Part shown: positions 1-64,000 of the stretch, piece by piece
Layout: every line of letters begins with the position of its first letter
How positions within the stretch are numbered: position 1 is the stretch's first letter
Notes under the pieces: model-generated
Told to the model about the DNA's origin: nothing
The model's database searches: none
Seen by the model: the letters and a program-made list of their open reading frames with translations, nothing else
Program-made: the position numbers and the translations under genes
NCBI RefSeq assembly: GCF_000833575.1
Contig: NZ_CP010827.1
Coordinates: 1,120,980 to 1,184,979 of the forward strand
Direction: 5' to 3'
Length of the DNA: 64,000 nucleotides
Origin: Corynebacterium singulare
Lineage (GTDB): Bacteria; Actinomycetota; Actinomycetes; Mycobacteriales; Mycobacteriaceae

Positions 1-66
1 TAGGTCTAGTGGCTCGGTAGATGAGGGGGCATGGCTGGGGGGTTAGCGCGGTAGGCGCCTTATTCT

Positions 67-128
67 CCCTTCGCGCTCACCGGCGCCTGTAAGAAGCCGA
101 ACCCGCCATCCGCGGTGAGCGCGAAGGG
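67..128. repeat. Solitary copy of the 50-bp inverted-repeat element
   Basis: Two perfect 14-bp arms, CCCTTCGCGCTCAC at 67-80 and GTGAGCGCGAAGGG at 115-128, face each other across 34 bp. The core GCGCTCAC-N34-GTGAGCGC has the same spacing as the copies clustered at 1874-2443, so this is an outlying member of that family. It lies downstream of the membrane protein gene that ends at 162 and could act as a 3' hairpin, but it has no T-run. Confidence 0.75.
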
Positions 129-161
129 CGGGATGGATGGGGATAGGCCGGGTAGTGTGGT

Positions 162-632
162 CTAGTCGTCGAGTTCGGCGTCGAGGCGGGCCTGGTCGCG
201 TTGGTGCTGGCGGCGTCGGAGAAACGGTGTGAAGATGATGGCGGCGGTCACGCCGGCCCCAGCGCCAACCAAGTAAGAGGTGGAGTCCGATGCGTAAGCG
301 TTATGGGCAATTCCGGCGAACATCACAATGAGCGGGATGAGGTAGACGGTCATTGCAGGCCAAATACGGCCAACAGGTGGGGTGGCGACTCGCTTGCGCA
401 GCCACGCCGTGCCGAAGAGATTGCCGATCATAGGCGGCGCAATGGCGAGAAAGCACAGCATGCTCATATTCCCAGGAAGAACCCAAGCGAGGATGGCTGC
501 GGCGACGATCTCGAGGAATCGGGTCGGGGTAGCGCTGATGGCATACGCTTTGTAAAAAGTCTCACGTTCGAATTCATCCTGCGATGCGCGCTCGATTTCA
601 TTGAGGGCGTAGTTAGCAATGGCGTTAATCAT
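162..632 (-). CDS. Small membrane protein paired with XRE regulator
   Basis: Unrecognised integral membrane protein of about 156 residues. An N-terminal amphipathic stretch is followed by about four hydrophobic segments (around residues 42-55, 59-75, 93-108 and 118-137) and a basic, then acidic, C-terminal tail. The start at 632 is chosen because a GGAG lies nine bases upstream; ATG 641 and a TTG at 647 are alternatives. It overlaps the end of the XRE regulator gene by 8 bp, so the two are co-transcribed and probably translationally coupled. Small XRE regulators followed by a multi-span membrane protein are a recurrent bacterial pair whose membrane partner usually has no known function. No function is assigned. 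Confidence 0.7.
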   Translation of the reverse strand: MINAIANYALNEIERASQDEFERETFYKAYAISATPTRFLEIVAAAILAWVLPGNMSMLCFLAIAPPMIGNLFGTAWLRKRVATPPVGRIWPAMTVYLIPLIVMFAGIAHNAYASDSTSYLVGAGAGVTAAIIFTPFLRRRQHQRDQARLDAELDD

Positions 633-834
633 GTTGTTCATCTCCAAATACTTCTTCGACGGTTTTTCCGAGTTCGCGGCATATGTCTAGTGCGAGGTGT
701 ACGGACGGGGAGTAATTGCCGCGTTCGATATTGGCGATTGTCTGACGGGAGACGCCTGCGCGTTCAGCGAGCTCAGTTTGGGATAGCTCAAGCCAGCGGC
801 GCCATTTGCGGACCATGTTGGGTTGCTCAGGCAT
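625..834 (-). CDS. XRE-family (Cro/C1-type) transcriptional regulator
   Basis: A 69-residue protein that is almost entirely one helix-turn-helix. The segment WLELSQTELAERAGVSRQT (residues 14-32) followed by IANIERGNYSPS is a textbook XRE fold, like the YozG and plasmid-type small regulators. Start ATG 834 has an AAAGGAGT ribosome binding site four bases upstream. It is the first gene of a two-gene unit with the membrane protein downstream and probably represses that unit; no operator was identified. DNA binding is a family inference, the HTH is seen directly. Confidence 0.88.
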   Translation of the reverse strand: MPEQPNMVRKWRRWLELSQTELAERAGVSRQTIANIERGNYSPSVHLALDICRELGKTVEEVFGDEQHD

Positions 835-888
835 TCATACTCCTTTACGGTCTGTCGTCCTTACATGTCTAAGTGTAAAGAATAATTG

Positions 889-1749
889 TCAAAACAGCAA
901 GTTCTGCAGGCATAAGTGCCACGTCCAATACGGCTGCGTCACACACGCTGGCAGCGTAGGCTCCCGCCCCTTAATCAGATCAAGCGTCGCCTTAATAAGG
1001 CGGAGGGCATCGTCGAGGTGGTAGTGGATATCGTCAGCAGTAAAGCGCAAAACTGTGTAACCGTGAGCGACAGCCGCATTCTGTTTCGATCTATCCGCCT
1101 GAAATATTTCGCTGCGTTTGTGGTACTCCCAGCCGTCGACTTCGATAATCAGCTTGCCTATCAAAAAGTCGAACCGATACCCAGCGATGAGCACGTTGTG
1201 ATCCGGGAATATGCCCTGCGATCGCAAACTCCTGCTGAGCTTCCTTTCGGACTGGCTATCCGTACCGATGGGGGTGTTCCGAATCGCCTCTTTCAGCTTT
1301 CGCGGCACGCGCCCCATCCTCTGGCGGTCCTTCTCCAGGCGACTAGGCCCTTCTTTACCGCGATAATGATGCTCCAACAAGTCACCGCAGGCACTAGCTA
1401 TCCGCCGAGCCGACCACAAGGCCTGCACCACGGGCAGGCCGTTCACCTTGGTCGTCGCTGAAAGTCGTGAATGCGTGACACGAAACTTTTTCCCCCTAAG
1501 CGTTCGCGGCCCCTCCGCTTCCAATGGGAACGTCAATGCGCGCCCGAGGTGAATCTCCCGTGCAGTCTTTCCTGTGAAATGAATGCGGCTGAGCCCATGC
1601 GCCAGGGCCCGCGCTACAGCGAGAGGTGTCCATTCATCGGTATAAATTCCCCGATGCACGCGGAAGAGACGACGCTCGCGAAGCTTGCGTCTTATAGCTT
1701 CCTTGCTCATCCCTTGTTCCCGGAGTTCAGCGGTCGTCCATGCCCTCAT
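889..1749 (-). CDS. AbiEi-like N-terminal domain / DUF559 endonuclease-like protein
   Basis: A 286-residue protein. The N-terminus (about residues 1-55, WTTAELREQGMSKEAIRRKL then VHRGIY) matches the winged-helix of AbiEi-type antitoxin proteins. The C-terminus (about 165-275) has the DUF559/Vsr-like nuclease pattern: a conserved RFDFLI, then IEVDGWEYH and a terminal VLRFTADDI. No AbiEii nucleotidyltransferase toxin gene lies beside it, so this is the solitary actinobacterial form, whose role is unknown. A longer reading from 1788 exists, but ATG 1749 sits 7 nt after TATTTT (1757-1762, minus strand), the leaderless pattern seen repeatedly here, so 1749 is preferred. Confidence 0.8.
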   Translation of the reverse strand: MRAWTTAELREQGMSKEAIRRKLRERRLFRVHRGIYTDEWTPLAVARALAHGLSRIHFTGKTAREIHLGRALTFPLEAEGPRTLRGKKFRVTHSRLSATTKVNGLPVVQALWSARRIASACGDLLEHHYRGKEGPSRLEKDRQRMGRVPRKLKEAIRNTPIGTDSQSERKLSRSLRSQGIFPDHNVLIAGYRFDFLIGKLIIEVDGWEYHKRSEIFQADRSKQNAAVAHGYTVLRFTADDIHYHLDDALRLIKATLDLIKGREPTLPACVTQPYWTWHLCLQNLLF

Positions 1750-1873
1750 AACGCCGAAAATAAGCACTGCGTGACGACGCCGCCGCAACCATCATCTCAG
1801 CCTGTGGATAACTTCCCATCGTGACCGGCCCCCAGGGCTCCGAATCAGTGTCTTCTGTGGATAACCACCTTTA

Positions 1874-2443
1874 GCGCTCACTGCGGAAGGGCCGTTGTGG
1901 TAGTGAAGATTGCGGGTGAGCGCGTAGGGAGGAGGGGCGCAGGGCCATGCAGGATTTCAGCACCGCGCCCCTCGCGCTCACGGGCAGCTGCTTGACGACG
2001 CTCCGCCCTCCGCCAGTGAGCGCGAAGGGCAGGAGACAGCTGCAACGCAGCCTTCTAGCCTCTTGCGCTCACGCGGGAGAGCCAGACCGGAAGCTGTGGT
2101 TACCGAGCATGAGCTCTAGCCTCTCGCGCTCACTGGGGAAAGGCTTCAGTGGCGTGAGCTGTCCACGGTGAGCGCGAAGGAAGGAGGTGGCGCGAAGAGC
2201 AGGAAGAGATGCGAAGGAAGGAGGTGGCGCGAAGGAAATAAGAGGGGTGTAGGGCAGGAGGAGGGGCGCGGGGCCAAAAGGACTGAAGCACCGCGCCCGT
2301 CGCGCTCACGGGCAGCTGCTTGACGACGCTCCGCCCTCCGCCAGTGAGCGCGAAGGGCAGGAGACAGCTGCCACGCTTACCGCCTAGCCTTTTGCGCTCA
2401 CGGGAGAGCGGTTTCAGTGGCGTGAGCTGTTCACGGTGAGCGC
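1874..2443. repeat. Array of 50-bp GCGCTCAC-N34-GTGAGCGC elements
   Basis: Five copies have identical geometry: 1874-1923, 1974-2023, 2126-2175, 2302-2351 and 2394-2443. In each, an 8-bp arm GCGCTCAC is followed exactly 42 bp later by its complement GTGAGCGC. A sixth, decayed copy starts at 2065 with a damaged right arm near 2109. Outside the arms, CCYTY on the left and GAAGG on the right extend the symmetry. Interiors differ between copies, except that 1974-2023 and 2302-2351 are identical inside and 2126/2394 share their right halves. The region 1789-2526 otherwise holds no convincing gene; 2444-2526 is purine-rich and unexplained. Confidence 0.8.
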
Positions 2444-2526
2444 GAAGGGCAGGGCGTGAGGAGGGTCGGGGTGAGAAGAGGGGCGGCGCGTGAGGAGGGG
2501 CGGGGCGTGCGAGCGGGAGCGGGAAG

Positions 2527-3948
2527 CTAGCGGGTCTCGAGGTCGGCGGCAGTGGGTAGCGGCAGGCGGGCCGTGGGAGAGATGCCGCGCGCCTTGGCAT
2601 TGATGACGCCGGCTACGGCAAGCACAGCAAACATGATGGCGGCTGAGATGAGTTGGATGCGGGCGGAGGCGTCGGTAAGCATGAGCACCGCAATAGCCGC
2701 GAACAGTGCCAGGGCACACCACGTGAGGTAGGGGTAGGCCCACATGCGCACGGGCAGTGGGTGAATGGCCTCGAGGTGTGGGCGCAGACGCAGCTGGCTC
2801 ACAGCGATGAAGACCCACACGATGAGCAGTGATGCGCCAGCGGCGTTGAGCATAAAGGACAGCAGCCAGCCGGTATCGGCGTAGTTGAGGATAACCATGA
2901 CCACGGACAGCGCCACAGAGAGCGCGATGGCAGCGGTGGGGACGCCGCGGCGGTCGGTGGACGCGAAGACCTTCGGCGCCTCACCACGAGAGGCCAGCGA
3001 GTGCATCATGCGGGAGGAGGCGTAAATCTGCGCATTGAAGGCAGACAACAACGCCAGGACGATGACGACCTCCATGATGACGGCGGCGCCAGGGATGCCG
3101 GCGCGGTCGAGCACCATGGTGAACGGCGACTCGGCAGCAGATTGCGCGGAGCCGAGAGAGGAGTATGGCAGGAGGAAGGTAATGACGAGGACGGAGCCCA
3201 AGTAGAACACGGAGATACGCGTGATGGTGGTGCGCACGGCGTTGACGAGGGACTTCTCCGGGTCCTCGGATTCGGCGGCGGCGATGGCGACAACCTCGAT
3301 GCCGCCGAAGGCGAAAGCCACGGCCAGCAGGCCGGCCGCGACGCCGCCGAGACCGTTCGGCATGAAGCCGTCCTCGAGGAAGACCGAGGTGCCGATGAAG
3401 GAGTGGCCGGGCAAGAGGCCGAAGATCAGCAGAGCACCGATGATGAGGAAGAGGACGATGACGGCGACCTTGATGAAGGCGAACCAGTACTCGAACTCGC
3501 CAAACATGCGCACGCGCAGCAGGTTGATGACGCCGAAGAGCGCAACACAGATGGCGGCGGGGATCCACGGCGGGCAGTCGAACCACGCGCCGATGAAGCC
3601 GGCCGCGCCGGTGATTTCGGCGCCGAGGACAGCCACGGTGGCCAGCCAATAGATCCAGCCCTGGGTAAAGCCGGCCCAGCGGCCGATGCCGTGTTCGGCG
3701 TACTCGGAGAAAGAGCCGGAGGCCGGGATGACGGTGCCCATTTCACCCAGCATCTGCATGACGAGGATGGCGAGGAAACCGGCGATGAGATAAGCCAAAA
3801 GAACAGCTGGACCGGCTGCGGAGATGCCCACACCGGTGCCTAGGAAGAGGCCCGCGCCAATGGTGGAGCCGAGCCCCATCATGGTGAGGTGGCGGACCTT
3901 GAGGCCGCTGCCGAGCGAGCGAGGAGAGGAATCGTTTTGAGCAGTCAC
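2527..3948 (-). CDS. APC-family amino-acid permease
   Basis: About 473 residues with 12 predicted membrane segments. The N-terminal signature HLTMMGLGSTIGAGLFLGTG and the later FAFGGIEVVAIAAAESEDP are characteristic of the amino-acid transporter branch of the APC superfamily (GABA, proline, lysine and aromatic permeases); the substrate cannot be read from sequence. GTG 3948 lies 7 nt after TAGAAT and is preferred; ATG 3957 and a longer reading to 3984 are possible. The gene is a close paralogue of the permease ending at 5022, with dapD between them. A terminator-like hairpin separates it from dapD, so it probably has its own promoter. Confidence 0.88.
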   Translation of the reverse strand: MTAQNDSSPRSLGSGLKVRHLTMMGLGSTIGAGLFLGTGVGISAAGPAVLLAYLIAGFLAILVMQMLGEMGTVIPASGSFSEYAEHGIGRWAGFTQGWIYWLATVAVLGAEITGAAGFIGAWFDCPPWIPAAICVALFGVINLLRVRMFGEFEYWFAFIKVAVIVLFLIIGALLIFGLLPGHSFIGTSVFLEDGFMPNGLGGVAAGLLAVAFAFGGIEVVAIAAAESEDPEKSLVNAVRTTITRISVFYLGSVLVITFLLPYSSLGSAQSAAESPFTMVLDRAGIPGAAVIMEVVIVLALLSAFNAQIYASSRMMHSLASRGEAPKVFASTDRRGVPTAAIALSVALSVVMVILNYADTGWLLSFMLNAAGASLLIVWVFIAVSQLRLRPHLEAIHPLPVRMWAYPYLTWCALALFAAIAVLMLTDASARIQLISAAIMFAVLAVAGVINAKARGISPTARLPLPTAADLETR

Positions 3949-3984
3949 CTTTAGCATTCTAGGCAGCCGCAGCGCGCGGCACAC

Positions 3985-4016
3985 AAAAAGCCTCCGCGGG
4001 TTTATTCCCGGGAGGC
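3985..4016 (-). terminator. Terminator of dapD
   Basis: On the minus strand GCCTCCCGGG, a short AT-rich loop and CCCGCGGAGGC form a stem with one bulged base, followed by TTTTT (3985-3989). It begins 16 bp after the dapD stop codon. Confidence 0.75.
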
Positions 4017-4031
4017 CTGAAGCGAACTCGC

Positions 4032-5003
4032 TTAGTTGTTGTGCAGGTCCTCGTTGAGGGCCACGGCATCGGACTTCCAGTCCACGGCTTCAACGGCACC
4101 AGTAGTGGAGTTGCGGCGCAGCAGCACGCCGGAGACACCGGAGAGCTCGGAGCCCTTGACGGTGTCGCCCTCGGAAAGCTCGAGGGCCTGCGCAATCTTG
4201 CCAAAGACTGCGATCTTGGTACCTGCGGTGACGTAGAGGCCGGCTTCGACGACGGCGTCGTCTCCAAGCGAAATGCCCACGCCGGAGTTTGCGCCGAGCA
4301 GGCAACGCTCACCGATGGAAATGACCTCCTTGCCGCCACCGGAGAGGGTGCCCATGATGGATGCGCCGCCGCCGATATCGGAGCCATCGCCCACGACAAC
4401 GCCCGCCGAGATGCGGCCCTCCACCATGGAGGCGCCCAGGGTGCCGGCGTTGAAGTTGACGAAGCCCTCGTGCATGACGGTGGTGCCCTCAGCCAGGTGG
4501 GCGCCGAGGCGGACACGGTCGGCATCACCGATGCGCACGCCGGACGGGACAACGTAGTCCACCATGCGCGGGAACTTGTCCACGGAGTAGACCACGACCG
4601 GGCCGCGGGAGGCGAGGCGGCCACGAACCATCTGGAAGTCAGCAACAGCGCAGGGACCGTAGTTGGTCCACACGACATTGGCCAGCTTGCCAAAGATGCC
4701 CTCGACGTTCAGGCCGTGAGGCTTGACCGCACGGTGGGAGAGCAAGTGGAGGCGAAGGTAGGCATCGTAGGTATCGGCCGGTGCCTCATCCAGATCCTTG
4801 ATGGAGGTCTCCACGGCGATGCGGGCTACGCCGCGCTCCTCGTCAGGGCCGACAAGGGCAGCGAATTGCTGCGGAGCCTCCTCCAAGCGTTGGGTGCCGC
4901 TGGCGTCTACAGGGGTATCGATGTGGACTGCGGGGAACCAGACATCCAGGACGGTGCCGTCGTGGGTAATGGTTGCCAGGCCGCGTGCGGAAGCAGTAGT
5001 CAT
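4032..5003 (-). CDS. dapD: Tetrahydrodipicolinate N-succinyltransferase
   Basis: DapD transfers succinyl from succinyl-CoA to tetrahydrodipicolinate in the succinylase branch of lysine and meso-diaminopimelate synthesis, so it feeds both protein and peptidoglycan. The 323-residue protein has an actinobacterial-type N-terminal domain and then a left-handed beta-helix made of hexapeptide repeats (about residues 165-270, for example [16 protein letters not shown]), ending in a C-terminal domain. ATG 5003 lies 8 nt after TAGGGT on the minus strand, consistent with a leaderless mRNA. dapE, the later step of the same branch, lies about 1.5 kb away on the opposite strand. Confidence 0.95.
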
Positions 5004-5021
5004 AGCGTCACACCCTAGCAG

Positions 5022-6380
5022 CTACTCAACGACGTGTCGCTTTTTCCTACCGGGCAGTAGGTGGAAGATCACAATCAGCCCAGCCGTCATGATGAGGACG
5101 GCGGAGACTTGCTGGCGGGCGGAGGCGTCGAAAAGCATCAGCACCGTCAGCCCCACCAAGGCCAGCACGGTTAGCCACGGCAACCACGGATAACCGGGCA
5201 CGCGCAGAGTGGTGAGCTCACCGTTGGCTTTCAGTTCGGGGTGCAACTTGATGAAGGAGGCCACGATGAAAGACCAAATGACGAGGAGGCAACCGCCCAC
5301 GGCGTTGAAAAGAAAAGCCAGCAGCCCCGGCGGGTTCCAGTACTGGAGGATGACTGACGTAAAGGCGCACATGATGGACAGGAGCACAGCAAAGATGGGG
5401 GCGCCTGACGTGTTGAGCTTGAGGAAGACATGGTGGGCGCTGTGGTCCTTGGCCATGTCATAAACCAGGCGGGAGGTGGCGTACATCTGCGCATTAAATG
5501 CTGAGAGCAGCGCTAGCGCAATGATGGTTTCCATGAAGCCCGCCGCGAAAGGAATCTGCGCGGCTTTGAGTACCAAGGTAAACGGAGAATCGGCCGCTAC
5601 ATCAGCGTCTTGGATGGCGCTGAAAGGCAGCGCCATGGTGATGACGATGATGGAGCCGATGTAGAAAATCATGATGCGCACGATGATGGCGCGCACTGCG
5701 GTGGCCACGTTGCGGGCGGGATTCTCGGATTCGGCTGCGGCGATCGTCACCATCTCGATGCCGCCGAAGGCAAAGGCCACCGCCAACAGGCCAGCGGCAA
5801 AACCTGGCCCGCCGTGCGGCAGGAAGTTATCGGTGAAGTTCGTGCCCGCCTGTTCCAGGGACATGCCGGGCAAGACGCCGACAGCCATGAGCACACCGAC
5901 GCCTAGGAAGGCGAAGATGGTGCCCACCTTGATGATGGCGAACCAGAATTCGAACTCGCCGAAACCACCCACGGCGGCAAGGTTGACCACCGCGAAGAAC
6001 ACCACGGCCACGAACGCGGGAATCCACGGTTCCACGCCCCACCAGCTGGAAATAATGGCCGCGGCGCCGGTAATCTCCGCGCCCATCACCATAACCAGCA
6101 TGAACCAGTACAGCCAGCCCAGCGTAAATCGGGCCCAGGGGCCGAAGGCCTGGCCGGCGTACGTGGAGAAAGCACCTAGAGAAGGCCGGGCGGAAGCCAT
6201 CTCTCCCAGCATCCACATCACCAGTGCGATAAGGAGGCCGGCTACCGCGTAGGACACGAGAACGGACGTGCCGGACATTTGGATTCCTAGGCCGACCCCC
6301 AGAAAAAGCCCCGCACCGACTGCGGAGCCGAGCCCCATCATGGTGAGGTGTCGGGTTTTGAGTTGTGTGGCCGCAGCCAT
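5022..6380 (-). CDS. APC-family amino-acid permease (paralogue)
   Basis: A 452-residue, 12-span permease. It carries the same signatures as the permease at 2527-3948 (HLTMMGLGSAVGAGLFLGVG near residue 11; FAFGGIEMVTIAAAESENP near 205) and is clearly its paralogue. A weak AAGGTGAT precedes ATG 6380. It ends 18 bp upstream of dapD on the same strand, while dapD has its own -10 box in that gap. Substrate unknown; its position between dapD and dapE would suit a diamino-acid or basic amino acid, but that is only inference. Confidence 0.88.
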   Translation of the reverse strand: MAAATQLKTRHLTMMGLGSAVGAGLFLGVGLGIQMSGTSVLVSYAVAGLLIALVMWMLGEMASARPSLGAFSTYAGQAFGPWARFTLGWLYWFMLVMVMGAEITGAAAIISSWWGVEPWIPAFVAVVFFAVVNLAAVGGFGEFEFWFAIIKVGTIFAFLGVGVLMAVGVLPGMSLEQAGTNFTDNFLPHGGPGFAAGLLAVAFAFGGIEMVTIAAAESENPARNVATAVRAIIVRIMIFYIGSIIVITMALPFSAIQDADVAADSPFTLVLKAAQIPFAAGFMETIIALALLSAFNAQMYATSRLVYDMAKDHSAHHVFLKLNTSGAPIFAVLLSIMCAFTSVILQYWNPPGLLAFLFNAVGGCLLVIWSFIVASFIKLHPELKANGELTTLRVPGYPWLPWLTVLALVGLTVLMLFDASARQQVSAVLIMTAGLIVIFHLLPGRKKRHVVE

Positions 6381-6470
6381 GGGACATCACCTTCAGCAAC
6401 GTTGATTGTTTGCAATGGGATGTACTTTACGCAATGCACTAACTGGCGGGGGACGCTAGCATGGCGGGTT

Positions 6471-7559
6471 GTGACTTTAAATCTTTTCGCCGACCCCATC
6501 GATCTCACCAAGGCGCTGGTGGACATCCCCAGCCCCTCCCATCATGAGGAGGAGATCGCCACTGCCGTTGAGGACGCGCTGCGCAGCCTTGACCCGAACG
6601 TGGTGGAGGTTCAGCGCTACGGCAACACCGTGTGTGCCCGCACCAACCGTGGCTTTGACACCCGAGTGGTGCTGGCGGGCCATATCGATACGGTGCCGCT
6701 GGCGGATAATGTGCCCCACGCGATGTCGGAGGATGGCTGCACCATGTATGGCTGCGGCACCGTGGACATGAAGTCCGGGATGGCCATTTATCTCAATGCC
6801 TTCGCGCAGCTTTATGACTCGGACGAGTTGAAACACGATTTGACGGTCATCGCCTATGAGGGGGAGGAGGTCGCCACCGAATTTAACGGCCTGGGACACC
6901 TGCAGAATGACCATCCGGACTGGCTGGAGGGAGACCTTGCGCTCCTCGGTGAACCTTCTGGCGCGATGATTGAGGCTGGCTGCCAGGGCACGATCCGCCT
7001 GCGCGTCACGGCACACGGCACCCGCGCGCATTCTGCCCGCGCCTGGCTCGGCGCCAACGCCGCCCACACCTTGGCCCCAGTCATGCTCAACGTAGCGAAC
7101 TACCAGCCGCGCGATGTGGAGATTGATGGCTGCACGTACAAGGAGGGCCTTAACATCGTCCACCTTGAATCGGGGGTGGCCACCAATACCATTCCGGATG
7201 AGGCGTGGATGTTCGTCAACTTCCGCTTTGCTCCTGACCGCACCTCTGAGGAGGCCCTGGCGCATATGAAGGAAGTCATTGGTGAGCATGACAACGTCAG
7301 CATCGAGGTCGATGACATCGCCAGTGCCGCCATGCCGGGGCTGGGGCAGGCGGCGGCGCGTGCGCTTGTCGACGCCGTCGGGGGCAACGTCCGCGCCAAA
7401 TACGGATGGACCGACGTCGCCCGCTTCTCCGAGATGGGAACCCCGGCCGTCAACTTTGGCTCCGGCGATCCGGGCTTTGCTCACAAGAAAGATGAACAAG
7501 TCCCCGTCGAGCAGATTAGCGCCGTGTCTCATGCACTTTTGAACTACCTGAAGGGATAA
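6471..7559 (+). CDS. dapE: Succinyl-diaminopimelate desuccinylase
   Basis: DapE hydrolyses N-succinyl-LL-diaminopimelate to LL-diaminopimelate and succinate. This is an M20-family metallohydrolase of 362 residues, close to the 369 of C. glutamicum DapE. Metal-binding motifs are visible: AGHIDTVP near residue 68, GCGTVDMKSG near 94, AYEGEEV near 128 and LGEPSG near 155, with HKKDEQ near the C-terminus. The open frame runs upstream to 6348, but that part has no family similarity. GTG 6471 is 8 nt after TAGCAT (6457-6462) and gives the expected length. The LOG gene follows after 6 bp, so they form an operon. Confidence 0.94.
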   Translation: MTLNLFADPIDLTKALVDIPSPSHHEEEIATAVEDALRSLDPNVVEVQRYGNTVCARTNRGFDTRVVLAGHIDTVPLADNVPHAMSEDGCTMYGCGTVDMKSGMAIYLNAFAQLYDSDELKHDLTVIAYEGEEVATEFNGLGHLQNDHPDWLEGDLALLGEPSGAMIEAGCQGTIRLRVTAHGTRAHSARAWLGANAAHTLAPVMLNVANYQPRDVEIDGCTYKEGLNIVHLESGVATNTIPDEAWMFVNFRFAPDRTSEEALAHMKEVIGEHDNVSIEVDDIASAAMPGLGQAAARALVDAVGGNVRAKYGWTDVARFSEMGTPAVNFGSGDPGFAHKKDEQVPVEQISAVSHALLNYLKG

Positions 7560-7565
7560 CACACC

Positions 7566-8336
7566 ATGACTCCTGAGCAACTGCGTACCCTGCGCGGACC
7601 TCTTCTCGTGCGGACTGCCGGTGAGCAGTCCTCCACCTTCGACCAGCGCCTGCTTGAATCCGGCGCGGACCACGAGTGGCAGCATGCAGATCCATGGCGT
7701 GTCCTGCGCATCCAGGGCGAATTTGTCGACGGTTTCGATGCCCTGGCCAAGCTGCCCAAGGCCGTCACCGTCTTTGGCTCGGCACGCACGAAGGAGGATG
7801 ACCCGAATTACGAACTCGGTGTCACTGTGGGCAAGCGCCTTGCGGAGGCAAAGTACGCCGTTATTACCGGCGGTGGCCCCGGCATCATGGAAGCAGCCAA
7901 CCGTGGCGCTCACGAGGCCGGCGGGCTCTCGGTAGGCCTGGGCATTGAACTGCCTCACGAGCAGGGCCTCAACCCGTACGTGGATCTGGGCCTCAACTTC
8001 CGCTACTTCTTCGCGCGCAAGACCATGTTCCTCAAGTACTCCCAGGCCTTTATCTGCCTGCCGGGCGGCATGGGCACCATGGATGAATTCTTTGAGGTCA
8101 TGTGCATGGTCCAGACCGGCAAGGTGACCAACTATCCCATCGTGCTCATGGGTACGGAGTATTGGTCCGGCCTGGTTGAGTGGATGAAGAACACCCTGTC
8201 GGAGGGCGGCTTCATCAGCCCCGAGGACTTGGATCTGTTCCTAGTGACCGATGATCCGGACGAGGCCCTAGCCCACATCGTGGCGGCGCACAAGGTGATG
8301 TCGGACAAGCGCGTGCGGGAGCAGGAGGGCAAGTGA
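7566..8336 (+). CDS. LOG-family (TIGR00730) protein
   Basis: A Rossmann-fold protein of 256 residues from the LOG family (cytokinin riboside-5'-monophosphate phosphoribohydrolase and relatives). The diagnostic GGGPGIMEAANRGA (about residues 100-113) and PGGMGTMDEFFE (about 167-178) are intact. Family enzymes split the N-glycosidic bond of nucleoside monophosphates; the physiological substrate in corynebacteria is not established by this sequence. It follows dapE by 6 bp and overlaps folP2 by 4 bp, the same neighbourhood as in mycobacteria. Confidence 0.9.
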   Translation: MTPEQLRTLRGPLLVRTAGEQSSTFDQRLLESGADHEWQHADPWRVLRIQGEFVDGFDALAKLPKAVTVFGSARTKEDDPNYELGVTVGKRLAEAKYAVITGGGPGIMEAANRGAHEAGGLSVGLGIELPHEQGLNPYVDLGLNFRYFFARKTMFLKYSQAFICLPGGMGTMDEFFEVMCMVQTGKVTNYPIVLMGTEYWSGLVEWMKNTLSEGGFISPEDLDLFLVTDDPDEALAHIVAAHKVMSDKRVREQEGK

Positions 8337-9175
8337 GCCCAAACCGTGGTCTTGCCCAGGTTATGGCGATTGTGAATCGCACGCCAGATTCCTTTTATGA
8401 CCAGGGCGCTACCTTTCAGCTTGATCCGGCAGTGGAGCGAGGGGAGCAGGCGCTTGCCGACGGCGCCTCCATCATCGACATCGGCGGCGTCAAGGCCGGC
8501 CCGGGCCAGCACGTCGACGCTGCCGAAGAAATAGAGCGTGTGGTGCCGACCATCGCCCAGCTTCACCGCCGCCACCCGGAAGCGCTGATCTCCGTGGACA
8601 CGTGGCGTGCCGAGGTTGCCGAGGCCGCGATTGACGCCGGTGCTCGCCTAGTCAACGACACGTGGGCGGGCTGGGACCCGGAGCTCATCGAAGTCGCGGG
8701 GCAGAAGAAGGTGGGCTATGTGTGCTCGCACACCGGCGGGGTGGTTCCGCGTACCCGCCCGCACCGCGTGCACTTTGATGACGTGGTGGCGGACGTTATC
8801 TCCGAAACGACACGGCTGGCGGAGAAAGCCGCGGACCTCGGATGCCCGGAGGAGTTGACCTTCATCGATCCCACGCACGACTTTGGCAAGAACACCTTTC
8901 ATGGCTTGGAGCTGTTGCGCCGCATCGACGAGGTGGTGGCTACGGGGTGGCCGGTGCTCATGGCTTTGTCGAATAAAGACTTTGTGGGTGAGACACTCGA
9001 CCGTGCGGTGGATGAGCGCGTAGCGGGCACCTTGGCGGCTACGGCGTGGTCGGCTGCGCGCGGTGTGGCGGCCTTCCGTGTGCACGAGGTTGGGCCCACC
9101 CTGGATGTCATCCGCATGACCGCTGCGATCCGCGGGGAGATGCAGCCTCTGGCCACAACGCGTGGGTTGGCATGA
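8333..9175 (+). CDS. folP2: Dihydropteroate synthase-like protein FolP2
   Basis: A 280-residue TIM-barrel of the pterin-binding family. AIVNRTPDSFYDQG (about residues 10-23), ASIIDIGGVKAGPG (about 44-57) and ISVDTWRAEVA (about 83-93) correspond to the pterin-binding motifs of dihydropteroate synthase. The order LOG-folP2-gpgS marks it as the second actinobacterial paralogue, whose mycobacterial counterpart does not appear to be the main folate enzyme, so its reaction is uncertain. Two details differ from classical DHPS: the usual GGESTRPG is replaced by GGVKAGPG, and its C-terminal region is shortened. GTG 8333 overlaps the upstream stop codon (GTGA). Confidence 0.88.
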   Translation: MSPNRGLAQVMAIVNRTPDSFYDQGATFQLDPAVERGEQALADGASIIDIGGVKAGPGQHVDAAEEIERVVPTIAQLHRRHPEALISVDTWRAEVAEAAIDAGARLVNDTWAGWDPELIEVAGQKKVGYVCSHTGGVVPRTRPHRVHFDDVVADVISETTRLAEKAADLGCPEELTFIDPTHDFGKNTFHGLELLRRIDEVVATGWPVLMALSNKDFVGETLDRAVDERVAGTLAATAWSAARGVAAFRVHEVGPTLDVIRMTAAIRGEMQPLATTRGLA

Positions 9176-9903
9176 GAGTCTCCGTCGTCATTCCGGCGCT
9201 CAATGAAGAGCGCACCGTGGCGCATGTGGTGCGCTCCTGTCTGGCCGATGTGCCGCACGAGGTCCTCGTCATCGACGCCGATTCCAGTGATGAAACCGCA
9301 GCGGAAGCTGCGGCGGCTGGGGCGACAGTCCTGAACTGGCGGGAAATCCTGGAGGAGGCGCCGCGGCCCGGCAAGGGTGAATCTCTCTGGCGCGGCGTGG
9401 CTGCGGCAGAGGGTGACATCGTTGTGTTTATCGACGCCGACCTCGAATCCGCCGCCCCCGGCATGGTGAACGCCCTGACCGAGCCCTTCGTTGATCCCCA
9501 CATCCAGATGGTGAAAGCACGCTATCAGCGCAGCTACAAGGGCACGCCCACTGGCGGCGGCCGCGTGACGGAACTGACCGCTAAGCCCCTGCTGCGCGAG
9601 TTTTTCCCGGAGCTTGCGCACATTGACCAGCCCTTGGGCGGCGAATATGCGCTCCGCCGCGCGGCCGCGCTGGAACTGCCATTCGTGGACGGTTATGGGG
9701 TGGAAGCGGGGCTGCTGGTGGACGTCGCTAAGCGCTATGGCCCCCACGCCCTCTCGGAGGTGGACCTGGGCACCCGTGCGCATCGCAACCGCCCACTTGT
9801 CGAACTGGCGCCCATGGCAGATGTGGTGGCACAAACCATCCTGTCGCGCGCCGGGGTACGTGGCCCGGTGCCACAACGTCCGCCATTCGTGGGTAGGATT
9901 TAG
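9172..9903 (+). CDS. gpgS: Glucosyl-3-phosphoglycerate synthase
   Basis: GpgS transfers glucose from a nucleotide sugar to 3-phosphoglycerate, the first step towards glucosylglycerate and, in mycobacteria, methylglucose polysaccharides. The 243-residue GT81 protein begins MRVSVVIPALNEERTV, carries the metal-binding D88-A89-D90 (FIDADLES), and later PLGGEYALRR and GYGVEAGLLVD, typical of this enzyme. The true start is ATG 9172, which overlaps the folP2 stop as ATGA; the frame is open back to 9046 inside folP2, but that extension is not family sequence. Operon with LOG and folP2. Confidence 0.93.
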   Translation: MRVSVVIPALNEERTVAHVVRSCLADVPHEVLVIDADSSDETAAEAAAAGATVLNWREILEEAPRPGKGESLWRGVAAAEGDIVVFIDADLESAAPGMVNALTEPFVDPHIQMVKARYQRSYKGTPTGGGRVTELTAKPLLREFFPELAHIDQPLGGEYALRRAAALELPFVDGYGVEAGLLVDVAKRYGPHALSEVDLGTRAHRNRPLVELAPMADVVAQTILSRAGVRGPVPQRPPFVGRI

Positions 9904-9906
9904 CGC

Positions 9907-10227
9907 ATGATGTCCTGGATTCTTCTCATCGTCGTGCTTATCGCTCTCGTCATTATCGGTACGTGGGCATGGGGCAGCATTGTCGGCCGTGGCACCGTCA
10001 TGGATACTCCTGACGAGCCCGTTGACGTCGACTTAGAGAACCTTCGCGCCCTTGACGATGGGCGCTTCGACGACCTGCGCTTTGACGTCGTCCCGCGTGG
10101 TTACCGCCAGGACCAGGTGGACGCGCTTATTGCCGCCGTGGAACGTCGCATGAGCGCCCCGGAGGGCGGCGCCGCGGTGCCGGTTGGTGATAGCGCGCCG
10201 GCTGAAGGCGAAAAAGGGCTAGACTAG
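9907..10227 (+). CDS. DivIVA-domain small membrane protein
   Basis: A 106-residue protein with one N-terminal membrane helix (residues 3-22) and a short soluble part. RFDVVPRGYRQDQVDALI (about residues 59-76) matches the N-terminal DivIVA/Wag31 lipid-binding motif (F-x-x-x-x-R-GY-x-x-x-x-V-D). The rest of DivIVA, including the long coiled coil, is absent. Mycobacteria carry a similar small protein directly after gpgS. ATG 9907 is 7 nt after TAGGAT (9894-9899), which overlaps the end of gpgS, so it may also have its own leaderless transcript. Role unknown, perhaps a polar or septal membrane protein. Confidence 0.8.
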   Translation: MMSWILLIVVLIALVIIGTWAWGSIVGRGTVMDTPDEPVDVDLENLRALDDGRFDDLRFDVVPRGYRQDQVDALIAAVERRMSAPEGGAAVPVGDSAPAEGEKGLD

Positions 10228-10261
10228 AAGGAAGTTAAAAAATAGTCGAAGGAGACTCACT

Positions 10262-10429
10262 ATGGCAGCGATGAAGCCCCGCACTACGGGTGGAGAAATG
10301 GAAGCAGTAGAGGAGTCCCGCAAGATCGTGATGCGCATTCCTTCTGACGGGGGTGGCCGTATCGTCATCGAGCTCAGTAAAGAGGAAGCAGCCCAGCTCG
10401 GTTCACTCCTTGTTGAGGTTTCTAGCTAG
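10262..10429 (+). CDS. DUF3117 family small protein
   Basis: A 55-residue protein starting MAAMKPRTTGGEMEAVEE and containing MRIPSDGGGRIVIELSKEE. This is the highly conserved actinobacterial DUF3117 family, found in the same place in mycobacteria. Its function is unknown. The start is fixed by AAGGAG at 10249-10254, seven bases before ATG 10262. The stop codon region holds the -10 box of the next gene. Confidence 0.9.
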   Translation: MAAMKPRTTGGEMEAVEESRKIVMRIPSDGGGRIVIELSKEEAAQLGSLLVEVSS

Positions 10430-10438
10430 TCTAGGAGC

Positions 10439-11329
10439 ATGCTTTCACATATCGTCGATATTCTGGCCGATCCTGCCGATGGCAGCGCCCTGCAGGGCGC
10501 GGATGACTTTGCTCGCCTCGTGTCGGAGACCGGCCATTCCTATGATGTGGCCAAGCAGGGCTATGTCACGCTGGCAGCCGGCGCAGGCCTGAAGCATCAG
10601 GGCGATGACGCCTCCATGGTCACTGCGCGCGAGACCTACCTGGCTATGGGCCACTTCGCGCCCTTTGTGGAGGCGGTGACTGGCGCGGTGCAGGACGCCC
10701 TTGAAACGCAGGATGCAGCTGAGCATGCTGCGGGCTTGGATGAGCACACTGCTCCGGCACTCCTCGAGGTTGGCGCTGGTACCGGCTATTATCTAGCCCA
10801 CACCCTTGATTCCATCGAGGGGGCACGTGGCGTGGGTCTCGATATCTCTACGCACGCAGCCAAGCATCTGGCTAAGTCCCATGAGCGCGTCGGCGCCGTG
10901 GTAGCGGACGTGTGGGAGCGCCTGCCCATTCGTGATAACTCTATTCACGCCATTTCCGTGGTCTTTGCACCACGTAACCCGGCGGAGTTCCAGCGCGTGT
11001 TGGCGCCCGGCGGCGAGGTCATCGTTTTGACCCCGCAAGCAGGCCACCTGGATGAGTTGCGCGAGCCGCTCGGCATCCTCGGAGTGGAAGAGGGCAAGGT
11101 AGAACGCCTCTACGCCCAGGCCGAGGGTTTCCTGGAGCAGGCCGCAGAGCCGGTCGATATCTCTTTCCCCATCACACTGGATAAGGCCTCCATTGCCGCC
11201 CAGGTGGGGATGAGCCCCTCGGCACGTCACATCAGCGCCGAGGAGCTCGCCGAGCGCATGGCCTCCCTTCCGCAGGCGCTCACCGTGACTGCACACGCGC
11301 GCCTTGACCGTCTGCGTTCGGCGTCCTAA
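10439..11329 (+). CDS. RlmA-like 23S rRNA guanine methyltransferase
   Basis: A 296-residue SAM-dependent methyltransferase related to RlmA(I)/RlmA(II), which methylate N1 of G745/G748 in 23S rRNA helix 35. HSYDVAKQGYVTL (about residues 33-45), the MVTARETYLAMGHF segment, motif I LEVGAGTGY (about 104-112) and FAPRNPAEFQRVL match the family. The N-terminal zinc ribbon that recognises rRNA is missing its cysteines; in fact no cysteine occurs in the protein. It may therefore have a changed substrate. ATG 10439 follows TAGTCT (10427-10432) by 6 nt, so leaderless initiation is likely; an AGGAG is too close to serve. Confidence 0.82.
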   Translation: MLSHIVDILADPADGSALQGADDFARLVSETGHSYDVAKQGYVTLAAGAGLKHQGDDASMVTARETYLAMGHFAPFVEAVTGAVQDALETQDAAEHAAGLDEHTAPALLEVGAGTGYYLAHTLDSIEGARGVGLDISTHAAKHLAKSHERVGAVVADVWERLPIRDNSIHAISVVFAPRNPAEFQRVLAPGGEVIVLTPQAGHLDELREPLGILGVEEGKVERLYAQAEGFLEQAAEPVDISFPITLDKASIAAQVGMSPSARHISAEELAERMASLPQALTVTAHARLDRLRSAS

Positions 11330-11347
11330 ACACCGCTCAGCGTCTCC

Positions 11348-11400
11348 CCGCACGGCTCCAGCGTCCGAACCCTGAACCGTCCGAGCGCTGAGCCGTGCGG
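11348..11400. terminator. Bidirectional hairpin between convergent genes
   Basis: CCGCACGGCTC (11348-11358) followed by CAGCG pairs with CGCTG-AGCCGTGCGG ending at 11400, giving about 15 pairs with one bulge. It lies between the convergent RlmA-like and GH32-like genes. No T-run is present on either side, so termination is inferred from position and stem strength. Confidence 0.55.
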
Positions 11401-11413
11401 TCGTCCTTCAGCG

Positions 11414-12871
11414 TCAGGAGCGCTTGGAGCCTGTGCGGCTCCAGCACTGTTCGATGACAGCCTCGCCCTCGGTGGAGACCTCGATGGCGGAGCAGCCGCC
11501 CTCGAAGTACACGCGGGAGCTCATGGCGACCAATCCGCCGTCGACGAATACCTCCACGCTGGCGCCATCCTGAATGATGGTGAGCGTGTCTGAGTCGCCT
11601 TCTGCCAGCGGGGCAACGGCAGGCGCAGAGTCCTTGAAGTAGTGATCGAAGGCCTTGGACATGGAACGGTCCAGGCTGATCTCCTCACCGGTGTGGCGGA
11701 TGACCGCTGCGGGATCACCAGAGCCATCGAGCAGCCTCACCGAGACGCTGGAGCCCTCCGGAACCTCGAGTACACCGGTCCACGACTGCGCATAATCAGA
11801 CAGCTTGACCGCATCCGGCAACCCCTGCGCCGGGGTCTGGTACAGCACCCCGCCCTGCAGCGTGACGGCACGTGGCAGCGACAGGCTGTTGGCCCATCCT
11901 TCGGCCTCCCACGTGGGGTGCTTTGTGGCGTCATCGCCGCGGCCATTGCCGTTGAGCAGGCCCAGGATGACGGCGCGGTCATAGCGGTGTTCCTGAGGAA
12001 TGGTTCCCGTGGTGGTGTTGGTATTGCGCGGGCGGGAGAAATCATGGCCAAAGTCCACGAGCTGGAAACCCTTGGACACGGTGAACTCCGTGCCGTCGAG
12101 GCGGCCCACAATGTAGCCGGAGACATCGCGCCCGGCTCGCTCCAAGGTGACGAAGAGGACGTCGTAGATCTCCTCATCCACCTCATCGCGCAGGCGTACG
12201 AGGCGCGGTGAGACAACTGGTGGGATCGGGGAGGTTGCGGGCACCTCATCCTCGTTGAAGCCGGGATCGCCGTTAAAGCTCAGCTTGCCCAGGACGGACC
12301 ACGTCTCACCATCCGGGCTATCCAAGATGACGGGCACGGGGGCATCGGAGTGCCCGGTGAGCGCGAGCATGAGCCAGCCGTCGTGGCCCTCATCACGGTC
12401 TTCCTTAGCCCAGTCGGGGACCACCGACGGGGAGCGGAAACGGTCAAAGTCGGTATGGGCACTCACGGCCTCGCCAAAGCGGACCACATCAGGATCGAGC
12501 GCGTTCGGGTCATCCGACACAACGCATTCGTCGGCGAAGTCGGTGTAGCGCGCCAAGCGGACGTTGGTGCCGACCGACGTTACTGAGGTGAAGTACAGGT
12601 TGAGAGCGTCCCTGCCCTCAGCCACGGAGCCAGCGCGCAGCGAAAGTTCGCCTCCCACGGGCGCGAGGACGTCATCGCAGTCGAGCCACGCGAACGGCGT
12701 TTCCGCGGAGTAGCTGTGTCCCCAGCGAGCCGGTTGGTCAGGCTCTGGGCGGTACTGATGGAACAGGTGCCACGTATCGCCGTCACGGACGATGCCCGCT
12801 GGGGCGTCGAGGACACCCGTTTCGGGGACGAAGTGGAGTTCTGGTCGGTGTTGCTGTTGGGATTGCGTCAC
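11414..12871 (-). CDS. GH32-like (beta-fructosidase fold) protein with degenerate active site
   Basis: A 485-residue protein with the five-bladed beta-propeller plus C-terminal beta-sandwich layout of glycoside hydrolase family 32 (invertase, levanase). The N-terminal block is VLDAPAG (D22 would be the nucleophile) instead of WMNDPNG; the transition-state block is FRSPSVV (146-148 R-S-P) instead of FRDP; and no clear EC acid/base block can be seen. Classical sucrose or fructan hydrolysis is therefore doubtful. GTG 12871 has AGGAAGGA five bases upstream and lies 11 bp behind glgA, so it is transcribed with glycogen synthesis and may have a role tied to glucans. Confidence 0.75.
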   Translation of the reverse strand: MTQSQQQHRPELHFVPETGVLDAPAGIVRDGDTWHLFHQYRPEPDQPARWGHSYSAETPFAWLDCDDVLAPVGGELSLRAGSVAEGRDALNLYFTSVTSVGTNVRLARYTDFADECVVSDDPNALDPDVVRFGEAVSAHTDFDRFRSPSVVPDWAKEDRDEGHDGWLMLALTGHSDAPVPVILDSPDGETWSVLGKLSFNGDPGFNEDEVPATSPIPPVVSPRLVRLRDEVDEEIYDVLFVTLERAGRDVSGYIVGRLDGTEFTVSKGFQLVDFGHDFSRPRNTNTTTGTIPQEHRYDRAVILGLLNGNGRGDDATKHPTWEAEGWANSLSLPRAVTLQGGVLYQTPAQGLPDAVKLSDYAQSWTGVLEVPEGSSVSVRLLDGSGDPAAVIRHTGEEISLDRSMSKAFDHYFKDSAPAVAPLAEGDSDTLTIIQDGASVEVFVDGGLVAMSSRVYFEGGCSAIEVSTEGEAVIEQCWSRTGSKRS

Positions 12872-12882
12872 GGCAGTCCTTC

Positions 12883-14043
12883 CTACATCAACGAGCGGTA
12901 AATGTCCACGGTCTGTTGCGCAATGGTGGCCCAGGAGAACTCACTAATGGCGCGTTCGCGTCCGGCGGTACCGAAGCGTTGTGCCAGTTCAGAGTCCGCA
13001 GCCACGCGGTTGACCGCAGCGGCAAGGTCAGCCTCAAATGAGGCCTCATCGTCCTCGTCATAATGCACGAGGACGCCGGTTTCACCATCCACGACAACCT
13101 CCGGAATGCCACCGACATCGGAGGCCACCACCGCGGTACTGCAGGCCATGGCTTCTAGGTTGACGATTCCCAGCGGCTCATAAATGGACGGGCACACAAA
13201 CACATCGGCGCCGGAATAGACCTGCTTAATCTCCTCGCGGGAGAGCATTTCCTTAACCCAGAACACGCCATCGCGCTGGGCGCGCAGCTCCTCCACGAGC
13301 GCCTCGGTTTCCGCGGCTATCTCCGGGGTGTCAGGTGCGCCGGCACACAGCACAAGTTGAATGTCCTCATCAAAGCTCTGTGCGGCCTTGAGCAGGTGCT
13401 TTACACCTTTCTGGCGGGTGATGCGGCCGACGAAAGCGGCGATGGGGCGCTGCTTGTCGACGCCCAGCTTGTCCAGCACCGGCGCCTCTCCCGGTTGCCA
13501 GACCTCGGTGTCAATGCCGTTGAGGACCACATGGACCTTGTCGGCGTCAACGCGCGGGTACGCATCCAAGATAGAGTCCTTCATACCGGCAGATACGGCA
13601 ATGACGGCATCGGCGTATTCCATGGCGTTTTTCTCTGACCACGAGGAAATGTCATAGCCGCCGCCCAGCTGCTCACGCTTCCATGGGCGGTGCGGCTCCA
13701 GCGAGTGGGCAGTCACGACATGGGGGATGCCGTAGAGGCGGCCAGCCAGGTGGCCGCCGAGGCCGGTGTACCACGTGTGGGAGTGGGCCACGTCGATATC
13801 AGAGGCCGCGTTGGCCATGCGCAGGCCAGTGGACAGCGTCTGCAGTGCAGCGTTGGCCTCGGTCTCCTTCAGCTGCGGATCCACACCATGAACGAAAACA
13901 TCCTTTTCATCGCGTGGGGACCCCGTGCAGTGAACGGACACATCAATGATCTCGCGCATGAAGCGGGTCAGCTCCGCAACGTGGACGCCCGCTCCGCCGT
14001 AAATCTCCGGCGGGTACTCCTTAGAAAAAATTCCGGCTCTCAT
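12883..14043 (-). CDS. glgA: Glycogen synthase / maltose-1-phosphate synthase (GT4)
   Basis: A 386-residue GT4 glycosyltransferase, matching the length of the corynebacterial GlgA. It starts [19 protein letters not shown], and has the glycine-rich donor loop, [11 protein letters not shown] near residue 88 and the nucleotide-sugar motif [16 protein letters not shown] near 300. Enzymes of this type elongate alpha-1,4-glucan from ADP-glucose; the mycobacterial counterpart makes maltose-1-phosphate (GlgM activity). The upstream in-frame extension to 14205 lacks family sequence. ATG 14043 lies 8 nt after TATTCT on the minus strand. Divergent from glgC, sharing a 133-bp promoter region. Confidence 0.93.
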
Positions 14044-14176
14044 ACTCGCCCAGAATACGTATCTTCCATCGCACGCGCAGAAGGTTGAGCACGGCGGCGG
14101 TGGTGCGGGCGTGACGGGGGTGAAAGCGTGCAAGTTTTCCCTGCGGAATGACGAGAAAGAAGTTAAATTAGGTGTC
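14044..14176. promoter_or_regulatory. Divergent glgA/glgC promoter region
   Basis: Both genes appear leaderless. On the minus strand TATTCT ends 8 nt before glgA ATG 14043; on the plus strand TAAATT (14164-14169) ends 7 nt before glgC GTG 14177. No clear operator palindrome was seen between them. Confidence 0.6.
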
Positions 14177-15394
14177 GTGAGAAGCCTACCTAATGTCCTT
14201 GCCATTGTCCTCGCCGGCGGCGAGGGTAAGCGTCTTTTTCCGCTGACGGAAGATCGCGCTAAGCCCGCCGTTCCATTTGGTGGTTCCTACCGCCTCATCG
14301 ACTTCGTGTTGTCCAACCTCGTTAATGCCGGTTTCCTCAAGATTGCTGTCCTGACGCAGTACAAGTCCCACTCCCTGGACCGTCACATTTCTCAGGCGTG
14401 GAACCTGTCGGGCCCGACTCCGCAGTTCATCGCCTCTGTCCCAGCTCAGCAACGCCGTGGTAAGCGCTGGTACAACGGCTCGGCCGATGCCATCGTGCAG
14501 TCCCTCAACCTCATTTATGACGAGAAGCCGGATTACGTCATCGTCTTCGGCGCCGACCACGTATACCGCATGGATCCGGCCCAGATGGTGGAGGAGCACA
14601 TCGCCACCGGCCTCGACTGCTCGGTCGCTGGCATTCGCGTTCCCCGCTCGGAAGCCTCCGCTTTTGGCTGCATCCAGGCTGATGGCATGGGCACGATCAC
14701 CGAGTTCGTGGAGAAGCCAGCCGACCCGCCAGCAACCCCGGATGACCCGAATATGACCTATGCGTCGATGGGTAACTACGTCTTCACCACCGAGGCACTT
14801 ATTGAGGCCCTCCTGCAGGATGAGAAGAACGAGGACTCGGACCATGACATGGGCGGTGACATCATCCCGTACTTCGTCAAACGTCAGCAAGCACACGTCT
14901 ATGACTTCATGGCCAATGAGGTCCCTGGCGCCACGGAGCGTGACCGCGGATACTGGCGTGACGTCGGTACCATCGACTCCTTCTATGAAGCACACATGGA
15001 CATGATTTCGGTGCACCCGATTTTCAACCTCTACAATCGTGCGTGGCCAATTCACTCCACCGATGATTCCAACTTCCCGCCGGCGAAGTTTGTGCAGAAC
15101 GGCATTGCCCAGTCCTCGATGGTGGCCCCAGGCTGCATCGTTTCGGGCGGCACGGTCCGCAATTCCGTGTTGGCCTCGGATGTTCACGTGGCCGATGGTG
15201 CGACGGTGGAAGGCTCCGTCATTCTGCCTGGCGTTCGCATCGGACGCGGTGCCGTGGTGCGCCGCGCGATCTTGGACAAGAACGTCGTCGTGAGCGACGG
15301 CGCCATTATCGGTGTGGACCGTGAGCGCGATGAACAGCGCTTTAAGGTCTCCGATGGCGGCGTCGTGGTCGTGGGCAAGAATCAGACGGTCTAA
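14177..15394 (+). CDS. glgC: Glucose-1-phosphate adenylyltransferase
   Basis: GlgC makes ADP-glucose from ATP and glucose-1-phosphate, the donor for GlgA. The 405-residue protein has the N-terminal nucleotidyltransferase motif [18 protein letters not shown] (near residue 12), the [10 protein letters not shown] metal/nucleotide site and ITEFVEKP, then a C-terminal left-handed beta-helix (about residues 300-390). GTG 14177 directly after the -10 box gives a start that matches corynebacterial relatives; the frame is open to 14111 without similarity. Confidence 0.95.
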
Positions 15395-15437
15395 AACGCC
15401 CCCGGTTTTCTCTCACGAGTGAACTCCAAGGACAGGA

Positions 15438-15486
15438 AATCCCGGCTCCTTCATCCCACCGGGGGTGAGGAAGCCGGGATTTTTAT
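15438..15486 (+). terminator. Terminator of glgC
   Basis: AAATCCCGGCT (15438-15448) pairs with AGCCGGGATTT starting at 15472, and the run TTTTTATTT follows. It lies between convergent glgC and the methyltransferase-like gene and can serve both directions. Confidence 0.85.
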
Positions 15487-15518
15487 TTGTGGTGCCCGGC
15501 TTTTCTACAGCGTTGCTT

Positions 15519-16166
15519 CTACAGCTTGGTAATGAGCGTGAGGCCCGCGCCATAGGGCAGGCGAGTGACGGCTGCGCCCTCCAGCGAACGAGCAAGCTCG
15601 TCGGTCTCGCGCGCAGCGGCGGTGTCACGGTCGGTACGGGAGGCATCAGCCACCGTGCCGTCCAGCAAAGAATTGGCCAGCACCAGCGTGCCGTGCTGAT
15701 GCAGCAACGGCCACGCGGCCTTCACCAGCGCCGGCATGTCGAGGGCCGGAACCTCGGCATAGATTACCTGGTAGGTGTCATTGGCTAGGCGGCCCATAAT
15801 GTCAAGCGGACGGGAGGGCAAGAAGCGGCCGCGGCTGGGGGAGTAGCCGGCCTCACGGAAGGTGTTCTTCGCGCTTGCTTGGTGCTCGGCCTCCGGATCG
15901 ATGCAGGTGAGGATGCCGTTCTCGGGCATGCCTGCGAGCAAGTACAGGCCCACCACGGAGGCTGCCGGGGTAATCGCCACCGCCTGTGGGCGCGAGGAGG
16001 TTCCGGAGGAGATCGCCGCCAGAGTGCTCAGAAGCTGGCCGGTGGATTCATCCGGGACCGGTAGTCCGTACTCCTCAGCGTGGGCACGGGCACTGGTCAG
16101 AGCCTCGGAAGCCTCGCTGGTGGATTCGATGAAGGATCGCATTGCGTCATAAGCCGTAGTAGTCAC
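15519..16166 (-). CDS. O-methyltransferase-like protein (Rv1220c type)
   Basis: About 215 residues, in the conserved place next to sigE where mycobacteria carry the predicted O-methyltransferase Rv1220c. The fold is recognisable (ILTCIDPEAEHQASAKNTF and the YSPSRGRFL segment), but the glycine-rich SAM motif (E-x-G-x-G-x-G) is replaced by AVAITPAASVVGLYLLAG, and the usual IDAD becomes YAEVP. Catalysis is therefore uncertain. GTG 16166 is preferred because it follows TATGGT by 7 nt; ATG 16178 and a longer frame to 16259 are alternatives. Confidence 0.8.
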   Translation of the reverse strand: MTTTAYDAMRSFIESTSEASEALTSARAHAEEYGLPVPDESTGQLLSTLAAISSGTSSRPQAVAITPAASVVGLYLLAGMPENGILTCIDPEAEHQASAKNTFREAGYSPSRGRFLPSRPLDIMGRLANDTYQVIYAEVPALDMPALVKAAWPLLHQHGTLVLANSLLDGTVADASRTDRDTAAARETDELARSLEGAAVTRLPYGAGLTLITKL

Positions 16167-16339
16167 AGAGAAAACCATAGTGAAATCACCGCCGCCGTGG
16201 GTTAAGAATCGCGAGGGAAGCCCACGGATGCCGTGCCCTGTGTGGCGTGAGTAGCGCATGAAAGCGGTGGGATGGATTCACAGGCTGCTCACAGTGCTGT
16301 GGCTGGAGATCTGTTGCCGTCTATAGAATGATGTGTTTC

Positions 16340-17002
16340 ATGACGAAAAAGCAGCGCGAGAACACTACCCCGCTCAGCTCCGAGGATCAGATTAGTGCCG
16401 TGGAAGAACACGGCGTTGAGACTGAAGAGCTGACCGGTACCGCTGCCTTCGATGCCGGTGAAGCGGATATGCCTTCATGGGGCGAGCTCGTGGCTGAGCA
16501 CGCCGATGGCGTGTACCGCTTGGCCTACCGCCTTTCTGGTAACCAGCACGATGCCGAAGATCTGACGCAGGAAACCTTTATGCGCGTCTTCCGTTCCTTG
16601 GACAAGTACCAGGCCGGCACTTTCCAGGGCTGGCTGCACCGCATCACCACTAACCTCTTCTTGGACATGGTGCGCCACCGCTCGAAGATTCGTATGGAAG
16701 CTCTGCCCGAGGACTATGAGCGGGTGCCCGGTACGGACATGACCCCAGAGCAGGCCTACTCCGTGGCCAACCTGGATCCGGCGTTGCAGTCCGCGCTGGA
16801 TAATCTGGCACCGGATTTCCGTGTCGCGGTTGTTCTGTGTGATGTCGTGGGCATGACCTATGACGAGATTGCGGAGACCCTCGGTGTGAAGATGGGCACT
16901 GTTCGCTCCCGCATTCACCGCGGCCGCTCCCAGCTGCGCGCCGCGCTGGAAAAGGAAGCGCAGACCAACGCGGACGCTCGCAGCCTCCTCCGCACGCGCT
17001 AG
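16340..17002 (+). CDS. sigE: ECF RNA polymerase sigma factor SigE
   Basis: About 220 residues. An acidic N-terminal extension precedes region 2 ([17 protein letters not shown]) and region 4 ([22 protein letters not shown]), typical of group 4 sigma factors. SigE directs the surface/envelope stress response in corynebacteria and mycobacteria. The next gene encodes its zinc anti-sigma factor. ATG 16340 is preferred over ATG 16328 and 16331, which overlap or lie too close to the -10-like TATAGAAT at 16322-16329. Confidence 0.93.
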
Positions 17003-17070
17003 ACTGGCCGGAAGAGTGTGAGCCTGAATTGCGGTGTGCACGCTGAACTGAGGTGAGAGGAGCATGTGCT

Positions 17071-17520
17071 GTGAGATCTTTAGATGATAAGAATCACGGG
17101 CGTCCTCTCACTTTGACCAGCATCTTTACTGAAGCTCAAGCAAAAGTCCGTGACAAGGCCAAAGCACGCGCGCAGCGCGCGGACACCATTGGACATTTGG
17201 GCCCTGAGGCCGTTGTAGCCTTTGTTGATGGCGAGATGCCCGCAAAGTATGCGCACCGTGTTCGTATTCATCTTGTGCACTGCGCCGAGTGCCGCGCGGA
17301 GATTCAGCATCAACGCAATGCCGCCGAGTGGGTTCGCGAATGCAGTGTGGAATCTCATGTGAAGGCCCCTGATTCCCTCATGGCCAAGTTGGCGGGAATC
17401 GCTCACGACGGTGCTGGGCCGGGGCCGGACGCGGAAGAGCCTGCGCATCAGCCACGCCAGGATTTCTTGGACAAGGTGGAGATGGTGGTGCGTGCCATCA
17501 AGCACAACCAGCGCTCCTAG
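17071..17520 (+). CDS. cseE: Anti-sigma-E factor (zinc-binding ZAS type)
   Basis: A 149-residue cytoplasmic-type anti-sigma factor. The ZAS motif H67-x3-C71-x2-C74 (HLVHCAEC) coordinates zinc and defines the family; LGPEAVVAFVDGEMP just before it is the usual N-terminal helix. There is no membrane segment. It should hold SigE inactive and release it on stress. GTG 17071 is chosen because AGGAG (17058-17062) lies eight bases upstream; GTG 17053 has no such site. The htrA protease gene found after it in mycobacteria is absent; tatB follows directly. Confidence 0.88.
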   Translation: MRSLDDKNHGRPLTLTSIFTEAQAKVRDKAKARAQRADTIGHLGPEAVVAFVDGEMPAKYAHRVRIHLVHCAECRAEIQHQRNAAEWVRECSVESHVKAPDSLMAKLAGIAHDGAGPGPDAEEPAHQPRQDFLDKVEMVVRAIKHNQRS

Positions 17521-17573
17521 GTTGGGGCACGCTCGTCCCCCGAGTGAGACCACGACGTGGTTAAGATAGTTTC

Positions 17574-18239
17574 GTGTTTTCCTCAATTGGTTGGCTGGAG
17601 ATCCTCGTCATTGTTCTCCTCGGCCTCGTCATCATCGGCCCAGAGCGCCTTCCCGGCGTTATTATGGACGTTCGCGCAGCGGTCTATGCCGCACGCAAGG
17701 CTATTAATAACGCAAAGGCTGAGCTCAGTGGTGAAATGACCGGGTTGGGTGCGGAGTTCGATGACCTCCGCGTTCCGCTGAGCCAGGCAGCACAGTGGTC
17801 GCGCTTAGGACCGCGCGGGGTGATTACAAAGGCGCTTTTCGACGGCGACGACTCAGCCTGGGATGACTTCAACCCCAAGAAGATGGCGGAGGACATCAAA
17901 CACAGCACTGACCCCTCATTGCAGGATACGGCCACCCCGGCGGTGCAGCCGGGGCAGCGCCCACACCAGACCGGTGCGCCCGCGGCGCCAGTAACATCGC
18001 AGGAGCAGCAGCCGGGGCGACCGACCTTCGATTATTCGAAGATCTACGCTGACCCCAACGCTGGCACCGTCGGGGCAGCGCACCACACACAACCGGCAAC
18101 CGGACAACCGGCAACAGGGCAGACACCGGGGCACGCCACGGCAGAGTCGGCCGGCCAAACCACAGAAAACACGCAACCCCCACACGGCGGGAATTCATCC
18201 ACCGGCGGGGGCAGCGTGTCGTGGGAGGATGTGACCTAG
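17574..18239 (+). CDS. tatB: Sec-independent protein translocase TatB
   Basis: TatB forms the substrate receptor with TatC for export of folded twin-arginine proteins. The 221-residue protein has an N-terminal membrane helix (about residues 3-21) ending in the hallmark [10 protein letters not shown], an amphipathic helix (about 24-50) and a long Pro/Gln/Thr-rich cytoplasmic tail. GTG 17574 comes 6 nt after TAAGAT (17562-17567). Its stop codon at 18237-18239 abuts the stop of convergent mrp with no gap. Confidence 0.92.
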
Positions 18240-19379
18240 TTAGCCCTTGCGGGTCACGCCGAGGCCAAGCTTCTTGCCCACAAGGGAATCGGAGCGCACG
18301 GCGATTGACTCTGCCACGGAGTTGATAGCCTTCGTCGCAGGGGATTCGGGAGCCTTGATGACGATGGGGGTTCCTTCATCGCCAGCCGCGCGCAGGGCCG
18401 GATCGAGGGGGATAGTTGCCATGAGGGGAACGTCGTGGCCGAGAAGAACGCTGAGGCGTTCAGCGACAACCTTTCCGCCGCCCTCACCGAAGATGTCCAT
18501 GGTGGAGCCATCCGGCAAGACCATGGCACCCATGTTCTCGATCACGCCGGCGACACGCTGGCGAGTTTGCTGAGAGATGGAACCGGCGCGCTCGGCTACC
18601 TCGGCGGCAGCAGCTTGCGGGGTGGTGACGATGAGTAGCTCGGCGTTGGGGATGAGCTGGGCTACAGACAGTGCCACGTCACCGGTGCCGGGCGGGAGGT
18701 CAAGGAGGAGGACATCGAGGTCGCCCCAAAAGACGTCCGCGAGGAATTGCTGGAGTGCGCGGTGCAGCATGGGGCCGCGCCAGACGACGGGTGCATTGCC
18801 CTCGACGAACTGGGCAATGGAAATGTGCTTGATGCCATGTGAAATGGGCGGGAGCAGCATTTCATCATCCAGCACTGTCGGGCCATCGGTGGAGCCCAAC
18901 AGGCTGGGAACGGAGTGTCCGTAGATATCGGCGTCCACAATGCCGACCTTGAGGCCCTTTTCCACGAGGGCTGCTGCCAAGTTCACCGTGACGGAGGACT
19001 TGCCCACGCCGCCCTTACCAGAGGCCACGGCGAAGACGCGTGTGGTGGACTCCGGCTTGGCGAAGGGAATCTCCGGTTCGGCCTGGCCACCGCGTAGCTT
19101 CTGCTTGAGCTCCTGGCGCTGCTGATCACTCATGGGCGTCATAGAGATGGCAATATCACCGACGCCATCGAGCTCTGCTACCGCCGCGCGAGTATTGGAC
19201 TCAATAGTGCTCTTCATAGGGCAACCCGCGATGGTGAGATACAGCTCGATGTCGACGTCCGCACCATTAATGGTGACGTCCTTGACCATGCCGAGCTCAG
19301 TGATGGGGCGGCCGATTTCGGGGTCGTCGACGCGGCCGAGCGCGTCGCGAACTGCTGATTCAGTAATTGCGCTAGTCAT
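18240..19379 (-). CDS. mrp: Mrp/NBP35-family iron-sulfur carrier ATPase
   Basis: A 379-residue P-loop protein: an N-terminal MIP18/DUF59 domain (about 5-85, with AGCPMKST) and a deviant Walker A GKGGVGKSS (121-129), then DADIYGHSVP and LLDLPPGTGD. Family members carry or insert Fe-S clusters. The CPxC pair that binds the bridging cluster in many homologues is missing; that region reads ENMGAMVLPDGS, as is usual in actinobacteria. ATG 19379 follows TAGACT by 10 nt, predicting a very short leader; the in-frame codon at 19400 is further upstream. Confidence 0.92.
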   Translation of the reverse strand: MTSAITESAVRDALGRVDDPEIGRPITELGMVKDVTINGADVDIELYLTIAGCPMKSTIESNTRAAVAELDGVGDIAISMTPMSDQQRQELKQKLRGGQAEPEIPFAKPESTTRVFAVASGKGGVGKSSVTVNLAAALVEKGLKVGIVDADIYGHSVPSLLGSTDGPTVLDDEMLLPPISHGIKHISIAQFVEGNAPVVWRGPMLHRALQQFLADVFWGDLDVLLLDLPPGTGDVALSVAQLIPNAELLIVTTPQAAAAEVAERAGSISQQTRQRVAGVIENMGAMVLPDGSTMDIFGEGGGKVVAERLSVLLGHDVPLMATIPLDPALRAAGDEGTPIVIKAPESPATKAINSVAESIAVRSDSLVGKKLGLGVTRKG

Positions 19380-19508
19380 AACCCGTCCCAGTCTAATCAA
19401 CTGCTGTATCGGTGAGCTACACCGCTACAGCTGACCGAGTGTGTAAGATTCAGCACGACGCCTCGTCATGCTTAAACAGTGTTGAATAGAAAGAACGCCC
19501 TCGATTTG

Positions 19509-20264
19509 ATGCCTCGTCTTATGCCCTCTGCCCGCACCGCCACGCGTTTCGGTGGGGTTATGGCGACGGTGGTCATGGGGGCGTCGATAAGCGCCTGCTC
19601 TGGGTTCGAGCCAACTCCGGACCCGAAACCAGTAGCCTCAGCCCCTATCACCATCAGGATTGATCCGACCTCGCACGAACAGCGTGTGTTGGCGGAAATC
19701 TACCGGCAGACGCTCCGTGACGAAGGCCGCGCCGCTACTGTTTCCCAAGAACCAATGCTTGTTCAGCATGGGGATCATGACGATGGCATGAGTCGGAGCG
19801 GAAACTTCTTTGTTGGCTGCACCGGAGTTTTTCTCGACGCGTTTGATCCCGTGGCTGCCCGCGCGGTGTCCAAGGACTATGTCACAGACCAGGAAGGTGA
19901 CCCTTCCGGTGAGGATTTTCTGGAGCGTTCTCACATCGCTCTGATGGCCTCACTTCCGCCGGAGCTCTCTGTGGTGGAGCCCGCCGGTGCTCAGGGGTGC
20001 CCTAACGCGCGGCCAGAGCTGCCGCAAAATTACGTTGTGGTGTACCAAGATGGACTCTTCAACCGCGACGAAAAGCTGGAAATCGCTTCTTTCACTAAAT
20101 TCCTGACGGAACAGGACCTTGATGAAGTGGTCGAAGAAGTCAAGGCCTCCGATGATTTCGAAGGTGCCGTTCGTGCCTGGATGGAAGCCAACCTTATGCA
20201 AAACCTCAATGAATCGGGCGATTCCGACTCGTCTGGTGGTTCAGACTTGGTGAACGACAAATAG
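19509..20264 (+). CDS. Putative lipoprotein, substrate-binding-protein-like
   Basis: About 251 residues with an N-terminal basic region, hydrophobic stretch and lipobox ASISAC (Cys30 from this start), so it should be a lipoprotein on the outer face of the membrane. After the linker, ITIRIDPTSHEQRVLAEIY resembles the start of OpuBC/ProX-type osmoprotectant-binding proteins, but no transporter genes are nearby and the rest is divergent. The C-terminus is acidic and Ser/Asp-rich. The start is uncertain (GTG 19479 or ATG 19521 are possible). Function not known. Confidence 0.75.
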   Translation: MPRLMPSARTATRFGGVMATVVMGASISACSGFEPTPDPKPVASAPITIRIDPTSHEQRVLAEIYRQTLRDEGRAATVSQEPMLVQHGDHDDGMSRSGNFFVGCTGVFLDAFDPVAARAVSKDYVTDQEGDPSGEDFLERSHIALMASLPPELSVVEPAGAQGCPNARPELPQNYVVVYQDGLFNRDEKLEIASFTKFLTEQDLDEVVEEVKASDDFEGAVRAWMEANLMQNLNESGDSDSSGGSDLVNDK

Positions 20265-20421
20265 CACAATTATCCGTTTATACATTAGGTATAATTCCAG
20301 CGTATGGGGGGATGGGGATTTCCCGCGAACTGACTGCAACCTTGGGGGAACTTCACTAGAATGTCGGTGTGAATTAAGTGCTGTCTGTGTCCCAACTACG
20401 TGGCATTGCTTGTATGCATGT

Positions 20422-20450
20422 TTGGTTAAGTGGATCTTCGCGGCTAAAAT
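20422..20450 (+). promoter_or_regulatory. Candidate promoter of the adhesin gene
   Basis: TTGGTT (20422-20427), a 17-bp spacer and TAAAAT (20445-20450) predict a start near 20457 and a leader of about 80 nt. A second -10-like TATAAT lies at 20290-20295 without a good -35. The region 20265-20536 has no gene. Confidence 0.55.
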
Positions 20451-20536
20451 AGCTTCTGACCTCTACTTTTGCCAGATATTTCAGTAGGGATTACGGCACA
20501 GTGCACCCATATTCCATTCAGGAAGGACTCTCTCAC

Positions 20537-23500
20537 ATGGCATCAGACCGTCAGAAGGACGCGGCCCGTCACCGCTCCACATCCGGCATCGCAGTGGTCT
20601 CCGCGATCGCCGTTGCGTTGGGCACCGCCGCCATTATTCCCGGCGTGTACAGCCAAGGAAACAAAGCTGAGGTTTCAGACATCCAGCAGGTAGCGGACGC
20701 GCAGTTCACCGGCGGTATCCGAGGAACCGATGGCAGCGGGGCCATCGAGCGTGCGGAGCAGTTAGCCTCCGATATCGGTGCCGGCAGCTGTACGGTCGGT
20801 TTCAGTGGCCAGCAAGGAAGCAAGGGTGGCTTTAGTTTCTCCGTTCAGGAACCGAGCAATACTTCCCCTAACAAGCGAGAATTCGGCGTAAACGTCAAAA
20901 TGGATAGTTCTAAAGATAGAACTTGGACCGATTTTGTAGTTACGGGCTCAAATAATAAAGCTCCGGTGACTCTTCATGACGTTGCTGCGATGGCGCCGGG
21001 CGATGAAGTTGGCGGTGAGAACATCACCGATTCGACCTCGTCAGTGATGTCTATTAACAAAGCAGGGCGACAACCTAAAACTGCAACTATTGCAGCAGAT
21101 TTAAACGATGATGACATCGCCGCAGCTGCTTCTGAGAGTGGTGTGTCCTACGGTTGGAAGGATTACTATACGGAGGACAATGATGTAAAAGACAAGCAAA
21201 TTTTCAATGTGGCTGATGCTTCAGTCTCGTTCAACCCGTGGCCGAGCGAGAACATCGAATGTAACCCCATCACGGTGTCGTGGGAGTCTTTCGAGAAGCA
21301 TGTGATCGTGCCTGGAGAGGAGACGAAGGTCGGCACCGTCAACGTCCCCAAGCTGTCTAAGAGCAACCACGAGGACTCGTTGCCCACGGACGACTCGTTG
21401 TCCCGCATGGTCGTAGAAGCCTATGACGGCAACCGCAAGTTCATCGGCACCTCAGACCCAGCAGCGTCCGGTGGTGAGCAGCTCCTGCGTATCGACGAAA
21501 CGACCGGTGACATCTACTTCACCTGGCCAGAGTACCGCGGTACCGACCTGGCTACCGACAAAAACGTGAATTTCTCCGTTCTGGCGAAGCCACGTACCGT
21601 GGACCAGCTCCAGACAGCCGCTACGCACAACAGCGAATTTGGTCGCGCATTCGACAGCTCGAACTCGCTGACGCGCTACAACACGGCGAACGTCATCGAC
21701 TCAAAAGCGTTCTCCCTGGACGATACCGAGTACCACGATCCGAAGTACGACAAAACAGACGCTTCGATCATCTCGGGCGTCGATAGTGCTACCGGCCCGC
21801 TGGCTACCGAGCCACAGAAGGTCACCTTCACCCAGGTACCAGATCTGATCAAGGAACTGGCGAAGAAGAAGAGCGAGGGCGGCTTTGAAGCTGAGGTGAC
21901 CCTCGACGAGAAGTACGTTTACGAGGGCTGGTCCGTGGAGATGGACGAGGACTACAACGTCACCGTCACCGCTCCGGATACTCCGCGCCCAGGCACCTTC
22001 GCCCGCCCTGTCGTAACAGTGGAGTACTCCAACGGCTCCACAGACAAGCTCGAACTGCTCGTCGTTGTCGACCCGAACAACACCCAGGTCACCGACCTGG
22101 TGCGCCCGGATCTGACGAAGGGAAAGATTGGCGATGACCTGACCGCGCAGGTGGGCACGAAGCCCATCATGAAGGGGCATTCCCCAGTCCACCCAGCCAA
22201 GTTTGAGATCGACCCGTCCACTGTTCCTGAAGGGTGGACCGTCACCGTCGATGAGACCGGCAAGGTCACCGCGAAGGCTGACGACACCGTTTCACCGGGC
22301 ACCATCATCACCCCGAAGGTGAAGGCGACCTACCCGGACAAGACCACGGACGAGATCGAGACCCAGTTCCAGGCGATCGTCGACATTAAGATCCCTGACT
22401 ACGACACCGTCACCAATAAGCCGACCGCCAAGGTCACTCTCAAGCCCGCGATTCCCGAGCGTGGCCTGAGCGGCAACACGGCCGATGAAGCTCCGAAGCG
22501 TTACACCTTCCCGGAAGGCAAGACGGAGTACACCCACACGGATGACAGCGGCACGTGGACCGTCAAGATCAACGAGAACACTGGTGAAATCTCCACGACC
22601 ATTCCGAAGACCGCACCCGAGGGCTACATCCTGGACGTCCCAGTCCTCGCGTACTACGACAACGTTGACAAGCCGCAGCAGGTGAAGGGCACCGTCGTTG
22701 TTCTGAAGAGCGACATCTCTCCGACGTACTCCGTTGAGTCCACCGGCCCGAATCAGGCTGTGAACCACAACGTCCAGGACGCCCCTAAGGGTTCGAAGTT
22801 CTCTTTCGGCAATGATGAGAACGGCGCACCGATCACCGAACAGGAAGTCGACGGCTGGAAGTACACGGTCGACCCGAACACGGGTGTCGTTTCTTCCACC
22901 CCGCCAGCAGATGCCAAGCCGGGTGACAAGAAGACCATCAACGTTACTGTGACGACGCCGGACGGCTCCACCCCGCTGGCGCCTGTCACCACCGTGGTGA
23001 ACCTGACCAACAATTGGGAAGCCGATCCGACCTATCCTAAGGAAACGGTTTACCCGGGTGGAACCGCGAAGTTGCCGGTGACTCTCGAAAAGCCGGAGAA
23101 CGTCCACGTCGCAAAGGATAGCCCCTACAAGTTGGGCACCATTCCCGATGGCTGGACCGTGACCATCGACGACAATGGCCAGATCACCGCAACCGCACCT
23201 GCGGATGCGAAGCCGGGCGACCAGGTCAAGCTTCCGGTCACCGTGACCTACGAGGACGGCTCTACCGACACCGCTTACGCAGTAGTGAACGTTGTTGACG
23301 TGCCGACGCGTGAGATGCCGTTCGACGTCGAGTACAAGTACGATCCCACCATTCCTGCTGGCGAGTACAAGGTTGAAACCAAGGGCGAGCCGGGCTCGGA
23401 GAAGATGAACGAGGATGGCACTTGGAAACAGACCAAGGCACCGATTAACGAGGTCGTCCTCGTCGGCACGAAGCCCGCTGAGGCCGCCGAGGATGTCACT

Positions 23501-24352
23501 TGGAAGGTCCCGATCCCGTACCCGACCGAGGTTCGCGAGAACCCGGACCTGGCACCTGGCGAGACCCGGGTTGTTCAGGAAGGCGAGAACGGCGAGAAGA
23601 CCTACACCGCCAAGTTCACCGCCACGGGCTCCGAGGCACAGGTCGCTAAGGAAGAGACCACCAAGGATCCTGTCAAGAGGATCGTAGAGTACGGCCCGGG
23701 CCTTGCTCCGAGCGAGCTGGTGACCAAGACTGAGAAGCCAATTCCGTTCGAGACCAAGGTTGTCTTCGACGACACTCTCGAGGCAGGCGAGCAGGTTGTT
23801 GACCAGAAGGGTGAAGTTGGTACTGAGGTTGAAACCTCGATTCAGAAGATCGTGGACGGGAAACCTTCTGGTGACCCGACGGTGACGACTGAGCGCACCA
23901 AGGAGCCGACCAAGCAGATCATTCGTGTGGGCACCAAGACCACCGGTACTACCACCGAGACAGTTACGTCTGAGGTTCCGTTCGGTGTGAAGGTCGAGTT
24001 CGATCCGAACTTGCCGGCCGGTACGTCTGAGGTTGTGACCGAGGGCAAGCCAGGTAAGAAGACCACCACGGTGACCCAGAAGGTCACCAACTCCCAGCCG
24101 GATGGCGAGGCCACCGTGGAGGAGAAGATCACCGAGCAGCCTGTCGATCAGGTCATCAAGGTCGGCACCAAGCCGTCCGAGGCCTCCGAGAAGGTCACCT
24201 GGACTGCCCAGGTTCCGTTCGAGGTTATTACCCGACCGAACCCGGAACTGAAGCCGGGCGAGATCAAGGTCGTCCAGAAGGGCGTGCCCGGTGAGAAGAC
24301 CTACAGTGCTGACTTCTCTGCCAAGGGTGACCAGGCAACTGTGACCCCCTGA
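20537..24352 (+). CDS. Giant cell-wall adhesin, N-terminal part (frameshifted)
   Basis: 1,271 residues before a premature TGA. ATG 20537 has AGGAAGGA nine bases upstream. Domains in order: signal peptide (about residues 1-40), a unique head of about 400 residues with few repeats, about four to five Rib/YPDG-like beta domains (22000-23290; motifs such as ATYPDKTTDE and VTYEDGSTD, each preceded by G-W-T-V-T-V-D), then G5-like repeats from about 23310. The stop falls inside the fifth G5-like repeat because of an extra C in the C5 run at 24345-24349; the remainder is encoded in the next frame. As it stands it lacks a wall anchor and would be secreted or lost. Confidence 0.85.
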   Translation: MASDRQKDAARHRSTSGIAVVSAIAVALGTAAIIPGVYSQGNKAEVSDIQQVADAQFTGGIRGTDGSGAIERAEQLASDIGAGSCTVGFSGQQGSKGGFSFSVQEPSNTSPNKREFGVNVKMDSSKDRTWTDFVVTGSNNKAPVTLHDVAAMAPGDEVGGENITDSTSSVMSINKAGRQPKTATIAADLNDDDIAAAASESGVSYGWKDYYTEDNDVKDKQIFNVADASVSFNPWPSENIECNPITVSWESFEKHVIVPGEETKVGTVNVPKLSKSNHEDSLPTDDSLSRMVVEAYDGNRKFIGTSDPAASGGEQLLRIDETTGDIYFTWPEYRGTDLATDKNVNFSVLAKPRTVDQLQTAATHNSEFGRAFDSSNSLTRYNTANVIDSKAFSLDDTEYHDPKYDKTDASIISGVDSATGPLATEPQKVTFTQVPDLIKELAKKKSEGGFEAEVTLDEKYVYEGWSVEMDEDYNVTVTAPDTPRPGTFARPVVTVEYSNGSTDKLELLVVVDPNNTQVTDLVRPDLTKGKIGDDLTAQVGTKPIMKGHSPVHPAKFEIDPSTVPEGWTVTVDETGKVTAKADDTVSPGTIITPKVKATYPDKTTDEIETQFQAIVDIKIPDYDTVTNKPTAKVTLKPAIPERGLSGNTADEAPKRYTFPEGKTEYTHTDDSGTWTVKINENTGEISTTIPKTAPEGYILDVPVLAYYDNVDKPQQVKGTVVVLKSDISPTYSVESTGPNQAVNHNVQDAPKGSKFSFGNDENGAPITEQEVDGWKYTVDPNTGVVSSTPPADAKPGDKKTINVTVTTPDGSTPLAPVTTVVNLTNNWEADPTYPKETVYPGGTAKLPVTLEKPENVHVAKDSPYKLGTIPDGWTVTIDDNGQITATAPADAKPGDQVKLPVTVTYEDGSTDTAYAVVNVVDVPTREMPFDVEYKYDPTIPAGEYKVETKGEPGSEKMNEDGTWKQTKAPINEVVLVGTKPAEAAEDVTWKVPIPYPTEVRENPDLAPGETRVVQEGENGEKTYTAKFTATGSEAQVAKEETTKDPVKRIVEYGPGLAPSELVTKTEKPIPFETKVVFDDTLEAGEQVVDQKGEVGTEVETSIQKIVDGKPSGDPTVTTERTKEPTKQIIRVGTKTTGTTTETVTSEVPFGVKVEFDPNLPAGTSEVVTEGKPGKKTTTVTQKVTNSQPDGEATVEEKITEQPVDQVIKVGTKPSEASEKVTWTAQVPFEVITRPNPELKPGEIKVVQKGVPGEKTYSADFSAKGDQATVTP

Positions 24353-26040
24353 AGAGAAGCAGACCAAGGATCCGGTCGACGAGATCATCGAGTACGGCCC
24401 AGCCGCTGAGGACACCTCCGTGGTGACCAAGGTTGAGAAACCTGTTCCGTTCGAAACTGAGATCGTCTTCGACAACACCCTCAAGGAGGGCGAGCAGAAG
24501 CTTGATCAGCAGGGTGAGACTGGTACCGAGGTTGTCACTTCGACTCAGAAGATCAAGGACGGCAAACCGGACGGCGATCCGACCGTCACCACTGAGCGCA
24601 CCAAGGAGCCGGTCAAGCAGATCATCCGCGTTGGTACCAAGACGGAGGGGGAGACTTCCAACTCCGTAGAAACCGAGGTTCCGTTCGGCGTGAAGATTGA
24701 GTACGACCCGACGATTCCTGCAGGTGAGTCCGAGGTGGTTACCGAGGGCAAGCCGGGTAAGAAGACCATCACCGTGACCCAGAATGTCACCAACTCCAAC
24801 CCGGATGGCGAGCCCACTGTGGAGGAGAAGGTTACCGAGCAGCCGGTGGACCAGGTCATCAAGGTCGGCACGAAGCAGGCTACTGCCACCGATACGGTGG
24901 AGTGGACTGAGCCGATTCCGTATGGAACGACCGTGCGCCCGAATCCGGATCTTGCTCCTGGTGAGACCAAGGTGGTCCAGGAAGGCAAGAATGGTGAGGC
25001 TTCGTACACCGCTACCTTCACGGGAACCAATGGCAAGGCAGAAGTGACCGAAGCCAAGGAACGCACGGAACCCGTTGAGCGCATCGTCGAGTACGGTCCG
25101 CAGGCCGAGGATACGTCGGTAGTGACGAAGACCGAGAAGCCGGTGCCGTTCGAGACCGAGATCATCTTTGATGACACGTTGAAGGCGGGCGAGCAGGTCG
25201 TCGATAAGCAAGGTGAACTCGGTGCCGAGGTTGAGACCTCCACTCAGAAGATTGTCGACGGCAAGCCTTCTGGTGAGCCGACTGTGACCACCGAGCGCAC
25301 CAAGGAGCCGACCAACGCGGTCATCCGCGTGGGAACCAAGACCGAGGGCACGAACACCACCGAGTCCGAGGTTGAGGTTCCGTTCGAGACCGAGATTCAG
25401 TTCGACGATTCCCTGCCTGCTGGCACCCAGGAGACCGTCCAGGAGGGCAAGCCGGGCAAGGATAAGGTCACCACGACTCAGACCATCGAGAACTCGAAGG
25501 TTACGGGAACGCAGACCACAACTGAACGCGTTGAGGAGCCGGTCAAGAAGATCATCAAGGTCGGCACCAAGGGTGAGACCACCTCTAAGACCGTTGAGTG
25601 GACTGAGAGCACCCCGTTCGAGGTTGAGGTTCGCGAGAACCCTGATCTCAAGGCCGGCGAGACCAAGATTGTTCAGGAGGGCAAGCCGGGCGAGGTCAAG
25701 CACACCGTCACGGTGACTTCTGATAACGGTGACATCACCACGGACGATTCGACTGAGACCATCAGCGAGCCGACCAAGCAGATCATCGAGGTTGGTACCG
25801 CACCTTCCCAGACTGAGCTGAGCGATAAGCACACCGAGCAGCTGCCGTTTGAGACGATCATTGAGGTTGATCCGAACCTCGAGGCCGGCAAGGTCATTGA
25901 GGACCAGGCAGGTTCCTTCGGTGAGAAGGAAGTAACCAAGGTTTGGAAGCTGAAGGATGGTGTAGCCGTAGGCGACCCGGAGACGACTGAGAACGTCACC
26001 AAGGAGCCGACCCCGCGTAAGCTCCGCATAGGTGCCAAGA
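23498..26040 (+). repeat. About 700-bp super-repeat of three G5-like domains
   Basis: The first domain type of each triplet starts with a Trp-containing segment (W-K-V-P, W-T-A-Q, W-T-E-P, W-T-E-S) near 23498, 24197, 24899 and 25598, a spacing of about 700 bp (233-234 codons). Each is followed by an EKPVPFET-type domain and an EVPFGV-type domain. The last unit is shorter and more divergent. Confidence 0.75.
24345..24349 (+). other. Frameshift site: C5 run inside the adhesin gene
   Basis: The upstream frame reads GTG-ACC-CCC-TGA. With four instead of five C it would read GTG-ACC-CCT-GAA-GAG and pass into the frame that is open to 28109. Comparison with sister repeats confirms that V-T-P-E-E-K is the expected sequence. 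Either slipped-strand variation, a fixed mutation or a sequencing error. Confidence 0.85.
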
Positions 26041-28109
26041 CCGTCACGGAGACCCAGAAGGTTACCGAGACGGAGAAGGTTACCGAGACGAACAACACCA
26101 CGACGACCGTGACTGAAAAGGAGCCGGCACCGGCCCCCGCGCCGCAGATCGAGCGTTCTTTCTACGGTGTCCAACTGGTCAAGCCTGGCCAGTCTGAATC
26201 CCAGGATGTCAAGAACCACACGGACGGCAACACCTATGAGGTGCCGTCGGATGTTGATGGTTGGAGCGTCTCTGTTGATGAGAACGGCAAGGTGACGGCG
26301 ACCGCACCGTCGACAGCAAAGTCTGGCGACTACATTGAGGTCCCAGTAACGGTGACCCCGAAGGATGGCAAGCCGTACGTGACCAACGCGGTGTTCATCG
26401 TCAAGGAGGACGCACCGATTGTGCCGCCGGAGCCGAGCGACCCAGAGGTCATCACGGCGCCGACCTACAACCCGGACGTCATCAAGGCTGGTGACACCAA
26501 GACGGTTGGTATCAACTACGGTCACACCGAGGGCAACACCTACGAGTTGGGTGAAGTTCCGTCTGGCTGGATTGTAACCATTGATGAGTCCACCGGTGAG
26601 CTGACGGTAACCCCGCCGGCTGACACCCCGAGCGGCACCATCAAGGAGATTCCGGTGAAGGTCACCACCAAGGATGGCGAGGTCTTTAACATCAAGACCG
26701 TCATCGGTGTGGTCAGTGATAACTGTGGTTGCGAACCGGTAGAGCCAGTTGAACCGACTGAGGATCCGAGCGAGGAACCTGGTAACACGGACAACAATCC
26801 GAAGCCAGAGCCAAACGATCCGGAGGTGCCAGCGGATCCGACCGGTGGCAGTGAGGAGCCGAATCCAGCGCCGGGTACTACCCCGACTGAGGATCCAACC
26901 GAGGACCCGACCGAGGACCCGACCGAGGACCCGACCGAGAACCCGACCGAGAACCCGACCGAGGACCCGACCGAGAACCCGACGGTTACCGTTACGGTCA
27001 CTGAGGATCCGTCCAAGCCGACGCCGAGCGACGAGCCTAAGCCGACGAAGGAGGACCCGACGCCGTCTGGTGAGAACCCAACTGTGACGGTTACTGTGAC
27101 CGAGACGCCGAACCAGCCGACCACGGATACTAAGCCGTCAGAGGGGCCGAAGGACCCAACTACGGACCCGAAGGACCCAACCGAGGACCCGACGCCGTCT
27201 GGTGAGAACCCAACTGTGACGGTTACTGTGACCGAGACGCCGAACAAGCCGACCACGGATACTAAGCCGTCAGAGGGGCCGAAGGACCCAACTACGGACC
27301 CGAAGGACCCAACCGAGGACCCGACGCCGTCTGGTGAGAACCCAACTGTGACGGTTACTGTGACCGAGACGCCGAACCAGCCGACCACGGATACTAAGCC
27401 GTCAGAGGGGCCGAAGGACCCAACTACGGACCCGAAGGACCCAACCGAGGACCCGACGGTTACCGTTACGGTCACTGAGGATCCGTCCAAGCCGACGCCG
27501 AGCGACGAGCCTAAGCCGACGAAGGAGGACCCGACGCCGTCTGGTGAGAACCCAACTGTGACGGTTACTGTGACCGAGACGCCGAACAAGCCGACCACGG
27601 ATACTAAACCGTCAGAGGACCCGACCAAGCCAGCCGAGCCAAACGACCCGGACGAGCCAGGTACCCCAGAGGTTGACGGACTGTGGCCGGTACTCATCCC
27701 GCTGGTCCTGGTACCTGCGGTTCTTGGACACATCATGAACCAACCGCACAACCCGGCAGCGCCGGCGCAGCCGGCTAAGCCGCTGAAGCCGGAGACCCCG
27801 AAGGACGCGGTGGAGCAGCTGAAGCCGCAGGATCCCAAGGCTCCGAGTGAGGCAGAACAGCCGAACTCGATTGAGTCCAACGATGTTGAGTCCAAGGATG
27901 TTGAGTCCAACGATGTTCAGCCGAGCCAGAGCGACAACACCAGCCGCTACACTGGCACAAGCCCGAACACGACGGATTCCAACAAGAGCACCAACTCTGG
28001 TCTTCTAGCCAACACTGGTGCGAACGTCCTTGGCCTTCTTGCCGCAGGCCTAGCACTTATCGCTGGTGCCGCGCTGCTGCTGCGCCCTGGTCGCCGCAAG
28101 GAATCCTAG
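24420..28109 (+). CDS. Giant cell-wall adhesin, C-terminal part with LANTG anchor
   Basis: Continuation of the adhesin; its frame is open from 24348, and it has no signal peptide or ribosome binding site of its own, so it is not an independent gene. It encodes the end of G5-like repeat 5 and repeats 6-12 (to about 26040), one or two Rib-like domains (26150-26720, with GWSVSVDENGKVTATAPS and GWIVTIDESTG), a Cys pair NCGC, a Pro/Thr/Asp/Glu stalk (26740-27660), a hydrophobic patch, a Ser/Asn-rich spacer, and the sorting signal LANTG. G5 domains are known from Aap/SasG-type adhesins that mediate zinc-dependent cell-cell adhesion and biofilm. With one base removed the whole gene (20537-28109) encodes 2,523 residues. 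Confidence 0.85.
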   Translation: MVTKVEKPVPFETEIVFDNTLKEGEQKLDQQGETGTEVVTSTQKIKDGKPDGDPTVTTERTKEPVKQIIRVGTKTEGETSNSVETEVPFGVKIEYDPTIPAGESEVVTEGKPGKKTITVTQNVTNSNPDGEPTVEEKVTEQPVDQVIKVGTKQATATDTVEWTEPIPYGTTVRPNPDLAPGETKVVQEGKNGEASYTATFTGTNGKAEVTEAKERTEPVERIVEYGPQAEDTSVVTKTEKPVPFETEIIFDDTLKAGEQVVDKQGELGAEVETSTQKIVDGKPSGEPTVTTERTKEPTNAVIRVGTKTEGTNTTESEVEVPFETEIQFDDSLPAGTQETVQEGKPGKDKVTTTQTIENSKVTGTQTTTERVEEPVKKIIKVGTKGETTSKTVEWTESTPFEVEVRENPDLKAGETKIVQEGKPGEVKHTVTVTSDNGDITTDDSTETISEPTKQIIEVGTAPSQTELSDKHTEQLPFETIIEVDPNLEAGKVIEDQAGSFGEKEVTKVWKLKDGVAVGDPETTENVTKEPTPRKLRIGAKTVTETQKVTETEKVTETNNTTTTVTEKEPAPAPAPQIERSFYGVQLVKPGQSESQDVKNHTDGNTYEVPSDVDGWSVSVDENGKVTATAPSTAKSGDYIEVPVTVTPKDGKPYVTNAVFIVKEDAPIVPPEPSDPEVITAPTYNPDVIKAGDTKTVGINYGHTEGNTYELGEVPSGWIVTIDESTGELTVTPPADTPSGTIKEIPVKVTTKDGEVFNIKTVIGVVSDNCGCEPVEPVEPTEDPSEEPGNTDNNPKPEPNDPEVPADPTGGSEEPNPAPGTTPTEDPTEDPTEDPTEDPTENPTENPTEDPTENPTVTVTVTEDPSKPTPSDEPKPTKEDPTPSGENPTVTVTVTETPNQPTTDTKPSEGPKDPTTDPKDPTEDPTPSGENPTVTVTVTETPNKPTTDTKPSEGPKDPTTDPKDPTEDPTPSGENPTVTVTVTETPNQPTTDTKPSEGPKDPTTDPKDPTEDPTVTVTVTEDPSKPTPSDEPKPTKEDPTPSGENPTVTVTVTETPNKPTTDTKPSEDPTKPAEPNDPDEPGTPEVDGLWPVLIPLVLVPAVLGHIMNQPHNPAAPAQPAKPLKPETPKDAVEQLKPQDPKAPSEAEQPNSIESNDVESKDVESNDVQPSQSDNTSRYTGTSPNTTDSNKSTNSGLLANTGANVLGLLAAGLALIAGAALLLRPGRRKES
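27059..27454 (+). repeat. 132-bp tandem repeat in the stalk
   Basis: The junction GACGCCGTCTGGTGAG recurs at 27059, 27191 and 27323, a period of 132 bp (44 codons), with near-identical sequence between. A further copy begins at 27533 after a 78-bp insertion that itself repeats 26982-27058. Just upstream (about 26884-26980) an 12-bp unit encodes Pro-Thr-Glu-Asp/Asn repeats. The protein has T-V-T-V-T-V-T-E alternating with P-x-D-P-T blocks. Confidence 0.85.
28005..28109 (+). other. LPxTG-type sorting signal (LANTG)
   Basis: L-A-N-T-G is encoded at 28005-28019, followed by a hydrophobic helix (about VLGLLAAGLALIAGAALLL) and the basic tail RPGRRKES. Corynebacterial sortases accept LPxTG and LAxTG. 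The coding end up to the stop at 28107-28109 is inside the duplicated IS target. Confidence 0.88.
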
Positions 28110-28172
28110 AACTGACGAGGATCCCTGGGGGCCGGCCTGGCCCTTAGGCAACGGCGTGACACGGCCGTGAAA
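28094..28172. repeat. 79-bp target-site duplication, left copy
   Basis: Identical over 79 bp to 29840-29918. It covers the last codons and stop of the adhesin gene and the start of its 3' region, and ends exactly where the IS terminal repeat begins. Confidence 0.93.
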
Positions 28173-29839
28173 CCTGACTTGGCTCAAATTAGTGCCGAAG
28201 GGTTGGGGTGGTGATGGTGTTGACGAGGGTTTGGATTTCCGGGGGTAGTGGTACGGCGGCGTGGACGGTTTCGCCACCAATGACGAGTTGAAAGCTGCGG
28301 TATTTCTTGAGTGTTCTCACGAGGCGCTTGATGGATTGACCACTGCGGGTCTCCATCAGGTGGGCCACGGCTAGGGCTGCCATCACAATATGGAGATGTG
28401 CTGTGATCGAGTCTTGTTTCCTGGCGTAGATTGGGCGTGCTTTCAGGTCTGATTTCGACATCCGAAACGATTTCTCAATGTTGAATAACCTGCGGTAATG
28501 CCCGATAACCTCCTGGGCGTCAAGAGCGGTCAGGTCGGTTTCATAGCCTTTGATCCCGGCTAGGGCTCGGTGTTTGGCAGCAAGAGCGTAGTTGACCTTC
28601 TTGTTCGGGGCGGAAAGATCGATATAGCGGTTACGCTTGATAGCGATATCGCCGTCAACAGCCCGTTTAGCTTTTGCGACTTGCTCTTTGATTCCGCGCA
28701 GGCTGCGCCTAGCCCGATCGTGGGAGTACTGGTAATGCGTCACCGTATTCGGGGTTGTGTGTTTGCGCCCATCGCTTGCCGAGGCTTGTGTCCAGATCTG
28801 GCCGTGGGCGTAGTCTTCACCGGGGTTTTCCCGCCGCCAGGTTTCAATCACCTCAGGCACGGTGGGGGTTTTCACCGACACAATGTAGTGCAGACCTGCA
28901 TCAATGAGTGCTTGTTTGTTCGCCGCGGAGAACATCCCCGCATCAGCAACGACGGTGACCTCGTCGAGCTGGTAGGCCTCTTGGAACCGTGTGATCATCG
29001 GCAGCATCGTGTGGGTTTCAGCCGAGTTGCCAGCAAACGCGCCCACATGCAGTGGAAACCCGGTGGCATCAGTAAGCAGCCCAACAAGGATTTGTGGCTC
29101 TACACGGCGCTCTTTGGAAAACCCGGGTTTGCGAAGCTCATCAGGAGTATCGGTTTCAAAGTACAAGGTGGTCACGTCGTACAAAATAAAAGTACCTGGC
29201 CCGATACCTGCATGATGCGCCAGCACTTGGGTTAATCCTTCGCCGAAGGCATCTGTAGCAAAGCCAGGCAGTCGGCGTTTAATCGTGGCGTAGCTTGCGC
29301 TTGTCACCCCAACTTCAGCAAGGGTTTCGATCGAATCAAACTTCGAGCCAGGATTAATCAACCGGGCACGCACCAGATCGCGAAACACCGGATCATCACC
29401 GCTTGCTGCAGCAAGACCTAACTCGTTGAAACACGCATCAATACAGTCCAACAAGTAACCAGCTCGCTGTGCTGTCACCGGCACCGGGTCATCAGCAGTT
29501 CCCCTGCTTGCTGAAGGCTCTACTCCAAGATCAAGGGTGAGTTGATCTGCATCAATAAGACGCCGGGCCTGGGCTTTAAGCTGCTCAACTTGATCAGGTG
29601 AGTGCCCTGATCCGACCTGTTGAAGCTTTTTCGACCCCCGATGCTCAGACCACACCACCTGCACCGCCGTCGCCCCGGAAGCGGTCTTGACAGTGCGAAT
29701 GTATGGACTCACAAAATCAGACTACCGGCTACCCCCGCCGATACCCGCTTAGTGCCGAAAAAACAACCACCACAACACCAAACCCCCAGGCCACAATGTC
29801 AAGGGTGACCTTCATCACCTAACCGTGAGCCAAGTCAGG
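28173..29839 (-). mobile_element. IS1634-family insertion sequence, 1,667 bp
   Basis: Ends are perfect 14-bp inverted repeats: CCTGACTTGGCTCA at 28173-28186 and TGAGCCAAGTCAGG at 29826-29839. One transposase gene fills the element. The flanks carry an exact 79-bp direct repeat. Long, variable target duplications are a known peculiarity of the IS1634 family (including IS1549), and the transposase belongs there, so both lines agree. The exact duplication and intact transposase suggest a recent insertion. An 11-bp direct repeat TTAGTGCCGAA occurs inside near both ends (28189 and 29749). Confidence 0.93.
28189..29712 (-). CDS. IS1634-family DDE transposase
   Basis: A full-length 507-residue DDE transposase of the IS4 superfamily. 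LYDVTTLYFET (about residues 177-187) holds the first catalytic Asp, VVADAGMFSAANK (about 258-270) the second, and YRRLFNIEKSFRMSK (about 414-428) the Y-x6-E-x6-K form of the IS4 YREK signature; YREK's Arg is shifted to the positions next to Tyr. No frameshift or internal stop was seen, so it is probably active. It starts at GTG 29712 and is transcribed towards the adhesin gene. Confidence 0.93.
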   Translation of the reverse strand: MSPYIRTVKTASGATAVQVVWSEHRGSKKLQQVGSGHSPDQVEQLKAQARRLIDADQLTLDLGVEPSASRGTADDPVPVTAQRAGYLLDCIDACFNELGLAAASGDDPVFRDLVRARLINPGSKFDSIETLAEVGVTSASYATIKRRLPGFATDAFGEGLTQVLAHHAGIGPGTFILYDVTTLYFETDTPDELRKPGFSKERRVEPQILVGLLTDATGFPLHVGAFAGNSAETHTMLPMITRFQEAYQLDEVTVVADAGMFSAANKQALIDAGLHYIVSVKTPTVPEVIETWRRENPGEDYAHGQIWTQASASDGRKHTTPNTVTHYQYSHDRARRSLRGIKEQVAKAKRAVDGDIAIKRNRYIDLSAPNKKVNYALAAKHRALAGIKGYETDLTALDAQEVIGHYRRLFNIEKSFRMSKSDLKARPIYARKQDSITAHLHIVMAALAVAHLMETRSGQSIKRLVRTLKKYRSFQLVIGGETVHAAVPLPPEIQTLVNTITTPTLRH

Positions 29840-29918
29840 CCGCAAGGAATCCTAGAACTGACGAGGATCCCTGGGGGCCGGCCTGGCCCTTAGGCAACGG
29901 CGTGACACGGCCGTGAAA
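29840..29918. repeat. 79-bp target-site duplication, right copy
   Basis: Exact copy of 28094-28172. It leads directly into the hairpin at 29919, which must have been the original 3' continuation of the adhesin gene. Confidence 0.93.
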
Positions 29919-29950
29919 AAGAGCCCGAGCATCTGCTCGGGCTCTTCTTT
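29919..29950 (+). terminator. Original adhesin terminator, displaced by the IS
   Basis: A perfect 12-bp stem, AAGAGCCCGAGC (29919-29930) and GCTCGGGCTCTT (29935-29946), with a 4-nt loop and CTTT after. Before insertion it lay about 65 bp behind the adhesin stop; now it is 1.8 kb away. The following 29951-30193 contain no gene or signal that could be recognised. Confidence 0.88.
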
Positions 29951-30193
29951 GTATTCAGGGCACTCCGGAACTCATGTCCTTGCGAGGCCAGGGTGAGGGT
30001 GTGTGACACTTGGACGTTGGGGGAGGCGTCGACAAGCGCGCGAATGGTATAGCAAGGGCGCCGCGCCGTATCACGATACTTGTTGGCCAGAATTGTTAAC
30101 CGCGCGGGGTCGTGGCGCTGCGATGGCCATGGCCAGTATGTGCAGGGGAGGAGCCGGGGCCACGCACGGTGCAGCGCCGGCGCATGGCAAAGA

Positions 30194-30234
30194 CCCCGGC
30201 CGCCACGACTCGGATGTGAGTGCGGCGACCGGGG
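30194..30234 (-). terminator. Terminator of odhA
   Basis: On the minus strand CCCCGGTCGCCGC and GGCGGCCGGGG form a long GC stem followed by TCTTTG. It starts about 29 bp after the odhA stop. Confidence 0.65.
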
Positions 30235-30262
30235 CCAGTGCGTGTAGAGGACCTAGGCGTCT

Positions 30263-33200
30263 TTAGACGTCGAAGGCTTCCTCCAACAGGTTCTTCTGCT
30301 CAATCTGGTGAACCTTTGCGTTACCGGTGGCAGTCGAGGACTGCGAGCGGCGGGAAACGCGGACCATCTCCGGCATATCCGGAATGAGCTCACGCAGGTG
30401 CTCGTTGTAGAACGGCCACGGACCCTGGTTGGCCGGCTCGTCCTGAACGAAGCGAATCTGCTCAGCGTTCGGGTAAGACTTGAAGGCCTCACCCAGACGG
30501 TTGAACGGGATCGGGTGGAGCATCTCTACGCGAACGATAGCGATGTCATCGCGGCCATCGGCTTCCTTCTTCTTGGCCAGCTCCCAGTAGAGCTTGCCGG
30601 AGACCAGCATGATGGTTTTGACCTTCTCTGGATCCCCAACCTTCTTGCCATTGATGTCGAAGAAGTTCGGGTCATTGATAACGGACTGGAACTTCGTGAC
30701 CTCAGTGAAGTCGGAGACCGAAGAGGTCGCTGCCTTGTTACGCAGCATGGACTTCGGGGTGAAGACAACCAGCGGACGCTTCATCTCACCGAGAGCCTGG
30801 CGGCGCAGCAGGTGGAAGTGGTTAGCCGGGGTGGACGGCTGGGCCACAGTCATGGAGCCCTCAGCACACAGCTGCAGGTAACGCTCGATGCGGGCGGAGG
30901 AGTGGTCTGGGCCCTGGCCTTCGTAGCCGTGCGGCAGCAGCAGGATCAGGCTGGAAAGCTGGCCCCACTTGGCCTCACCGGAGGAAATGTACTCATCGAT
31001 GATGGTCTGCGCACCGTTGGCGAAGTCACCGAACTGTGCCTCCCAGGCCACAACGGCATCCGGGTTACCCACGGTGTAGCCGTATTCGAAGCCCATGCCG
31101 GCAAACTCAGTCAGAGCGGAGTTGTACACCATGAACTTGCCGCCGTTGCCCTTGGACCCAGCCAGGTGAGCAACCGGGTTGTATTCCTCGCCGGAGTTCG
31201 GGTCAAAGGCCACTGCGTGGCGCTGGGTGAAGGTACCGCGGCGGGAATCTTCGCCGGCCAGACGGACGACCTTGCCAGAGTTCGCCAGGGAGCCGAAGGC
31301 AATGAGTTCGCCCCAGCCCCAGTCGATGCCACCCTCGCGGGAGGTCTTCTGACGGTCCTTGGCAACCTTGCCCACACGCTTGTGGTACTCAAAGCCCTCC
31401 GGCGGGGTGCCGTAAGCATCGCCGATTTCGGCTAGCTCCTCGGCAGTGATGGAGGTGTCCAGACCACGGGTCAGCTCCTGGGAGGAGGTGATACCGGTCT
31501 GCTCCTTTGGGCCAGCCTTCTCAGCTTCCTTGTGCTCAGCGAAGACGGACTCCATCTGGTCGTGGAAGTCACGTGCTGCTGCCTCTGCCTCTTCGTCAGA
31601 CAGGTCACCGCGGCCGATGAGCTCTTCGGTGTAGCGCTCACGGACGGACTTGTGGTTGTCGATGATGTCGTAGAGCTGCGGCTGTGTCATGGACGGATCA
31701 TCAGCCTCGTTGTGGCCACGCAAGCGGTAGCACACGAGGTCGATGAAGACATCCTTGCCAAAGCGGCGGCGGTATTCGGTGGCAAGCTTACCTACCCAGA
31801 CAACGGCCTCCGGATTATCGCCGTTGACGTGGAAGACCGGGCAGTCGAAGCCCTTAGCCAAGTCGGTGGCGTAGTGCGTGGAACGGCCGGAATCCGGGGT
31901 GGTGGTGAAACCAACCTGGTTGTTAACCACAACGTGAACGGTACCGCCGGTGGTGTAGCCGCGCAGCTGGGACAGGTTGATGGTCTCCTGGACCACGCCC
32001 AGTCCGGCGAAGGATGCATCGCCGTGCAGCATGATCGGGACAACGGTGTGACCCTCGGGGCCCTTGTCCAGGATGTCCTGCTTAGCGCGGGCAATACCTT
32101 CCATGACCGGGTCAACGGCCTCAAGGTGGGACGGGTTTGCAGCCAGGGTGACCTTGATTTCGCCGTCGCCGAACATCTGCAGGTGCTCGCCCTCAGCGCC
32201 CAGGTGGTACTTCACGTCACCGGAGCCACCGAGCTGGCCGCCCTTGTAGTTGCCGTCGAACTCACCGAAGATATCGGCGAGTGGCTTGCCCACGATGTTG
32301 AAGAGAACGTTGAGGCGGCCGCGGTGCGGCATGCCGATGACGACCTCGTCGAGGTCCTGGCCGGCGGCAGTGTCAACGATGGAATCCAGCAGAGCAATGA
32401 GGGACTCAGCGCCCTCGAGGGAGAAGCGCTTCTGACCCACGTACTTGGTCTGCAGGAAGTTCTCGAAAGCCTCAGCGGCGTTGACCTTCTGCAGGATGTA
32501 CTTTTGCTCAGAGTTGGTCGGCTTCGGCATGCCGGCCTCGATCTGCTCCTGCAGCCAACCGCGCTCGTCGCGGTCCATGATGTGGGCGTACTCGGAGCCA
32601 ACCTTCAGGGTGTACGCGGAGCGTAGGCGGGTAACGACCTCGCGCAGCGTCATGGTTTCCTTGCCACCAAAGCCACCGACGTTGAAGGTGCGGTCCAAGT
32701 CCCAGATGGTCAAGCCGTGGGTAGCTAGGTCCAGGTCGCGGTGGTCCGGCCACGGCAGGCCAGGCTGCTTCCAGCCCAACGGGTTGACGTCAGCCAGCAG
32801 GTGTCCGCGGGAGCGGTACGCCTCGATGTACTGCATGACGCGCGTGTTCTTATCGACGCCGGTGTTCGGGACGTCGGCAGCCCAGCGGAAGGGCTGGTAG
32901 GGCACGTCGAGGGACTCGAAGAGCTCGTCCCAGAAGGCATTGTCCAGAATAAGCTCACCGACGGTGCGCAGGAACTCACCGGACTCCGCGCCCTGAATAA
33001 CGCGGTGGTCGTAGGTGGAGGTCAGGGTTACCAGACGGCCAACGCCCATGTCCGCCAGACGGTCCGGGGAGGTGCCGGCAAACTCAGCCGGGTAATCCAT
33101 GGAGCCCACGCCAATGATGGAGCCAGAGCCCTTGGTCAGGCGGGCGATGGAGTGGCGGGTACCAATGCCGCCCGGGTTGGTGAGGTTAATGGTGACGCCG

Positions 33201-34009
33201 GAGAAATCATCCATCGTCAGCTTGTTCTTGCGGGAGCGGTTCACAATGTCCTGGTAGGCATCGATGAACTCGGCGAAGGTCTTGTTCTCAGCCTCCTTAA
33301 TAGCAGCAACCACGAGGGCACGGGAGCCGTCCTTCTGCGGAAGGTCGATGGCCAAGCCCAGGTTGACGTGCTCCGGCTGCACCACAGTGGGCTTGCCATC
33401 CTTGATTTCGTAGCGCACGTTCATGTCCGGGTGGATCTGAACGGCCTTAACGAGGGCGTAGCCCAGGATATGGGTAAAGGAGATCTTGCCGCCGCGGGTG
33501 CGCTTGAGGTGATCGTTGATCATCGCACGGTTTTCCCACATGAGCTTGACCGGGATGTCACGCACAGTGGTAGCGGTAGGAATCTCCAGAGACTCGTCCA
33601 TGTTCTTAGCAATGGCCTTGAACATGCCCTTGAGCGGGCGGGAACCCGGCTCCGGTGCGTCCTGGATGCGGTCGAGCGGGGACTCGGCCTTTTTCTTGTC
33701 TGCCTTCGCCTTCGTGGTAGAAGTCTTGGAATCGCTCGGAGCCTTGGCACCCGGGGCGGCGGGGGACTTTTCAGCGCGTGCGGAGTCCTTGGACTCAGCA
33801 GCGCCCGCCTTGTCCTTGGCCGGGGCAGAAGCCTTGGAGCTGGAGGCCTTTGCGGAGGAGGCCTTGGGCTGTGCGGCTTGCTTGGGAGCTCCGTTTGCCT
33901 CAAAGTAGTCGCGCCACTCCTTATCTACGGAGTTGGGGTCCTTTGAGTACTGCTGGAACTGTTCGTCAATCAGCCACGCGTTCGGGCCGTAGATGCTCGA
34001 GTTGCTCAC
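30263..34009 (-). CDS. odhA: 2-oxoglutarate dehydrogenase E1/E2-type protein OdhA
   Basis: OdhA is the actinobacterial fusion that supplies E1 (thiamine diphosphate decarboxylase) and a succinyltransferase domain to the 2-oxoglutarate dehydrogenase complex of the TCA cycle. 1,248 residues: a short N-terminal helix (SIYGPNAWLIDEQFQQY), an Ala/Lys-rich linker (about 42-110), an E2-like acyltransferase domain (about 120-345; catalytic TYDHRVIQGAESGEF) without a lipoyl domain, and the E1 region (about 370-1248; GMPHRGRLNVL, LHGDASFAGLGVV, HVVVNNQVGFTT). In corynebacteria it is inhibited by unphosphorylated OdhI. Start GTG 34009. Confidence 0.97.
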   Translation of the reverse strand: MSNSSIYGPNAWLIDEQFQQYSKDPNSVDKEWRDYFEANGAPKQAAQPKASSAKASSSKASAPAKDKAGAAESKDSARAEKSPAAPGAKAPSDSKTSTTKAKADKKKAESPLDRIQDAPEPGSRPLKGMFKAIAKNMDESLEIPTATTVRDIPVKLMWENRAMINDHLKRTRGGKISFTHILGYALVKAVQIHPDMNVRYEIKDGKPTVVQPEHVNLGLAIDLPQKDGSRALVVAAIKEAENKTFAEFIDAYQDIVNRSRKNKLTMDDFSGVTINLTNPGGIGTRHSIARLTKGSGSIIGVGSMDYPAEFAGTSPDRLADMGVGRLVTLTSTYDHRVIQGAESGEFLRTVGELILDNAFWDELFESLDVPYQPFRWAADVPNTGVDKNTRVMQYIEAYRSRGHLLADVNPLGWKQPGLPWPDHRDLDLATHGLTIWDLDRTFNVGGFGGKETMTLREVVTRLRSAYTLKVGSEYAHIMDRDERGWLQEQIEAGMPKPTNSEQKYILQKVNAAEAFENFLQTKYVGQKRFSLEGAESLIALLDSIVDTAAGQDLDEVVIGMPHRGRLNVLFNIVGKPLADIFGEFDGNYKGGQLGGSGDVKYHLGAEGEHLQMFGDGEIKVTLAANPSHLEAVDPVMEGIARAKQDILDKGPEGHTVVPIMLHGDASFAGLGVVQETINLSQLRGYTTGGTVHVVVNNQVGFTTTPDSGRSTHYATDLAKGFDCPVFHVNGDNPEAVVWVGKLATEYRRRFGKDVFIDLVCYRLRGHNEADDPSMTQPQLYDIIDNHKSVRERYTEELIGRGDLSDEEAEAAARDFHDQMESVFAEHKEAEKAGPKEQTGITSSQELTRGLDTSITAEELAEIGDAYGTPPEGFEYHKRVGKVAKDRQKTSREGGIDWGWGELIAFGSLANSGKVVRLAGEDSRRGTFTQRHAVAFDPNSGEEYNPVAHLAGSKGNGGKFMVYNSALTEFAGMGFEYGYTVGNPDAVVAWEAQFGDFANGAQTIIDEYISSGEAKWGQLSSLILLLPHGYEGQGPDHSSARIERYLQLCAEGSMTVAQPSTPANHFHLLRRQALGEMKRPLVVFTPKSMLRNKAATSSVSDFTEVTKFQSVINDPNFFDINGKKVGDPEKVKTIMLVSGKLYWELAKKKEADGRDDIAIVRVEMLHPIPFNRLGEAFKSYPNAEQIRFVQDEPANQGPWPFYNEHLRELIPDMPEMVRVSRRSQSSTATGNAKVHQIEQKNLLEEAFDV

Positions 34010-34162
34010 GGCAGGTGTTCGCCTCTTTCTGTGCTTCTAAGTTTGTCTTTAGTCGACTCTAGTAGGCCGTTCCATGGGTGCGAAAGGCACCCCGAAAGGT
34101 GTCTCCTCATATGATACGGCCCCTGTAAGTTTGCTCACTACCCTGGGGCGCGTTTCCCGTGT

Positions 34163-34891
34163 TTATTCCCCCTGCAGGGGGGAGAGCTGGGTGTCCGAAT
34201 GCTTCATAACTTGGCGGGCAAGTTTACGGTTGGCAGTCGTTCCCAGTACCGCACCGACACCCATCGGCAGGAGCTTGGAGAGCCATGCCCACTTGAGCTT
34301 CTTTCGGGCCTGCTTGAGGAAGAGCTTGGTCAGTCGTCCGTTGATACCGCTCAGGGTGGGGCCGGAGAAGCGGGAAAGGGTAGCGGCCGACTTCATGCCG
34401 GAGAGCGTTGTGACGTCTCCCAGCAGAGTATCGACCAGAGCGCTGCCTTGGGATCCGGTGAGGACAACAAGGACGAGAGCGCGGCGGCGTTCCTCATCAC
34501 GAATGTCATCGCCACGCAGGTGTGCCGAGGCCAAGATGTACCAGGCAGCGGCCTCGAGGAACAGGAGTGATTCCGCACCAATGGCTGCAGCACCAGACAC
34601 CAAACCGATGCCGGGGATGGCCGCTGAGGCGCCCGCAGCCGCGCCGGTTCCAGAGACAATGTTGAGGAAGTGCTTGTCAATGAGCTCCTGCAGCTCTTGA
34701 GGGCTGGCATTCTTGTTGCTCTTCTTCAAGCGTTCGACGTAGCCGATGATGATAGAGGACTGTGCCGAGATCACCTTGTTGAGTGCGGCCATGAAGCTCT
34801 GGCTAATGCGGTTGTTTTCATCCACAGTGAGCTTCTCCACAGCGGCGGGTTCGTCCTGTGTCTTTTCTCCAAGTCCAAACATGTTTTTCAC
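34163..34891 (-). CDS. EcsC-family-like protein
   Basis: A 242-residue protein. After a charged N-terminal helix comes a Gly/Ala-rich hydrophobic core (about residues 78-122, SGTGAAAGASAAIPGIGLVS then ESLLFLEAAAWYI) and a basic C-terminus, the pattern of EcsC-related proteins of unknown role. It is probably membrane-associated. Start GTG 34891 or ATG 34882; no clear ribosome binding site, but TATAAATT lies 12-20 nt upstream. The palindrome CCCCCTGCAGGGGG (34168-34181) overlaps its last codons and may help termination. Same strand as odhA, 153 bp upstream. Confidence 0.65.
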   Translation of the reverse strand: MKNMFGLGEKTQDEPAAVEKLTVDENNRISQSFMAALNKVISAQSSIIIGYVERLKKSNKNASPQELQELIDKHFLNIVSGTGAAAGASAAIPGIGLVSGAAAIGAESLLFLEAAAWYILASAHLRGDDIRDEERRRALVLVVLTGSQGSALVDTLLGDVTTLSGMKSAATLSRFSGPTLSGINGRLTKLFLKQARKKLKWAWLSKLLPMGVGAVLGTTANRKLARQVMKHSDTQLSPLQGE

Positions 34892-34985
34892 CTGATTTCG
34901 TCTAATTTATAAACAGTATGTACACCACCGTATCGAAAAACATGTCCCCAGCGCGGAGCCAGGCTGTGGCATTAGTCTAGGTGCT

Positions 34986-36701
34986 ATGAGCGAGTACGAG
35001 CCTTTCCCTCCGCGTGAGGTCAGCGCGGCTGCGGCCCGCCTGCTTGCTGAGAACCTGCATGCCCGCGCCCACGCAGCCCATGAGGCTGCCAAGACGGCGC
35101 TGGCGGATGACATCACTGTTTTAACGACCTCGGGATGGGTTCGCGGCTGCATTGAGGAGGAGTTGCGCCCTGACCGGCCAATCTCTTCCCCGGTGCGCTC
35201 ATGGCGTGGGATTCCCTTCGGAGCGGATACCTCGGGAGATCAGCGTTTCCAGGAACCAAGGCCGGCACCGGAGTGGGAGGGAATTAGGGATTGCCGTGAG
35301 TTTGGACACGTGGCACCCCAGCCGGTTTATTCGTGGACGGATCGTATTGAGGGCTCGGAAGATTGCCTGACGCTCGATATCGTCCGCCCACACACTCAGC
35401 ACAGCTCTGAATTCGTGCCAAATACGGAGAAGCTTCCCGTTGTTGTCTATTTACACGGTGGCAGCTTCATCGTTGGGTCCTCTCACATGCTCATGCTTCG
35501 CGGCTTTGAGTTCGCGGCGCAGATGGACGTGGTCTACGTGTCCGTCAATTTCCGTTTGGGGGCCTTGGGCTATCTAGATGTCCGCAGTCTTGGCGGGGAG
35601 GCCTGTGCCAACCCTGCCGTGGCGGATCAGGTTCTTGCCCTGGAGTGGGTCCGCGATAACATTGCGGCCTTTGGTGGTGACCCGGACAACGTCACCCTCA
35701 TGGGTGAATCTGCCGGTGGCGCAGCAGTTCTCACGCTTATGGCTGTTCCTCGTGCAGAGGGCTTATTTCACCGAGCTATTGCGCAGTCACCGCCGATTGG
35801 CATGATTCATTCGCGCGCTCAATCCATGTTCTGGGCGCGCGAGCTGGTGGACAAGATGGCGCTGCCTCGGGACACAACGGCTGAGGATCTGCGGCGGGAG
35901 GACTTCGCGGATCTGGTGCGCTCTGGGCAGTCGATGATGTGGCGCGCGGGTGAGCTGCTGTATTTGAATTCCTGTTACGCCCCCACCGTGGATGGTGAAC
36001 TCATTCCGCAGCATCCTATTGAAGCGTTTGAGGATGGTGCCCAACACCCAGTGCCGTTGCTCATCGGTACGAATTCCGGTGAAGCCAGCTTCGGTAAGTT
36101 TCTCTACCAGCGTCAAAGCTCTCGGGAGCGCGCCGCGTTGCGCCTTCTGGCTTCCTTTGATCCGGAGAGCGCCCCTGATGTGGTCGCAGCCTATGGTGGG
36201 GCGGTGTCTCGTCGGGACTTTGGAGACTTGCTTACCGACGCCCTGTTCTGGGGCCCTACCGTCCGTGTTGCGGGTGAGCATGCGCGCCGTTATCCCACCT
36301 GGATGTACCGTTTCGATTTCGCGCCGGCAGCTCTGCGTTGGTTGGGCTTGGGAGCGATGCATTCGATGGAGCTATCCAATATCTTTGGTGACCCTGGGGC
36401 GTCGCGGGTGTCCTTTCTGACCACCATGGGTAAATCCTCCGATATGGAAGAGGTCACTGAGAATATGCAGGCCCAATGGGGTTCATTCATCCGGAACGGT
36501 GCTCCGCTAGAGGATTGGCCGCGATACCGTTCCCCACAGCGCGAGACGATGATCTTTGACGTGGAACCTCATGTGGAATCGGCACCGATGGAATCGCGCC
36601 GCCAGGCGTGGGAGTCCTATGACATGTTGGAGTGGGGAACCGGACGTCCAGAAATCTTAAAGCGTCTGGGTTTCATGCCCGATGGCCACGATCGCGGGTA
36701 G
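34986..36701 (+). CDS. Type-B carboxylesterase
   Basis: A 571-residue alpha/beta-hydrolase of the carboxylesterase/para-nitrobenzyl esterase family. The oxyanion loop YLHGGSFIVGS (about residues 155-165), the N-terminal SEDCLTLDI (about 123-131) and the nucleophile elbow LMGESAGGAA (about 238-247) are intact. It has no signal peptide, so it is cytoplasmic. Substrate unknown, esters in general. ATG 34986 is 7 nt after TAGTCT (34973-34978), a leaderless arrangement; it stands alone. Confidence 0.92.
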   Translation: MSEYEPFPPREVSAAAARLLAENLHARAHAAHEAAKTALADDITVLTTSGWVRGCIEEELRPDRPISSPVRSWRGIPFGADTSGDQRFQEPRPAPEWEGIRDCREFGHVAPQPVYSWTDRIEGSEDCLTLDIVRPHTQHSSEFVPNTEKLPVVVYLHGGSFIVGSSHMLMLRGFEFAAQMDVVYVSVNFRLGALGYLDVRSLGGEACANPAVADQVLALEWVRDNIAAFGGDPDNVTLMGESAGGAAVLTLMAVPRAEGLFHRAIAQSPPIGMIHSRAQSMFWARELVDKMALPRDTTAEDLRREDFADLVRSGQSMMWRAGELLYLNSCYAPTVDGELIPQHPIEAFEDGAQHPVPLLIGTNSGEASFGKFLYQRQSSRERAALRLLASFDPESAPDVVAAYGGAVSRRDFGDLLTDALFWGPTVRVAGEHARRYPTWMYRFDFAPAALRWLGLGAMHSMELSNIFGDPGASRVSFLTTMGKSSDMEEVTENMQAQWGSFIRNGAPLEDWPRYRSPQRETMIFDVEPHVESAPMESRRQAWESYDMLEWGTGRPEILKRLGFMPDGHDRG

Positions 36702-36761
36702 GATGTGGGTGGCCTTGGCAGCAGCCGGGGTGAGACCGCCACATGGATGGATGTTAATCAC

Positions 36762-37637
36762 ATGAGCTTTTTTGAAGATATCGCTTCTGCGCTGGACGGG
36801 GAGGGTATTGAGTCCCGCGTCAACGATGATGTGATGTTTGTGCCCATCACCTCCGATTTGGAAATCCAGTTTGTGGAAATTGACCCGATTCTCCCCGCGG
36901 CCAACGTCTACATTGCTGCCGCGGATGTAGATGAGGATGATGAGGATTTTGAAGCAGTTCTCGTCTCCGTTGCCTTTTCCGTGGAGGATGCGGTGGAGGC
37001 GGTGTCTCGCCACATTGCCACCGACCAAGTGGTCACCGTGCTGCGAGACCTGCTTGAGGGTACCGATGAGCGCATTGCCGAGTTGGAGTTTGTCCAGGAT
37101 GAGTTCAACCCGAACCTCGTCGTGGCTGACGTTGCTAACGATTCCGAATTGCGCGTTCTCGTTGAGACTATTGACGGTGTTCCGAGTGCAGTCGTGCGAT
37201 TCCTCTCGTTTGACTTCGACGAAGAGGAACTCGACGAGCTTGAGGATGAGGCCATCAACGAGTTGTGGGAGAACGACTCTGTAGAGGACCTGGGGGAGGA
37301 GGAGCGCGTCGCGCTTTTCGACGCCGGGGAGTTCGACGACACCACCCTTGCCCCCATCATCGAAGTGCCTGCTGAGGCTCTTGAGCTTGGTACCTACACC
37401 GATTTTGATCGTCTTTTCGACGTCCTGAGTTTGGTCTCGGATCAGGCCTTGGATTGGGAGGCTCAGCTCGTTAGCGTGGATGACCCGGACTTTGATGAGC
37501 CGGACGTTTATGACATCTTCGGCGCTGACGATGAGGATGATGACGTGCTCTTCGACGATGACGAAGATGATGAGGACGACGACACCGATGTGGACGCTGA
37601 TAATTCCAATGGTGAGGCTGACGACAGCGAAGGCTAG
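36762..37637 (+). CDS. Highly acidic protein of unknown function
   Basis: About 291 residues. Two alpha/beta repeats of similar design (about 1-100 and 100-230) resemble small regulatory or chaperone-like domains such as YbjN, but no firm match. The last 40 residues are nearly all Asp and Glu. Start ATG 36762 (MSFFEDIASAL) is preferred; ATG 36747 and a longer frame from 36705 are possible. Its gene follows the esterase by 60 bp in the same direction. Conserved-looking charge pattern suggests a real protein; no function is offered. Confidence 0.75.
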   Translation: MSFFEDIASALDGEGIESRVNDDVMFVPITSDLEIQFVEIDPILPAANVYIAAADVDEDDEDFEAVLVSVAFSVEDAVEAVSRHIATDQVVTVLRDLLEGTDERIAELEFVQDEFNPNLVVADVANDSELRVLVETIDGVPSAVVRFLSFDFDEEELDELEDEAINELWENDSVEDLGEEERVALFDAGEFDDTTLAPIIEVPAEALELGTYTDFDRLFDVLSLVSDQALDWEAQLVSVDDPDFDEPDVYDIFGADDEDDDVLFDDDEDDEDDDTDVDADNSNGEADDSEG

Positions 37638-37709
37638 TCGCTTCGTGCGGAAGGGCGCGCTAGGATAATCGGGTACATTTTTGAACTCGATGAGGGGCGT
37701 CCAGGGACC

Positions 37710-38561
37710 ATGCCGGTTGATATGGCTTTTCGCGGCCAGCGAATCTGCGTTGGTTTCGCCCTAGCGTGTGCTGCATTCGCGTGGTGCCTCACGCTTGACC
37801 CAAACTTTGAACATGCCGATAGGACGTTTGAATCCGTCCTGCCAGCATCGGTCTGGGGTTTGAGCCTTCTTAGTGGGTTACTCTTTTTTGCCTCTCAATG
37901 GGGGATGCTGAGAAGCCATGCCATCATCAATCCGCTGTTTGCTATCGCCGTCAACATATTGGGATCCTTGTTGATCTTCAACCTCAACATTCCGCTGTAT
38001 TTGGACACCGCCGGAACGATGTTTATCGCCATTCTCTATGGTCCAATTCTTGGCATGGGGACATCGGTGCTCTCAGCGAGTCTTGGGGCCGTCAGCAATC
38101 CGCTGGGCTTGGCATATGTTCCAAACGCCGTGATCGTGGCCTATTTGGTGGGGTGGATGGCTCGCCGCGGCGTGTTTAAGCGAATGATAGCCACGCTGCT
38201 CTCAGGCTATGGGCTTGGAATCGTGGCGGGGTTGGTGTCCTTGCCGTCGACACTGCTTGCGTTTGATGAGAATCTTCAGCGCGGACCCCGAGAGCTCACG
38301 AACTTCATCCTGTTGATTGTCCATGATGAAAACATTGCTGCGCTGATTCAGGCGATGAGTTCTGACCCCATCGATAAGGCCTTTACTGTGGTGCTCGTGT
38401 GCTTGGCCATTCGCTTTGCGCCGAAGCCCATCCGGTACTTCTTCGATCGCCCCGAAACCCATGCAGCCGTTGGCCGGGTCCTGACTGAGGACCGATTTAC
38501 GCTCTCACTAGATGAAGAGCCGCCCCACGGTCTTCTAGACCGCCTGCAGCGCTACTTGTAG
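37710..38561 (+). CDS. ECF-transporter S-component-like membrane protein
   Basis: A 283-residue protein with six or seven membrane segments. NIPLYLDTAGTMFIAILYGPILGMGTSVLSA (split here as NIPLYLDTAGTMF, residues about 93-105, and YGPILGMGTS, about 110-119) resembles the conserved core of energy-coupling-factor S components, which bind vitamins or metals. No EcfA or EcfT genes are beside it, so it could use a shared module. The soluble C-terminus (about 235-283) is unusual for an S component. Substrate unknown. Confidence 0.65.
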   Translation: MPVDMAFRGQRICVGFALACAAFAWCLTLDPNFEHADRTFESVLPASVWGLSLLSGLLFFASQWGMLRSHAIINPLFAIAVNILGSLLIFNLNIPLYLDTAGTMFIAILYGPILGMGTSVLSASLGAVSNPLGLAYVPNAVIVAYLVGWMARRGVFKRMIATLLSGYGLGIVAGLVSLPSTLLAFDENLQRGPRELTNFILLIVHDENIAALIQAMSSDPIDKAFTVVLVCLAIRFAPKPIRYFFDRPETHAAVGRVLTEDRFTLSLDEEPPHGLLDRLQRYL

Positions 38562-38605
38562 CCGAACCCCGGTGTGGAGGAGACAGCCATCGTAGGCGTA
38601 GCGGC

Positions 38606-39142
38606 TTAGGCCGCCTGGCTAAAGCCTTCGAAAAGTGACAGTGGTGACAGCACCGGGGCGTAGGAACTATCAACAAGCCACACAAAGGTTGCGGCGCTGC
38701 TGCTAGAAATCTCGTGCACGGCTGACACCAAGTCTTCTGGGACGAGCGTGCGGACCCACGCTTCAGCTAAGGCTGGCGATACTGGTTGTCCTGACGGAGA
38801 CGTAATACGCACGGTAATGAGATAAGCCGGCACCCGCTTTTCACCGAAGCCCAAAACGCGAGCCTGGGCGCGCTCGCCAACGCGATGACGGGAGACGGTG
38901 AGCGTCAGCGGTGGGGTAGATTCACCTTCTCTAGTCCGGAGCAGCACAGGTGGCAGAGACTGTGACGGCGGCCGCCACTGCGGCGTGGGTCGGGCAAGTG
39001 AGCGTGGATGGTGGATGATGCTCTCGATGGATTCGAGGATCTCGGGGTGATGGAAAAGGATGTCCGCAGTGAGCTCACCGGTATCGATAGGAGATTGAAT
39101 GGAGCGTGGGGAAGTGGTGCGAAAGGCGTTGTAGTTCTTCAT
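38606..39142 (-). CDS. Conserved-looking hypothetical protein
   Basis: About 178 residues, not recognised. Pro-rich N-terminal half, then a compact alpha/beta C-terminal half with ITSPSGQPVSPALAEAWVRT and SAATFVWLVDSSYAP. No signal peptide or membrane helix. ATG 39142 follows TAGTGT (minus strand, 39150-39155) by 7 nt, the leaderless pattern, which supports this start over ATG 39172. Divergent from the MFS transporter gene with a palindrome-rich gap, so the two may be co-regulated. Confidence 0.7.
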   Translation of the reverse strand: MKNYNAFRTTSPRSIQSPIDTGELTADILFHHPEILESIESIIHHPRSLARPTPQWRPPSQSLPPVLLRTREGESTPPLTLTVSRHRVGERAQARVLGFGEKRVPAYLITVRITSPSGQPVSPALAEAWVRTLVPEDLVSAVHEISSSSAATFVWLVDSSYAPVLSPLSLFEGFSQAA

Positions 39143-39175
39143 GGCCTTCACACTAGAAGAGGGGATGGACACGAA

Positions 39176-39208
39176 TTCGACTACAGTCGAAAATAAGTTC
39201 GATTATTT
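39176..39208. promoter_or_regulatory. Palindromic operator candidate between divergent genes
   Basis: TTCGACTACAGTCGAA (39176-39191) has 7-bp arms around a 2-bp centre. It overlaps a second symmetric block, AAATAA-N6-TTATTT at 39191-39208. It lies between the hypothetical gene and the MFS gene, whose -10 TACAGT is at 39221-39226, so a bound regulator would affect both. Confidence 0.5.
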
Positions 39209-39236
39209 GGAGGGGTAGGCTACAGTTAGTGAAGCT

Positions 39237-40475
39237 ATGAGTGACGGTGTGATGCAAGAACTAAAGATTCCGCGAGAAATCTGGGTGATGGTCTCGGCGG
39301 GTTTCATTATTGCCTTAGGCTACGGGCTGATTGCCCCATTGCTTCCCCAATTCATCGTCAGTTTCGATGTCTCGATGGCTGCCGCTGGGCTCGTCGTGTC
39401 CATATTCTCTGCGAGCCGCCTGATTTTCGCCCCTGCGGCGGGGCGCCTCATTGATCGAGCAGGAACGCGGGGCGTGTACCTCACTGGCTTGTTAACTGTC
39501 GCCATCACCACCGGACTAGTAAGCATTGCCCAGGACTATTGGCACATTGTGGTGCTGCGCGCTATTGCCGGAATCGGATCCACCATGTTCACCGTGGCAG
39601 CGATGTCCCTTATCGTGAAATTATCTCCTCCCGCTATTCGGGGGCGCTGCTCGGCGACGTACGCGACATCCTTCCTCCTGGGTAATGTTATTGGTCCACT
39701 CGTTGGCGCCAGCTTGTCCTTCCTTGGTTTTCGTTGGCCCTTCTTCATCTATGGGGTTGGGGTAGCACTCGCTGCGCTCGTGGTCTGGGTGCTTATGCCC
39801 GTGGTCGACGAAGCTGAAGATCCGCGGCGTCGTTTGCCGCCGATGCGACTGCAGGAGGCATGGGGCGATACGGCCTATCGTGCGGTGCTTACCTCCAACT
39901 TTGCGCAGGGCTGGATCAATATGGGAGTGCGAGTTGCGGTGCTGCCTCTCTTTGCTGCTGCCATATTCCATAACGGTGCGGAAGCTTCCGGCATAGCACT
40001 CGCGGTCTTTGCCGCTGGCAATGCCGTTGTTCTGCAGTTTTCTGGATCGTGGTCGGACCAGGTTGGCCGGCGTCCTTTAATTATTGCTGGTTTGGTGGGG
40101 TCGGCGGTGTTTGTGGGAACTCTGGGCTTGGCGCACACCGTCTGGATGCTCCTTCTCCTGTCCGCCTTCGCCGGTGCTTCTTCTGGGCTCATTGTGCCGT
40201 CCCAGCAGGCGGCCATCGCTGATGTGGTGGGATCGAAGCGTTCTGGTGGGCAAGTCTTGTCTACCTTCCAGATGGCCGGTGACTTTGGGCAAATCCTCGG
40301 CCCCATCGTCATTGGATTCCTTGCGGACCACTACGGTTTTGAGGTGGCCTTTGCGCTCTGTGCTGTAGTGGCGGCAGGTGGTGTCGTTGCGTGGAGCTTT
40401 GGCCGCGACACTTTGCAAGACAGGAAGATTATTTTGCAGCGATTGCGCCGCGACTATAAACCAAGGCTATACTAG
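39237..40475 (+). CDS. Major facilitator superfamily exporter
   Basis: A 412-residue, 12-span MFS transporter. Motif A-like GRLIDRAGTRG (about residues 69-79) and ALGYGLIAPLLPQF in helix 1 fit the drug:H+ antiporter type; SWSDQVGRRP in the second half repeats motif A. Likely a drug or metabolite exporter. ATG 39237 follows TACAGT by 10 nt, predicting a leader of only a few bases. Confidence 0.88.
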   Translation: MSDGVMQELKIPREIWVMVSAGFIIALGYGLIAPLLPQFIVSFDVSMAAAGLVVSIFSASRLIFAPAAGRLIDRAGTRGVYLTGLLTVAITTGLVSIAQDYWHIVVLRAIAGIGSTMFTVAAMSLIVKLSPPAIRGRCSATYATSFLLGNVIGPLVGASLSFLGFRWPFFIYGVGVALAALVVWVLMPVVDEAEDPRRRLPPMRLQEAWGDTAYRAVLTSNFAQGWINMGVRVAVLPLFAAAIFHNGAEASGIALAVFAAGNAVVLQFSGSWSDQVGRRPLIIAGLVGSAVFVGTLGLAHTVWMLLLLSAFAGASSGLIVPSQQAAIADVVGSKRSGGQVLSTFQMAGDFGQILGPIVIGFLADHYGFEVAFALCAVVAAGGVVAWSFGRDTLQDRKIILQRLRRDYKPRLY

Positions 40476-40583
40476 CCAGCAGGAATGTTAATGTTTGCGT
40501 TATTTTTCAGCAATATGCCACTGCACCCGCAACATTTTGAAGAAAAATGTCACGATCTAAAAATTTTTTGTTAAACTCGGGGT

Positions 40584-41423
40584 GTGAATTTTCAACAAAG
40601 GGTGGAGCGTCACCGGTCGGAACTTAGCAGGGCGGATGAGGCAGTTGTCGACGTTATCCTGAGTCGCCCCCAAGAGGCAGCTTTGTGGCGTGGCGAAGAT
40701 GTCGCTGCAAAAGCCGGTGTGCACGGTTCGGCCGTAACTCGTACAGCGAAGAAGCTCGGATATAAAGGCTACTTGGAACTGCGTCAAGAGCTGCGCATGC
40801 TGCATGATCAGTATCTTGCCGCTGAGCATTCAAGCAGTAGTCAGACTTTCCGTAACGAGGCCGGCCAGACCATTTTGGGGCAGCTCGTCTCGAAGGAGTT
40901 GGACTCCCTGTCCGTGGCGTCGGGAAGCGTAGACCAGCACTCCGTCAACAAGGCTGCGGACTTGGTCATGAACGCTCGCGATATTTACATCTATGGCCGC
41001 GGTAACTCTATCCCGTTGTGCGACCAAGCTGAGCGTCGCCTGCGTCGACTCGGACGTTCGGTACACGACCTGTCTGGGGAGACCGACCGGGATATTGCTG
41101 AACAGCTCCTGCTTATGGGTGAGCCCGATTTGCTCTTGGTGTTTGCTTTCCGTCGCTCGACGCGCTCGCTCCGCCAGCTACTGAACTACGCTGAGATGGT
41201 GAAATGCAAGGTCATCCTCATTACAGATGATCTGCGTATCGTCCACCCAGTTCCCGTGGTGACTCTCGCGGCCCCGCGTGGCGATGAAGGAGCCTTCACT
41301 ACTCTCTCTGTCCCGATGCTTATGCTGAACGCGATTGTGCTGTCCATTCTGCAACGCTACGAACATGACGTTGCCCCGTATCAGCAGAAACTTCAGAACA
41401 TTCTGAATGGTTTCGAGCTGTAA
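40584..41423 (+). CDS. RpiR/MurR-family transcriptional regulator
   Basis: A 279-residue regulator: N-terminal RpiR helix-turn-helix (residues 1-75, with VAAKAGVHGSAVTRTAKKLG) and a C-terminal SIS sugar-phosphate-binding domain (about 120-260, YIYGRGNSIPLCDQAERRL). Such proteins sense phosphosugars and control sugar or amino-sugar genes. No sugar gene is adjacent; the MFS gene upstream is 108 bp away. GTG 40584 is 6 nt after TAAACT (40572-40577), so it has its own leaderless promoter. Confidence 0.9.
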   Translation: MNFQQRVERHRSELSRADEAVVDVILSRPQEAALWRGEDVAAKAGVHGSAVTRTAKKLGYKGYLELRQELRMLHDQYLAAEHSSSSQTFRNEAGQTILGQLVSKELDSLSVASGSVDQHSVNKAADLVMNARDIYIYGRGNSIPLCDQAERRLRRLGRSVHDLSGETDRDIAEQLLLMGEPDLLLVFAFRRSTRSLRQLLNYAEMVKCKVILITDDLRIVHPVPVVTLAAPRGDEGAFTTLSVPMLMLNAIVLSILQRYEHDVAPYQQKLQNILNGFEL

Positions 41424-41454
41424 CGCTTGCTTTCGCTTCACTTCACTGTGTGTA

Positions 41455-41485
41455 AACCCCCACTCGATGTGGGGGTTCTCGTGCT
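41455..41485 (+). terminator. Terminator of the RpiR gene
   Basis: AACCCCCAC (41455-41463), loop TCGAT and GTGGGGGTT (41469-41477) make a perfect 9-bp stem, followed by CTCGTGCTTT. Confidence 0.75.
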
Positions 41486-41610
41486 TTAATGCGGGTTGCT
41501 GAATGTAAGCAAAGCCGCCAATGTGGTGAGGCTATTGTGTCCTCGGCTGAATTGGCGGTAAAAGCGATGGGGCAGGAGTGGGGGCGTGGCTCTAGTGGCC
41601 GGGGTGCTCT

Positions 41611-41778
41611 TTAGTGGATAGTGCGAGCTCGCTGGCTGCAGGCGGCCCAGCGCGGGTTATTGCCTGACGAAGACTTGAAGTTACGCTCGCGGAAACGCGT
41701 GAAGCCATAGTTAGAAGACTCGGAACCGGTGTTCGGGCGGCTCCATCGCTTTTGGTTATTCTCGCTGGCGGCGTCCAT
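41611..41778 (-). CDS. Small orphan protein, 55 residues
   Basis: A short gene with strong expression signals. GGAGGAAGGAC stands directly before ATG 41778, and TATAAA (minus strand, 41809-41814) provides a -10 box. The product starts MDAASENNQKRWSRPNTG, is rich in Ser, Asn and Arg, has one Cys near the end and contains no membrane segment. Not recognised. The rest of 41424-42125 shows no other gene; a partial DtxR-box-like sequence is at 41845-41856. Confidence 0.6.
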   Translation of the reverse strand: MDAASENNQKRWSRPNTGSESSNYGFTRFRERNFKSSSGNNPRWAACSQRARTIH

Positions 41779-42125
41779 GTCCTTCCTCCGTCTGTTTCTG
41801 GCTAGCCATTTATACTTAGCTCATTTTAAGCTGATGAGAGAATGCTAGGTTAGGCTGTGTTGTTAGTCAATTTCACAGAGTGAGATCTTTCCATTCGGGG
41901 GTAGCTAGGCGTTGTACGTGTGGCCAATCGGAAAAATGGTTTACGTGTCATCAACTGCGGTTATCTATCGGCCCATCGTATTTGGGGGTGACTGGAGGTG
42001 TCCGAATTTAACTCAAGTCACCTGACGTTTGGATCCTGAAAATTCTTATAACAATTCGACGCAACTGTGCAAAATAACTTGCATTGTGCGGGTGGGGATC
42101 TAGACCAAAGGAGTTGTAATCGTAT

Positions 42126-45100
42126 TTAGGCTACCGTGCGACCGGCGGTATAGAGTCTCTTCGGCATGTCACGGCGAAGGCGCCACTCAAACTGGATGGG
42201 CTTTTCACCCCTGTGGTCAACGTAATCGACGTTGCCGAGGAAAGTGTACGCCGATGCTGTTTCAACCTTGTTCTTCTTGGTAAAGCGTGTAGCAATGATG
42301 ATATTGCCGCCGCGCTCGCGGTGTGTGATGTAACGCTCGGCCATCGCGGACTTGAGCGACGTTGTGGATTGTGACTCCCAATGCAATAGATCAGGGGACA
42401 ACGGATAGTCGCGATAGTTAGTTGAAGCACTGACGTTTTCATCTTTCTGGAAGGTGATCAGGAACAGATCAGTATTCGACCTGTCGAAGCGTTTGACTCC
42501 TTCGCGCGGTAGGTTCGCCAATTTTTTGAGAGGTCCGTCATCCAGTGCCCCAATGAGTTCGGCGAGGCTGTAGTCTGCATGTGTTTCGAGCACGCTACTC
42601 GAAGACCTCTTCGGGATAACGCGGGATTCGTCGAGCGAGTATCGCATGACTTGGTTAACTTCGTTAACGAAGGCTGGGTAGGACCGGATAAGTGAGAACG
42701 CATCATCCAAAGTGGCGGGAACTGCTCTATTGGAGTTGGCCCAGAGAGCTAGAGTGAGCATGGTGGCATATCGCTTCTCCCGGTCATCCATGTCTTTTTC
42801 TGAAGGGCCGTTCGCTGCCATGAGACGGCTATAGGCTTCGACACGATCAGGGTCATTAATGTGGAGGAGCACGCGAATGCGGCTAAGAAGGAAACTCTCT
42901 ACCTCATCTTCTATCGGCGATGGGAGGAGATTCTCGTCCCTGAGCAACGTCGTCCACGAAATTCCTTTGCGGCGGTAGATGTCCTCCACGGGAATATCGG
43001 AGGTGTGGAGGAAGGCTGAGAGGTCAGTAGTGCCGTGTTCGCTAATCTGAGCCCTAATTTTCTTAATGGAGTTGCGTGCCAGACGCTTAACGTTAGCCAG
43101 TACGCGTTCGGTCGTCACGCGGTCCAAGGTGATGTGGGAACCTGGCGGCGCGGTAGGAAAGCCTTGCTCTATTTCTCTGATTAAGCTCTTGCCGCGAGCG
43201 GCGGTGAGTACCTTGTAGCGCTCCTCAAAGTCGAATTCCTCATGTTGGAGGCCGAGGAAGTCAAAGACAATACACGCATCCTTCCCCTCGTTGAGACGTA
43301 GGCCGCGGCCAAGTTGCTGGACGAAGAGTACCGGGCTTTGAGTAGGGCGAAGGAGCAAAAGAGTGTTCACGGAAGGGATATCGACGCCTTCGTTGAAAAT
43401 GTCGACGGCGAAAATGATTTTGATGTGGCCGTCGCGAAGCTGCGACAGAGCTTTTTGACGTTCCTGAGTGGTCAGTCTGCTGCTTACCGCTAGCGAAGGA
43501 ATCCCGAATGCATTGAACTGCTCTGCCATGTACTCAGCGTGAGCGATAGACACACAGAAGCCGAGTGCCTTCATGGAAGCTAGGTCGAAGATGCGACGGT
43601 TGAGTTCATTGATGATAAACCTGGTTCGCTTTTCGCCGGCCTTGATGTACAACTCGCTGAGCTCTGATGCCTTGTAATCTTTCTTGCCTTGAACCCATGT
43701 CAAGCTCGTAAGGTCGGTATTGTCGTCGACGCCGTAGTAGTGCAACGGCGCCAGCAATTGGAGCCGCAGTGCGTCCCATAGGCGAAGCTCATGGGCAACA
43801 CGGTAATCGAAGAACTTTTGGACGTTGTGACCGTCGCCGCGCTCTGGGGTTGCTGTTAGTCCTAGAAGCTCGCGGGGCTGGAGGTAGTCCAAAATCTTCC
43901 GATAGGTTGCTGCCTCAGCGTGGTGAAACTCGTCGATCACGACGACCTCAAAGTGCTCGGGCGAGATGCGGGTCAGGCGCTCTCCATGAAGCGACTGGAT
44001 GCTCGCAAAAACGTGGTCCCAGTGATGAGGCTCCGAACCTCCGACAAGAAGCTCGCCGAAGTCAGAGGCCTGGAGAACTTCGCGATATGTGCGGTGGGCT
44101 TGTTCAAGAATCTCGCGGCGATGAGCAATGAACAGCAGCCGAGGCCTACGGCCGTAGGATTCACAAAGTCGACGATAATCCAGCGCGGCTACCACTGTCT
44201 TTCCAGTACCGGTGGCCGCAATGAGAAGGTTCTTATGGCGGTCGTGGAGTTCACGCTCGGAACGCAACGCCTCTAGCATCTCCTGCTGGTAGGCGTATGG
44301 CTCGACGCGAAGACCAGACAGTTCGAGTTTATGTCCCGATGCGGAGCCGAGGAACTGTGCTCCGTGCAGTGCTTCTAGCAGTCGATCGTAATCCCGTGCG
44401 GGGTCAAAAACCTTGAAATGGTTATCATGCCAGTAGCTCTCGAAGGTCTTGATGAACTTTTCAATAATTTCCGGGGTGGAGGATCGAGAACCGCGAACGT
44501 TCCATTCCCAGCCGTCGACGAGCGCTGAGCGCGACAGGTTAGAGCTACCAATGAAGGCGGTATCGAAGCCTGATCTACGACGGAAAAGCCAGGCCTTAGC
44601 GTGGAGACGCGTCGATTTGTGTTCGTAACAAATGCGAACCTCGGCGTTGTAGTCTTCGACAAGGCGGCGAACCGCGGCGGCTTCGGTCGCACCGCAGTAC
44701 GTCGAGGTGATCACACGAAGCGGAATTTGATGATCTCGCACATACTCAAGCTCGTCACTGATTACGGAGATCCCTGAGCTCTTGATGAAGGCACACAGTA
44801 GATCGACGGAGTCTGCAGTCCGGATTTCGCGGGCAATCTCTACCGACATATTGGTGTCATCCACACTATTGGTGAATAACGCGCTGGTGTTGAGGGAGAC
44901 TTCAGGAAGAGAGGGAGGGTCAGCAAGCTCCGACTTGTAGATGGCGTAGAGCAACTGCTCAGCAGACATCCTCTCGTCTGAACCAAGGTGCTGCGCGAGG
45001 CTATTGATGAGCGCTACACGTTGTTCCGGATTCCTGATCTCGGTGAGTCGCTGTTCAAGGATCTTGGCGAAATGCTGCGCAACTGCAGCAGCAAACCTTG

Positions 45101-45242
45101 GACTCACCTCGGCGGAGCTATCCTCCATAATGCCCGAAGCAGCCGTGGGAATAGCCCGTTTTGTCTCCTCTATGCGCTCGTGAATACGGGCGGTAACAGG
45201 AGTTTCATATATGCCGAAAGGAAGGAGAGAGTGGGAGGTCAT
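42126..45242 (-). CDS. PLD-nuclease / superfamily 2 helicase / DUF3427 protein
   Basis: A 1,038-residue multidomain protein. Residues about 125-275: phospholipase-D-like nuclease fold with HAK (214-216) and GSSN (232-235). Residues about 315-680: SF2 helicase with ATGTGKT (343-349), DEFH (437-440), GLTATPERGDG and QQLGRGLR. The rest matches the DUF3427-type C-terminus. It starts inside the NUDIX gene (ATGA overlap) and is co-translated. Proteins of this type are often next to or fused with NUDIX hydrolases and are suspected in DNA repair or phage defence, but their activity is not settled. The base composition looks less GC-rich than its neighbours by eye, which hints at transfer. Confidence 0.85.
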   Translation of the reverse strand: MTSHSLLPFGIYETPVTARIHERIEETKRAIPTAASGIMEDSSAEVSPRFAAAVAQHFAKILEQRLTEIRNPEQRVALINSLAQHLGSDERMSAEQLLYAIYKSELADPPSLPEVSLNTSALFTNSVDDTNMSVEIAREIRTADSVDLLCAFIKSSGISVISDELEYVRDHQIPLRVITSTYCGATEAAAVRRLVEDYNAEVRICYEHKSTRLHAKAWLFRRRSGFDTAFIGSSNLSRSALVDGWEWNVRGSRSSTPEIIEKFIKTFESYWHDNHFKVFDPARDYDRLLEALHGAQFLGSASGHKLELSGLRVEPYAYQQEMLEALRSERELHDRHKNLLIAATGTGKTVVAALDYRRLCESYGRRPRLLFIAHRREILEQAHRTYREVLQASDFGELLVGGSEPHHWDHVFASIQSLHGERLTRISPEHFEVVVIDEFHHAEAATYRKILDYLQPRELLGLTATPERGDGHNVQKFFDYRVAHELRLWDALRLQLLAPLHYYGVDDNTDLTSLTWVQGKKDYKASELSELYIKAGEKRTRFIINELNRRIFDLASMKALGFCVSIAHAEYMAEQFNAFGIPSLAVSSRLTTQERQKALSQLRDGHIKIIFAVDIFNEGVDIPSVNTLLLLRPTQSPVLFVQQLGRGLRLNEGKDACIVFDFLGLQHEEFDFEERYKVLTAARGKSLIREIEQGFPTAPPGSHITLDRVTTERVLANVKRLARNSIKKIRAQISEHGTTDLSAFLHTSDIPVEDIYRRKGISWTTLLRDENLLPSPIEDEVESFLLSRIRVLLHINDPDRVEAYSRLMAANGPSEKDMDDREKRYATMLTLALWANSNRAVPATLDDAFSLIRSYPAFVNEVNQVMRYSLDESRVIPKRSSSSVLETHADYSLAELIGALDDGPLKKLANLPREGVKRFDRSNTDLFLITFQKDENVSASTNYRDYPLSPDLLHWESQSTTSLKSAMAERYITHRERGGNIIIATRFTKKNKVETASAYTFLGNVDYVDHRGEKPIQFEWRLRRDMPKRLYTAGRTVA

Positions 45243-45631
45243 AGGCGCGACGAGATGAGTTCGACTGCTGGGATGTCTGCCGGTGCCCAGTCGAGTGTTT
45301 GAGCCTCAGCTGCGGTGACCCAGCGGGTGGCGTCATGGTCAGTAAGAACCAGCTCACCAGACTGGATAGTACACAGGAACGTGGTTAGTTCGATGGTGGC
45401 GAAGTCATATGTGTGGACAGTCGTGGTTACTTTGTCACCGACGACCGCCGTGAGGGAGAGCTCCTCGCTGAGTTCGCGAGCCAGGGCCTCTTCAGGAGAC
45501 TCGCCCGGTTCAATCTTGCCACCGGGGAATTCCCACAATCCTGCCAAAGACTTTCCGGGAGCTTTTCGACAGGCCAAGACACGATCGCCATCAACAAAGA
45601 CGGCGCCGACAACGCGAATCGGTGAACTCAT
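45239..45631 (-). CDS. NUDIX (MutT-like) hydrolase
   Basis: About 130 residues. The NUDIX box is complete: GKIEPGESPEEALARELSEE (G-x5-E-x7-R-E-L-x-E-E), followed by LSLTAVVG. WEFPGG before it and ATRWVTAAEAQTLDWAPAD after it are typical of 8-oxo-dGTP diphosphatases of the MutT/YpaL type. It may clean oxidised nucleotides or process another nucleotide made by or used by the helicase. ATG 45631 (MSSPIRVVG) is preferred over ATG 45676. Its TGA overlaps the helicase ATG by four bases. Confidence 0.9.
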   Translation of the reverse strand: MSSPIRVVGAVFVDGDRVLACRKAPGKSLAGLWEFPGGKIEPGESPEEALARELSEELSLTAVVGDKVTTTVHTYDFATIELTTFLCTIQSGELVLTDHDATRWVTAAEAQTLDWAPADIPAVELISSRL

Positions 45632-45683
45632 GGGACCAGTATGCCGGCTGTCCCGACTCTTATCCAGAGAACCCAAACTTTGA

Positions 45684-46643
45684 CTAGACAGCGGGGACGG
45701 AAAAGTGCGCGTTCACGATGTCGTCGATAAGCCGGGCTGCAAGCTTGGCGGTGCGGGAGTCGAGGTCGAAAGAGGGGTTGAGCTCGACAACGTCGACAAG
45801 CGCAAGGCGTCCGGTGGAGGCGATGGAGATGGCAAGGTCGCGGATGATGCGAAGATCCACACCGAGGCCGGCGGGCGCAGAGACGCCAGGGGCCTGGGCG
45901 GCGGGGAGGACATCCAAGTCGATGGAGAGGTGGATGGGGGACGAGTCGGCGCAGAGCTGTGTGGCGTGGGAACGCAGCTCATCCCGAGTCATGGCGAGCA
46001 GTTCCTCATCCAGGGTGATGGTAACACCGAGGTTGGCAGCCTCGTCGAAAAGAACCTTCGTGTTATTGGGGCGGGAGATGCCGAGAACGGAGTAAGCGAA
46101 ATGTTCGGGGCCGACCAGCTCAGAAATCTGTTTGAAAGGAGTGCCAGACGTGGGCACATCGGCGGTGCGCAGATCGAAGTGAGCATCGAGGTTGATGATG
46201 TTCAGTGGGCCCTGAGCCCGGAAAGCGCCGCGGTGCGAGCCGAAGGCCGTTTCATGACCGCCGCCAAGAATGATGGGCAGGTGACCGGCACGGGAAAGGG
46301 CCTCCACAGCGTCCGACAGGCGCTCATGGGAGGACTCGAGATCGGTGCCTTGGGTGGTGATCGTGCCGACGTCGTAAAGCACATGCTCATGGTGCACCGC
46401 CAGGGAACCCAAGGCGGCGCGCAAAGCGGCCGGGCCTTCCGCCGCGCCGGGGCGGCCATGGTTACGCGCCACGCCTTCATCGGAGGCGAAACCCAGCAGG
46501 GCGACGCCGGGCTGCGCCTGCGGGTTCGCCGCATCGAGGGGGCGGATCACGCTGTGCCACCGTGCATGTTCAGGACCTGGGCCGTCGGAACGCCCAGACC
46601 ACTCAGGGGCAGGGGAGTAAGCGGGGGCATCAACGCTGTTCAT
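45684..46643 (-). CDS. hutG: Formimidoylglutamase
   Basis: HutG hydrolyses N-formimidoyl-L-glutamate to glutamate and formamide, the last step of histidine breakdown. The 319-residue arginase-fold protein has the manganese ligands in GGGHE (about residue 127), NLDAHFDLR (about 150) and SIDLDVLP (about 243). It follows the permease gene by only 2 bp. The nearby hut genes fix its assignment as formimidoylglutamase rather than agmatinase or arginase. Confidence 0.93.
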   Translation of the reverse strand: MNSVDAPAYSPAPEWSGRSDGPGPEHARWHSVIRPLDAANPQAQPGVALLGFASDEGVARNHGRPGAAEGPAALRAALGSLAVHHEHVLYDVGTITTQGTDLESSHERLSDAVEALSRAGHLPIILGGGHETAFGSHRGAFRAQGPLNIINLDAHFDLRTADVPTSGTPFKQISELVGPEHFAYSVLGISRPNNTKVLFDEAANLGVTITLDEELLAMTRDELRSHATQLCADSSPIHLSIDLDVLPAAQAPGVSAPAGLGVDLRIIRDLAISIASTGRLALVDVVELNPSFDLDSRTAKLAARLIDDIVNAHFSVPAV

Positions 46644-46645
46644 AG

Positions 46646-48031
46646 CTATCCTTTCGAGGTGGGAATGGAGTCACTGCTGGTGGCATGAGTCCGGCGGCCC
46701 GTGACGTAGAAAATGGCGGTCATGAGGATGATGAAGCCAACGCCCACAGCAAGGGCCGGGCGGTACTGTGCCTGCCATGCCATGATGCCAAAAGTAAACG
46801 TGATGAAGGCGATGGCGAAGTATTGGCCCCATGGCCAGAAGGGAACCGTGTAGGTGAGGCTTGCGCGTTCCTCCGGGGACATCTTCTTGCGGGAGGCCAC
46901 GTGGGCCAGAAGAATCATAAGCCAGACGTAGATGGTGGCAAATGTGGCAAGCGAGGCGATGACTTCAAAGACATTCTCCGGGATAAGGGCGTTAAGGGCG
47001 GTACCGATGACCATGACGATAAGCAGGATGACCATGGTCATGACTGGTACGCCGCGTGCTTTCTTGGCCATGATCGCGGGGGCAAGGTTCTGGCGAGCCA
47101 AACCGGTGAGGACATTGCCAGCGCCGAAGAGATCGGCGTTGATGGCAGAGACCGCCGCGGTGATGACCACGACGTTGAGTGCGGCAGCGGCCCACGTGAC
47201 GCCCAAGGTGGAGAAGATTTGGACAAAAGGACTTTCCTCACCGGTAATGGTGCGCCACGGGTTAATCATGAGGATGACCAGGATGGCGAGCACATAGAAG
47301 AGGAGGATGCGCACGGGGATGGTGTTGACGGCCTTTGGCACGGACTTTTCCGGTTCCTCAGCCTCCGCACTGGCGACGCCCACAATCTCCGTACCACCGA
47401 AGGCAAAGAGCACAAGGATAAAGGAAGCAATCATTCCGGAGGGGCCGTTGGGGAAGAAACCGCCATCGTTCACAAGGTTGGCGGGGCCAGTGGTCTCCGC
47501 GGTGGAGAGGCCGAAGACCAAGACCGCTACGCCGCCAAGAATCATGGCGACGACCGCTCCGACCTTGACGATGGTAAAGGCGAATTCAAGCTCGCCGAAG
47601 GCCTTGACTGTTGCGAGGTTCGCACCGCCAACGAGGAGAAGCGTGGCGGCAACCCAGATCCATTGCGGTGAGCCGGGAAACCAGAATTGCATGTAGACGC
47701 CGATGGCGGTGAGATCCGCGAGCGCCACGATGACCATCTCAAAGGCGAACATCCAACCGGTGATGTAACCGGCCCAGGGGCCGAGGAAGGCGCGCGCGTA
47801 CTCGGCGAACGACCCCGTGACCGGGTGATGCACGGACATCTCACCGAGTGCACGCAGGAGGAAGTACACCACGGCGCCGCCAAGGAGGTAGACCAGCAAC
47901 ACTGAGGGGCCGGCAGCTTGGATGGCGCTGGCGGAGCCGTAGAAGAGGCCGGTGCCGATGGCCGAGCCAAGTGCGATGAAGTGCAGGTGGCGGTGCTTGA
48001 GGCCTCTGCGCTGGGTGGTGGTCTCGGGCAC
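46646..48031 (-). CDS. Amino-acid permease of the hut cluster (probably histidine)
   Basis: A 461-residue, 12-span APC permease. HLHFIALGSAIGTGLFYGSA (about residues 15-34) and LFAFGGTEIVGVASAEAEEP (about 207-226) are typical of the AAT group that includes HutT and ProY. Coupled to hutG (2-bp gap) and divergent from the rest of the hut cluster, it probably takes up histidine. GTG 48031 has an AAGGAGGAGG site about ten bases upstream. Substrate inferred from context only. Confidence 0.88.
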   Translation of the reverse strand: MPETTTQRRGLKHRHLHFIALGSAIGTGLFYGSASAIQAAGPSVLLVYLLGGAVVYFLLRALGEMSVHHPVTGSFAEYARAFLGPWAGYITGWMFAFEMVIVALADLTAIGVYMQFWFPGSPQWIWVAATLLLVGGANLATVKAFGELEFAFTIVKVGAVVAMILGGVAVLVFGLSTAETTGPANLVNDGGFFPNGPSGMIASFILVLFAFGGTEIVGVASAEAEEPEKSVPKAVNTIPVRILLFYVLAILVILMINPWRTITGEESPFVQIFSTLGVTWAAAALNVVVITAAVSAINADLFGAGNVLTGLARQNLAPAIMAKKARGVPVMTMVILLIVMVIGTALNALIPENVFEVIASLATFATIYVWLMILLAHVASRKKMSPEERASLTYTVPFWPWGQYFAIAFITFTFGIMAWQAQYRPALAVGVGFIILMTAIFYVTGRRTHATSSDSIPTSKG

Positions 48032-48323
48032 GATGGCCGTCCTCCTCCTTTGTTACTAGTGCGAGTGGACAATGCGTCTGAGAGCTACTTTCCTCTAGTT
48101 GCCGCGCGGGGTCAATTCCATGACATTCTGTTCAGTGACGTGTCTTTCACTAGGTACCCGGGGGTGAGCTGGATGACATTTAAGAAAAATGTGGTTAGTA
48201 TTCTTGTGACCCGCGTGTGGCTGTTGCGTGGGCATGGTTGGCGTGTCTTCCTTCACCGTGTGTTGGTGGGCTGCCTGCCGTGCTAGAGACGTGTACTTTG
48301 TCGCCCATTCCGTGAGGTAAAAC
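48032..48323. promoter_or_regulatory. Divergent hut control region
   Basis: 292 bp between the permease and the YjiH-family gene, with no gene inside. The 8-mer ATGACATT occurs twice in direct orientation, near 48119 and near 48172, and may be a regulator site. No clean -10/-35 pair was assigned. Confidence 0.4.
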
Positions 48324-49670
48324 ATGAACAACGAAGACGCCCTTGTTGACGCCTTCTATGAAACCGAAGATGCCACGCCCACGAAAAAGGGGCTGTGGCG
48401 GCTGTTTGTCTACAGTGCCATCGGAGCTTTCGTCTTCTTTTTCCCCATTAGTTACGACGGGAAGAAGTCCATACCGCTTGACCATATGGTCACCATCATC
48501 CGTACACACGCAGAAGCTGCGGTGCCGTGGATCATTTTGCCGCTGGCCGTCTATGGCACCGTGCGCAGCATTGTGAACAAAAACTGGCGGGACGGCGCCA
48601 TGCAAGCTGTGTTTACCGTGCTCAATGTCGTGGGCATGGTCGTTTCTTTCCTCATGGTGATAGGGACTTTGCCAGGAGTGCTGGCACATGAGGACATCGT
48701 TCCCTTCCTGTGGAACTCCATCGCCACGCCCGTAGGGCTTATCGTCCCCATCGGTGGTGCCTTCTTGGGCCTGCTTATTGGTTATGGCCTGCTGGAGTTC
48801 GTAGGCGTGTTCATGCAACCCATCATGCGGCCGCTCTGGCGCACGCCAGGGCGCTCCGCCATCGATGCCGTGGCTTCCTTTGTGGGTTCCTACTCGCTGG
48901 GTATTCTCATTACTGACCGGGTGTACCAGCGCGGCGGGTATACCGCCCGCGAGGCTTCCATCATCGCGACGGGTTTCTCCACGGTGTCTGCCGCTTTTAT
49001 GGTCATAGTGGCCAAGCAGCTGGACTTGATGGACATGTGGGGAATCTATTTTGCTGTGTCCCTGGTGGTGACGTTCGTTGTTACCGCTATCACCGTGTGG
49101 ATTCCGCCGCTCAGCACCATCCCCAACGAGTATGTTTCCGGCGTGACACCGGACCCAGAGAAGCCGGTCAAGGGCAATTACTTCTCAGCAGCATGGAGGG
49201 AAGCTTTGTTGCAGCTCGACCGTGCACCGTCGTTGAGGGCAGCTATCTGGGAGAACCTGCGCGACGGCGCGCGCATGGCCGCGGCCATTGTTCCGTCCAT
49301 CATGTCGGTCGGCCTCATTGGCCTGCTGCTGGCTAAATTCACGCCGCTCTTTGATTGGTTGGGCTATGTGTTCTATCCCTTCGCATGGATTGTGCAGCTT
49401 CCAGAACCCGAGCTAGCGGGTAAAGCTGCAGCGATGGGGATTGCGGAAATGTTCCTACCAGCCACCATGGTGGCGGATTCCTCCAGCCTGACGCTGAAAT
49501 TCGTCATCGGCGTGGTAGCGGTGTCTGCCATCATCTTCTTTTCTGCACTGGTGCCGTGCATTCTGGCCACCAAGATTCCTATCAAGCTATGGCACTTGGT
49601 TGTTATCTGGTTCGAGCGCGTGGTCCTCACCATTATCATTGCCACTCCGATTGCTTTCCTCGTGACCTAG
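48324..49670 (+). CDS. YjiH-family membrane protein (nucleoside-recognition/Gate domain)
   Basis: A 448-residue protein with 9-11 membrane segments. GLLEFVGVFMQPIMRPLWRTPG and the EMFLPATMV near residue 378 are characteristic of the YjiH/Gate family. Such proteins occur in histidine-utilisation and amino-acid clusters and may be transporters. Placed 15 bp before hutR and divergent from the hut permease, it is probably co-regulated. A weak GAGG precedes ATG 48324. Substrate unknown. Confidence 0.85.
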   Translation: MNNEDALVDAFYETEDATPTKKGLWRLFVYSAIGAFVFFFPISYDGKKSIPLDHMVTIIRTHAEAAVPWIILPLAVYGTVRSIVNKNWRDGAMQAVFTVLNVVGMVVSFLMVIGTLPGVLAHEDIVPFLWNSIATPVGLIVPIGGAFLGLLIGYGLLEFVGVFMQPIMRPLWRTPGRSAIDAVASFVGSYSLGILITDRVYQRGGYTAREASIIATGFSTVSAAFMVIVAKQLDLMDMWGIYFAVSLVVTFVVTAITVWIPPLSTIPNEYVSGVTPDPEKPVKGNYFSAAWREALLQLDRAPSLRAAIWENLRDGARMAAAIVPSIMSVGLIGLLLAKFTPLFDWLGYVFYPFAWIVQLPEPELAGKAAAMGIAEMFLPATMVADSSSLTLKFVIGVVAVSAIIFFSALVPCILATKIPIKLWHLVVIWFERVVLTIIIATPIAFLVT

Positions 49671-49685
49671 CTAGACTGTCGCGCT

Positions 49686-50414
49686 ATGAGCAACTCCCGC
49701 GTTCCGGCCGCGCGCAATGCGCTGGAAATCCTCCGGCTGCTATCCACCATCGATGTGCCCATTTCAGCGGCACGTATCCGCAGCGAGCTGGACCTGCCAC
49801 GCTCATCCACCTACCACCTGCTCAAGGAGATGGTGGACGCGGGATTCGTGGTGCACCTTCCGGAGAACCAAACCTACGGGCTGGGCCTCGCGGCCTACTC
49901 CATGGCCGCGGCCTATGCCACGCAGCAACCCCTCGTACGGGCTACGCACAACCACCTCGAACGCATTGCTGGCAAGGTAGGCGGCTCTGGGCACCTGTCG
50001 CGCCTGGCGGGGTCAGAGATCCTTTACCTTAATGAGGTCCGGGCGCCGAAGGCTTTGTCTTTGGTGACGGACAGAGGGGTGCGCCTCCAAGCGCAGCGCA
50101 CCGCCTCAGGGCGAGCGATGCTGGCTCTGCTTCCGGAAGCCGAATGGCGTGCGGCGTATTCGGCCGGAGCTCTCAGCTTTGGGGAGTTCAAGTCCATCCT
50201 GCGTGACGTTCGTGAGCGCGGGTGGGCCGAAGAGGTTGAGGTGGTGGCGCGCGGACAAGCCTCGGTAGGGGTGGCAATCGTTGACCATGTGGGCAGGCCA
50301 GCCGCGGCGCTTGCGGTGACGTATCCAGTGGGCACTGCCGACGCACCATCCATAGCACAGGAACTGCAGGCGGCGGCAGAGCAGGTGGCGGAGAGAATGT
50401 ACGGACGGCGTTAG
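49686..50414 (+). CDS. hutR: IclR-family regulator of histidine use
   Basis: A 242-residue IclR-type regulator: winged HTH (residues 8-60, with SAARIRSELDLPRSSTYHLL) and an effector domain (about 75-240). An IclR-type HutR is known to control hut genes in another corynebacterium, so by position this is the hut regulator, probably responding to histidine or urocanate. ATG 49686 follows TAGACT (49672-49677) by 8 nt, so it has its own leaderless promoter that overlaps the end of the upstream gene. Confidence 0.9.
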   Translation: MSNSRVPAARNALEILRLLSTIDVPISAARIRSELDLPRSSTYHLLKEMVDAGFVVHLPENQTYGLGLAAYSMAAAYATQQPLVRATHNHLERIAGKVGGSGHLSRLAGSEILYLNEVRAPKALSLVTDRGVRLQAQRTASGRAMLALLPEAEWRAAYSAGALSFGEFKSILRDVRERGWAEEVEVVARGQASVGVAIVDHVGRPAAALAVTYPVGTADAPSIAQELQAAAEQVAERMYGRR

Positions 50415-50608
50415 GGGTCAGGGGAGTGCCGGGTGTGCGCGCCGGGGTGGCTGTTGTACTATGAGCGCAACGCGTAGGGCTGTTGCGCGTATCACTTTAT
50501 TTCCCTACTTGTGAAAGCAAGTATGTATTTTTTCGCGTGCCTTTTTCTCTGCCTGGCGTTGACGCGGGCGGTCTGAGGCCACGCGTCGACACGTGAAGGA
50601 GCCTTATC
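50415..50608. promoter_or_regulatory. hutH upstream region with two small palindromes
   Basis: GCGCAAC-N10-GTTGCGC (50465-50488) and TACTTG-N6-CAAGTA (50506-50523) lie between hutR and hutH. Both are clean inverted repeats and may be HutR or catabolite regulator sites or weak terminators. The hutH ribosome binding site AAGGAG is at about 50595-50600. Confidence 0.45.
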
Positions 50609-52162
50609 ATGTCTATTTCTTATCCCTCATCCGTCACCGTGGGCATTGGTGCCTTGAGCATTGAGGAAGTTGTGGCCGTTGCGCGTTATGGCGCGAAGGT
50701 AGAGATCTCTCACGATGCTCTGGATGAAATTGCCACCACACGTTCCCGAGTGGAGGAGCTGGCCCAGGACCCGACGCCGGTCTACGGAATTTCCACTGGT
50801 TTCGGTGCGCTCGCTCGTCGCCACATTCCGGAAGAAATGCGCGCCCAGCTGCAGCTCTCCCTTGTGCGCTCCCATGCCGCAGGTACTGGCCCGGAGGTGG
50901 AGACCGAAGTCATCCGCGCACTCATGCTGCTTCGCCTCTCCACCCTGTGCACCGGCCGCACCGGCGTGCGCCCGGTGGTGGCGGAGACCTACGCCGCGGT
51001 GCTCAACGCCAACATTCACCCGGTCATCCGTGAGTATGGATCGCTAGGCTGCTCTGGTGACTTGGCGCCGCTGGCTCATGCGGCACTGGCGCTGCTGGGT
51101 GAGGGAGAGGTGCGCGTCGATGGCGGCGACATCATCCCGGCGGGTGAGGCGCTAAAGGCGGCGGGCATCGAGCCACTGCAGCTGCGTGAGAAGGAAGGCT
51201 TGGCGCTCATTAACGGTACCGATGGCATGTTGGGCCAGCTCTGCCTGGCCATTACTGATTTGCGCGAGCTGGCTAAGACGGCTGATATTGCTACTGCGAT
51301 GACGGTGGAGGGCCTGCTGGGTACCCTCGTAGTTTTTGCCGATGATCTTCAGCAGCTGCGTCCGCACCCAGGTCAGGCGGATGCCGCTGCCAATATTCTG
51401 GCTGTGGCAGAAGGGTCTGCCATTCTGGAGGCTGCCCTTGAGGAATTCAAGAAGAACCAGGTTCAGGACGCCTACTCGGTGCGCTGTGCCCCGCAGGTGG
51501 CCGGCGGTTTCCGCGATACCGTGGCGCACACCGCTGTGGTAGCAGAACGCGAGCTTGCCGCAGCTGTGGACAACCCCGTCGTGACTAAGGATGGTCGCGT
51601 GGTATCCAACGGTAACTTCCACGGCGCTCCGGTGGCTTATGCGTTGGACTTCCTGGCTATTGTGGTGGCTGACTTGGCCTCCATGTCGGAGCGTCGTACC
51701 GACCGCTTCCTTGATACCGCCCGCAACCGCGGCCTACATGCATTCCTGGCCGATGATCCGGGTGTCGACTCCGGCCACATGATTGCGCAGTACGCGCAGG
51801 CAGGCATCGTCTCCGAGCTCAAGCGCCTGGCAAACCCGTCCTCCGCGGATTCCATTCCGTCCTCCGCTATGCAGGAGGACCATGTCTCCATGGGCTGGTC
51901 TGGCGCCCGCAAGCTGCGCAAGGCTGTGGATGGCCTGCAGCGAGTGCTCGCCATTGAGATTCTTACTGCGGCCCGCGCTATTGATATGCGTGAGGGCGAG
52001 CCGGCGAAGGGTACCGGCGCGGTTATCGCCGCCCTCCGCACGACCGTGCAGGGCCCGGGCACAGACCGCTACTTGAGCCCGGAGATTGAGGAGACCGTGC
52101 GCCTGGTCAAGGAAGGTGCGCTCGTGGATGCGGTAGAGGAGGTCGTCGGTACGCTGCGCTAA
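50609..52162 (+). CDS. hutH: Histidine ammonia-lyase
   Basis: HutH deaminates L-histidine to trans-urocanate and ammonia. The 517-residue protein has the MIO prosthetic-group motif as C148-S149-G150 in GSLGCSGDLAPLAH; most HALs have Ala-Ser-Gly here, while Cys is found in some actinobacterial enzymes. Further conserved segments: YGISTGFGALA (about residues 53-63), EGLALINGTDGM (about 195) and NGNFHGAPVA (about 333). ATG 50609. It is followed by a strong terminator before hutU, so it is a separate transcript or leaky. Confidence 0.95.
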   Translation: MSISYPSSVTVGIGALSIEEVVAVARYGAKVEISHDALDEIATTRSRVEELAQDPTPVYGISTGFGALARRHIPEEMRAQLQLSLVRSHAAGTGPEVETEVIRALMLLRLSTLCTGRTGVRPVVAETYAAVLNANIHPVIREYGSLGCSGDLAPLAHAALALLGEGEVRVDGGDIIPAGEALKAAGIEPLQLREKEGLALINGTDGMLGQLCLAITDLRELAKTADIATAMTVEGLLGTLVVFADDLQQLRPHPGQADAAANILAVAEGSAILEAALEEFKKNQVQDAYSVRCAPQVAGGFRDTVAHTAVVAERELAAAVDNPVVTKDGRVVSNGNFHGAPVAYALDFLAIVVADLASMSERRTDRFLDTARNRGLHAFLADDPGVDSGHMIAQYAQAGIVSELKRLANPSSADSIPSSAMQEDHVSMGWSGARKLRKAVDGLQRVLAIEILTAARAIDMREGEPAKGTGAVIAALRTTVQGPGTDRYLSPEIEETVRLVKEGALVDAVEEVVGTLR

Positions 52163-52172
52163 GCGCCACCCC

Positions 52173-52220
52173 GGCCCCCATGGACCCTGCTGAGTTTCGC
52201 ACGGTCCATGGGGGCCTTTT
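52173..52220 (+). terminator. Terminator of hutH
   Basis: GGCCCCCATGGACC (52173-52186) and GGTCCATGGGGGCC (52203-52216) form a perfect 14-bp stem with a 16-nt loop, followed by TTTT. It lies 10 bp after the hutH stop. Confidence 0.92.
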
Positions 52221-52242
52221 CTGTGCGTTTTTCGATTCCACG

Positions 52243-52402
52243 TGTCCAGACCTCAAAGCCGAACGGCGCAGGTGGGCGTCGAGAAGCGCGTGGCCAGTGC
52301 TTGGCGACGACCTGGGTGGTTGGACTTCTAGGTCTGGACATATGGCTCGAGCTCGGTAGGTTCACGATGATGCCGGTCGCTCGACAGTCTGGCATGTGAG
52401 AC
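52243..52402. promoter_or_regulatory. Paired inverted repeats before hutU
   Basis: In the 381-bp gap between hutH and hutU, TGTCCAGACCT (52243-52253) and its exact complement AGGTCTGGACA (52330-52340) are 76 bp apart. Further on, GTCTGGCATGTGAGAC (52387-52402) is a near-palindrome with GTCT/AGAC ends and a CATG centre. All contain the core TCTGG/CCAGA, so they are candidate binding sites for the hut regulator. No gene lies in the gap. Confidence 0.45.
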
Positions 52403-52543
52403 AGGTGGATAAAATGTGGTCTAGAAGATAGACGTGAGTCACAGTAGTTTGTTCTCTGTGACGCCAACCAAACTTCGGGGACAGCCCCGGGAAACCGGCC
52501 TGGGGTTTGGGAGGGCGTCGATAAGCACGAGTGAAAGGAAGCC

Positions 52544-54220
52544 ATGTCTCAACCCCGCGAAGTACGCGCCCCGCGCGGAACCGAACTGACCGCCAAGTCT
52601 TGGCAGACCGAAGCCCCACTGCGCATGCTCATGAACAACCTTGACCCTGAGGTTGCCGAGCGCCCAGAGGACCTCGTTGTCTATGGCGGCACCGGCCGAG
52701 CCGCCCGAAGCTGGGAAGCCTTCGATGCCATCGTGGAGTCCCTTAAGGACCTTGAGTCCGATGAGACCCTCCTGGTGCAGTCCGGCAAGCCTGTGGGTAT
52801 CTGGAAGACCAACGAATGGGCACCCCGCGTGCTCATTGCTAACTCCAACCTGGTCGGTGACTGGGCCAACTGGGAGCACTTCCGCGAACTCGAGGACGAA
52901 GGCCTCATGATGTACGGCCAGATGACGGCCGGTTCCTGGATCTACATCGCTACCCAGGGCATCCTGCAGGGCACCTTCGAGACCTTCGCGGCCGTGGCTA
53001 AGAAGCGCTTCAATGGGACACTAGCTGGCACCTTCACCCTGACCGGTGGGTGCGGTGGCATGGGCGGTGCGCAGCCTCTGTCCGTCACTCTCAACGGCGG
53101 TGCGTGCCTCATCGTGGATGTCGATGAGACCCGCCTGAAGCGCCGCCAGCACAAGCGCTACCTCGATGAGGTTGTCACCGACCTGGATGAGGCTCTCAAG
53201 CTGGTCCTGGATGCCAAGGAGAATAAGAAACCACTTTCGGTTGGTCTTGTGGGGAATGCAGCAGAGGTCTTCCCGGAGATCCTGCGCCGCCAGCGCGCGG
53301 GTGAATTCACCGTGGACATCGTCACCGACCAGACCTCTGCGCACGACCCGCTGAGCTACCTGCCTACAGAAATCACGGTGGAGGACTGGCACAACGAGGC
53401 TAAGGCCGACCCGACCACCTTCACCAAGAAGGCTCGTGAGGCCATGGCCGCCCAGGTCCAGGCCATGGTGGAGTTCCAGGATGAAGGCGCTGAGGTCTTC
53501 GACTACGGCAACTCCATCCGTGATGAGGCCCGCAAGGCCGGCTACCAGCGCGCCTTCGAGTTCCCGGGCTTCGTTCCGGCCTACATCCGCCCACTGTTCT
53601 GCGAGGGCCTTGGTCCCTTCCGTTGGGCCGCACTGTCCGGTGATCCGGAAGACATCAAGGTCACCGACCAAGCACTCAAGGAGCTCTTCCCGGACAACGA
53701 GCACCTGCACAACTGGCTCGATGCCGCCGAGGAGTACGTTGAATTCGAGGGCCTGCCGGCACGTATTTGCTGGCTGGGCTACAACGAGCGCCACAAGGCC
53801 GGCCTGCTCTTCAACGACTTGGTCAAGGAAGGCAAGATCAAGGCGCCGATCGTCATCGGTCGTGACCACCTCGACTCCGGCTCCGTGGCCTCCCCGTACC
53901 GCGAGACTGAGGCGATGCTCGATGGCACCGATGCCGTGGCTGACTGGCCGCTGCTTAACGCCATGACCGCTGTGTCCTCCGGTGCCACCTGGGTATCCAT
54001 CCACCACGGTGGTGGCGTGGGCATGGGCCGCTCCATCCACGCCGGTCAGGTCACCGTTGCCGACGGTACCGAGCTCGCGGCCGCGAAGCTGCGCGCGGTG
54101 CTCACCAATGACCCGGGCATGGGCGTTATCCGCCACGTGGATTCCGGTTACACTCGCGCCAAGGAAGTAGCGGACGAGCGCGGCGTGCGTATTCCGATGG
54201 AATTCAAGGCCCGCGACTAG
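52544..54220 (+). CDS. hutU: Urocanate hydratase
   Basis: HutU hydrates urocanate to 4-imidazolone-5-propionate using tightly bound NAD+. The 558-residue protein has the NAD loop [12 protein letters not shown] (about residues 166-177), [22 protein letters not shown] and the conserved [13 protein letters not shown] (about 345-357) with the functional Cys. AAAGGAAG precedes ATG 52544. It forms an operon with hutI (21-bp gap). Confidence 0.96.
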
Positions 54221-54241
54221 ACAAGAGAGGAATAGAAGATC

Positions 54242-55420
54242 ATGTCCACCCTGTTTACTGGAATCTCTGAACTGCGTACGGTGTCGGAGGCTGGCACGCT
54301 TGCCGACGCCGCACTCATCGCCAACACCGACGGCACCATCGCCTGGATCGGCCCGGCGGCTGACGCACCGGCCGCCGATAAGAAGATCGACCTTGGAGGT
54401 CGTGCGGTTTTGCCAGGCTGGGTGGATTCCCATACCCACATGATCTTCGATGGTGACCGCTCTGCCGAGTTCGAAGCCCGCATGGCGGGGGAATCCTACC
54501 AGGCCGGCGGCATTGCCGTGACCATGGATGCGACGCGCTCAGCAGGGGAGGAGCGCCTGGAAAAGCTCCTGCTCCAGCGCATTGCGGCGGCACACCGCGG
54601 CGGCACCACCACGCTAGAGACCAAGACCGGCTACGGGCTCAACACTGAATCTGAGGTGGAGGCCGCTCGCGTGGCTGCCCGTCACGTTGATGATGTCACC
54701 TTCCTCGGCGCTCACCTTGTCCCGCCGGGGGCGGAGGCTGAGGCCTACCTCGACGAGGTCGTTGGCTCGATGCTTGATGGCGTGACCGAGTACGTCCAGT
54801 GGATTGATGTCTTCTGTGAGCGCGGGGCGTTTGATGAGGACCAGTCGCGCCGCGTGCTCGACGCCGGTAAGGCCCGCGGACTGGGTCTTCGCGTGCACGG
54901 CAACCAGCTCGGTGAAGGCCCGGGTGTGGCCCTCGCTGTGGAGATGGGCGCTGCGTCCGTTGACCACGTGAACTACCTCAGCGACTCAGACGTCGAGGCC
55001 CTCGCTGCCTCCGACACGGTGGCCACCTTGCTGCCCGCCTGCGACCTCTCCACCCGCGAACCCTTGGCCCCGGGGCGCACGCTTCTCGACGCCGGCGCCA
55101 CCGTCGCCATCGCCTCCAACCTCAACCCCGGTACGTCGTACACCTCCTCCATGAATTTCTGCGTGACCACGGCTGTACTGCAACAGCACCTCACCCTCGA
55201 CGAGGCGATTGCTGCCGGCACCCTCGGTGGTGCTACTGCCTTACGCCGCCACGATGTTGGTGAAGGCAAGGATGTGCAGGGCCGCCCCGCAAAGGGCACG
55301 CTGGTTGTGGGGGCAGCTGCGGACCTTCACGTCCTCGACGCTCCGAGCGCCATCCACCTGGCCTACCGCCCGGGAATGCCGATGACCTGGAAGACCTTCG
55401 TGGCCGGCCGCGAGGTCTAG
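54242..55420 (+). CDS. hutI: Imidazolonepropionase
   Basis: HutI opens the imidazolone ring to N-formimidoyl-L-glutamate, the substrate of HutG. The 392-residue amidohydrolase has the metal motif DSHTHMIFDGDR (about residues 60-71), TTLETKTGYGL (about 121-131), FLGAHLVP, HGNQLGEG and SNLNPGTSYTS. GAGAGGAA lies upstream of ATG 54242. Last gene of the hutUI operon; a GC hairpin near 55458-55486 follows but lacks a T-run. Confidence 0.95.
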   Translation: MSTLFTGISELRTVSEAGTLADAALIANTDGTIAWIGPAADAPAADKKIDLGGRAVLPGWVDSHTHMIFDGDRSAEFEARMAGESYQAGGIAVTMDATRSAGEERLEKLLLQRIAAAHRGGTTTLETKTGYGLNTESEVEAARVAARHVDDVTFLGAHLVPPGAEAEAYLDEVVGSMLDGVTEYVQWIDVFCERGAFDEDQSRRVLDAGKARGLGLRVHGNQLGEGPGVALAVEMGAASVDHVNYLSDSDVEALAASDTVATLLPACDLSTREPLAPGRTLLDAGATVAIASNLNPGTSYTSSMNFCVTTAVLQQHLTLDEAIAAGTLGGATALRRHDVGEGKDVQGRPAKGTLVVGAAADLHVLDAPSAIHLAYRPGMPMTWKTFVAGREV

Positions 55421-55588
55421 GCCGAAGGGGGAACGAGGACTCGAGCCCCTTAGCTTGAGCTGCTGGAGAGGAAGAGCTCCGGCAGCCTACGAACGTTATC
55501 CGTGATGCGCGGGAGAAGTGCGCGCTCAGCGGCGGCCCACGCAGCAAAATAGCTAAATGTACGTAGGTGCCGTACTCTGGTCTGGGCA

Positions 55589-57595
55589 ATGAGCATTACC
55601 GATAACGCCACCGGCGGCGTGAACGAGCCGGAAGAATTCAATAAGTCGGAATCTCAGGAAAACTCGCAAGGTGGCGAGGCGCAGGACGCTTCGCAGGTGA
55701 ATAACCAGGACACCGGGGCTGCGAATAACCCTGAGGACACCGGCGCTGAAGAAACTTCAGCCACTGACAACTCCCAGGGTTTTGCACACCTCGGTCTGCC
55801 TGATGACGTTCAGGCTGCTGTCTCCAAGGTGGGCTTCACCCAGCCATCCCCGATCCAGGCAGAAACCATCCCGATCCTCATGGAGGGCCGCGACGTTGTC
55901 GGCCTTGCCCAGACTGGTACGGGCAAGACCGCAGCTTTCGCGCTGCCGGTTCTCTCCCAGATCGACGTCGATGCCCGCCACCCGCAAGCACTCGTCCTCG
56001 CGCCGACGCGCGAGCTGGCCCTCCAGGTCGCGGACTCCTTCCAGTCCTTCGCCGACCACCTCGGCCGGATCGAGGTTCTGCCTATCTACGGTGGTCAGGC
56101 CTACGGCATCCAGCTTTCGGGTCTGCGCCGTGGCGCCCAGGTCATCGTGGGTACCCCGGGCCGCGTCATCGACCACCTGGAGAAGGGCTCCCTGGATATC
56201 TCCCAGCTGCGCTTCCTCGTCCTCGATGAGGCCGATGAGATGCTCAACATGGGCTTCCAAGAAGATGTCGAGCGCATTCTTGAGGACACTCCGGATGACA
56301 AGCAGGTTGCGCTGTTTTCGGCCACCATGCCGAACTCCATTCGCCGCCTGTCCAAGCAGTACCTCAACGACCCTGCGGAAATTACCGTCAAGTCGGAGCG
56401 TCGCACGAATGACAACATCACCCAGCGCTTCCTGCTGACCCCGCACCGTCACAAGATGGATGCTTTTACCCGCATCCTCGAGGTCATCGATTACGACGCC
56501 ATCATCGTCTTCTGCCGCACCAAGCACGAGACCGAAGAGGTGGCAGACAACCTCAAGGAGGCTGGCTACAACGCGGCTGCCATCAACGGTGATATTGCCC
56601 AGCAGCAGCGTGAGCGCACGGTTGACCAGCTCAAGGATGGCCGCTTGGACATCCTTGTCGCCACCGACGTCGCTGCCCGTGGCCTTGACGTAGACCGCAT
56701 CACCCACGTGGTGAACTACGACATTCCGAATGACACTGAGTCGTACGTCCACCGCATTGGCCGTACCGGCCGTGCTGGTCGCAGTGGCGAGGCCATCTTG
56801 TTCGTCACTCCGCGTGAGCGCCGCATGCTGCGCTCCATCGAGCGCGTCACCAACGCCCGCCTCGAGGAGATGGACCTGCCGACGGCCGACGAGGTCAACG
56901 CTAAGCGCAAGGAGAAGTTCTTCGCCTCCATCGCTGCCGCGCAGGAGGACAAGCAGTTTGAGTTCTTCCGCGACATGGTCCGCGAGTACTCCGCTGCTGA
57001 AAACGTGGCCATGGATGACATCGCTGCGTCGATTGCCGTGCAGCTCCAAGGCGGTACTGACTTCCTGCTCAAGGAACGCCCAGTGACCAAGAAAGACCGC
57101 CGCGATCGCGAGCGCTTTGAGCGTGACGGCCGCGGCCGTGACCGCGACCGCGGTGGACGGGGTCGTGACCGCGATCGCGACCGTGGCCCACGCCGCCCGG
57201 ACGGGGACTTTGAGACCTACCGTCTGGACGTCGGCAAGCGCCAAGGCGTTCGCCCGGGCGCCATCGTGGGCGCACTGGCCAACGAAGGTGGCTTGACCTC
57301 CAAGGACTTCGGCCGCATCACCATCGCGGTGGGCCACACGTTGGTGGATTTGCCGAAGAACCTGGACCCGGCTGTGCTGGATCGTCTCAAGGACACCCGC
57401 ATTTCTGGCCAGCTCATCAAGATTCAGAAGGATACTGGCCGCCCGCCGCGCCGCAACTACGATGACGACCGTGACCGTGGTGGTCGCGGCGGACGTGGTG
57501 GCCGTGATCGCGGTGGACGCGGTGGCTACCGTGACCGTGACCGCGGTGGCCGTGGCCGTGACCGCGGCGGACGCCGAGGCGGCTGGCGCGACTAA
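55589..57595 (+). CDS. deaD: DEAD-box ATP-dependent RNA helicase (DeaD/CsdA type)
   Basis: A 668-residue RNA helicase for ribosome assembly and mRNA turnover, often cold-induced. An acidic Glu/Gln/Asn-rich leader (about 1-60) precedes the core: AQTGTGKT (about 107-114), PTRELALQV, LDEADEMLNMGF (about 210-221), SATMP (about 244) and HRIGRTGRAGR (about 390). A DbpA-type RNA-binding domain follows (about 543-613, with GVRPGAIVGALANEGGL), then an Arg/Gly/Asp-rich tail. ATG 55589 lies 10 nt after TACTCT. Confidence 0.95.
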   Translation: MSITDNATGGVNEPEEFNKSESQENSQGGEAQDASQVNNQDTGAANNPEDTGAEETSATDNSQGFAHLGLPDDVQAAVSKVGFTQPSPIQAETIPILMEGRDVVGLAQTGTGKTAAFALPVLSQIDVDARHPQALVLAPTRELALQVADSFQSFADHLGRIEVLPIYGGQAYGIQLSGLRRGAQVIVGTPGRVIDHLEKGSLDISQLRFLVLDEADEMLNMGFQEDVERILEDTPDDKQVALFSATMPNSIRRLSKQYLNDPAEITVKSERRTNDNITQRFLLTPHRHKMDAFTRILEVIDYDAIIVFCRTKHETEEVADNLKEAGYNAAAINGDIAQQQRERTVDQLKDGRLDILVATDVAARGLDVDRITHVVNYDIPNDTESYVHRIGRTGRAGRSGEAILFVTPRERRMLRSIERVTNARLEEMDLPTADEVNAKRKEKFFASIAAAQEDKQFEFFRDMVREYSAAENVAMDDIAASIAVQLQGGTDFLLKERPVTKKDRRDRERFERDGRGRDRDRGGRGRDRDRDRGPRRPDGDFETYRLDVGKRQGVRPGAIVGALANEGGLTSKDFGRITIAVGHTLVDLPKNLDPAVLDRLKDTRISGQLIKIQKDTGRPPRRNYDDDRDRGGRGGRGGRDRGGRGGYRDRDRGGRGRDRGGRRGGWRD

Positions 57596-57610
57596 CGCCT
57601 GGCACGAAAG

Positions 57611-57687
57611 AAGCCTCCTGCACTGACAAGGATTGCGGCTCGGAGCTGAAGCTCTGGGCCAAGTCCCATAAGTGCGGGAGGCTTTTT
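57611..57687 (+). terminator. Terminator of deaD
   Basis: AAGCCTCCTGCACT (57611-57624) pairs with AGTGCGGGAGGCTT (57671-57684) with one mismatch, followed by a T-run. The 46-nt interior has a smaller hairpin, so the structure is branched. Confidence 0.8.
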
Positions 57688-57721
57688 ATGCTCTATCTGC
57701 GCGTGTGCGCAACGTTGGTAT

Positions 57722-58165
57722 TTAGATGTACATGAGGATGGCACACACAACCCACAGCAGGTTGAAGATGCCGGAGAACATAGCCAGCTGCTTCTTTAGC
57801 TTGGCAGCATCCGCGGTGCCCGGGGTAGCGATAGCGGCCATGGCCTTATTCTGCTTCGGAATAATGACAACGAGCAGGATGACCCACGCGATGACGGCGA
57901 GCAGAAGCGCAATGTGGAACTGAACCTCGGACTTGTAGGCAGAGAGGTCGGTCAGGAAGACAGCCAGACCCAGAACCGGGACGATGGCGGAGATGTAGCC
58001 ATAGGTGGACGTGATCTTGTTGAGGATGCTCGCAGCACCAGCAGCGGAAGCATCACCGGCAGCGGCCTTCTCAACCTGGCCTGGGAAGGCGGAGGTGGAG
58101 ATGCACACGGTACCGACCAGCAGAATGGCCGCGAAGACGTGGAGGAAAATTAGCAAGCTAGACAT
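57722..58165 (-). CDS. Four-span membrane protein
   Basis: A 147-residue protein with four predicted helices (about 3-23, 54-72, 82-102 and 126-146) separated by short loops; LLIFLHVFAAILLVGTV at the start resembles DUF2269 and CopD-type proteins. Conserved His8 in the first helix is typical of those families. No signal of substrate. It lies 47 bp downstream of the HNH nuclease gene on the same strand, so the two may be co-transcribed. Function unknown. Confidence 0.75.
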   Translation of the reverse strand: MSSLLIFLHVFAAILLVGTVCISTSAFPGQVEKAAAGDASAAGAASILNKITSTYGYISAIVPVLGLAVFLTDLSAYKSEVQFHIALLLAVIAWVILLVVIIPKQNKAMAAIATPGTADAAKLKKQLAMFSGIFNLLWVVCAILMYI

Positions 58166-58212
58166 GAGGAGAAGTGTGTACCTTTCTGATCACGGGGTTT
58201 TCCAGCGAAAGT

Positions 58213-58755
58213 CTAACGGCGCCAGCTGATGAAATCGAATTGACACTGGTGGCGCATGGTCTCATAATCGCGGGCGGGGAGGGGCAACTCGTACTTTCGC
58301 GCCACCGCGGCCAGTCGCCGGGAATAATCGCAGCGGTCTGCTGGTGGAAGCCAGTCCGCGGGCAGCGAATCTGACTTGGTTTGGTTGAGCGCGCTGGCCG
58401 TGGCCACGAGGTTGAGGGGATCGTTGGCAAAGGCCAGCTTCTTGTCTTTCGTCCACATGGAGGCCCCGAGATCCCACGCCGCGGAGAGCGGGAAGACGTG
58501 ATCGACCTCCACGCGGTTGCCGGCGGGGGCACGGGCATAGGGGTCATACAGAATGCCGTCAATAGTCTGCGACTCCATGACAGTCTCGCGAGTGCCCGGC
58601 AGCCAGCCCCCAAAGTCCGCGCGCACGTAGCCGGGTGCGGAGACCCTCGCCGGTACGGTCGCCACTCCTAAGCTGGGGCCGGGAAAGAGGTGGTAGCCGC
58701 CGTAAGCCACGGTGGCAACGGACAGTACACAAATGTAGGCGGTGCGCAGGTTCAT
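58213..58755 (-). CDS. Secreted HNH nuclease (DUF1524 type)
   Basis: A 180-residue protein with an N-terminal hydrophobic signal or anchor (about 5-22). VEVDHVFPLSAAWDLGA (about residues 82-98) and NDPLNLVATASALNQTKSD (about 110-128) form the H-N-H metal finger of the DUF1524/GmrSD-like secreted nucleases of actinobacteria; ADWLPP follows. It probably degrades extracellular DNA. The gene has an elaborate upstream region with two paired palindromes. Confidence 0.88.
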   Translation of the reverse strand: MNLRTAYICVLSVATVAYGGYHLFPGPSLGVATVPARVSAPGYVRADFGGWLPGTRETVMESQTIDGILYDPYARAPAGNRVEVDHVFPLSAAWDLGASMWTKDKKLAFANDPLNLVATASALNQTKSDSLPADWLPPADRCDYSRRLAAVARKYELPLPARDYETMRHQCQFDFISWRR

Positions 58756-58844
58756 ACACTTTTAGACTGCGCGGTGGCTCTAGGGGTTCCCGTAGTGCTC
58801 CATTGCAGCGTCAAACGGTCCCTCTAGTTTGGTGCCTATACTTT

Positions 58845-58921
58845 GGTCTCTTTGCTCACCAAAGGAACCATTTAACCGTAGAAATAGCGTCTAAAAGGTC
58901 TCTTGTCAGTGCACAGGGACC
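58845..58921. promoter_or_regulatory. Two GGTCTCT-N11-AGGRACC palindromes
   Basis: GGTCTCT at 58845-58851 is followed after 11 bp by AGGAACC (58863-58869). A second copy, GGTCTCT at 58897-58903 with AGGGACC at 58915-58921, has the same 11-bp spacer and is exactly 52 bp further on. Extra half-sites are at 58817 (GGTCCCT) and 58929 (AAGAACC). They lie in the 308-bp gap upstream of the HNH gene, where no gene was found. Confidence 0.6.
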
Positions 58922-58975
58922 AAAGTAAAAGAACCTTTTGGCCAGCATGTTAGGGCCATGCCTGAAACGGCGAAA

Positions 58976-59015
58976 CCCCCGCCCCAGCAGAACGGTTAAC
59001 TGCTGTCGGCGGGGG
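58976..59015 (-). terminator. Terminator of putP
   Basis: CCCCCGCC (58976-58983) and GGCGGGGG (59008-59015) form the outer stem, with an inner CAGCAG/CTGCTG stem. On the minus strand it is followed by TTTCG. It begins 48 bp after the putP stop. Confidence 0.72.
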
Positions 59016-59063
59016 CCGCGTTGAAAGAGTCGGAAGGAAAACGAAAGGGGAGAGGGAAGTAGG

Positions 59064-60626
59064 CTACTTCTGAACCTGCTCCGCGGCCTCCTCGAAGTCG
59101 AGGTCCTTGTTGTTCTCGACTAGCTTGGCCAGGCGAGAAGCCTCCTCGAATTCCTGGGTGACCTTCTCGTCCGGAGCCTTGGTGGCCAGGGAAACACCGA
59201 CAGCCACGAGGAGTGCGGAGAGGAAGCCCGGAACCAGCTCGTAGAGGGCATCGCCCAGCGGGCTCATGCCCCAGCCGATGGCCACGATGGCGCCGGTGAG
59301 CATACCGGCGATGGCGCCGGTGGAGTTGAATCGCTTCCAGTACAGCGACAGAAGGACGATCGGGCCGAAGGCGGAGCCGAAGCCAGCCCAGGCGAAGCCA
59401 ACCAGACCCAGAATGGAGTCCGACGGGTTGATGGCCAGCAGGGCACCGATGATGGCGATGGCCACAACTGCAGTACGGGACAGGTTGATCAAGACGTTCT
59501 GGCTTGGCTTCTTCTTGGCAAAGATGAGGAAGAGGTCCTCAATGAGGGAGGTGGAGACAACCAGCATCTGCGAAGACATGGTGGACATGATGGCTGCCAG
59601 AACAGCGGTCAGGACCAGACCAGCGAACAGTGGGTGGAACATGACCTGGGCCATGTCCAGGAAGATGGTCTCGTAGTTCTCTTGGTCGGTAATAGAGTGG
59701 TTGGTCTCGGTGAAGAAGACGGTGCCGGACAGCGCAACGAAGATGGCGCCGATGAGGGAGATACCCATCCAGCTGACACCGTAGAAGCGGCCTGCGCGGG
59801 CATCGGAAGGCTTGCGCAGCGCCATGAAGCGCACGATGATGTGCGGCTGGCCGAAGTAGCCGAGGCCCCAGGCGAGGTTACCGATGATGACGGCGGCGGA
59901 GACGCCGGAGAACATGGAGAAGTAGTTCGGGTTCTCAATGGCGCCATCGGTGGCGTACGGGTTGTTGGCCGCAAAGCTGAAGATCTCGCTCGCATCGTTG
60001 AGAGAGAAGAGCACCATGATCGGCACGATAATCAAGGAGGCGAACATGAGCAGACCCTGGACGGTATCGGTGTAGGACACAGCCAGGAAGCCACCGACGA
60101 AGGTGTAGAACACCGTCACGGCTGCCACGATGAGCATGCCGACGAGGTAGTCGCCGCCGAAGGTCGACTCAAAGTAACGGCCGCCGGCCACCATGCCGGA
60201 GGAGACGTAGAAGGTAAAGAAGAAAATGATGATAGCCGCGGCGATAATGCGCAGCATGCGGGACTTATCGTGCAGGCGGTTTTCGAAGAAGGACGGCACG
60301 GTAATGGAGTTGCCGGCGATTTCGGAGTAGGAGCGCAGACGCGGCGCAACCCACTTCCAGTTCGCCCACGCACCGACGAGAAGGCCGATGGCCATCCAGA
60401 GCTCGGACATACCGGTCAGGAACAAAGCACCCGGCAGGCCCATGAGCAGCCAGCCGGACATATCGGAAGCACCGGCGGACAGGGCTGCCACGAAGGGGTG
60501 GAGGCCACGGCCGGCGAGAACGTAGTCGTCGTATTCATCCGTCTGCTTGTAGCTCCAGAAGCCAATGGCGGCCATGGCAAGCAGGTAGATGATCATCGCA
60601 ACGACATACCAAGTTGAGTCTTGCAC
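59064..60626 (-). CDS. putP: Sodium/proline symporter PutP
   Basis: A 520-residue sodium:solute symporter with 13 membrane segments. ALSAGASDMSGWLLMGLPGA (about residues 48-67) is the SSS-family sodium site, and GYFGQPHIIVRFMAL (about 250-264) is typical of PutP. C. glutamicum PutP is 524 residues. GTG 60626 is chosen because AAGGAGAG lies five bases upstream; the longer frame to 60665 has no such site. No proline dehydrogenase gene is near. A set of palindromes lies upstream. Confidence 0.92.
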   Translation of the reverse strand: MQDSTWYVVAMIIYLLAMAAIGFWSYKQTDEYDDYVLAGRGLHPFVAALSAGASDMSGWLLMGLPGALFLTGMSELWMAIGLLVGAWANWKWVAPRLRSYSEIAGNSITVPSFFENRLHDKSRMLRIIAAAIIIFFFTFYVSSGMVAGGRYFESTFGGDYLVGMLIVAAVTVFYTFVGGFLAVSYTDTVQGLLMFASLIIVPIMVLFSLNDASEIFSFAANNPYATDGAIENPNYFSMFSGVSAAVIIGNLAWGLGYFGQPHIIVRFMALRKPSDARAGRFYGVSWMGISLIGAIFVALSGTVFFTETNHSITDQENYETIFLDMAQVMFHPLFAGLVLTAVLAAIMSTMSSQMLVVSTSLIEDLFLIFAKKKPSQNVLINLSRTAVVAIAIIGALLAINPSDSILGLVGFAWAGFGSAFGPIVLLSLYWKRFNSTGAIAGMLTGAIVAIGWGMSPLGDALYELVPGFLSALLVAVGVSLATKAPDEKVTQEFEEASRLAKLVENNKDLDFEEAAEQVQK

Positions 60627-60712
60627 TGATCTCTCCTTGAGTTTGAGATTAAGAGTAGGACTCATTCACGCTAACGAGGCTCAGGGCCCTGCCCAACTGG
60701 AAATTGGCACCT

Positions 60713-60772
60713 TGACCAGTATTTGGTAACCCTGGTCACAGCTTAATGTACGGTTTTACTGGCGTAACGCCA
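60713..60772. promoter_or_regulatory. Palindromes between putP and the SNF2 gene
   Basis: TGACCAG-N12-CTGGTCA (60713-60738) is a perfect 7-bp inverted repeat. TGGCG-TAA-CGCCA (60760-60772) is another perfect palindrome. They lie about 90-145 bp upstream of putP, on the far side of which is the SNF2 gene with its own -10 at 60856-60861. Confidence 0.5.
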
Positions 60773-60868
60773 TAATGTAACGAGACTATAACGATTGGGT
60801 ATTTCGGCAGGATTTGGGAACTTTCTTCAGTCAGTGCCCCCAAATGGTGTGCTGCTAGACTGGCCGTT

Positions 60869-63800
60869 ATGGCTTCTTACCTGCTGCATGGCCTCTGGCT
60901 GCCCGTCTCTGGCCTGAGTCTGTGGATCGAACAGGTCGAAGGACACAAGATTGTCATGCCCTCCGCTGTGCCTGAAGGCACCTTCCCGGACGTCGTCGAC
61001 ACAATCTTGGAGAAGAAAACCTTCCGCAACCGAGCGCGGGTGTCACTGCGCACACCAAAGGGCAAGGACGTTTCCCTCATGGTCCCCATGGCCATGTTCG
61101 CCCCAGATGAGGCAGTCGAAACCTTAGCCAAGCTGGAGTACCTCGATACTGACAGCCAGGCAGTCACGGCGGAGCAGCGCCTGACCATTGCTCCGGATCT
61201 CCTGTGGCTCATCCGCGCTTACCGCGGGCTCTACCGTTTCGTTCGTGCAGGGCGGGTGACCATCCGTCTTTCGTACCAGGCAGGCGAGTGGTACCCCATG
61301 TGGCAGCTGGCCTCCGGTTTGGGGGAGCGCAGCTGGCTGGCCGAAATGCTTGCCGCCGCGCCGGGCATTCTCACAATAAACAACCGCGCGCTGTCGGATG
61401 ACTTGGCCGATGAGCTTACGCACTGGATCGCCTATACCCAGCTGAAGCCGCAGATCGAGGCACCTCGCGCCGCGCCGTGGCATGATTTTGCCCTGGCACT
61501 GTTGAAGACCTCCCCAGTGAAGAAGGGCCGTGCTCAGCTTTTGCGCGGGCTTAACGAGTGGAAGGATTCCATCACGTCGGTGGATCTTCAGTTGGTCTTC
61601 CTCGTCGAAGAGCCGCAGGAGGATGAGGATCCGGAAGAGACTATCTGGCCCATCCGGGTGCTCGTGCGCTCCGGTACGGATTCTCCGCGTCCGGTGAAAC
61701 AGGAGCAGTTGGATCGGGGGAGCGTCGAGAAGCTGCGTGATGCCCGTCGCCATGCCTTCGACGTTGCCCCGCGCCTGAAATACAACTCCGGACAGGCCTC
61801 GCCCTACGGCGGTGACTGGGACGTCTATCTTTCAACGGAGCAGCTCGTGGAGTTCGTCACGCACGATGCCGCCGCCCTGCGCAAGGCGGGCTTCACTGTC
61901 ATGCTGCCGAAGTCCTGGTCACATATGGAGACCAAGGCCAAGCTGGAAACTGTCGAGGCTCATGACCCAGCCGAAGGCTCCACTAAGGCGCACATCGGCA
62001 TGGAGAAGCTGGTCAACTATGACTGGAAGCTCTCCGTCGGTGATACACAGCTCACTGATTCTGAGATGGAGGAGCTGGTCCGGTCTAAGTCGGGCCTCAT
62101 TAAGCTGCGTGGTGAATGGGTCATGGCGGATACGCAGTCCCTCAACAAGATCCAGCAGTACATGCGTGAGCTTGCCGATACCGCCCGCAGGCGCGCGCTC
62201 AAGGAATTGGAGAAGCTCGCCGCCACTGCAGAGATGGCGCGTCAGTTGGGTCAGCCCGGCTGGGAGGAGCTCGTGGCGGAGGTGGAGCGCCGCCGCAAGG
62301 AGTTCAACGAAGGCGAAGAAGAAGCCGTGGTCTCCCTCGCGGATCTGCGCGAGATGGCGCTCAAGTCCATGGCGGAGGACCCGATCGCCTTCACCGGATC
62401 TGAGTGGCACGCTTCGTTGCTCGGCGGGATGGAGACCACCGCGCCCGACCGCGTCGACATCCCTGATACGGTTCACGCGGAGCTGCGTGATTATCAGCGT
62501 CGCGGCGTTGACTGGCTCTATTGGATGTCGCAGAACAATATTGGGGCAGTGCTTGCCGACGACATGGGTTTGGGCAAAACCCTTCAACTACTGTCGCTGC
62601 TTGCCGTCGAAAAGGCGGCGTCTGACGACGCCGCGCAGGACAAGGACGCCGCGGGGGATACCAACTCTGCATGGAACCCCACCCTGGTCGTTGCACCCAC
62701 CTCCGTCGTGGGCAACTGGGCCCGCGAAGCCGCACGCTTCGTGCCGGACTTCACCGTCCTGGTTCAGCACGGCACGGGACGGCTCAAGGGCGAGGAGCTT
62801 GTCGCGGCCGCCCAAGCCTCCGACGTTGTCATCACGTCCTATGGCACCGTGGCCCGAGACTTCCTGACCTTGAGCAAGGTGGACTGGGATCGCGTGGTCC
62901 TCGATGAAGCTCAAGCCATTAAGAACGCCGCGACCCGTTCGTCCAAAGCTGTGCGCGCCATCCCGTCGCGTCACCGCGTGGCGTTGACCGGTACGCCCAT
63001 TGAGAACCGGCTGTCGGAAATGCGCTCCATTCTGGATTATTGCAACCCAGGAATTCTGGGCTCGGCATCGTTCTTTCGCAACCACTTTGCCAAGTCCATC
63101 GAACGCGAAGGCAGCGATGTCATGGCAGAGCGTTTGCGCCTGCTCACCGCGCCTTTCATTCTCCGCCGCCTCAAGACAGACCCGAATATCATCGATGACC
63201 TGCCGGAGAAGTCCGAGCAAATCATCACCGTGCGAATGACCGATGAACAGGCGGCGCTGTACAAGGCCTTGGTCAATGACGTGGACGAAGCGCTGAAAAA
63301 CAAGGAGGGCATGTCGCGCCGCGGCCTTGTGCTCGCCTCACTAACCCGCATTAAGCAGATCTGCAACCACCCGGCACACTTCCTTGGTGATGGCAGTCCC
63401 GTCACCATCAAAGGCAGGCACCGCTCCGGCAAGGTAGAAGAGCTTATGCGCATCGTCGACCAGGCCATCGAGTCTCGCGAGCGCGTGCTCATTTTTACCC
63501 AGTACAAGGCCTTCGGTGACATCCTCCAGCCCTATCTCTCCGACCAGTTGGGCTGCGAGATTCCTTTCCTCCACGGCGGAGTGAGCAAGAATCGCCGCGA
63601 CACGATGGTGGAGGAGTTCCAGGCCGCGGATGGCGCCCCGGCCATGCTGCTCTCCCTTAAGGCGGGCGGTACGGGCCTGAACTTGACGGCGGCGTCGATT
63701 GTCGTGCACATGGACCGCTGGTGGAACCCGGCTGTGGAGAATCAGGCCACCGACCGCGCCTTCCGCATCGGACAGGAACGCAACGTGCAGGTCTACAAGA

Positions 63801-63958
63801 TGATTACCGCTGGCACGCTCGAGGAATCCATCCAGGACATCCTTGATGGCAAGATGCAGCTCGCGGGCGCCGTCGTGGGCGAGGGCGAAGGATGGCTCAC
63901 CGAGCTCACCCCAGAACAACTGGCGGAGCTTATGAGCTACAAGGGAGAGGAGAATTAA
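60869..63958 (+). CDS. SNF2-family helicase (HelZ type)
   Basis: A 1,029-residue SWI2/SNF2 ATPase. The N-terminal half (about 1-490) is the bacterial SNF2-associated domain. The motor has DDMGLGKT (about 563-570), LDEAQAIKN (about 676-684), ALTGTPIENRLSE, and in the second lobe LLSLKAGGTGLNL (about 926) and ATDRAFRIGQ (about 960). The next gene begins directly after its stop; mycobacterial HelZ is also followed by a SWIM-type zinc-finger gene. ATG 60869 comes 7 nt after TAGACT, a leaderless start. Probable role in DNA repair or nucleoprotein remodelling. Confidence 0.92.
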   Translation: MASYLLHGLWLPVSGLSLWIEQVEGHKIVMPSAVPEGTFPDVVDTILEKKTFRNRARVSLRTPKGKDVSLMVPMAMFAPDEAVETLAKLEYLDTDSQAVTAEQRLTIAPDLLWLIRAYRGLYRFVRAGRVTIRLSYQAGEWYPMWQLASGLGERSWLAEMLAAAPGILTINNRALSDDLADELTHWIAYTQLKPQIEAPRAAPWHDFALALLKTSPVKKGRAQLLRGLNEWKDSITSVDLQLVFLVEEPQEDEDPEETIWPIRVLVRSGTDSPRPVKQEQLDRGSVEKLRDARRHAFDVAPRLKYNSGQASPYGGDWDVYLSTEQLVEFVTHDAAALRKAGFTVMLPKSWSHMETKAKLETVEAHDPAEGSTKAHIGMEKLVNYDWKLSVGDTQLTDSEMEELVRSKSGLIKLRGEWVMADTQSLNKIQQYMRELADTARRRALKELEKLAATAEMARQLGQPGWEELVAEVERRRKEFNEGEEEAVVSLADLREMALKSMAEDPIAFTGSEWHASLLGGMETTAPDRVDIPDTVHAELRDYQRRGVDWLYWMSQNNIGAVLADDMGLGKTLQLLSLLAVEKAASDDAAQDKDAAGDTNSAWNPTLVVAPTSVVGNWAREAARFVPDFTVLVQHGTGRLKGEELVAAAQASDVVITSYGTVARDFLTLSKVDWDRVVLDEAQAIKNAATRSSKAVRAIPSRHRVALTGTPIENRLSEMRSILDYCNPGILGSASFFRNHFAKSIEREGSDVMAERLRLLTAPFILRRLKTDPNIIDDLPEKSEQIITVRMTDEQAALYKALVNDVDEALKNKEGMSRRGLVLASLTRIKQICNHPAHFLGDGSPVTIKGRHRSGKVEELMRIVDQAIESRERVLIFTQYKAFGDILQPYLSDQLGCEIPFLHGGVSKNRRDTMVEEFQAADGAPAMLLSLKAGGTGLNLTAASIVVHMDRWWNPAVENQATDRAFRIGQERNVQVYKMITAGTLEESIQDILDGKMQLAGAVVGEGEGWLTELTPEQLAELMSYKGEEN

Positions 63959-64000
63959 ATGGCGCCAGCACGTCCCAAAGACGACAACGTCATCTACGCC
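63959..64000 (+). CDS. Start of the next gene (probably SWIM zinc-finger protein), truncated by window end
   Basis: Fourteen codons starting MAPARPKDDNVIYA. AAGGGAGAGGAG lies 7-18 bases before ATG 63959 and the SNF2 stop is immediately upstream, so it is the next gene of the operon. The SWIM assignment rests only on the neighbour order in mycobacteria. Confidence 0.6.
   Translation, partial: MAPARPKDDNVIYA

What the first reader, a model, noticed from the sequence alone, without database searches (positions are those of the whole stretch)
24345..24349. A +1 frameshift in a C5 run splits a giant adhesin gene
Everything downstream continues the same repeat protein in the next frame without its own start signals. 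Removing one C joins 20537-28109 into a 2,523-residue wall-anchored adhesin. A homopolymer inside a surface gene is the classic form of a phase-variable switch: in this state the product would lack its anchor and be secreted or degraded.
Basis: partly seen in the sequence, partly recalled or inferred. Interest (0 to 1): 0.78.

Follow-up and report, generated by a model that had tools for sequence, protein, structure and literature searches.

The report
Frameshift splits a Corynebacterium wall adhesin
A very long surface-adhesion gene in a Corynebacterium is cut in two by a shift of reading frame; relatives carry the same gene cut at other places, so this looks like one more recent loss (possibly a leaky one) and not a purpose-built on/off switch.

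Summary
An Aap-like, G5-repeat, LANTG-tailed adhesin of a Corynebacterium reads from ATG 20537 to TGA 24350-24352, just after a C5 run (24345-24349). The same repeat protein continues without a stop in the +1 frame to 28109. Of 179 homologous proteins held, 90 carry the motif across this place unbroken.

The switch interpretation is not supported. C5 is an everyday run here (321 C/G runs of 5 or more in 400 compared frames), the gene is not enriched in such runs, and relatives are broken elsewhere by other lesions. Of 43 Corynebacterium genomes with the gene, 12 are broken, 26 whole and 5 unscorable; neighbouring kgd is split in 1 of 43.

The downstream piece is as constrained as the upstream one (dN/dS 0.19 and 0.18), so the break is recent, reversible, or an assembly error, which only reads can exclude. 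The genome has NucS and no MutS match; NucS is reported not to correct 1-2 base indels. The lesion creates CCC_UGA, a known +1 slip site, so the null may leak some anchored protein (untested).

The parts
20537..24352 (+). Piece 1 of the adhesin gene: ATG to TGA, 1271 residues, export-type N-terminus (by eye), pAdhesive_10, 4 RibLong and 5 G5 stretches
   Evidence: listed in the protein database as P0002, 1271 aa
24345..24349 (+). C5 run at which the homologous reading frame changes
24347..24352 (+). CCC_TGA: premature stop and potential +1 slip site leading into the frame of piece 2
   Evidence: sequence; slip behaviour of CCC_UGA from passages of PMC5009743; not tested here
24351..28109 (+). 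Piece 2 of the adhesin gene in the +1 frame: 7 G5 and 2 RibLong stretches, Pro/Thr/Glu-rich stalk, anchor; no further stop in 1252 codons
24408..24422 (+). GAGGA followed by GTG at 24420: possible but unlikely restart; letters set by the repeat motif
   Evidence: sequence; ORF 24420-28109
28005..28019 (+). LANTG sorting motif, followed by hydrophobic stretch and basic tail
   Evidence: by eye; five sortase matches elsewhere in the genome

Best explanation
A real, recent frame-disrupting change at the C run has made a near-null allele of an Aap-like, G5-repeat, sortase-anchored adhesin. Translation stops at UGA 24350 and gives a 1271-residue exported protein without the outer repeats, stalk and LANTG anchor, so it would be secreted or degraded (inferred). 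It is one of many independent breaks of this gene in the genus, as expected of a long, intermittently needed surface gene in bacteria whose NucS mismatch repair is reported not to correct 1-2 base indels. Because the lesion creates CCC_UGA and a +1 slip leads into the right frame, a small share of ribosomes may still make anchored protein (inferred, untested). Shown: the split and its place, unbroken homologs, breaks elsewhere in relatives, similar constraint on both pieces, NucS without MutS. Inferred: that the allele is real, the fate of the product, the leak.
For: Split at the run. 90 of 179 homologous proteins unbroken through the site. 12 of 38 scorable Corynebacterium genomes broken, at different places, against kgd 1 of 43, Fisher p 4e-4. 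Piece 2 has no further stop and dN/dS 0.19 against 0.18 for piece 1. NucS present, MutS_V not found; NucS of M. smegmatis does not repair 1-2 bp indels (PMC11551767, passages).
Against: No reads and no second isolate of the species were available, so neither the allele's reality nor its fixity is shown. The controls are core genes, which a dispensable gene would exceed anyway. Some broken relatives may be assembly faults (G173 and G075 also have a split control gene; G236 is 77% complete).
Confidence: 0.55

Rival explanations
1. Assembly or consensus error in the C run; the cell's gene is whole.
For: The break is a frame change in a homopolymer, the commonest kind of consensus error (general knowledge); piece 2 shows no other lesion and no relaxed constraint; no read data here.
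Against: One-contig genome scored 100% complete. 7 of 416 compared frames switch in this genome, and none of the other six has a C/G run of 5 or more within 60 bases, so runs of this length are not systematically misread. The gene is also broken in 11 other genomes.
Confidence: 0.2
2. Phase-variable switch: the C run gains and loses bases often enough to turn the anchored adhesin on and off in a population.
For: Homopolymer in a surface gene; both pieces still constrained; no MutS match, and NucS reported inactive on 1-2 base indels; relatives broken at a G7 and at a G5 run (G136, G161).
Against: C5 is short and common; gene and family not enriched in C/G runs; no relative is broken at this place; several lesions are nonsense codons or lie outside runs. 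Published tract surveys look at longer runs (longer than six in PMC4746626, passages).
Confidence: 0.15
3. Programmed +1 ribosomal frameshifting at CCC_UGA makes two products, one secreted and one anchored, by design.
For: CCC_UGA is used for +1 frameshifting in tsh of Listeria phages and slips at 15% in E. coli pheL (PMC5009743, passages); the direction fits.
Against: Not conserved: 90 of 179 homologous proteins hold the motif in one frame. No unusual structure in the 100 nt after the stop (z 0.00). No Shine-Dalgarno-like stretch directly upstream (by eye).
Confidence: 0.04
4. Two separate genes, the second starting at GTG 24420.
For: GAGGA lies 7 nt before that GTG.
Against: Piece 2 begins inside a G5 unit and has no export region; 90 of 179 homologous proteins are continuous through the site; piece 2 itself is not among the 120 listed of 1473 proteins found.
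Confidence: 0.02

Closest known systems
Aap-like protein of Corynebacterium aurimucosum ATCC 700975 (cauri_1006; PMC2830990, passages)
   Same: G5 repeats and a LANTG sorting motif in a related Corynebacterium
   Different: Described with five G5 domains and no frameshift mentioned in the passages seen; here 12 G5 stretches lie in two frames
Frameshifted pilus genes of C. diphtheriae, such as spaC (PMC5683216, passages)
   Same: Surface genes of the genus lost by frameshift in some strains
   Different: Pilus tip genes, not G5 adhesins; strain comparison was available there
Homopolymer-tract phase variation (P. acnes tracts in PMC4746626, passages; mycobacterial phase variation mentioned in PMC11551767, passages)
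   Same: C/G homopolymer inside a gene of an actinobacterium
   Different: Here a run of five, not conserved in place, and no polymorphism shown
+1 frameshifting at CCC_UGA (Listeria phage tsh, E. coli pheL; PMC5009743, passages)
   Same: Same codon pair and same direction
   Different: Site not conserved among homologs and no stimulating element found

Membership tests
G5-repeat wall-anchored adhesin (Aap kind) | Repeated G5 domains | tested here: met
   5 in piece 1 and 7 in piece 2
G5-repeat wall-anchored adhesin (Aap kind) | Export signal at the N-terminus and sorting signal at the C-terminus | tested here: inconclusive
   Both visible by eye, no predictor run; they lie in different frames, so one product cannot hold both without a frame change. 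Five sortase matches in the genome
G5-repeat wall-anchored adhesin (Aap kind) | Adhesion or biofilm function | not testable with these tools
   needs experiment
Homopolymer phase-variable gene | Tract unusually long for the genome | tested here: not met
   C5; 321 C/G runs of 5 or more in 400 compared frames
Homopolymer phase-variable gene | Tract or break at the same place in relatives | tested here: not met
   None of the other broken copies is broken there, judged from the contexts
Homopolymer phase-variable gene | Length polymorphism within the species or a culture | not testable with these tools
   one genome per species held; no reads
Programmed +1 frameshift | Shift-prone codon pair with the new frame open | tested here: met
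   CCC_TGA at 24347-24352, downstream frame open 1252 codons
Programmed +1 frameshift | Stimulating signal upstream or downstream | tested here: not met
   100 nt downstream fold no better than shuffles, z 0.00; upstream only judged by eye
Programmed +1 frameshift | Site conserved among homologs | tested here: not met
   90 of 179 homologous proteins hold the motif in one frame
Long-standing pseudogene | Further lesions or relaxed constraint beyond the break | tested here: not met
   no further stop in 1252 codons; dN/dS 0.19 against 0.18; only an old break would show in this test

The most novel reading that the evidence does not exclude
The lesion is a leaky OFF state. In a NucS-only bacterium, unrepaired indels silence long adhesins at scattered places, and this one lands on CCC_UGA, so +1 ribosomal slippage keeps a few per cent of anchored adhesin: a translational hedge between secreted and anchored forms created by a single mutation.
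Probability: 0.1. Interest if true: 0.55.

Novelty: new member of a known kind. Interest (0 to 1): 0.33.

Why it matters
It shows that a frameshift in a homopolymer of a surface gene need not be a switch. The comparison across the genus turns one broken gene into a measurable pattern: this adhesin is broken about six times as often per codon as two control genes (with a rough mean gene length), in bacteria whose mismatch repair is reported to ignore small indels. Whether those losses are decay, selection against the adhesin or slow switching can be tested by population sequencing.

Tried and rejected
Phase switch at C5: rejected as the leading reading because of run statistics and the different break sites in relatives. 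Programmed frameshift: rejected because the site is not conserved and no stimulator was found. Insertion sequence as the cause: rejected, since the IS1634-family element begins 64 bases after the gene's end and lies outside it. Same-species comparison: not possible; one genome per species is held, and the cluster of piece 1 (P0002, clustered at 90% identity) has 2 member sequences on 1 contig, the window's own. Species name: not found; named relatives with the adhesin include C. minutissimum and C. aurimucosum. Paper searches: 'CCC UGA' with 'frameshifting' and 'phage' and 'G5 domain' with 'Corynebacterium', 'LPXTG' and 'frameshift' found 0 papers in that library; I claim no absence from print. 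Structure prediction was not used.

Weak points of the census: it scores one copy per genome, the one closest to the query; some of the 43 are distant relatives (for example G063, G142, G160, G236); G161 has a second, whole copy; G153 has a second, whole copy but is counted unscorable; G186 and G223 have a further family-like frame downstream and were counted whole (only G223's end was looked at). G173 and G075 have a split control gene, so their breaks may be assembly faults. In the Lhr control, 14 genomes show one or two stops inside the match but an open frame of at least 1564 codons; I counted them unsplit as matches running past the gene end, without checking each one. The frame comparison holds an artefact of mine: joining two G016 stretches doubled one base, and one of the 6 switches counted in G016 lies at that join. 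The six other switches in the window's genome were looked at only by their surroundings and may be gene starts or ends. The 400 compared frames were chosen for aligning over at least 60%, so they are unbroken by choice and may include shadow frames.

Full report
What is there. At 20537 an ATG opens a reading frame with an export-type N-terminus (by eye), one pAdhesive_10, four RibLong and five G5 stretches, which stops at TGA 24350-24352 directly after C5 at 24345-24349. The +1 frame is open to 28109 with seven more G5 and two RibLong stretches, a Pro/Thr/Glu-rich stalk and a LANTG, hydrophobic and basic tail (tail by eye).

Is it one gene? Each piece was mapped separately to relatives' proteins; 91 shared junctions put the end of piece 1 and the start of piece 2 at the C run. 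Of 179 homologous proteins held (178 from the searches, and one translated from L049; the window's own two records left out), 90 carry the motif across the site unbroken; the others were not examined for other wordings of the motif. Intact copies exist, among them a 2423-residue protein whose cluster has 18 member sequences (P0123) and a C. minutissimum protein open for 2402 residues on a contig that lacks the gene start. The GTG at 24420 with GAGGA before it would give a product without an export region.

Is C5 special? No. 459 kb of this genome hold 154 C5 and 321 G5 runs on the plus strand; 400 frames that align with the relative G016 carry 321 C/G runs of 5 or more over 398 kb. The split gene has 3 such runs where 6.1 are expected (P of 3 or fewer 0.14), and the family has 0.35 per kb against 0.81 per kb. 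In relatives a C run of five at the same place is in frame in 2 of 30 copies (25 loci, some genomes counted twice). The study of homopolymer tracts in Propionibacterium acnes scanned for repeats longer than six (PMC4746626, passages).

Relatives. The N-terminal part was found in 43 of 242 Corynebacterium genomes. Reading frames were looked at in all 43. Broken: 12 (G000, G015, G016, G033, G075, G082, G116, G136, G146, G161, G173, G236). Whole: 26. Not scorable: 5 (runs of N in G073 and G157; contig ends in G115, G153 and G159). The lesions are two nonsense codons (G015, G082), a shift at G7 (G136), one at G5 (G161), two in G016 (one in a triple heptamer), and shifts without an obvious run; G116 has lost most of the gene. 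Outside the genus, L039 (Actinobaculum) and L044 (Trueperella) are also shifted. Judged from these contexts, no other break lies at the window's place.

Controls. kgd is split in 1 of 43 (G173). The Lhr-like helicase (name recalled from the sequence, not tested) is split clearly in G075 and possibly in G129, of 42 scorable, G223 being cut by contig ends. Adhesin 12 of 38 against kgd 1 of 43: Fisher p 4e-4; against both controls 3 of 85, p 4e-5; after dropping G000, G075, G173 and G236, 8 of 34 against 0 of 39, p 0.0014; about sixfold per codon, taking 2,100 codons as a rough mean adhesin length. The controls are conserved genes, so the excess fits dispensability or selection as well as it would fit switching.

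Assembly. Compared with G016, 7 of 416 frames switch in this genome, this gene among them, and 6 of 410 switch in G016, one of them an artefact of my joining. None of the other six in this genome has a C/G run of 5 or more within 60 bases. A single error at 24345 remains possible without reads.

Age. Against C. minutissimum, dN/dS is 0.18 for the last 817 codons of piece 1 and 0.19 for the first 800 codons of piece 2 (0.21 and 0.26 for 300 codons on either side); kgd gives 0.036. There is no clear sign of long relaxation after the break, so it is young, reversible or not real.

Mechanism. The genome has one NucS match and no MutS_V match (the MutS_V search rings in 11 of 14 control genomes, the NucS search in 7 of 14 including C. 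glutamicum). NucS of M. smegmatis does not repair 1-2 bp indels, and its authors link this to mycobacterial phase variation (PMC11551767, passages). The lesion creates CCC_UGA. A review reports +1 shifting at CCC_UGA in tsh of Listeria phages, 15% in E. coli pheL, 1.9% in Salmonella, and above 1% in half of 19 E. coli genes ending so (PMC5009743, passages). In this genome 2 of 400 compared frames end in CCC TGA. A slip at 24347 leads into the downstream frame. No structure beyond shuffles (z 0.00), no adjacent Shine-Dalgarno-like stretch (by eye) and no conservation support a programmed event, so leakage is the furthest I would go; it is untested.

Verdict. An ordinary kind of event, a frameshift in a surface gene, now well documented. 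C. aurimucosum ATCC 700975 encodes an Aap-like protein with G5 domains and a LANTG motif (PMC2830990, passages), and frameshifted pilus genes are described in C. diphtheriae (PMC5683216, passages). What lifts it slightly is the recurrent, scattered breakage across the genus and the accidental slip site.

Noticed in passing
window 28173-29839: IS1634-family element with 14-bp perfect inverted repeats (28173-28186, 29826-29839) and transposase 28189-29712 on the minus strand, 64 bases past the adhesin end; three other copies at 86% identity in the genome. The C. minutissimum locus L049 has only about 0.4 kb between adhesin and kgd.
   Followed up: partly
window 21233-24638; L034: The adhesin DNA of Gulosibacter hominis, from another order by recalled taxonomy, is 86% identical to the window over 3.4 kb, against 82% over a longer span in C. 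minutissimum; Trueperella and Actinobaculum copies are 84% over 2.7 kb. This suggests horizontal transfer of the gene among skin actinobacteria.
   Followed up: no
L071 about 5500: A heptamer repeated three times in a row sits at one of the two frame changes in the adhesin of G016: a possible slippage site.
   Followed up: no
L055 about 4400: The adhesin of G155 carries an in-frame G9 run in an open frame of 2745 codons: a better candidate for a variable tract than the window's C5.
   Followed up: no
G173: This genome splits kgd as well as the adhesin, so its assembly may hold frame errors.
   Followed up: partly
window 24264-27137 (minus strand): Long open frames on the strand opposite the adhesin (957 codons stop to stop), probably shadows of the repeat's codon usage.
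   Followed up: no
window 24351-28109: Piece 1 is in the protein database as a 1271-residue protein (P0002), but piece 2 is not among the 120 listed of 1473 found with it.
   Followed up: no
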